NCBI GenBank assembly: GCA_028293375.1
Contig: JAQGOY010000210.1
Location: 1 to 32,573 of the forward strand
Direction of reading: 5' to 3'
Source of the DNA: Verrucomicrobiales bacterium
GTDB taxonomy: Bacteria; Verrucomicrobiota; Verrucomicrobiia; Limisphaerales; JAQGOY01
DNA length: 32,573 bases
In this document: positions 1 to 32,573 of the stretch, piece by piece
Layout: the number at the start of each line of letters is the position of its first letter
Position numbering within the stretch: position 1 is the stretch's first letter
Position numbers and translations under genes: made by a program
The notes under the pieces: generated by a model
The model's input: the letters and a program-made list of their open reading frames with translations, nothing else
Told to the model about the DNA's origin: nothing
Databases searched by the model: none

Positions 1-3000
1 GACCTGGACAAGACCAATGCCGCCCGCGTGGCAATCGTGTCGGGAAATCCAACGTTGTGTTTTGAAAATCGTTACTATCGAAAAGACGGCGAAGTGGTTC
101 ATGTGATGTGGTCCGCCAATTGGTCGGAGAAAGAGGGGGAACTGATCTGCGTCGCGAGGGACGTCACAGCTTCGCGTCACTCCGAGGAGGCGCTTCGCTC
201 CAGTGAGGAGCAATTTTCCAGCGCCTTCAAATTTGCCACCATTGGCATGGCCCTGGTCGGTCCGGATGGCAGGTGGCTGAAGATCAATCGCGCCGTTTGT
301 CAGATGCTTGGTTACACGGAGTCGGAACTACTCGCCAAAACCTTCCAGGACATCACTCACCCTGAGGACCTTGAAGCGGATATGCAGCAGGTCGGTCGCA
401 TGCTGGCAGGAGAGATTCCGACCTACCAGATGGAGAAACGATACTTTCACAAAAATGGCAATCTGGTTTGGGCGTTGCTCAGCGTTTCGCTCATTCATGA
501 CGAGGCAGGCAAACCACTGGCCTTTATTTCGCAAATCCAGGATATCACCGAGAGAAAAATCCAGGAGCGAAATAAAAACAGCTTCTACAATCTTGGCCGA
601 AGGCTGAATACCGCCCACAACGCTCGCGAAGCGGCAGATACCATCGTCAGTATTGCCGACGAATTGTTCGCCTGGGATGCAGCCACCGTGTTCCTTTATT
701 CACCCGATGAGGAACTCGTCCAGGCCGTGCTCACCATTGATACTATTGATGGGAAAAAGGTGGAGTGTCAGCCCGCCTACGATAAAGAGAAACCCTCGAA
801 ACTGTCACGCCAGGCGATCGAGCAGGGAGCCATGCTCATTCTTCGCCCAGCGGGCTTTTCCCCTGTGGGAGACTCCGTCATGTTCGGCGATACATCGCGG
901 CCCTCGGCATCACTCATGTTTGCCCCGATTCGCGATGGCATTCGCGTTATTGGCATTCTTTCTGTCCAAAGCTACACGCGCCTCGCCTTCACCGAAGCTG
1001 ATTTGGAAACTCTCCAGAGCCTCGCAGATTATTGTGGCGGCGCTTTGAATCGCATCCAGGCCGAGCAAAAACGGAAGTCCAGCGAAGAAGGTTTTCGTGC
1101 TCTGGCCGAGTCCATGCCCCAAATTGTCTGGATCACCCGTGCCGATGGTTGGAATATTTATTTCAACCAGAGATGGATGGATTTCACTGGCCTCACCCTG
1201 CTCCAGAGCATTGGAAATGGGTGGAGCAGGCCGTTCCATCCGGATGAGCGTGCCCATTCCGAAGCCAAATGGCGCAAGGCCATCAGCACCAGGGGTGAAT
1301 ATTCCCTCGAAGCCCGTCTTCAACGCAAGGATGGGGTTTATCGTTGGATGCTTGTTCGCGCTTTGCCATTAACCAACGCCGACGGTGAAATAGTGAATTG
1401 GTTCGGAACTTGCACCGACATCGACGATCTTAAAAAGGCCCTGGATGCTGTGCGGGAAAGCGAAGAAAGGTTCCGGCTTTTTGCCAATGTCACCACCGAT
1501 GCCATCTGGGATTGGGACCTGCAGACCGGTGAAATGTGGTGGAATGAGGGATTCACAAAACTATTCGGATACTCCAGGGCGGAAGTCGAAAAGACCAGCG
1601 CGTCGTGGGAGAACAGAATTGATCCAAAAGATTCTCAGCGCGTGGTCGGCAGCATCTACGAAGTCGTCCGGGGATCCGGCGTTTCCTGGACCGCGGAATA
1701 TAATTTTACTAAAAAAGATGGATCTTCCGCATTTGTTCTTGACCGTGGACATGTGATTCGAGACCGCGAGGGAAAAGCACTTCGGATGATCGGGGGCATG
1801 ACCGATCTTTCCGGACGCCGTGATTCAGAAGAAAAATTGAAAGAGCAGGCCGCCCTTCTGGATCAAACCAGCGATGCGGTCCTCGTTCGCGGCCTTGATC
1901 ATGAGATATTATTCTGGAACAAAGGCGCCGAAAAAATATACGGGTGGGCTGCCCCCGAAGTCCTGGGGAAATCCGTTCGCGATGTGCTTTACCGCGATCC
2001 ATCCCAGCTGGATGCGGCCATGGACAAAGTCGTGGCAGGCGGTGAGTGGGCAGGGGAGCTTAGCCATGTGACCAGGAGCGGAACCATGGTTTCCATTTAT
2101 GGCCGGTGGACACTGATGCGGGACCTGAACGGCAATCCCAAATCCGTCCTGGCCATCAACACGGATATTACCGAGCGTAAAAAACTGGAGCAGCAGTTTC
2201 TTCGTTCCCAGAGAATGGAGAGCATTGGAACGCTGGCCGGGGGAATCGCCCACGATCTTAACAATGTTTTGGCGCCCATTCTTCTGTCCATCGAACTGCT
2301 AAAAAATGGCGAGAACCGGCCGGACAAGCTGGAAACCCTCAATACCATAGAGAACAGCGCCAGGCGCGGGGCTGACATGGTCAAGCAGGTGCTTTCTTTT
2401 GCGCGTGGTGTCGCGGGCCGGAGGGTCGACGTGCAAGTGGACGAGCTTTTGCAGCAGCTGGACAAAATTATCAATGAAACATTCTTAAAAAACATCGAAG
2501 TTAAAACAACGGTCTCCGCTGACCTGCTCTCCGTTACGGGGGATCCCACCCAACTTCACCAGGTGCTGCTTAATCTCTGTGTCAATGCGCGGGACGCCAT
2601 GCCGGAGGGAGGGGTCCTCCGTTTGTCCGCTGACAATGTCTTCTTCACCCCTGAGTCAGCAGCCCGCATTCTTCACGCCGCTCCTGGAGACTACGTTTTG
2701 ATAAAGGTTGAGGATAACGGAACAGGCATTTCGCCTGCGATTCTCGACAAGATTTTTGATCCCTTTTTCACCACCAAAGACCTTGGGAAGGGAACTGGCC
2801 TTGGGCTTTCCACCTCCCAGGCCATTGTCAGAAGCCACAGCGGTTTTATGCAAGTTCAGACAAATGTCGGCAGCGGGGCGACTTTTCTCGTCTATCTGCC
2901 CGCTCATAAGCGGAAAGCCGTGGAGGCGATTCCTGTCCAGGGTTCCCACATGGCCCGCGGAACCGGCCAGCACATCCTGGTCGTGGACGACGAGGATGGT

Positions 3001-3333
3001 GTCCGTGTCATCGTTCGCAAAATCCTGGAGTCGTTTGGATATAAAGTCAGCGAAGCTTCGGACGGGGAGGAAGCAATCGCTGTTTACAAAAAGCATAAAC
3101 AGCAAATCTCATTGGTTTTAACGGATATGATGATGCCAATGATGGACGGCCCCGCCACCATTGAGGCGCTTAAGAAGCTCAATCCTTCCGTCAGGATCAT
3201 CGCCGCCAGCGGCTTAAGCGTCACCGAAACCGTGGCCTCGGCCAGCAATCTTGGCGTTCGGCACTTCCTTCCCAAGCCTTTCACCACCCTGTCCCTGCTG
3301 GAAATGGTGAAAAAGGCCCTGCAAGAGTCCTGA
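1..3333 (+). CDS. Hybrid sensor histidine kinase (multiple PAS, GAF, HisKA, HATPase_c, C-terminal REC), 5' truncated by window edge
   Basis: Frame open from base 1 (DLDKTNAARVAIVSGN...), so the listed start at 28 (GTG) is probably internal; PAS/PAC repeats (DITERK x2), H-box GTLAGGIAHDLNN, N-box NLCVNARDAMP, G-box GKGTGLGLSTSQAIV, REC with ILVVDDEDG, LTDMMMP and PKPF. Confidence 0.93.
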   Translation, partial: DLDKTNAARVAIVSGNPTLCFENRYYRKDGEVVHVMWSANWSEKEGELICVARDVTASRHSEEALRSSEEQFSSAFKFATIGMALVGPDGRWLKINRAVCQMLGYTESELLAKTFQDITHPEDLEADMQQVGRMLAGEIPTYQMEKRYFHKNGNLVWALLSVSLIHDEAGKPLAFISQIQDITERKIQERNKNSFYNLGRRLNTAHNAREAADTIVSIADELFAWDAATVFLYSPDEELVQAVLTIDTIDGKKVECQPAYDKEKPSKLSRQAIEQGAMLILRPAGFSPVGDSVMFGDTSRPSASLMFAPIRDGIRVIGILSVQSYTRLAFTEADLETLQSLADYCGGALNRIQAEQKRKSSEEGFRALAESMPQIVWITRADGWNIYFNQRWMDFTGLTLLQSIGNGWSRPFHPDERAHSEAKWRKAISTRGEYSLEARLQRKDGVYRWMLVRALPLTNADGEIVNWFGTCTDIDDLKKALDAVRESEERFRLFANVTTDAIWDWDLQTGEMWWNEGFTKLFGYSRAEVEKTSASWENRIDPKDSQRVVGSIYEVVRGSGVSWTAEYNFTKKDGSSAFVLDRGHVIRDREGKALRMIGGMTDLSGRRDSEEKLKEQAALLDQTSDAVLVRGLDHEILFWNKGAEKIYGWAAPEVLGKSVRDVLYRDPSQLDAAMDKVVAGGEWAGELSHVTRSGTMVSIYGRWTLMRDLNGNPKSVLAINTDITERKKLEQQFLRSQRMESIGTLAGGIAHDLNNVLAPILLSIELLKNGENRPDKLETLNTIENSARRGADMVKQVLSFARGVAGRRVDVQVDELLQQLDKIINETFLKNIEVKTTVSADLLSVTGDPTQLHQVLLNLCVNARDAMPEGGVLRLSADNVFFTPESAARILHAAPGDYVLIKVEDNGTGISPAILDKIFDPFFTTKDLGKGTGLGLSTSQAIVRSHSGFMQVQTNVGSGATFLVYLPAHKRKAVEAIPVQGSHMARGTGQHILVVDDEDGVRVIVRKILESFGYKVSEASDGEEAIAVYKKHKQQISLVLTDMMMPMMDGPATIEALKKLNPSVRIIAASGLSVTETVASASNLGVRHFLPKPFTTLSLLEMVKKALQES

Positions 3334-3356
3334 TCCCCCCACCGATTCCTGCTTTG

Positions 3357-3374
3357 CATTACAAAAATGTAATG
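3357..3374. promoter_or_regulatory. Perfect 7-bp inverted repeat CATTACA-AAAA-TGTAATG upstream of the HtrA gene, possible operator
   Basis: Direct reading of tttgCATTACAaaaaTGTAATGttgcag; no T-tract follows, so not terminator-like. Confidence 0.35.
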
Positions 3375-3435
3375 TTGCAGAAAGGAAGCCGTCACGGACG
3401 GGTGTCACCTTTTACTCAGTAAAAAGAAAAAAATT

Positions 3436-4956
3436 ATGAGTAACAATATAAAGCAAACCATTGCACGATTTTGCTCCAAGGCCAAAGTGGCCGTTCTCGG
3501 AGGCGCCCTGCTCGTGGCAGGGTCTACGGTCGCATTCACGCATATTGCAAATGCGAAGGATTCTCCCAAGAATCCACCTGTCCACCTCTCAGTCGATGAT
3601 GCTCCCGTAAAACCTAATGGCGGGTATCAAACGACTTTTGCCCCCGTGGTAAAAAAAGTTTCCCCAGGCGTGGTCAAGATTTCGGTTTCTTCCAAAGCAG
3701 CTCCCGTTCAGATGGAGGAACTGGGCGAAAATAATGAATTGCTTCGACGTTTCTTCGGCGACCAGTTTAACCAGCAGCAAAGAAGACAACGCTCGCCTAA
3801 ACAGGAAGGCCTCGGTTCAGGTGTCATCGTCAGTAAAGATGGTTATATCCTGACCAACAACCACGTCGTTGATCACGCTGATCAAATTAAAGTTGAACTG
3901 AATGATGGCCGCGAATTCACCGGCAAGGTCATCGGAGCCGATGCCAAATCGGACATCGCCGTGGTCAAAATCGATGCCACCGATCTTCCTTATGTAATGC
4001 TGGCGAATAGCGATAAAATCGAAGTGGGCGATCTCGTGCTCGCAGTTGGCAATCCATTTGGTATTGGCCAAACTGTCACCATGGGTATGGTCAGCGCCAC
4101 GGGCAGGGCACACATGGGTCTTGATTACGAAGACTTCATTCAGACCGATGCCGCCATCAACCCGGGCAACTCCGGCGGTGCCCTCGTTGATGCTGAAGGT
4201 CGCCTGGTCGGCATTAACACTGCCATTATCAGCCGCTCCGGAGGCAATCAGGGCATCGGGTTCGCGGTCCCTGTGAATCTTGCCCGTTATGTGATGGAGA
4301 GCATCGTTCAAAACGGTCGTGTTGTTCGTGGTTATGTCGGCCTTGGCATACAGCCGCTCAACGCCGCCCTTGCTGAGCAGTTCAAAATCAAAGGTGGCAA
4401 AGGCGCCTTGGTGGGTGAAGTCCGCGCCAAGGGGCCCGGCGAAAAAGCTGGCGTCAAATCCGGTGATGTTATCGTGGAATTCAATGGCAGGCCAGTCAAC
4501 GACAGCCAGCATTTCCGCTTGGAAGTCGCTCAGATTGCGCCTGGCGCCAAAGTCCCAATGAAAGTGCTTCGTGATGGTGAAAAGAAGACTCTTGAAGTCG
4601 CCATCCAGGAAATGCCCGGCGACTTGAAAACGGTGGAAAACAAAGTAGTGGAAGCGCAAAAAGAAGACGCCCTCAACGGAGTTGAAGTCGCAGATATCGA
4701 AACAGCCCGCGGCCAAATCAAAGTCCCTCGCGAAATCCATGGCGCTCTGGTTACCCAGGTGGATCCTGACTCTGCTGCTTATGATGCTGGTATTCGACAG
4801 GGCGATGTGATCCAGGAGATTAACCGCAAGCAGGTCAGGAATGCCGAAGACGCGGTCACAATGTCTGAAAACATCAAGGAAAAGAAAATCCTCCTCAAAG
4901 TCTGGAGCAATGGAAACACTCACTTCGTCGTCGTCGACGAATCAAAAGTCGGTTAA
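3436..4956 (+). CDS. degQ: HtrA/DegQ (Do-family) periplasmic serine protease with two PDZ domains
   Basis: N-terminal signal sequence; trypsin-like triad motifs TNNHVVDHAD, SDIAVVKID, NPGNSGGALVD; two PDZ regions. Confidence 0.93.
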   Translation: MSNNIKQTIARFCSKAKVAVLGGALLVAGSTVAFTHIANAKDSPKNPPVHLSVDDAPVKPNGGYQTTFAPVVKKVSPGVVKISVSSKAAPVQMEELGENNELLRRFFGDQFNQQQRRQRSPKQEGLGSGVIVSKDGYILTNNHVVDHADQIKVELNDGREFTGKVIGADAKSDIAVVKIDATDLPYVMLANSDKIEVGDLVLAVGNPFGIGQTVTMGMVSATGRAHMGLDYEDFIQTDAAINPGNSGGALVDAEGRLVGINTAIISRSGGNQGIGFAVPVNLARYVMESIVQNGRVVRGYVGLGIQPLNAALAEQFKIKGGKGALVGEVRAKGPGEKAGVKSGDVIVEFNGRPVNDSQHFRLEVAQIAPGAKVPMKVLRDGEKKTLEVAIQEMPGDLKTVENKVVEAQKEDALNGVEVADIETARGQIKVPREIHGALVTQVDPDSAAYDAGIRQGDVIQEINRKQVRNAEDAVTMSENIKEKKILLKVWSNGNTHFVVVDESKVG

Positions 4957-4982
4957 GCCGAAACTGTAAAGAAATAGAAACA

Positions 4983-5015
4983 AGGGTTGAGTTTGAAACA
5001 CTCAACCCTATTTTG
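4983..5015 (+). terminator. Probable Rho-independent terminator downstream of the htrA-like gene
   Basis: AGGGTTGAGT-ttgaaac-ACTCAACCCT (10-bp perfect stem) followed by ATTTTGTT. Confidence 0.7.
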
Positions 5016-5020
5016 TTGAT

Positions 5021-5695
5021 ATGCGAGTAATGGTGGTCGAGGACGACCAAAAAATTGCCTCCTTCGTTGTGCGCGGACTCAAGGAAAATGGGTTCGCTGT
5101 CGACCTCTGCAAAGATGGGGAAGAGGCTCTCGTCTTCGGCCGATCCGCCCCTTATGACCTCGCCGTCATCGATATCATGCTGCCTAAGCTCGACGGGCTT
5201 TCTCTCATCTCACGCCTTCGCTCCGAAAATATCGTTTTCCCCATTCTTGTTCTCAGCGCCAAAGCCGGCGTCGATGACAAGGTCAAGGGCCTACAGTCTG
5301 GAGCCGATGATTACCTCACCAAACCTTTCGCTTTTTCCGAACTCCTCGCCCGGCTCCAGGCTCTTATACGTCGATCCACCCGCGCTGTGGAACCGACCCG
5401 TTTGAAAGTGGGAGATTTAATCATGGACCTCCTTTCGCGCGAAGTCTCTCGTGCCTCTCAGAAAATTGAACTTCAGGCCCGTGAATTCTCGCTCCTTGAA
5501 TACTTGATGCGCCATCCAGGCCGCCCTGTCACAAAAACCATGTTGCTGGAACATGTCTGGGATTATTCGTTCGACCCGCAAACCAACGTGGTGGATGTCC
5601 TCGTCTGTCGTCTTCGTAACAAGATCGATAAGGACTTTCCCAAAAAAATGCTGCAAACCATTCGGGGAGTGGGTTATGTCCTTAAACCAGCATAA
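5021..5695 (+). CDS. OmpR/PhoB-family DNA-binding response regulator
   Basis: MRVMVVEDDQKIASFVVRGLKENGF, IDIMLPKLDG, DDYLTKPF, C-terminal winged helix TNVVDVLVCRLRNKID...IRGVGYVL. Confidence 0.95.
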   Translation: MRVMVVEDDQKIASFVVRGLKENGFAVDLCKDGEEALVFGRSAPYDLAVIDIMLPKLDGLSLISRLRSENIVFPILVLSAKAGVDDKVKGLQSGADDYLTKPFAFSELLARLQALIRRSTRAVEPTRLKVGDLIMDLLSREVSRASQKIELQAREFSLLEYLMRHPGRPVTKTMLLEHVWDYSFDPQTNVVDVLVCRLRNKIDKDFPKKMLQTIRGVGYVLKPA

Positions 5696-7052
5696 AATAA
5701 TAACCGGCGGCATCAGCTTCCGCCTCAATGCCTGGTATGCGGCCATCTTCCTTCTCAGCGTGGTTGCTTTCTCCACTCTCCTTTACCTGCTTTTCTCCAT
5801 CGCCTTGGAACGCAAGGAAAATGAGGTGGTCGAAGCCAGGCTCAACGAGTACGCGGCCATTTACCGTTCGGATGGGGTCTACGGCCTTCGTCAATCCACC
5901 TCGGTGGAATCGGAAAAAACCTACTATGTGAAACTGCTGAGTCGCAACGGCAGGACTCTTTTCCTCAGCGTACCTAATGACTGGATCACTTTCGACCCCG
6001 AGAAAGTTCAGCTGGGGCCCTTCCAGGCTCATCGCGTTTGGCTCCGTGTTCCCAAAGACTCGGAAAAGGATTTGGTCCTCCTGGCTTCCGAGATGCTCGA
6101 TGGCACGATTCTCCAGGTTGGCCGCAGTACCAACAACCGCGAGACTATCCTGCAACCTTTCCGAAAAGCATTCTTCATCATTGTTCTCCCCATTGTTGCC
6201 CTCGGCCTTCTTGGTGGATGGGTGCTGGCCAACAAAGCTATGAATCCGGTGCGAAATATCCTCGCCACGGTCCAGGAAATTATCCAAACGGGAAATCTTG
6301 AGAAACGCGTCCCGGTAAAAATGACGGGCGATGAACTTGATGAACTGGCTCGCACTTTTAACATCATGTTGGAAAAGAATAACAAGCTTATCAACGACAT
6401 GCGTGAGTCTCTCGATAACGTGGCCCACGACCTGCGCACTCCGTTGAGCCGGATGCGTGGCGTGGCAGAAATGGCCCTCGAAAATCCGGAAGATGGCTCT
6501 CGGGCCAGGGATGCCCTCGCTGACTGCGTTGAAGAAAGCGAAAAAGTACTGACCATGTTGCGGACAGTCATGGACGTCGCCGAAGCCGAATCCGGAGCCA
6601 TGCAGCTCAATCTGGAAAAAAGTGATCTTTCAAAATTGGGGGCGGAAGTTGCTGAACTTTACGAATACGTTGCCCAGGAAAAGCAAATTACGATTACCGG
6701 CCATTTTGATCACCCGGTGTTTGCCACTATTGATAAAGTACGAATCCGGCAGGTGTTTGCCAATCTGCTCGACAATGCAATCAAATACACTCCCACCGGG
6801 GGAACCGTGGAACTTTACACCAAACTCGAAAGTGAACACCCGCAATTCATTTGCCAGGACTCAGGAATGGGGATCACCAAAACTGAACAGGAACGCGTTT
6901 GGGACCGCCTCTATCGAAGCGACAAAAGCCGCTCACAACCCGGCCTCGGTCTTGGTTTGAGCCTCGTGCGCGCCATCATCCAGGCCCACAAGGGGAGTGC
7001 AACCATAGAAAGCGAAGAGAATCGCGGCACTCGAATCACCATCACATTTTAA
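5676..7052 (+). CDS. Sensor histidine kinase (two TM helices, HAMP, HisKA, HATPase_c) paired with the preceding regulator
   Basis: Listed ORF starts at 5553, but ATG at 5676 (MSLNQHKIITGGISFRLNAWYAAIFLLS) is more plausible and overlaps the regulator by 20 nt; HAMP region, NVAHDLRTPLSRMRG, NLLDNAIKYTPTGG, GLGLGLSLVRAII. Confidence 0.93.
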   Translation: MSLNQHKIITGGISFRLNAWYAAIFLLSVVAFSTLLYLLFSIALERKENEVVEARLNEYAAIYRSDGVYGLRQSTSVESEKTYYVKLLSRNGRTLFLSVPNDWITFDPEKVQLGPFQAHRVWLRVPKDSEKDLVLLASEMLDGTILQVGRSTNNRETILQPFRKAFFIIVLPIVALGLLGGWVLANKAMNPVRNILATVQEIIQTGNLEKRVPVKMTGDELDELARTFNIMLEKNNKLINDMRESLDNVAHDLRTPLSRMRGVAEMALENPEDGSRARDALADCVEESEKVLTMLRTVMDVAEAESGAMQLNLEKSDLSKLGAEVAELYEYVAQEKQITITGHFDHPVFATIDKVRIRQVFANLLDNAIKYTPTGGTVELYTKLESEHPQFICQDSGMGITKTEQERVWDRLYRSDKSRSQPGLGLGLSLVRAIIQAHKGSATIESEENRGTRITITF

Positions 7053-7070
7053 TGCCTCTCGGGTGAAAGT

Positions 7071-9374
7071 TTAAAGGCTGCCAGCTTTGCAATTTGCCAA
7101 TTTTTCAACTTTTAGGTCCAGGACTTCCCTGAGCTTTCTTGTTAATTGCTCGGGTGAAAATGGCTTTTCCAGAAAACTCAGGCCTTCTTCCAAAACTCCA
7201 TGCTGCGCCAGCGCATCATCCGTGTAGCCTGACATCAGCAAGACTTTGGTTTTTGGCATCTCCAGCTTTATCTGGTCGCACAGTTGTTTGCCGCTCATCC
7301 GCGGCATGATCACATCTGTCAGGACCAAATCGAACGGGGGCTGGCTTCGGAGTATATGCAGGGCTTCTACACCGTCCCTTGCTTCTTGAACGTTGTAACC
7401 ACATTCTCTCAGAATGACCATCGTCAGTATCCTGACCGCTGGTTCATCCTCCACCACAAGAATAGATTCATCTCCCTGCTCCAGCTTTTTTAATTCCGAC
7501 CCTGCCAGTTCCTGCCCCGCCGCCTCGGTTCTCGGGAGGTAAATCTTAAAGGTTGCGCCTGCATCGACTTCGCTCTCCACCAGGATGTCTCCCCCGCTCT
7601 GGCAAACAATCCCGTAGCATGTCGCCAGCCCGAGGCCCGTTCCTTTCCCAATTCCTTTTGTCGTGAAGAATGGCTCGAATAAATGCGACTTCACCTCGTC
7701 AGTCATCCCCGTGCCGTTGTCCGTGACCATTAGCAAAATGTAATCGCCGGGCTTCAGAGTGCGGTCGCGCGTGATCAGCATCTTCTCAATCGTCGCATTG
7801 GCGGTCTGGATGGTAAGTTTCCCGCCGCGAGGCATCGCGTCCCTTCCGTTCACCGCGAGGTTCATGATCACCTGTTCGATCTGGCCGCGGTCTGCTTTCA
7901 CATTTCCCAGGGACTCGTCCACTGCTATCGACAAATCAATATCTTCCCCAATCAATCGTCTGAGCATTTTTTCCATTCCGGACACCACCACATTTAAATT
8001 CAGGACTCGCGGCTGCAGGACTTGTCGGCGGCTGAATGCAAGCAACTGGCCAGTCAATGCTCCCGCCCGGCCTGTCGCATTCTGGATTTCAATGATATGC
8101 CTCTTCATGACGCTGCCCTCTTCAAGCTGTGCCAATGTTAATTCACAATAACCGCCAATTACGGTCAGCATGTTGTTGAAATCATGCGCCACCCCGCCCG
8201 CTAATCTTCCCACCGCCTCCATTTTTTGCGATTGCCTTAATTGCTCTTCGCTTCTTAGCAGGGCTTCTTCGGCCTTTTTCATCTCCGTTATGTCCTGGAC
8301 TGTTCCCAGCATCTTGACCGGTTTTCCGCTGCTATCGAAGATCGTCTCAGCGCGGCCCTGGATGACTCGTTCTGTGCCATCCGGTAATTTCACCCGGTGA
8401 TCGCACACAAAGGACTTCCCGGTTCGCAGCGAGTCTGCCATGATTTCATTCACTCGAGGCAGATCGTCCGGGTGAACCCGCAAGAGGCAAATTTCCATCG
8501 GCGACCCTTCATCCTCCGGCTTATGTCCGTATAACCTTTTGGTTTCGTCGGACCACCAAACCTGGTTTGCAGCCAGATCCCATTCCCAGCTTCCAAGGCG
8601 CGCGATTTGCTGGGCTTGCGCCAATTGCGCCTGACTGCTTCTGACTTCTGCCTCCACCTGTCGGCGCTGGTTGATTTCCCTTCGCAGATCGGCGGTTCGT
8701 TCCGTCACTGTTTGTTCGATCTCTTCTTTTGAAAACTCAATCATCGCCTGCCGTTGCGCCACCAGGAACATCTCGCCCAGACTTTTTTGAATCGAGATCA
8801 GCAAAAAAGTGACTTCAAAAACCACCCAGCCCGCGTGCTCCAGAGATCTCCAGATTGGAGCGTTTGACTCTCCATATACCGATTGTGGCCAAAAAAAGCC
8901 ACGCATCAGATGGTCGATATAGACAATGGCTGAGCCGGATACCATTACGCGCCAGTCCCGATAAAAGGCCAGGATCGCCAGCGAGCCAAATACGTGAAAA
9001 TGAGTTTCAATTCGCCCCCCTGTCAAATGGATCAGCAGTGCTGACATGAGCATTTGGCCTATCGCTATGACATGACGAGTCGAGGTTTTGCCCGGCTGCA
9101 GAAATGCCAGCATCACTGGAAACACTGTCAGCACTCCTCCGAGCAGCAGTGCCACCCACACATGGGGATGCACCTGGCTCTCCTTGCCAGCCCAGGTTAA
9201 TGGAGAGATCCAAATTGCCAGGCACACCGCAAAGAACCACTGGCAAATCATCAACCAGCCAAACAGTTGATCTGTGTGGCGAATGATATTTTGGTGGTGC
9301 TCCTGGTATAATTTCCCGGCTCTTTCGGTCACCGCCTCTGCCAGGGTTGGAGTGTGAGGTTTTGCCACGTTCAT
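7071..9374 (-). CDS. Hybrid sensor histidine kinase: N-terminal multi-TM domain with H-x-H motif, PAS, HisKA, HATPase_c, REC
   Basis: Start at ATG 9374 (MNVAKPHTPTLAEAV) within the listed ORF; TM region with GGRIETHFHVFGSLAILAFYRDWR; GRLAGGVAHDFNNML, NLAVNGRDAMPRGG, GKGTGLGLATCYGIV, REC ILVVEDEPAVR, LTDVIMP, EKPF. Confidence 0.93.
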   Translation of the reverse strand: MNVAKPHTPTLAEAVTERAGKLYQEHHQNIIRHTDQLFGWLMICQWFFAVCLAIWISPLTWAGKESQVHPHVWVALLLGGVLTVFPVMLAFLQPGKTSTRHVIAIGQMLMSALLIHLTGGRIETHFHVFGSLAILAFYRDWRVMVSGSAIVYIDHLMRGFFWPQSVYGESNAPIWRSLEHAGWVVFEVTFLLISIQKSLGEMFLVAQRQAMIEFSKEEIEQTVTERTADLRREINQRRQVEAEVRSSQAQLAQAQQIARLGSWEWDLAANQVWWSDETKRLYGHKPEDEGSPMEICLLRVHPDDLPRVNEIMADSLRTGKSFVCDHRVKLPDGTERVIQGRAETIFDSSGKPVKMLGTVQDITEMKKAEEALLRSEEQLRQSQKMEAVGRLAGGVAHDFNNMLTVIGGYCELTLAQLEEGSVMKRHIIEIQNATGRAGALTGQLLAFSRRQVLQPRVLNLNVVVSGMEKMLRRLIGEDIDLSIAVDESLGNVKADRGQIEQVIMNLAVNGRDAMPRGGKLTIQTANATIEKMLITRDRTLKPGDYILLMVTDNGTGMTDEVKSHLFEPFFTTKGIGKGTGLGLATCYGIVCQSGGDILVESEVDAGATFKIYLPRTEAAGQELAGSELKKLEQGDESILVVEDEPAVRILTMVILRECGYNVQEARDGVEALHILRSQPPFDLVLTDVIMPRMSGKQLCDQIKLEMPKTKVLLMSGYTDDALAQHGVLEEGLSFLEKPFSPEQLTRKLREVLDLKVEKLANCKAGSL

Positions 9375-9988
9375 GGTTTGCCGGTCACTTCGCAACTCAG
9401 CAGCGAACATCCGTAAACAGGCGTCGTGCGCAGATCGAATCGTGTGCCAGTAAGCAGCCTGGCGATTGTCTCTTCCCCTTCATTTTCTCCTTCATGCCCG
9501 CGTCCTGACGTTATTCCCCCTTTAAAAAGGAGCCTTCCATCTGTCCCATACAAATAAACAGTACCCGAGGTTTGTGCTCCAAATCTTAAAGCTTCGCGAC
9601 CTCCCATATCTTTCATGACCGAGACCCCTGGGATGGCCGCCGCCGTTTTCCACAAGTCGGAATAACTCCAGTCGGCGGTAAAATCTTCGGGTTGATAGAA
9701 CCAGACCTGGGCATTCACTTTTCCTTCCTTTCGCGCTAAAAGTCGGTTTAATTCTTCAATCGTTGCACGGGTGCATGGGCACTGGGGATGTGCAAACACG
9801 ATCAACTCTGGTCGGCTCGAATCTCTTCTTATGGCCGATTCGTTGGGCCAGAATCCGGGAGCCTGTGCACTTTGTCCCGGCGTTTTTTCATAATTCAGGA
9901 CGAAGGCAAAACCTGCCCCGACCAGCAAAAGCCAGGCTAGGCAAATAGCTCCACGAATAGTGGTTCCCGAAATCATGGGAATATCCAA
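9371..9988 (-). CDS. RedB-like / thioredoxin-fold membrane-anchored protein
   Basis: N-terminal TM (GAICLAWLLLVGAGFAFVLNY), ELIVFAHPQCPCTRATIEELNRLL resembling a thioredoxin-like CxC site; stop codon overlaps the kinase start (ATGA). Confidence 0.72.
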   Translation of the reverse strand: MDIPMISGTTIRGAICLAWLLLVGAGFAFVLNYEKTPGQSAQAPGFWPNESAIRRDSSRPELIVFAHPQCPCTRATIEELNRLLARKEGKVNAQVWFYQPEDFTADWSYSDLWKTAAAIPGVSVMKDMGGREALRFGAQTSGTVYLYGTDGRLLFKGGITSGRGHEGENEGEETIARLLTGTRFDLRTTPVYGCSLLSCEVTGKP

Positions 9989-10261
9989 GCAATGGACATG
10001 CCGTTCATAAAGCGTTTTTTAATGGCACGGGCAACATCCATGTGCCTGTTTTCTCAGTTTTCAGCTTTTTTGTAGAAAAATGCATCCGCATGGTGAAATA
10101 TTTCTCAGGCAGTTTCAACCCTGGACATAGCTTCCTTTTGTTTTGGCCTTTTGCATTAAGTGTTAACCCATCACAGAGTTCGAGGGGCTTAAAACTTGCC
10201 AAGCCAAAAGGCCGCGACATAGTTTCTCCGCCTTGATATTAGCGACGGTCACCAAACCGCC

Positions 10262-13200
10262 ATGAATTACCGCATTTTTTTGAAATTTGTCCCCGTTTTG
10301 CATCTAGCCGTTTTTTTCAGTTTTTTCTTTTCCCAGAAAATTGCCCACGGTGCAGAGCCAGCCCAGCCGCCAGGCCCACTGTTGACCAATGTGCTTCAGG
10401 TTCTTCAATTTAGTCCGTCCAGGGCCGGTCAAATCACCCCCGTTCGACTTCGCGCGGTCATAACCTATGCTGATTCCGACTGGGGCATTTATTTTTTAAA
10501 GGACCAGACCGGGGGCGTCTACATTGAAAATAGCAGGACCGGAGCCAGACTCGAGGAGGGTATGCAGGTTGAAGTTGAAGGAGATGCTTTAATCAGTGCC
10601 TTTGCCCCTATCCTTCGCACAAGTAAGATACTTGTTCTTGGTCAGCAGGAACTTCCTGACGCTCCGTTCGTTTCCTTTGAACAGTTGGCGGGAGGCAAGC
10701 GCGACAGCCAATGGATAGAATTGGACGCCATCCCGAGTTCCGTGACAATTTATGGAGGTCACCTCCGCCTCGAGTTCAGTGATCTTCGACAAGTTCAGGC
10801 ATTTATCCCCTGGCCTTCCGACAAATCAATTCCTGCCGATCTTGTAGACGCTCGCGTCCGGTTGCGCGGCGTCTGTGCCACTCGTTTCAACGCCCGCGGA
10901 CAACTTCTCGATTATCGCCTATTTGTACCGAATCTTGCCTCGATACACATTCTCGAGCCTGGACTCGCCGATCCTTTTTCAGCTCCCATGCAGAGTCTCT
11001 CCGCCCCCTTGAATTATCGAAATGCCGCCCGCTTTGGACATCGAATCAGGTCTCAGGGCATCGTCAGCGCCCAAACTTCGCCTTTCGATATCTTTGCTCA
11101 GGACGACAAAGGCGCCATTCAAATAAAAACTTCTACCACCGTGACTTTTCAGCCCGGCGATCAAATTGAGGTTGTGGGATTTCCGGATGTGGATGGGGCA
11201 ACTTTGCGATTATTGCACTCCCAGGTAAGGCGAGTGGGCACTGGGGGTGCCCTGCCGAAAGCTGCGAAAGTCGATCTTCTAAACACATTAAACGACGACT
11301 GGGACGCTAAACTGGTCACAGTGGAGGGAGAATTAATGGACATGGTTTCGCGGACCAATGGAGTGGAGCTGTTTATGAGGGCGGGCCCGCGATTTTACGA
11401 GGCTCTCCTGCCAGAATCCAGGCTGCAGGGAATTCTGCCCGGTTCCCGGCTCGTGCTCACCGGTATAGGCAAGGTCAAGTTGGACGAAGATCAGCATCCG
11501 GTGGGATTCTCTCTGATTCTCCGGACGCCACAAGACGTGATCGTAAAAACTGCAGCTCCCTGGTGGACCATCCGCCGTGTCGTGAATATCTTTGGTGCCG
11601 CCCTCCTGATTACCTTTGCCTGGCGAATGCACGGCCTTCGCAGGGAAGCCAGGCTGAAAAATGAAAGCGAAGAACGTTTTCGTCTTCTCAGCAGCGCCGC
11701 ATTCGAAGGAATTGTCATTTCTTACCAGGGCATAATCCTCGAAGCCAACCAGCAGATCGCTGACATGATCGGATGCAACCTCCCGGAGCTGATAGGCCGT
11801 CCGGTTTCCGAATTCGTTGGAGAGGAAACGAAAGGACTCGTCGAGGAAAAAATTCGCAGTGGTTTTGAAGGCCTGTATGAAAGCCTCCTTCGGAGAAAGG
11901 ACGGCGTTACCCTTCAAGTGGAATCCCGTGCAAAGATTGCTATTTTCAAAGGCCTTAGAGTTCGATTCACCGCTCTTCGTGACATTACCGAGCGCAAGCG
12001 TGCCGAGGAGCAACAGGCCCGCCTGTTCATGGCAGTGGAGCAGGCCGGCGAATCCATGATGGTCACCGATCTCCAGGGCCAAATTGTCTATGTCAACCCT
12101 GCTTTTGAACGCTTGACCGGCTTCTCGCGAAATGAAGCCCTTGGCCAGAACCCACGCATCCTGAAGAGCAATGAGCAGAATCCCTCTGTTTATCAGGAAC
12201 TTTGGCAAACCCTGGTTCGAGGTCAGATTTGGCGGGGCCACTTGATCAACAAACGAAAAGATGGCCGCTCAATAGTGGAGGAGGCCGTGATCTCTCCAGT
12301 TCGCGATGCTGCCGGCAGAGTCGTGAATTACGTCGCCGTGAAACGAGACATCACTCTTCAGCGTCAAATGGAGGAAGAACTCCGCCAATCGCAAAAGATG
12401 GATGCCGTCGGCCGCCTCGCAGGCGGAGTGGCTCACGACTTTAATAATATTCTTGCCGCTATTCTGCTTGGCCTTGAAACGCTGAAGGGCAGGGGCTGTC
12501 TCGACGATGACTGTAGGGATTCCATCTCCGAACTTGAAAATTCAGCCCGCAGGGCCGCCCGTTTGACCCGCCAGTTGTTGATGTTCGGCCGCCGGTCTGT
12601 GCTTGATATTCGAACTATTGACATTAACGAGGTTTTGTTTGAGTTAAACAAAATGCTCAGGCTTCTTCTTGGCCAGGACATCACTTTCGAATTCCTGAAC
12701 GAAAAAGGAATCCCGCTGGTGGAGGCTGACCGGGGCATGATGGAGCAGGTTGTTGTGAATCTTTGCGTCAATGCGCGGGATGCCATGCCTCATGGCGGCA
12801 AAGTCACCATTCGCACCAGTTCCGTCCAGGTTACACCCGAACTAGCGGCAAAAAATCCGGACGCCATCCAGGGCCGCTTTGTTTGCTTGTCTGTGCAGGA
12901 TAACGGCTGCGGCATTGACCAGAACTCCCTCGTGGCCATTTTCGAACCCTTCTACACCACCAAAGCCATCGGAAGAGGAACAGGTCTTGGATTGGCTTCA
13001 GTCTATGGCATCGTCAAACAACATCGCGGGTGGATCGAAGTGCAAAGTCATTTGCAGCAGGGCTCTGAGTTCCGCGTCTTCCTTCCCGCCAGCAGCGTGG
13101 CTGTAAAACCCATCTCCACTTCCGCTATTCCAGCAATTCAAGGTGGATCTGAAACCATACTTCTTGTCGAAGATGAGGACGGGGTGCGTCGCCCCACCAG

Positions 13201-13540
13201 CGCTTTGCTGCAAAAGTGGGGATATGGTGTCCTGGAGGCGGCAAACGCTTCTGATGCCCTGGTCATTTGGAGCCTGCATCGGGAGCAAATAGATATGCTT
13301 TATACCGATGTTGTCATGCCGGGCGGCATGAGTGGTCTGGCCCTGGCCACCCGGTTAAAGGCGGATAAACCTTCCTTGAAGGTCTTGGTTTCCAGCGGTT
13401 ACAGCATCGAAATCCTGGCGCACGAAGAATCTATCCTGGAAGAAGCCGTTTATCTTCCCAAGCCCTACATGCCCCACGAACTCGCCTCCACTCTTCGTAT
13501 TTGTTTTGATAATTCAGACTCCATCAAAACCGGCCCATGA
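10262..13540 (+). CDS. Hybrid sensor histidine kinase with signal peptide, large extracytoplasmic region, TM, two PAS, HisKA, HATPase_c, REC
   Basis: N-terminal signal; TM WWTIRRVVNIFGAALLITFAW; PAS/PAC (DITERKRAEEQ), GRLAGGVAHDFNNILAAI, NLCVNARDAMPHGG, GRGTGLGLASVYGIV, REC ILLVEDEDGVR, YTDVVMPGG, PKPY. Confidence 0.93.
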   Translation: MNYRIFLKFVPVLHLAVFFSFFFSQKIAHGAEPAQPPGPLLTNVLQVLQFSPSRAGQITPVRLRAVITYADSDWGIYFLKDQTGGVYIENSRTGARLEEGMQVEVEGDALISAFAPILRTSKILVLGQQELPDAPFVSFEQLAGGKRDSQWIELDAIPSSVTIYGGHLRLEFSDLRQVQAFIPWPSDKSIPADLVDARVRLRGVCATRFNARGQLLDYRLFVPNLASIHILEPGLADPFSAPMQSLSAPLNYRNAARFGHRIRSQGIVSAQTSPFDIFAQDDKGAIQIKTSTTVTFQPGDQIEVVGFPDVDGATLRLLHSQVRRVGTGGALPKAAKVDLLNTLNDDWDAKLVTVEGELMDMVSRTNGVELFMRAGPRFYEALLPESRLQGILPGSRLVLTGIGKVKLDEDQHPVGFSLILRTPQDVIVKTAAPWWTIRRVVNIFGAALLITFAWRMHGLRREARLKNESEERFRLLSSAAFEGIVISYQGIILEANQQIADMIGCNLPELIGRPVSEFVGEETKGLVEEKIRSGFEGLYESLLRRKDGVTLQVESRAKIAIFKGLRVRFTALRDITERKRAEEQQARLFMAVEQAGESMMVTDLQGQIVYVNPAFERLTGFSRNEALGQNPRILKSNEQNPSVYQELWQTLVRGQIWRGHLINKRKDGRSIVEEAVISPVRDAAGRVVNYVAVKRDITLQRQMEEELRQSQKMDAVGRLAGGVAHDFNNILAAILLGLETLKGRGCLDDDCRDSISELENSARRAARLTRQLLMFGRRSVLDIRTIDINEVLFELNKMLRLLLGQDITFEFLNEKGIPLVEADRGMMEQVVVNLCVNARDAMPHGGKVTIRTSSVQVTPELAAKNPDAIQGRFVCLSVQDNGCGIDQNSLVAIFEPFYTTKAIGRGTGLGLASVYGIVKQHRGWIEVQSHLQQGSEFRVFLPASSVAVKPISTSAIPAIQGGSETILLVEDEDGVRRPTSALLQKWGYGVLEAANASDALVIWSLHREQIDMLYTDVVMPGGMSGLALATRLKADKPSLKVLVSSGYSIEILAHEESILEEAVYLPKPYMPHELASTLRICFDNSDSIKTGP

Positions 13541-13717
13541 CCGCTCGGGGCCGGGGACTATTTGGCTATTGCCGCTCAAGAACTAATCGCCGGTCAATTC
13601 AGTTTCACACCACATTCGTGGTTCCTTTCTGATTGTTGTAACGATCCTCCCGTTTCACGACTCCCCTATATCGCTCACACTTTAAGATGGCATTTTTCCA
13701 AAGCTCAACCTTAACTT

Positions 13718-13746
13718 CCTCTAATCACTTTAGAGGCATGCATGCC
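13718..13746. promoter_or_regulatory. Inverted repeat CCTCTAA-tcact-TTAGAGG abutting palindrome GGCATGCATGCC in the leader of the DUF6797-type gene
   Basis: Direct reading; located just upstream of ATG 13764. Confidence 0.3.
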
Positions 13747-13763
13747 TTTGTCGTAGTAAGACT

Positions 13764-16127
13764 ATGAGATCGTTTAATTCTGTTTTTTCCATGTGCGTGG
13801 CAGGTTCCTTTGTGTTGGGAACCCACTCCGCCTACTCGCAATCTTCCACCGATGTCGTTCGTGGACCTTTCTACTCCGGCACCATTACGGCTGCTGGTCG
13901 AAACGCCCAGCCCATCGCCGCCAAGGGCGTTGTCGTGACCGTAGGGACAGACAAAAAAGCCTGGGTCTGCTACGATACCGACTTGCTCCGGGTTACCGTC
14001 GGGTGGACAGGTTCCTATCTCGATTTCAAGGGCACTCAAACTCAAATTGCCTGGCCGCCGCCGCCATCCGTCCGGGAAACTCCTCTTTTCTCCAACATGA
14101 CCGCCCCCGGTTGGTCGAAAAACAAGAGTTTCGAGGATCCGCGTCCAAACCATCAGGGACCTCTTCCCAAAGATTGGGCTCATTACACAGGCCTCTATCA
14201 GAATGGAGACCAGGTCATATTCTCCTATAAGGTCGGCGAAAATGAGGTTCTCGACATGCCCGGCTACGAAGGGCAGCCCGGCGCCGGCGCTTTCACCCGA
14301 ACCTTGAACATCAAAGCCTCCAAAGTGGAGCAATCCATCGCCATCCTTGATGCTCCCGCTGGAGCCTCAACCGATCTTCTGGCCAAAACCGAAGGCAAAA
14401 CCACTTACGTCACAGTCGGCGGCAGTAAGAAAATGGCAATCGTCGTCGCTGGTGCTGAAAAGGATCTGACCTTCGACAACATCAATGGCCAAATCAGCCT
14501 GAAAATCCCTTCTCATTCGAAAACTCTTCGAATGAAAGTTTTCATCGCTTCGGTGGCTGATGATGCTGCGGCACAGGCGCTCGCTGCGGGGTCGCAGGGA
14601 ACACCTCTTGATCTTTCCTCCCTTTGCAAAGGCGGTCCTTCTCACTGGAATGAATTAGTAACGACCCAGGGCACCCTCGGTACCAATCAAGAGGCTTATG
14701 TTGTCGATACCATCACTGAGCCTTTTACCAACCCTTACAACGCCAAAACTTTCTTTGGCGGGTTTGACTTTTTTGAAGATGGCCGCGCTGCCATCTGCAC
14801 GTTCCATGGCGACGTCTGGGTCGTTTCCGGCCTCGATTCCAAACTCGATAAAATCACTTGGAAACGTTTCGCCACCGGCCTTTTCCAGCCCCTCGGCCTC
14901 AAGATTGTCAAAGAAACAGTCTATGTCCTCGGCCGTGACCAAATCACTATCCTCAAGGACCTCAACAAAGACGGGGAAGCCGACTATTACCAGAATTTTA
15001 ACAACGACACCGTCGTCACCGAAAATTATCACGAATTCTGTTTGGATTTGTGGACCGATCCCGATGGCAATTTCTACTTCTGCAAAGGCGCTCCTTGGGA
15101 ACCGAATGTCACCTCTCCTTCCCAGGGTTGTATGTTCAAAGTCGCCAAAGACGGATCCAAAATGGAAGTCATCGCCACTGGTCTTCGCGCCCCTAACGGC
15201 ATGGCCGTCGGGCCGCACGGTGAACTCACCGTGAGCGACAACCAGGGTCACTGGATGCCTGCCAGCAAGCTGGACTGGGTTGAAAAAGGCGGCTTCTACG
15301 GTATGACCCCTTCCGCCCAAAAAGACATCACTCTGGTTCGCAACGGAACCAACTTTTTGGCCAATCCCAGCAAACCTGAGGATCGCGCTAAATTCGGCAT
15401 CAAAGGCTGGCTTCTGGAATCACCCATTCCTCAAACCTACGATCAGCCCATGGCCTGGATTCCTTATGGCGTGGACAATTCCAGCGGTGGCCAGGTTTGG
15501 GTCAACAGCGACAAATGGGGACCTCTCAAGGACAAATTGCTTTTCATGAGCTACGGCAAATGCACCCTGTTTGAAGTCATGCCAGACAAGGTCGATGGCA
15601 CCCGTCAGGCTGCCATGGTTCAGCTCCCTCTCAAATTTAACACCGGCATCATGCGCGGTCGCGTGAATCCCAAAGACGGCCAGATCTATGTCGCCGGCTT
15701 GAAAGGCTGGCAAACCAGCGCCGCCAATAACGGCGGTTTCTATCGCGTTCGCCACACCGAGTACCCCACCTTGCTTCCTCTTGCGTGGCACGCCGCCAAA
15801 GGCGGAATGAAACTCACCTTCTCCACCGAGCTCGATCCAAAAACTGCGGCTGACGCCGGCAACTACAGCGCCCAGCAATGGAACTACTTCTATAGCGGCA
15901 ACTATGGATCCCCTGATTTCAGCGTCGCTACACCCACGAAAAAGGGCCGCGACACCATCGAAGTCAAAAGCGCCAGACTCCTGCCCGACGGCAAATCAGT
16001 CTGGCTCGAAATCCCAGAACTCGCTGTTGCAGATCAATTCAACCTCAAATATAACATCGAAGCCAAATCGGGCGGAACTTTAAAACAAGACGTCTTCGGC
16101 ACAGTTCACAAGCTTGCTGACAAATAA
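13764..16127 (+). CDS. Secreted DUF6797-type / beta-propeller (PQQ-dehydrogenase-like) protein
   Basis: Signal peptide SVFSMCVAGSFVLGTHSAYSQ; N-terminal VVRGPFYSGTITA...GKGVVVTVG...VCYDTDLLRVTVGW; propeller-like segments GDVWVVSGL, GLFQPLGLKIV, LRAPNGMAVGPHGELTVSDNQGHW. Confidence 0.75.
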   Translation: MRSFNSVFSMCVAGSFVLGTHSAYSQSSTDVVRGPFYSGTITAAGRNAQPIAAKGVVVTVGTDKKAWVCYDTDLLRVTVGWTGSYLDFKGTQTQIAWPPPPSVRETPLFSNMTAPGWSKNKSFEDPRPNHQGPLPKDWAHYTGLYQNGDQVIFSYKVGENEVLDMPGYEGQPGAGAFTRTLNIKASKVEQSIAILDAPAGASTDLLAKTEGKTTYVTVGGSKKMAIVVAGAEKDLTFDNINGQISLKIPSHSKTLRMKVFIASVADDAAAQALAAGSQGTPLDLSSLCKGGPSHWNELVTTQGTLGTNQEAYVVDTITEPFTNPYNAKTFFGGFDFFEDGRAAICTFHGDVWVVSGLDSKLDKITWKRFATGLFQPLGLKIVKETVYVLGRDQITILKDLNKDGEADYYQNFNNDTVVTENYHEFCLDLWTDPDGNFYFCKGAPWEPNVTSPSQGCMFKVAKDGSKMEVIATGLRAPNGMAVGPHGELTVSDNQGHWMPASKLDWVEKGGFYGMTPSAQKDITLVRNGTNFLANPSKPEDRAKFGIKGWLLESPIPQTYDQPMAWIPYGVDNSSGGQVWVNSDKWGPLKDKLLFMSYGKCTLFEVMPDKVDGTRQAAMVQLPLKFNTGIMRGRVNPKDGQIYVAGLKGWQTSAANNGGFYRVRHTEYPTLLPLAWHAAKGGMKLTFSTELDPKTAADAGNYSAQQWNYFYSGNYGSPDFSVATPTKKGRDTIEVKSARLLPDGKSVWLEIPELAVADQFNLKYNIEAKSGGTLKQDVFGTVHKLADK

Positions 16128-16143
16128 CATTTATCAAACGTAG

Positions 16144-16175
16144 AAAGGCCGCATCGAAAACCGATGCGGCCTTTT
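16144..16175 (+). terminator. Rho-independent terminator
   Basis: AAAGGCCGCATCG-aaaac-CGATGCGGCCTTT then T (13-bp perfect stem, U-tract TTTT). Confidence 0.88.
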
Positions 16176-16289
16176 GATTCTGGGGGTGCCTTCGGAACCT
16201 GAGCTCACAATCGAATTCGGTTTTACTTCTTTGAGTCGAGCTGGATACTTTGCCAGCGGCTGGAGCAACTCTAGTGGTTCTGAACAGAA

Positions 16290-17429
16290 ATGAGTTTCAT
16301 ATTTAAAAATAAGAAAATCCTGATCATCTCCCAGCAACCCTGGGGCGAAGTCAAAATCTCCAAGCACCACTACGCCCTCGAACTGCTCTGCATGGGCAAT
16401 CAGGTTTTCTTTCTCAATCCTCCGGACCCTTTGCTCTCCCGCCCGGTCGAAGTAAAACCGAGTCCCGAAGGCATACATTTGGTTTCCTATCGTCCATGCT
16501 TTCCGTTCGTCATCCGCTTTCACGCCCGTCCTCTTTTCGATTTTTTAATGCGGTGGCAGATCAAAAAAATTCTTAAGGAAATTGGCGTCCAGTTGGATGT
16601 CGTCTGGTGTTTTGAGTTCAATCTCTTCACGGATCTAAGTCTCTTTGGAGCCCCTGTTAAAATCTATCATCCGGTGGATCCGCTTTCCGCCCCATACCAA
16701 ATTGCCCCTGCGCTCTCTGCCACCATCGTCTTCGCCGTTTCGCAGGATATCCTTGATTCATTCAAAAAGATCCCAACGCCGCATCACGTGATCAATCACG
16801 GACTCTCCTCCGCCTTTGTGGAGCCGCCCTTGGTCCCGGATTTCACTCAAAAACTCTCCTCCATTAAAGTCGGCTATGTTGGAAATCTCTCCCGGTCTAA
16901 TGTCGATCTCCCTCTTTTCCGCCAGCTCATTTCTGATTATCCTCAGGTCGAGTTCCACATCATCGGTCCCATGGCCTCCAAAAGTAATCTCGGCGGGGAA
17001 GGTTCCGGTGAAACGGTAGCGTTTCTCGAATTTATCAACAGCTCTCCCAATGTCATTTGTCACGGCCAAAAACCGCCGTCGGAGGTGGCTCGCATCATCC
17101 GTGACATGGATGCTTTCCTTCTCTGTTACCAAAAAGTCCCAGGCATTTATGACCTCTCCAATTCTCACAAAATTCTCGAGTATCTGAGCACCGGCAAAAC
17201 CGTCGTTTCAAGCAGGATTTCAACCTACGAAGGCCGGGATCTCCTGGTCATGGGCGAACCCGAAGAAATGAAGGAGTTATTCCGAAAGGTGATGAATGAC
17301 CTGCCTTTTTACAATAGTGCCGGGAACCAAAAGAGGCGAATGGCCTTCGCCCTCGAAAATACTTACCGCAAACAAATCGAAAGAGTGGAAGCGTATTTAA
17401 CCGACCTTCATGTTGAAGCACGACCATAA
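16290..17429 (+). CDS. Glycosyltransferase, GT-B fold (family 1/4-like)
   Basis: KILIISQQPWGEVKISKHHYALEL, VGYVGNLSRSNVDLPLF, FHIIGPM, SNSHKILEYLSTGKTVVSSRI (typical C-terminal nucleotide-sugar site). Confidence 0.82.
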   Translation: MSFIFKNKKILIISQQPWGEVKISKHHYALELLCMGNQVFFLNPPDPLLSRPVEVKPSPEGIHLVSYRPCFPFVIRFHARPLFDFLMRWQIKKILKEIGVQLDVVWCFEFNLFTDLSLFGAPVKIYHPVDPLSAPYQIAPALSATIVFAVSQDILDSFKKIPTPHHVINHGLSSAFVEPPLVPDFTQKLSSIKVGYVGNLSRSNVDLPLFRQLISDYPQVEFHIIGPMASKSNLGGEGSGETVAFLEFINSSPNVICHGQKPPSEVARIIRDMDAFLLCYQKVPGIYDLSNSHKILEYLSTGKTVVSSRISTYEGRDLLVMGEPEEMKELFRKVMNDLPFYNSAGNQKRRMAFALENTYRKQIERVEAYLTDLHVEARP

Positions 17430-17514
17430 GCAGAGAGATTTGCCGATCTTTACCTCCTTTTTCGAATTCCATCACCTCTCCAACGTCTAATATCCACGTC
17501 TTTGACCAAACCTT

Positions 17515-17967
17515 ATGCTCAAGCCCCTGATTCTCAAAAATTGCCGACCTCTTTTAGCCGCTATCTGCCTTTCTTGCCTCGTTTCGGGTGGCTTTACCTC
17601 TATCGCCCTGGCTGCCGATGAAAAACCTGTCGCCGCGCATCAGGACCAGTTGGTAAAGAAGGTCTCTGTGGAAGAGTTTGATAAGCTTCGCTCCGCGAAA
17701 ACCAACGTTGTGCTCGACGTTCGCTCCGCCAAAGAATTTCAGGCGGGCCATATTCCCAATGCCGTCAATATCGACGTCAATTCCCCCGATTTCGACAAAA
17801 AAGTCGCCGAGCTCGACAAAAGCAAAACCTATCTCGTTCATTGCGCCGCCGGAACTCGCAGCGCCAAGGCCTGTGGCAAGCTGGAAACCGTTGGGTTTAA
17901 GCAACTTTATGACCTGCCGGTCGGCTTCCGGGGCTGGGAAAAAGCTGGCAAACCCATAGAGAAATAA
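17515..17967 (+). CDS. Secreted rhodanese-domain protein
   Basis: Signal peptide; VVLDVRSAKEFQAGHIPNAVNIDV and active-site loop HCAAGTRSAKA. Confidence 0.9.
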   Translation: MLKPLILKNCRPLLAAICLSCLVSGGFTSIALAADEKPVAAHQDQLVKKVSVEEFDKLRSAKTNVVLDVRSAKEFQAGHIPNAVNIDVNSPDFDKKVAELDKSKTYLVHCAAGTRSAKACGKLETVGFKQLYDLPVGFRGWEKAGKPIEK

Positions 17968-17976
17968 TTGCCTTCG

Positions 17977-20973
17977 ATGAAGTTCAACCGTAATTATTTT
18001 GGCGGATCGCTTCTGACCACCTTCGTTTCTGGGTGCGCTGCGCTGTTGTCTTTCACCCTTTCACCCGGAGCCACCGCCGCCCCTTCATCGAAAGCCACCC
18101 AGCTTGCTCTCGAAAAAGGGTTTGATAATTCCATTCATCCCTTCCTGGATAATTACTGCCTCGGATGTCACGGCGGTAAGGACAAGATAAAAGGAGAATT
18201 GGATTTGCGACCGTTCACCAGCCTCGAAGCTGTTGCCCTCGACGAACGTCGCTGGAAGTTGATTCTTGATCAGGTCACCGAAGCCAACATGCCCCCCGAA
18301 GAGGCAAAGAAACAACCTTCTCCTGAGGAACGCAAAGCCCTCGTCGAATGGATCAAGTCGATGCGCAAACATGTGGCCGAACGTAATCCCGGCGATCCCG
18401 GTGTCGTCCTCGCCCGTCGGCTCAGCAATGCCGAATATGATTACTCCATCCGTGATTTGACCGGAGTCGATATCCGTCCCACGCGCGAGTTTCCTGTCGA
18501 CCCGGCCAACCAGTCAGGTTTTGACAATACCGGTGAATCGTTATCCATGTCGCCTTCTCTGGTGAAGAAATACCTCGAAGCTGCCCGCAACGTTGCCGAC
18601 CACCTGGTCCTCAAACATGATGGCCTGGCCTTCGCCCCCCATCCGGTCATTGCTGACACGGATCGTGACAAGTATTGCGTGAATAAAATCCTCGAATTTT
18701 ATCACAATCAATCCACCGACATTGCCGATTATTTGGTCGCCTCCTGGAAATTCAGGTTTCGCAAGGAACTCGGGAAACCAAAAGCCACCTTGGAAAGCAT
18801 CGCCGCCGAATCCAAAGTCAGTCCTAAATATCTCAAAACAGTTTGGAACGCATTGCAACAGCCCGGTGAAGATCTCGGCCCGCTGGCCGCACTGCAATCA
18901 TCGTGGCGCGCCCTTCCAAATCCCACCACCGCAAACCTGCAGGAAGTTCGTAAAAACTGCGAAGTTCTCCGTAACTGGGTGGTGCAGCTGAGAAATAAGG
19001 TAAAACCGGAAGTCAGAAATCTCACGGTTCGTGGGATGAATCCCGGAGCCCAGGCCGTCGTGCTTTGGAAGGATAGACAAATGGCCGCCAACCGCACTCT
19101 CTATGGGGGATTAATAAAACTCGATGACTCCAGCTTGCCGCCTGATCCAGTCTCGCAACGAGTCATGGCTACTCCTTCTGAACCGGATGCCAAAGCAAGA
19201 TACGCCGAGGCTTTTAAAAGATTTTGCGCGATCTTTCCGGATGCCTTTTATATTTCTGAACGTGGCCGCGTTTTCATCGATAATGAAGAAAAAGGGAATG
19301 TCGGGCGTTATTTGAGCGCAGGCTTCCACAACCAAATGGGTTATTTCCGCGACGATGGCCCTCTTTACAACATGCTTCTCAATGAGAACCAACAGCGCGA
19401 ACTGGATGGCCTGTGGGAGGATTTCAATTATGTCTCCAGCATCCCCACCCGCCAGTACATGGGACTCATTTGGTTTGAGCGCTCGGAGTCCAGTTTTCTG
19501 CGAGGGACCGAGTTTGATATTTTCCGGGCCGAGGATAAAGACACCACCACCGAGGTCAGGATTAAACAATTTGCTGATTTGTATGTAAGCAAGGTCGAGC
19601 GCACCACCACCAACCAGGTGATTGTGGAAGCTGCCGTTGATCACTTCAAACGGGTAAATCAGGACATTCGCGGGGTTGAAAAAACAAAGGAAAAAGCGGA
19701 GCCGATTCATCTGCAACAACTCCAGGTCATAGCTGAGAAAGCCTATCGTCGTCCCCTCACAACGAAGGAAAAGGAATCCATTGTTGCCTTCTACCGGGAG
19801 CTAAAGGAGAAAGACGCTCTTAGCCACGAAGACGCCATCCGCGATACTCTCGTGCGGGTGCTGATGTCCCCCAACTTTAATTATCGTGTCGATATCGCCC
19901 CAGGCACGAAAAAACTGGTCGCGCTTTCTGATTTCGATTTGGCCAGTCGTCTCAGTTATTTTCTTTGGTCCAGCCTGCCTGATGAGGAATTATTAAAAGC
20001 TGCTGCTTCGGGCGACTTGCACAAGCCAGCCATTCTTGCCAGACAAGTTCGCCGCATGATGAAGGATGCGAAGATTCAGGGCCTGGCCACCGAGTTCGCC
20101 GGCAACTGGCTTGATTTTCGGCGCTTCCAGGCTCACAACGCCGTTGATCGCGAACGCTTCAACACTTTCAATGATGATCTCCGCGAAGCCATGTTTGTAG
20201 AACCCGTTCGCTTCACCACCGACGTTCTGGAGAACAATCGATCCATCCTCGATTTTCTTTTCGCCAAAGACACTTTCGTTAATCCAACTCTGGCCCGCCA
20301 TTATGGCATGCCCGTTCCCAATGTCTCCTCGAACACCTGGGTCCATATCGACGATGCCACTCCTTACCAACGCGGCGGTATTCTTCCCATGTCCGTTTTC
20401 CTCACCAAGAATGCTCCCGGACTCCGGACGAGTCCGGTCAAGCGAGGCTACTGGGTGGTGCGAAATGTTTTGGGCGAACACATTCCCGCACCTCCGCCAA
20501 AAGTTCCAGAACTGCCTGCGGATGAAAGCAAACTGGGCGAATTAACCCTGCGCGAAACTCTCGCCAAACATCGCGAAGACAAATTATGCGCCACCTGTCA
20601 TGCCCGATTCGACGCTGTAGGTCTTGTCTTTGAGGGCTTCGGTCCTGTCGGTGATCTGCGAAAGAAAGACATGGGCGGTCGCCCGGTCGATACCCACGCT
20701 CTTTTTCCCGATGGTTCGGAAGGATCCGGTATGGAAGGCTTGAAAACTTATCTGGGCAATCAACGCAAAGCCGATTTCCTGGATAATTTCTGCCGGAAAC
20801 TTCTCTCCTATGGGCTGGGCCGCACTTTGCAACTTTCCGATGAAGCGACCATTACCCAAATGCTGGCTCGGCTCAAAGCCGATAACTATCGAGTCGAGGG
20901 TCTCATCGAGACCATTGTCACCAGCCCGCAATTCCTGAATAAAAGAGGGCAGGGTGTCCTCGTTTCCAATTAA
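17977..20973 (+). CDS. DUF1587/DUF1592/DUF1588/DUF1585 planctomycete-type cytochrome c-like protein
   Basis: ATG at 17977 (listed TTG at 17968 overlaps the rhodanese spacer); heme motif CLGCH, RLSNAEYDYSIRDLTGVD, ASRLSYFLWSSLPDEELL, second CATCH in KLCATCHARFDAVGLVFEGFGPVG, C-terminal ETIVTSPQFLNKRG. Confidence 0.92.
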   Translation: MKFNRNYFGGSLLTTFVSGCAALLSFTLSPGATAAPSSKATQLALEKGFDNSIHPFLDNYCLGCHGGKDKIKGELDLRPFTSLEAVALDERRWKLILDQVTEANMPPEEAKKQPSPEERKALVEWIKSMRKHVAERNPGDPGVVLARRLSNAEYDYSIRDLTGVDIRPTREFPVDPANQSGFDNTGESLSMSPSLVKKYLEAARNVADHLVLKHDGLAFAPHPVIADTDRDKYCVNKILEFYHNQSTDIADYLVASWKFRFRKELGKPKATLESIAAESKVSPKYLKTVWNALQQPGEDLGPLAALQSSWRALPNPTTANLQEVRKNCEVLRNWVVQLRNKVKPEVRNLTVRGMNPGAQAVVLWKDRQMAANRTLYGGLIKLDDSSLPPDPVSQRVMATPSEPDAKARYAEAFKRFCAIFPDAFYISERGRVFIDNEEKGNVGRYLSAGFHNQMGYFRDDGPLYNMLLNENQQRELDGLWEDFNYVSSIPTRQYMGLIWFERSESSFLRGTEFDIFRAEDKDTTTEVRIKQFADLYVSKVERTTTNQVIVEAAVDHFKRVNQDIRGVEKTKEKAEPIHLQQLQVIAEKAYRRPLTTKEKESIVAFYRELKEKDALSHEDAIRDTLVRVLMSPNFNYRVDIAPGTKKLVALSDFDLASRLSYFLWSSLPDEELLKAAASGDLHKPAILARQVRRMMKDAKIQGLATEFAGNWLDFRRFQAHNAVDRERFNTFNDDLREAMFVEPVRFTTDVLENNRSILDFLFAKDTFVNPTLARHYGMPVPNVSSNTWVHIDDATPYQRGGILPMSVFLTKNAPGLRTSPVKRGYWVVRNVLGEHIPAPPPKVPELPADESKLGELTLRETLAKHREDKLCATCHARFDAVGLVFEGFGPVGDLRKKDMGGRPVDTHALFPDGSEGSGMEGLKTYLGNQRKADFLDNFCRKLLSYGLGRTLQLSDEATITQMLARLKADNYRVEGLIETIVTSPQFLNKRGQGVLVSN

Positions 20974-20977
20974 GCTT

Positions 20978-22312
20978 ATGCGCAACCCCATCCTTTCCAA
21001 AAGCGGTGTAAGCCGCAGAACTTTCCTCAGAGGCGCAGGTGTGGTCATGGCCCTGCCATGGTTGGAATCTCTTCCCGTCTGGGGCGTCACGTCAGGTAAA
21101 GACGGCGTCACCGCGCCAAAACGTTTTGCCACCCTCTTTATGGGCAATGGCATTAACGCCACTCATTGGTGGGCCAAAGGTGCGGGGACAGAAATGGAAC
21201 TCGGAAAAAGCCTGCAACCATTGGAGCCTTATAAAACAAAGCTGAACTTGATTCACGGCCTTTTCAATAAATCGGCCACCGGGGTGGGCATTCATCCAGG
21301 TCAAACCGGCAACATTCTTTCCGGCGTCGCTCTCCAAAAAGGCGCTGAGCTTCATGGCGGCATCAGCATGGATCAGGTGCTCGCGAACCACATCGGCCAG
21401 GACACCGTGCAGCCTTCCATGGTCCTCGGCTGCGAACTCCCGGTGACCGGTTACCACGAAAGCAATTTCTCCCTCGCCTACAGTTCTCATATCTCCTGGC
21501 AGAACGCCACCTCCCCGGTTCCCATGGAGGAATACCCCTCGCTCGCCTTTGACAGTTTGTTCGATAACCGCGGCAATCAACGCAATAAAAGTATTCTGGA
21601 TCGTGTCCAGGAAGACGCCGACAGTCTCAATCGCAAAGTGAGCTCGGCCGACAAAGCAAAAATCGACGAGTATCTCACCAGCGTTCGCGAAGTGGAAAAA
21701 CGGCTCGACACCGCTCGCCTCGCCAAGGACAAGGCCGACGAAAAAATCAAGGAACGTGGAGCCTCCGCCTTCACCATGAAGCGCCCCGAAAATGGCCTTC
21801 CGGAAGATCTTCGCGAACACATGCGCCTCATGTGCGACATCCTCGCTCTCGGCTTTCAGACCGATAAGACCAGGGTCGCCAGTCTCCTCCTTTGCCGCGA
21901 TTTGTCCGGTTTGACCTATCCCTTCCTCGGCGTGAGAAATGGGCATCATTCCGCTTCGCACAATGATTTATCGGATGAGTATGAAAAGATCACTCGCTAC
22001 TACGTCAGCCAGCTGGCTTATCTCGCCGGAAAGTTGGAATCCATGAAGGAAGGTGATTCCAATGTGCTTGATAATTCATGTCTTATGTTTATTTCCAACA
22101 TGTGGGCGGGCAGCAAGCATGACTCCACCAAGGTTCCGCTCTTGCTGGTCGGAGGTCTCGGAGGCACCTTGAAGACCGGCCGCGCTCTCGACTATCTCGA
22201 TAAAGGAAACGAGAACCGAAAGCTCTGCAGTCTTTACCTTTCCCTCATGGACAGGATGGGCGTCGAGCTCCAGGGCTTTGGTGATGCCGCTACTCGCCTC
22301 GCCGGTATTTAG
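20978..22312 (+). CDS. DUF1552 protein with Tat-type leader
   Basis: ATG 20978: SRRTFLRGAGVVMALPWLESLP; PKRFATLFMGNGINATHWWAKG; begins 4 nt after the DUF1592 stop. Confidence 0.92.
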   Translation: MRNPILSKSGVSRRTFLRGAGVVMALPWLESLPVWGVTSGKDGVTAPKRFATLFMGNGINATHWWAKGAGTEMELGKSLQPLEPYKTKLNLIHGLFNKSATGVGIHPGQTGNILSGVALQKGAELHGGISMDQVLANHIGQDTVQPSMVLGCELPVTGYHESNFSLAYSSHISWQNATSPVPMEEYPSLAFDSLFDNRGNQRNKSILDRVQEDADSLNRKVSSADKAKIDEYLTSVREVEKRLDTARLAKDKADEKIKERGASAFTMKRPENGLPEDLREHMRLMCDILALGFQTDKTRVASLLLCRDLSGLTYPFLGVRNGHHSASHNDLSDEYEKITRYYVSQLAYLAGKLESMKEGDSNVLDNSCLMFISNMWAGSKHDSTKVPLLLVGGLGGTLKTGRALDYLDKGNENRKLCSLYLSLMDRMGVELQGFGDAATRLAGI

Positions 22313-22326
22313 TTCCTTCCGCTGCG

Positions 22327-23154
22327 TCAGTTGTGCGCCACGAAATGGCAGATTTCGGGAGTGCCTTTCTCAGGCCGCTGTCCGGTTTCTGCCACCACCA
22401 CGTGCTTGTAACAGGCATCCAGAAGTGGAAGGCAGCGCAATCCGATTTCCGGCGAATGAACCTCAATCATCAGAAATGGTTTCTTGGCCTGCAATAATTT
22501 GGCAGCGCCCTTCAACACAAATTCTTCAGCGCCCTCCACATCAATCTTCATGAAGTCTGGAGCCGCGTTTCCCTCCGCAATGTAATCATCGAGGGAAATA
22601 CACTGAACCTCGATCTCATGAATCCCTTTTTCCGTCTTCTGGAAAGTGCTGTTTTGAAGTTTTCCCATCGTCTCTTCCGGCATCAGTTTAAAGATTGCCG
22701 TTTCTGTCTTTTCCGAAACCGCCGCCTTTACCAGTTGAATCGGCAACGTTGGGTTCAGCTCAATCAAGGTACTGATTTTTTTGGTGTTCTCCGGCATCGG
22801 TTCAAACACCACTACTTTCGAGGCCCCCTTCAACGCCATGACTCCGGAGTAGTATCCTTTATACCCGCCTATGTCGAAACAGACCCATCCCGGTTTCACG
22901 TTGTCTGCCAGCGACTGGGCAAACTCAATCTCCCAGGTGCCTATCCAAATCTGTTTGTCCTGCGGCATTTTCACTGGAAATTTGAGGCTTTTCGCAGGTC
23001 CCCCCGAAATGACCGCCACAAATTCTTTGTTATCCACCCACCGCTTGATCAAAAACGCCTGGAACTGCTTTAGCCCAGGGATCTTGCGGATCGAATCCCT
23101 GGCGGCGAATGGAATTAGATCAACGGCTTTTTGGATGATCCGGGTCATGCTCAT
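22327..23154 (-). CDS. FkbM-family methyltransferase
   Basis: VCFDIGGYKGYYSGVMALKG (SAM motif I), VVVFEPMPENTKKI, DFMKIDVEGAEEFVLKGA. Listed ORF starts at 23193; MSMTRIIQ at 23154 preferred. Confidence 0.88.
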   Translation of the reverse strand: MSMTRIIQKAVDLIPFAARDSIRKIPGLKQFQAFLIKRWVDNKEFVAVISGGPAKSLKFPVKMPQDKQIWIGTWEIEFAQSLADNVKPGWVCFDIGGYKGYYSGVMALKGASKVVVFEPMPENTKKISTLIELNPTLPIQLVKAAVSEKTETAIFKLMPEETMGKLQNSTFQKTEKGIHEIEVQCISLDDYIAEGNAAPDFMKIDVEGAEEFVLKGAAKLLQAKKPFLMIEVHSPEIGLRCLPLLDACYKHVVVAETGQRPEKGTPEICHFVAHN

Positions 23155-23334
23155 ATTTTCTTGGTTCCGTCTTGTGGCCGTGGAAGCAAGCACACTCGCC
23201 CGGCAACGCGGCGCATCCTAATTAATAGCCATTGGGTTGGAAAGCCTTTGCTTCGTCTTCAGAAACCCCCGCTTCTCAAGTATGAGAACCATCCGATCCC
23301 CCTTCAAAATAAAGCGAATACGCCACTTTGAAAG

Positions 23335-23351
23335 TTGGCAAGGACTTTGCT
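23335..23351 (+). promoter_or_regulatory. Candidate sigma-54 (-24/-12) promoter TTGGCAaggactTTGCT
   Basis: GG-N10-GC spacing exact; matches TTGGCAN6TTGCT of the sigma-54 consensus. Confidence 0.65.
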
Positions 23352-23361
23352 TTTTACATTT

Positions 23362-23507
23362 GTGAGAAAATTCCGCCTGACGCCGGGAGGTGAAGTGGGT
23401 TCCCTTTTCGGTAAGGTCGGAAATGAGTGTGGTTGTTTAGGGTAACTTGCCCTGCGTGGGGCAGGGTCGGGTTTGGCGAAGTCGTGTGCGCCAAACCCGT
23501 TTTTTTT
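23362..23507 (+). ncRNA. Candidate small non-coding RNA (approximate 5' end inferred from promoter)
   Basis: No convincing long ORF; hairpin CCCTGC-gtggg-GCAGGG followed by a strong terminator; bounded by sigma-54-like promoter. Confidence 0.5.
23469..23507 (+). terminator. Strong Rho-independent terminator
   Basis: GGGTTTGGCG-aagtcgtgtg-CGCCAAACCC-G-TTTTTTTT (10-bp perfect stem, 8 T). Confidence 0.88.
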
Positions 23508-23525
23508 GCACCTGAATGTTATGAC

Positions 23526-24002
23526 CTACCAAAGGAACGATTTCTGTTCACTCACTTGCATATCACCCCTCCAAAGCGTCACCCGCCACGCCAGCAAATC
23601 TCCAAACTCCTGGTAATCCTCCCCGGTAAACCGGAAACTCGACCAGGTGCTAAACCATCCTTTCCGGGTCAACTTCGAGGTCAATATCCTTTTCGTTAAT
23701 GTCTTGTCCCGTATCCCGCGCAATTCGATTTGCACATGCAATGAAGGTGCATCGGCTGCGGAGGCTTTCCACTGCACATCAAAACGCATGCCCGATTGCA
23801 GTTTTGGATTGTGACGAAGATACGCCTGATAGGCATCCCTTTCATACAAACTGGGGTCGACGGAGTTCACTCCATCCTTATCCAACAGGAAGGGAAGAAC
23901 CTTTTTGATTTTGGCGGTCGTAGCCCCGTTGGAAGGGAGTGCACCCCCAAAAAGGAAAAGCCCAAGAATGGCCAGTAAAGTGGAATACTGCGTTAGCCGC
24001 AT
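23526..24002 (-). CDS. Secreted hypothetical protein (~158 aa)
   Basis: Signal peptide MRLTQYSTLLAILGLFLFGGALPSNGA; coherent beta-rich sequence; start at 24002 preferred over 24008. Confidence 0.65.
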   Translation of the reverse strand: MRLTQYSTLLAILGLFLFGGALPSNGATTAKIKKVLPFLLDKDGVNSVDPSLYERDAYQAYLRHNPKLQSGMRFDVQWKASAADAPSLHVQIELRGIRDKTLTKRILTSKLTRKGWFSTWSSFRFTGEDYQEFGDLLAWRVTLWRGDMQVSEQKSFLW

Positions 24003-24174
24003 GACCAAAGATTATGCCAACCGCCCGGCAGGGAAAAGAGGTAAATTTCCGAATCCCACAAAAACGACATCCAGGTCTCCCCCCATCAGCCACCCCGATC
24101 CAACACCCATTCAAAACAGTGGAGCAATCACTTCAAGACACGGCCGCAAGATCGTAACACCACAGATTCTTCTC

Positions 24175-24310
24175 GGTTTTCGACAAAGCCGAAAACCCCA
24201 TTCGAGCTCCAGCGGAGCGAAATGTTTATAGCCAGGGCAGCGCAGCATGCCCTGGTTCATCAATCAGCGCCTCGCGCTCTCGACGCCAATTTTGCAAAAT
24301 TGGCGCAATC
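24175..24310. repeat. Modular multi-hairpin repeat, copy A
   Basis: Ordered stems: GGTTTTCG/CGAAAACC, GCTCC/GGAGC, CCAGGGCA/TGCCCTGG, GCGC/GCGC, palindrome CGCCAATTTTGCAAAATTGGCG. Confidence 0.8.
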
Positions 24311-24523
24311 CCACAATTACCCCCATCCACCGGTTCACCGCGAACCGCAAAAGGCAACGCCTGCAACTCCTACCAAGTGTTTATGGAGACTTGATGCAGC
24401 CGGTGCAGCGGGTTATTGATCGAAAGTCGAATCATGTGTAGATAATGGCCTTTACGATATTTTCTGTGGTATACGGACGGCACTTTATCCCAATAATAGT
24501 GGACAATGAAGGGCAATGATTCG

Positions 24524-24805
24524 ATGCAAAATATTTCGCTCATTAGACGTCACTGTGCGGACCCTTTGAACGAGGAGATTCAAGCGAGCATCCTCAATAA
24601 TATTGAGTCGATGGCTGCTTCCCTGATTGATAATTTAAATCAGTTTACACCTGAGGAGCGTATGCAAATATATGGTGATTTAACTCCTATTTACGGTTCC
24701 TTCGGGAAAAGGGTCTTTGATAATTGGATAGAGGTCGAGACTGACAGTCGTTGCAAAAAACTGGCCTCGCTGATAAAGCATCGGTTCGCCGCGAACCGCA
24801 ACTAG
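24524..24805 (+). CDS. Small hypothetical protein (~93 aa), C-terminus encoded within repeat copy B
   Basis: ORF MQNISLIRRHCADPLNEEIQASILNN...; last residues (FAANRN) read through CGGTTCGCCGCGAACCGCAACTAG. Confidence 0.35.
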   Translation: MQNISLIRRHCADPLNEEIQASILNNIESMAASLIDNLNQFTPEERMQIYGDLTPIYGSFGKRVFDNWIEVETDSRCKKLASLIKHRFAANRN

Positions 24806-24847
24806 CGCACCAAAGGTGCAAACGGAATTCAGCCCAGCCCAGTCGGG
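24782..24847. repeat. Modular multi-hairpin repeat, copy B, left part (interrupted by IS)
   Basis: Stems CGGTTCG/CGAACCG, GCACC/GGTGC, then left arm CCCAGCCC and loop AGTC. Confidence 0.75.
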
Positions 24848-26336
24848 CTTGTCATTACCCACAAATGGATTTAATTAAAATGGGGCTTGTACTTTTGGTG
24901 AATGTACCCATTGTTAAAGGTCATGCAAAATTCATTGCTGACATGCGACCAATGGGCTCGCAAGCATTTTTCCTCGGTTGACCTGGGTGATTGCCGACTC
25001 TCATGCCGTCTGGTTAAAGTGGCTGCTGCGCTGGCCAGTAAACCGGGCGGCACTCTGCCCGCTGCGCTGCCGCGATGGCCGGATTTGAAAGCGGCCTATC
25101 GATTGTTGGACAACCCTTCACTCACTTTTGAAAAAGCGGGCCAGCCACATTGGCTGAACACGCTAGCCGCCTGTTCCGCGCCCGGGCGCTGGCTGCTTAT
25201 AGAGGACAGCACATCATTAAACTTCAGTTCGCGCACGCATCTCAGCGGGATTGGCCGCATTGGTGATGATCGCGGGCGTGGGATTAATTTGCATACAAAT
25301 CTTGCTTTTGCGGTCGGGCCATTGGAGCCCGGAGAACAGCCACGCCTGTCACTGGTCGGCGTGGCCGGGCAGCAGTTGTGGGTTCGGGGCGAAGAGTTAA
25401 ATCGTGGTAACGTTCCACTGGGGCGCGAGCGAAAGCAGCGGCGTTTTGCACGTTCCCGTGAGTCCGAGCGATGGGGCAAAACGCTGGCTGGCTTGCCAGC
25501 GCCTTCGCCAGGCTGCCAGCGAATCTACATCGCCGATCGTGAGAGCGACATCTATGAGTTGTTTGAGCGTTGCGAGCAGGCAGCCTGCGATTATGTAATC
25601 CGAGCCTGCCAGGACCGCGCCTTGCTTGAGGCTCCGGGCCCGCTCATGGCCACCATCGGGCAGCAACCGGAATTGGGCCGTTACCAATTGGAGTTGCGGG
25701 CTCGTCCCGGGACGCCGGCGCGCACGGTCACCATTGCCATCCGCACCGCCACCGTGTTGTTGCGCGCGCCCTGGCGGCCTGGAAAAAAGTCGCCGCGTCA
25801 AATGAATGTGGTGCAGGCGCGCGAAATAAACCCGCCCGCTGGAGCAAGGGAAATTAACTGGACGCTCCTTACCAACCTGGCCTGCGCAAATTTTGAAGAA
25901 GCGCGTCAGGTCGTCAAACTCTATGCCTGCCGTTGGATCATCGAGGAATATCACAAAGCGCTGAAAACTGGTGCTGGCATTGAACAAAGTCAGTTGCAGG
26001 AATACACGCGAATCAAAGCGCTGGCGGCCATTTTGAGCTTGGTGGCGGCGCGCCTTCTGGGGTTGAAACTGGAAGCGGGCCAAGATCCTGAAGTCCTCGT
26101 GGCGGCAGGACAAGTGGAGCCTGAGGTCCTCCAAATCCTGGAGGCAACCTTCGGCCCACCCAAAGGTGGATGGACCCAACATAACTTATGGATATCAATT
26201 GCCAGAATGGGCGGATACCTGGCCAGAAACTCCGACGGACCTCCCGGCTGGCAAACTTCGTGGCGCGGTTGGCAACGCCTCTCTCAGATGGTCGAAGGCG
26301 TTCTGCTGGTTAAACCACGTTGTGGGTAATGACAAG
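24848..26336 (+). mobile_element. IS4-family (Tn5/IS50-like transposase) insertion sequence, apparently intact
   Basis: Inverted repeats CTTGTCATTACCCACAA (24848-24864) / TTGTGGGTAATGACAAG (26320-26336), extendable outward to GGG/CCC; flanking direct repeat AGCCCAGTCGGGCT (24836-24849 and 26335-26348), exact TSD boundary ambiguous because the target is palindromic. Confidence 0.85.
24902..26329 (+). CDS. IS4-family transposase (Tn5-like)
   Basis: Tn5-type N-terminus DLGDCRLSCRLVKVAAALASKPGGTLPAALPRWPDLKAAYRLLDNP; DDE candidates LIEDSTSL, ADRESD, WIIEEYHKALKTG; stop codon lies in the right IR. Confidence 0.9.
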   Translation: MYPLLKVMQNSLLTCDQWARKHFSSVDLGDCRLSCRLVKVAAALASKPGGTLPAALPRWPDLKAAYRLLDNPSLTFEKAGQPHWLNTLAACSAPGRWLLIEDSTSLNFSSRTHLSGIGRIGDDRGRGINLHTNLAFAVGPLEPGEQPRLSLVGVAGQQLWVRGEELNRGNVPLGRERKQRRFARSRESERWGKTLAGLPAPSPGCQRIYIADRESDIYELFERCEQAACDYVIRACQDRALLEAPGPLMATIGQQPELGRYQLELRARPGTPARTVTIAIRTATVLLRAPWRPGKKSPRQMNVVQAREINPPAGAREINWTLLTNLACANFEEARQVVKLYACRWIIEEYHKALKTGAGIEQSQLQEYTRIKALAAILSLVAARLLGLKLEAGQDPEVLVAAGQVEPEVLQILEATFGPPKGGWTQHNLWISIARMGGYLARNSDGPPGWQTSWRGWQRLSQMVEGVLLVKPRCG

Positions 26337-26406
26337 CCCAGTCGGGCTGGGTATTCGATCCAGCGCACCGCGCTCTCGACGCCAATTTTGCAAAATTGGC
26401 GCAATC
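26337..26406. repeat. Modular multi-hairpin repeat, copy B, right part
   Basis: Right arm GGGCTGGG, GCGCaccGCGC, and a 37-bp segment (26370-26406) identical to 24274-24310. Confidence 0.8.
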
Positions 26407-26825
26407 TGCCTGCACCGGTCTCCTCTACGAAGAAGGCTACTGGCACTGGCCCAAGGCAACAGGGTCGGAAACAGCATCGACTGCTTCGTCCATGTGTGTC
26501 CGTGACACAGTCATTAGAAAAAAATAGGAAAACACATCGCAATGTATATCACGAGAAAGACTGAGGCGAGTAGCATGCGTTTGGAGTTAATCCAGATGGA
26601 AAATTCCCCTTTTCGTCTTTTCACTCATCGTTTTGTCCATTCCTTCCAGGGTAACATCCCTTTTGGCGCAACGACCTCCTTACCTCCTCCTTTTCCTGCC
26701 CCTCGGGTAACAAACTTTTGACGCAATTCGTAATGATATTAACGGAACGCGATGAATTGACAGCCGCTTATTCGTGGCCTAGTTTTTTTAAATCAATTAA
26801 TTCGCGTGAAGATACGGAGAATCCT

Positions 26826-27272
26826 ATGCCCAACACTATAAAACTGCACTGCGTAATGGCAACGAAACCGGAGAAAATTTACCGCGCTTTTCTTGAGCCG
26901 GACGCCATGGCGAAATGGCTTCCGCCGGATGGCTTTGCTTGCACCGTGCATCAAATGGACCCGAAAGTGGGAGGAACGTATCGCATGTCCTTCCGCAATT
27001 TTACGACCGGCCAAAGCCACGCTTTCGGAGGGAAATATCTGGAGCTGGTGCCACATGAGCGTCTCCGGTACGTGGATAAGTTTGAAGATCCGAATATGCC
27101 GGGTGAAATGACCGTCACCGTCGTTCTTAAAGCAGTTTCCGTCGGCACGGAATTGCACATCACCCAGGAAGGCATACCGGACATGATTCCAGCTGAAAAT
27201 TGCTATCTGGGCTGGCAACAATCGCTGAAAAATCTCGAAAAGTTGGTCCTGCCGGAAATTCCTAACGAGTAG
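26826..27272 (+). CDS. SRPBCC/AHSA1-domain protein
   Basis: KPEKIYRAFLEPDAMAKWLPPDGF, DPKVGGTYRMSF, GWQQSLKNLEKLV; start at MPNTIKL (26826) preferred over 26718. Confidence 0.87.
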   Translation: MPNTIKLHCVMATKPEKIYRAFLEPDAMAKWLPPDGFACTVHQMDPKVGGTYRMSFRNFTTGQSHAFGGKYLELVPHERLRYVDKFEDPNMPGEMTVTVVLKAVSVGTELHITQEGIPDMIPAENCYLGWQQSLKNLEKLVLPEIPNE

Positions 27273-27351
27273 GAAGGGTATTTGTCGCGGATTAGCGCCA
27301 GTCGGAAAGGATGCTTCAAGGCCAAGCGAAACAAGCAGCGTATGGTAAGCG

Positions 27352-27540
27352 TCATCGTTTCCAAGCATTGTAACCGAGGAAACTCTCACAATGTGGACAC
27401 ATCAAAATACTCTTCTGTCCCTGGAAGCCCAACCCCTCCGTTCTCACCCAAATTGTTGTAAGCACCGCTTTGCAGTAAGGACAATGCGGAGCTTTTCCGT
27501 CGGGCGCCTCTTCAAGAGTGATGTTTCCAATGTTGTCCAT
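27352..27540 (-). CDS. Small zinc-ribbon protein (62 aa)
   Basis: Two CxxC knuckles: CPYCKAVL and CPHCESFLGYN. Confidence 0.6.
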   Translation of the reverse strand: MDNIGNITLEEAPDGKAPHCPYCKAVLTTIWVRTEGLGFQGQKSILMCPHCESFLGYNAWKR

Positions 27541-27852
27541 GTTCGTAATGTGGGTGCTTAACCGAAAAATGTGGAGCTACGATGCTGGTGACAAACTCGG
27601 GCTCTCAGTCATTCCATTTTTCCAGGATTCTACCAGCCGTCGCTCCCTGGAACTATAAACAATGCTGGATGTGGGACCATGAGTGATCCTTCAATCTTTT
27701 CAGATCATACAGCTTCTAGGTACGGTCTCTATTATAATCAGGAGTCGGTTTCATAATCGCTTGGAAAGCCAACCAGACGCTTCGGGGAACACTCCAGGAG
27801 AGTGAAATGTGAAGTTTGAAGGCTTGTACAGCTCCATGTTCTTTACTTGGTT

Positions 27853-28119
27853 TTAAAGATCATCTTTTTGCCGAGAGCGTCTCCGTGAGTTTGAACGCCA
27901 ATTTAACAAAATATACGTAATAAAGGACCATACGATGACTTGTAATCCATAATATAAAAATTCACCAACCGCTCGATTCTTAGTTAAGAAACTTGAAACA
28001 ATGATGAATGGAATAATTAGCACCTCAGTTACCACAGAGGGTCCACTTCGGCCAGCCAACGCGAACAGAAGGAACGTTATCGTCCCCCCACCCACTAAAC
28101 TGAAAATGAATTGCTTCAT
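27853..28119 (-). CDS. Small hypothetical membrane protein (88 aa)
   Basis: Three hydrophobic segments and basic C-terminus; MKQFIFSLVGGGTITFLLFALAG. Confidence 0.5.
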   Translation of the reverse strand: MKQFIFSLVGGGTITFLLFALAGRSGPSVVTEVLIIPFIIVSSFLTKNRAVGEFLYYGLQVIVWSFITYILLNWRSNSRRRSRQKDDL

Positions 28120-28155
28120 AATTTGTTCGGCTCCATCAAGCTAAAACACAAATGA

Positions 28156-28365
28156 TTAGGTCACTGCCAGCAACCTTCCCACCTTGTCGTAGCGGAACCC
28201 GGTCACGATTCCTGGTTCATCCTTCTCGGCGATTCTCTGGTCCAGTTCGTCGTAGCTGGTCAGTGTGCCGTTGGTCACCCCATCCACCGCTGGAAACCAG
28301 ACGGTTTTCCTTCAGTCCAGGAGATCTTACCCATACCGCGTCACCCGGCCCATGGCGTTGATCAT
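28156..28365 (-). pseudogene. Rhs/YD-repeat gene remnant
   Basis: Minus-strand reading: MINAMGRVTRYG* ... VTNGTLTSYDELDQRIAEKDEPGIVTGFRYDKVGRLLAVT*, same frame with internal stops. Confidence 0.75.
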
Positions 28366-28480
28366 CACGTCCGTTAGGCGTTGCTAGACGCACCATTTGC
28401 GATATAAATTGCTGAGGACCAATATTCCCCTCGCGTCCTATCCCTACGCCAATCCAGCCAAACGCAAAAACCTCATCTCC

Positions 28481-28771
28481 TTAATGGGTTGTCCGACCCT
28501 GACTCCTCTCATTTTTTAGATGCTGCCCAGCCATTCGCTTGCCAGCAAATAAGTCCAAAAATGAACCGAAAATAGATATCGTCAACGCGGCCACCCAAAT
28601 ATATCGCCACTTTTTGCTGGGATTCCAAGCGGTCATTAGTCCAATTGCGGCGATTAGTATCAGAAGCCCAAATAAGGGCAGATCATCGGGAGGCACTCCC
28701 AGTGACCCGACCGTAAGCACGAATAGAGCACAGAATACCAAGAGCAAAATACGAGATAAGCTTTGTTTCAT
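28481..28771 (-). CDS. Small hypothetical membrane protein (~96 aa)
   Basis: MKQSLSRILLLVFCALFVLTVGSLG... multiple hydrophobic segments. Confidence 0.5.
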   Translation of the reverse strand: MKQSLSRILLLVFCALFVLTVGSLGVPPDDLPLFGLLILIAAIGLMTAWNPSKKWRYIWVAALTISIFGSFLDLFAGKRMAGQHLKNERSQGRTTH

Positions 28772-29290
28772 GCGGTTCAAATTTACCATGTAGAATTGAA
28801 TAAGTCTCCGTTTATGAAATAACCTTTCTTCCCAATAGCGACGCTTGAGCCATATAGGCCACCAAACTGAGCAATCCCGACCCCACCACCGACTGTAACG
28901 TTAGGTGGATGCGTAACTATTTGATTAAATTTTCTCGGCCACGGAGGCATGGCCCAGACGTCTATTACTAAAAGCGATACATTCCCAAGCGGCTCAAACT
29001 TTGCCTGTAATGTCATTTGGTGTTTCAAGAGTCGTAGCTCCGACTCATCCCTGGCGGCAATCCCGTCGCCGTCGTATGAACATTGGTCAGGGTGGTTACG
29101 AAATATCCCAGATTATTTTCCGGCAATACGGTTAACAGCACATTCGTCGACTGTGTATCTCCCGTTGCCGATTGAGGCAGCTGCCCTGATGCTGTGGTCT
29201 CCCCGCACAATGAGCCAGGTGTTATCGAAGATAGGTTCGCTGCCGTAAAAAACCGGTGTAGTGTGGTTTGCTGGCACGGTTCCATTTATT

Positions 29291-29614
29291 TTATGCCAAC
29301 ATTTGAATGAGAATGTCTGATAAGATAAGCATTATCGGAATCGAGTACCACCCACGTTCTCGACGATGTAGTGCCAGGCCGACCAAAAGGATACTCGCAA
29401 ATAAGAAGGCATTTCCCACCCTCCCCACCATAGTAATGGGCCGCAAAGCGCTTTCTGCTTTTCCCCTGGCAGTTTCCCTTTGTGAAGAGTCTAGGCTGGG
29501 AATTTTGGAAACCCACTCCAATCGTTGGAAAACCAAAGTGTATTCAACGGAGTGAAATATAATTGCGACCATGGTCGCTGCAATCGAAAGCAAAAACCAA
29601 TTAGTATTTTTCAT
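29291..29614 (-). CDS. Small hypothetical membrane protein (~107 aa)
   Basis: MKNTNWFLLSIAATMVAIIFHSVEY... VGNAFLFASILLVGLALHRRERGWYSIPIMLILSDILIQ; start at 29614 preferred. Confidence 0.55.
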   Translation of the reverse strand: MKNTNWFLLSIAATMVAIIFHSVEYTLVFQRLEWVSKIPSLDSSQRETARGKAESALRPITMVGRVGNAFLFASILLVGLALHRRERGWYSIPIMLILSDILIQMLA

Positions 29615-29952
29615 AGTTATTGCCCATAAGAGGGGTGGGCCCATTAAGTGGCCCAATTTTGAATTTACTGCACAAAATGTGGAGTCCCCCATTCGGTTCC
29701 GGCAAACTAAATCCGGATTTCCTTCATCGGAGTCAACCCCAGGGTGGGCGCTATATCAGCCACCTGCCGGACTTCATGCAATGCATTCTGCACATCCTGA
29801 AAATCCATGTAAATAAACGCTCTCTCCGTCGCCCCTTCTCCCTGTCAGATGGTCAACTCAATCGAGCAGACCTCAGAAACATTTTTTCATTTATTTCCGG
29901 GCCTGTCATAGGAAAAAGTTACCTATCCTTCCACCTTTGAGAATCCGCACCT

Positions 29953-30552
29953 TCAACCCCGGGTCGTCCCATCATCAATTACTGTTATTTTGTCAGATGC
30001 TTCCCACTCCTTCTCGAAACCTTCAAGCCACTGCTGAAGAATGGAATAAAACTCTTCGGCGTCCAAAATCAAATCAGAAACTGTTTCAGGATCATGGTGA
30101 TAGCCCTCGGCCAAAGACCTGAAGCCGATCAACCGCACGTTTGAACCTACGTCGAATTGAAGAACATAGCTCCAGTCGTCGAAGGCTTCATCTCCGTCTG
30201 GTGCCCAAACCATACGGCTATTACGAACCAATGTTAAATATTCTGGGTGCGGAATCCCAAAAAATAGACGTTCATCCTGATCGGGTGCATAGACAGCATC
30301 TCTGAATTCATCAACGATTTTGCCCGGATCAAGCTCGGTGGCAAACGGAACCAAATGCCTGCCTCTTCGGCCAAGTCGATCTTTCACCTTTTCGAAAGAG
30401 CAAGTCAGCATGGTCGCATCTACCGACCTCACCCCATAACACTGGCCCTTGATATGGATTACGAAAAAACCCAAAGCTCGAAAGTGAAGGTTCGAATATG
30501 CTTGTGAGATATGTGACTCAATCGCGAATTTATCTCTGTTGCCGACAATCAT
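29953..30552 (-). CDS. Immunity protein, Imm42-like
   Basis: ATG 30552: MIVGNRDKFAIESHISQAYSNLHFRALGFFVIHIKGQCYGVRSVDATMLTCSFEKVKDRL resembles the Imm42 N-terminus. Confidence 0.6.
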   Translation of the reverse strand: MIVGNRDKFAIESHISQAYSNLHFRALGFFVIHIKGQCYGVRSVDATMLTCSFEKVKDRLGRRGRHLVPFATELDPGKIVDEFRDAVYAPDQDERLFFGIPHPEYLTLVRNSRMVWAPDGDEAFDDWSYVLQFDVGSNVRLIGFRSLAEGYHHDPETVSDLILDAEEFYSILQQWLEGFEKEWEASDKITVIDDGTTRG

Positions 30553-30799
30553 TAATGGGGTCCTAAGTTTGCTGATTTCTCTCATTCCAACGCTGCATTC
30601 TCATTACTTTAGCGCGAAATACGAGCCTCTTCCCCTTGGCAATCCGCATTTTGCGCATAATCCCTTGGGTCGCTTTATCTTTCGATTGCAATCCGGGGTT
30701 CCATCCGGAACTGTCGGCAGCTCCATCGGATGCTTAATGGAGTGCCGCACGTTTTCGATAGTTGTCGCTGCTGTTTGGACTGGGTCCGTTTCGCGTTTT

Positions 30800-31270
30800 T
30801 CAATAAAGACCACCGTTGGCCCGGTAGTCTTGAAACTTGTGGTTCTCTACGTCATATACCACGCCGAAGAATTCATCCCCTCCATCGCACGCAATTATTG
30901 CGCGAGTTCGAAACAATTCATCATCTTGAGACCCAGTGAAAAAGTTACAATAAATGTACCTTCTGGTCGACTTTGTGAACCCGGCATATTGCCTGTAATA
31001 CTTTTCAAATGGGGCGCGGTGGAAAGAGTGAATACGATTCATTTGATCAGGAAACTCCGTCTCCATGATGCTGATCACTTCCGTAGCGGGAGTCCAAAAG
31101 CCGTCTGGCTTGGGTGCGGATCGAGAACATTGAGAAAATAATTTGAGCGCTGCATTCCCCTCCAGGATTGCACCACGTGAAGGCTGCAATTTCGACGTAT
31201 CAACCAACCTCCCTGTGGAGGAGCAAGCTGCCAAAGTAAAAACAGCCAACAGCAGAATGAGAACCTTCAT
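30800..31270 (-). CDS. Putative lipoprotein (~156 aa)
   Basis: MKVLILLLAVFTLAACSSTG: signal peptide with lipobox LAAC. Confidence 0.65.
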   Translation of the reverse strand: MKVLILLLAVFTLAACSSTGRLVDTSKLQPSRGAILEGNAALKLFSQCSRSAPKPDGFWTPATEVISIMETEFPDQMNRIHSFHRAPFEKYYRQYAGFTKSTRRYIYCNFFTGSQDDELFRTRAIIACDGGDEFFGVVYDVENHKFQDYRANGGLY

Positions 31271-31913
31271 GTCCAAACCCTAATGCGGCTACTGCGAGAA
31301 TGCAGCAAGAAACAACGAAACCGAGGCGTTAACCTGGACAGGAGACGAAATTGTAGAACCAGAAATTACGGTTCCCTTTTCCAGTCAAATGGAGTTAAAT
31401 AATGCCATTAATTGTCCGAGGACTCTATCTTCCCTGCGCCGGTGGTTTCAAAGCAAATATTAATAGACCTATTGCCAACCTAACAAGCATGCACCAATTG
31501 CCGCTTAAAACCACTGGTCTAAATGGACGGACTAAGAAAGATACTTGCGATGGACGAAACGGTTGTTTTCGTGGGTTGGCTAAGACTGCGAACGGCATTC
31601 TAAAACAAAATCTGAGGATTATTCTAAGCGAAGCCGGCTCCCGACATGCGAAACGATATATTATGGATATAAGTGAACCAAAATCGCCCTTCGCGAACTT
31701 CGGGATATTGAGGAAAACAAAATCTTCAAAAGGCAGAAAAAGAGAGTCATAACTTTATTCGTTTGGTTTCTGTGTTCTCCAAACGGAAATACTGTTCCCG
31801 GTTTTCGCCCGTGCATCCGCAGCTCGCCGGAATGGAGAAAGCGCTTTCCACCGTATCCGAACGGCCAACCACGCGGCGGTATTCAAAGTGATGAGGGCTG
31901 ATAAAGAGGAGGG

Positions 31914-32174
31914 ATGTCAAAATCAATTAGAGGTCGTCGTCTCACTTCGGAAGCGCGCCGACGCTGTCTCCATGATTACCGCAAAAGCGGGTTAACCCAG
32001 CGTGAGTTTGCTGCCAGGTCAGGGATTTGTTTTTCAACTCTGGTGCTTTGGATTCGCAAGGCGAAGAAGTCTCACTTACTGCCGGAGTCGTCGTTCCTGG
32101 AACTTCCAACCGTGCAATCTTCATCGCCTACCGTGGTATGTCGCCTGGTTTTGCCCCATGCTGTATCTTTGTAA
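31914..32174 (+). pseudogene. IS66-type accessory protein (TnpA-like) remnant
   Basis: SKSIRGRRLTSEARRRCLHDYRKSGLTQREFAARSGICFSTLVLWIRK (HTH) and C-terminal VVCRLVLPHAVSL truncated by a stop; no TnpB/TnpC follows. Confidence 0.55.
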
Positions 32175-32416
32175 ATCCCGCCAGGTTAAAGGTATAAAAC
32201 TCAATTTGTTTTCAGGGAACTACCTTGATTTAACCTCGGTTGGAAGGTTCATTTCTTCATAAGTGTTTGATTATAAACATCTTAAAGCTACAAATCCGAA
32301 TCGCAAAACATCGTTCTTTTATTTTTCGGGTAGCCCCGTAGATGTCCTACCCCCTTTGCTACAATTGTTCCGTAAATGTGAAATCAACAAATCAATAAAC
32401 AAATATAAACAATCGT

Positions 32417-32573
32417 ATGAAAACCGAACTCCTCGAAAAGATCCTCCAGCTCCGCTCTCAAGGGCGCGCCCATCATCAAATCGCTCAGATCACCGGCTTC
32501 TGCACCCGCACCGTCGGTCGGGTCCTCCAAAAATACTCGCACGAATTCGCCCTTCACGAAGCCGATGTCATGC
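32417..32573 (+). CDS. HTH-domain protein (transposase/regulator-like), truncated by window end
   Basis: MKTELLEKILQLRSQGRAHHQIAQITGFCTRTVGRVLQKYSHEFALHEADVM, open to the end of the window; absent from the ORF track because it is short. Confidence 0.55.
   Translation, partial: MKTELLEKILQLRSQGRAHHQIAQITGFCTRTVGRVLQKYSHEFALHEADVM

Follow-up and report, generated by a model that had tools for sequence, protein, structure and literature searches.

Hairpin repeats tied to Y1 HuH proteins are an already known kind of bacterial element. REPs and the REPtrons that they form with TnpA_REP (RAYT) transposases have a short unpaired 5′ foot, are intergenic and dispersed, and lie inverted around a Y1 HuH gene (PMC3733652, PMC6006769, PMC8266576). 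Members of the IS200/IS605 family, such as IS608 and ISDra2, encode a related Y1 transposase and carry subterminal hairpins with a guide foot. The REP-like arrays of class 3 TnpA_Y1 proteins in Planctomycetes and Acidobacteria consist of several atypical hairpins beside the Y1 gene, in many copies per genome, with a CnGA foot and the Y motif YV[VI]xEQ (PMC6006769). In TIRYTs, inverted repeats lie to the left and right of the Y1 gene, and solo copies are moderately abundant (PMC3733652); Corneloup et al. tentatively equated them with subclass 2.1 (PMC6006769). The same authors defined in 2018 a ‘subclass 1.2’ with the signature DHVH...YIxxQxxHH, mostly from Cyanobacteria and Bacteroidetes, for which neither repeats nor typical IS ends were reported (PMC6006769). 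On the RNA side, Acido-Lenti-1 (Rfam RF01687) was put forward in 2010 as a likely RNA without a known role (PMC2864571); a 2026 paper calls it little known and suggests that it may regulate protease genes in Tannerella (PMC13298647).

Here, we describe a repeat family from a Verrucomicrobiales bacterium, first seen in a window of 32,573 nucleotides, the whole stretch of DNA that was analysed (assembly GCA_028293375.1, contig JAQGOY010000210.1). In our judgement these repeats are quite probably REP-like and non-autonomous, copied from the terminal hairpin arrays of a HuH/Y1 (‘subclass 1.2’) transposase related to those of IS200/IS605. The window holds two copies, A and B, which share the element order hairpin 0–hairpin 1–hairpin 2–hairpin 3–hairpin 4 and differ in their stems with pairing kept (Table 1). 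The original prediction had described this arrangement, and each element that it quoted is present at its place, confirming the observation. The tails of the two copies are 96% identical over 46 nt, a 37-bp identical stretch included, and the foot before hairpin 2 reads ATAG in copy A and TCAG in copy B. Between the copies lies a 99-aa ORF without a family match (24506-24805, + strand), whose 3′ end enters hairpin 0 of copy B. Elsewhere in the window, positions 17968-22312 encode a DUF1592/PSCyt-type protein and, after it, a DUF1552 (HXXSHH) protein; this pairing is typical of Planctomycetes and relatives.

Table 1. Repeat elements and insertion sequence in the window
Feature	Position	Strand	Basis or remark
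Copy A hairpin 0 (GGTTTTCG...CGAAAACC)	24175-24197	+	sequence
Copy A stretch matched by model R2	24205-24306	+	E=0.0086
Copy A hairpin 1 (GCTCC-AGC-GGAGC)	24206-24218	+	sequence
Copy A hairpin 1 and spacer with terminal ATAG foot	24206-24231	+	resembles Y1-flanking ends L168, L154
Copy A hairpin 2 (CCAGGGCA...TGCCCTGG)	24232-24255	+	sequence
Copy A hairpin 3 (AGCGC-CTC-GCGCT)	24266-24278	+	sequence
Copy A hairpin 4, the tail palindrome CGCCAATTTTGCAAAATTGGCG	24284-24305	+	sequence
Isolated third hairpin 0, just 3′ of copy A	24331-24347	+	sequence; absent from the original prediction
Copy B hairpin 0	24782-24798	+	sequence
Copy B hairpin 1 (GCACC-AAA-GGTGC)	24807-24819	+	sequence
Copy B hairpin 2, left part, with first 14-bp direct repeat (24836-24849)	24833-24849	+	
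IS4-family insertion sequence inside copy B hairpin 2	24850-26334	+	transposase ORF 24902-26329
Copy B hairpin 2, right part, with second direct repeat (26335-26348)	26335-26351	+	
Copy B hairpin 3 (AGCGC-ACC-GCGCT)	26362-26374	+	sequence
Copy B hairpin 4, the tail palindrome	26380-26401	+	sequence

Copy B is split within hairpin 2 by an insertion sequence with perfect 15-bp inverted ends, bordered on either side by the 14-bp direct repeat AGCCCAGTCGGGCT; joining the flanks without it yields an uninterrupted hairpin 2. Its transposase belongs to the IS4 family (NF033590, E=6e-90) and shares only about 34% protein identity with its closest plasmid relatives, and the element is present as a single copy in the window's assembly. 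It probably entered hairpin 2 of copy B later than the repeat spread. ISPpu9 in Pseudomonas putida is one precedent for IS insertion into REPs (PMC8450116).

DNA, pattern and covariance model searches of the window's own assembly (4.12 Mb, 281 contigs, 75.6% complete) recovered about 16 credible copies of the core formed by hairpin 3 and the tail. A 25-base tail pattern gave four matches per strand genome-wide, as against none for the reversed-pattern control. The copies are few and divergent, and their tails fall into two classes: most class 1 tails end in ...CGCAATC or a near variant, and in class 2 the linker is altered and GCGCCGCAGGC follows. The centre of the tail palindrome, ATT..GC..AAT, is near-constant in most copies; the outer bases vary freely and are still paired. 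Upstream of the tail, most copies keep the order of hairpins 1 to 4, and several also have hairpin 0, again with differing stems. The family is modular, with hairpins missing or doubled: the C162 copy has two consecutive hairpin 1–hairpin 2 units, the C231:8157 and C264 copies lack hairpin 2 and retain the ...ATAG foot, and the C231:2468 copy consists of hairpin 3 and the tail alone. Among 320 genomes the hairpin 3–hairpin 4 tail was limited to the window's own genome and one credible copy in another, G062, and was never found beside a Y1 gene; it is a lineage-specific form. All other matches of model R1 in relatives were weak, and those inspected lay in coding-like sequence, so we attribute them to chance. 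A tail match on contig C46 adjoins a tRNA-like stretch, has no upstream hairpins and is probably spurious. The loose hairpin 2 pattern AGCCCA-N-TGGGT was not enriched across the window's own genome (36 matches vs 29 in the control). Two further observations concern the surroundings of the copies. On C244 and C208 (L002/L004, L006), the tail is preceded, at a distance of roughly 200-330 bp, by a second shared repeat, GCGGAATTGAACTTCCGCCTTGAAATG or a variant of it. At L057, a short antitoxin-like ORF followed by an ORF that by eye is PIN-domain-like (1710-2398, + strand) lies directly upstream of a solo hairpin 3–tail copy.

Similar arrays flank transposase genes in relatives. Of 116 genomes of the same order, the window's own included, 99 have the domain PF01797 (Y1_Tnp). 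We sampled 40 stretches of 5 to 8 kb around PF01797 genes in relatives; these are the higher-scoring matches, which biases the sample towards class 1 proteins. The density of perfect hairpins within 250 bp of the Y1 gene is roughly tenfold that beyond 1 kb, and these hairpins form triads. A triad begins with a short hairpin whose loop has 3 nt, continues with a spacer that closes on TAG or CAG and with the larger hairpin 2 (CC...GG), and after about 20-25 nt has another short hairpin. A covariance model of 18 such Y1-flanking triads, R2, was built without any sequence from the window's genome, and 13 of its 20 pairs co-vary. Applied to the 40 loci, R2 found 97 triads, 80 of them within 500 bp of the gene and 95 within 1 kb, and in 36 loci at least one triad lay within 500 bp. 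The nearest triads are inverted across the gene, with the left one on the + strand in 28 of 32 cases and the right one on the - strand in 24 of 29. Among the 97 triads, the feet are most often ATAG (35 triads), CCAG (18) or GTAG (13). Triads are also dispersed, with dozens per genome in relatives, and across the 116 genomes they co-occur with Y1 genes: 92 genomes have both, 10 have neither, seven have triads only and seven have Y1 only (Fisher p=3e-6, an optimistic value given that the genomes are related). Like the C231 and C264 copies, the Y1-flanking arrays L154, L160, L165 and L168 lack hairpin 2, with foot and neighbours intact. Hairpin 2 may thus be a replaceable module placed right after the TAG foot. 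Precise excision of hairpin 2 from some copies, suggested by TAG|T junctions, is a weakened explanation because whole Y1-flanking subfamilies are without hairpin 2, so that its absence can be ancestral. At L168 (3340-3870), a two-hairpin array (GCTCC-GTA-GGAGC...TGTTTATAA) is borne by near-identical tandem units of about 230 bp that adjoin the Y1 gene.

Three array-flanked proteins that were tested match IS200/IS605 transposases (NF033573) and score below the cut-off of the RAYT model NF047646, and one aligns with the ISHp608 transposase structure. The 36 flanked proteins that were read carry the HuH motif DHVH (or DHIH, DHLH, DHMH) and, save two exceptions, YIxxQxxHH; by these HuH and Y motifs alone, we assign them to subclass 1.2. 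A search of the window's own assembly, 75.6% complete so that the missing quarter could hold the gene, found no PF01797 match, whether as a Y1 transposase or as a class 2 TnpA_REP gene. With few, divergent copies and no Y1 transposase found in this 75.6%-complete assembly, the repeats there look like relics, carrying a tail that is specific to their lineage.

The arrays differ in part from each described system. They share with REPtrons a short 5′ foot, the intergenic and dispersed placement and the inversion around a Y1 HuH gene; however, the unit here has three hairpins, whereas REP hairpins are single or paired, and the flanked genes have class 1 motifs. The window copies do not carry the GTAG or GTGG foot of RAYT REPs, and GTAG feet occur in only 13 of the 97 related triads, which mostly have ATAG or CCAG. 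Unlike the ends of IS608 or ISDra2, those described here consist of several hairpins and face each other across the gene, and the copies in the window lack a transposase gene. Class 3 TnpA_Y1 arrays are likewise built of several hairpins, but have their own foot and Y motif in place of the TAG/CAG and YIxxQxxHH seen here. TIRYTs match in layout; their counterparts here are hairpin triads, and the proteins are class 1 by motif. We also considered CGTC-tagged REPs, since the reverse strand of the tail reads CGTCGAG, and rejected them because the described AT-led stem and CCA tail are absent (PMC3733652).

The window repeats are homologous to these transposase-flanking arrays. On 157 kb of own contigs picked by the tail alone, R2 gave eight hits, seven of them members of the window's repeat family: the hits are on C208, C13, C162, C27 (two), C244 (at 15160) and C231 (one, weak), and in copy A of the window. 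At 19.7 bits (E=0.0086 for 157 kb), the match to copy A is modest; copy B, split as it stands, was not matched in this search. In the whole own genome, the four best R2 hits are all members of the window family. Moreover, hairpin 1 of copy A with its spacer, GCTCCAGCGGAGCGAAATGTTTATAG, closely resembles the Y1-flanking sequences of L168, GCTCCGTAGGAGCGCCATGTTTATAACC, and L154. The first of the two readings offered by the original prediction, a REP-like mobile intergenic element, is supported by this homology of hairpins 1 to 3 to Y1-flanking arrays.

Conservation of the fold is visible in both sets of sequences. In the first 10 copies, pairing is 98.6% and double changes occur at five pairs; the covariation score of 0.324 compares with a mean of 0.132 for shuffles, and slid structures score no more than 0.09. 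Extending the alignment to 17 copies (16 own and the one from G062) gave 231 Watson-Crick, three G-T and four unpaired cells over the 14 pairs of hairpin 3 and the tail, and double changes at all nine tail pairs; aligning the copies to the structure inflates pairing, yet the controls with slid structures still score far lower. The triads of the 40 loci contain 1711 Watson-Crick vs 40 G-T pairs. Their 96 distinct rows have double changes at 19 of 20 pairs and a covariation score of 0.607; shuffles score 0.177 and slid structures 0.1 at most. Our argument rests on covariation because fold z-scores for the 110 nt upstream of single copies, mostly negative, are mixed. The proposal that selection acts on structure rather than primary sequence, first drawn from copies A and B, is thus borne out by covariation in the copies and in the triads; in place of two copies only, or copies that do not co-vary, the genome holds about 16 with covariation present.

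A further link leads to Acido-Lenti-1. An Rfam search of the window returned nothing above any cut-off, RF01687 included. In the 40 Y1 loci, however, RF01687 has 20 matches above cut-off, in 11 loci (among them L132, L136, L138, L140, L141, L143, L146, L148, L159 and L169), and 16 of the 20 are no more than about 310 bp away from the Y1 domain. At the same threshold, 84 of 112 genomes of the order and none of 14 control genomes contain it, some genomes of the order with at least 49 scored matches. Within the window's own genome, a sister copy (C13:20-74) matches at 38.1 bits against a cut-off of 37, and C208:1853-1907 matches below the cut-off; both are the hairpin 1–hairpin 2 part of copies with a class 1 tail. 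The Rfam model covers hairpins 2 and 1 of the three-hairpin arrays, read on the other strand. It differs in that it describes 46 nt modelled as an sRNA, whereas the arrays are longer and stand beside transposase genes. We lean towards the broader reading that an unrecognised, order-wide REP-type system of subclass 1.2 Y1 transposases has the three-hairpin arrays as its ends and its solo copies, and that Acido-Lenti-1 is a piece of these DNA ends rather than a gene for an RNA.

The second reading of the original prediction, a structured non-coding or cis-regulatory RNA family whose hairpins work in the transcript, strikes us as improbable. RF01687 was judged a probable RNA in 2010 (PMC2864571) and matches the sister copy above cut-off, but the window itself has no Rfam match. 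The strong covariation would suit an RNA, but a DNA fold gives the same signal, and G-T pairs, which an RNA fold tolerates, make up some 2% of paired cells. Both the inverted pairs flanking transposase genes and the high, dispersed copy number are the behaviour of mobile DNA, and the modularity of the copies likewise speaks against an RNA family. What stands of this suggestion is that Rfam lists part of the element as RNA; the near absence of G-T pairs and the transposon-end placement favour folded single-stranded DNA over RNA as the selected molecule. The window repeats are most likely a family of mobile DNA rather than RNA genes.

We are equally doubtful that the repeats are domesticated or passive intergenic palindromes, serving as host-protein sites, terminators or mRNA-end stabilisers, with a merely historical link to the transposase. 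The low number and divergence of the own copies, and the lack of a detected transposase, agree with such a role, as does the near-constant tail centre, which a dimeric protein site might also have; however, the outer tail bases vary yet pair, which a sequence-specific operator would not tolerate. As no T run follows the tail, it is not a typical intrinsic terminator, and in relatives the association with the Y1 gene is current. Integron attC sites also conserve a fold with variable stems, and several same-orientation copies occur on contigs C231 and C244. Nonetheless, we find it very hard to credit that the repeats are attC sites: the C231 copies sit among genes that appear ordinary for a chromosome, local duplication explains the two close C244 copies, which lie in similar flanks, and by eye the GTTRRRY/RYYYAAC boxes are absent from the invariant core.

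Returning to the transposon-end reading, we build on four directly supported points, namely the homology between window and arrays, the inverted placement around the gene, the genome-level co-occurrence and the covariation, to propose how the arrays may be recognised as folded single-stranded DNA and mobilised. By analogy with IS608 and TnpA_REP (PMC6006769, PMC8266576), the transposase would bind the array where it is single-stranded and folded, such as on the lagging-strand template. The main recognition hairpin would be hairpin 2, with the TAG/CAG foot on its 5′ side and hairpins 1 and 3 flanking it; the foot would act as a guide, and the enzyme would cut with its tyrosine. Cleavage and rejoining by the tyrosine could then spread copies to intergenic sites. 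Stems may change if both arms change, because in this scheme the fold and the short foot are read, not the stem sequence.

Among open-licence papers we found no earlier mention of the triad anatomy, of its apparent association with subclass 1.2 or of its identity with part of RF01687, and the links to subclass 1.2 and RF01687 appear to be new. If they are correct, a curated Rfam RNA family would move to mobile DNA, a caution that strong covariation is by itself no proof of RNA. Subclass 1.2 HuH transposases would gain a candidate substrate, and REPtron biology would reach this order with a new end anatomy.
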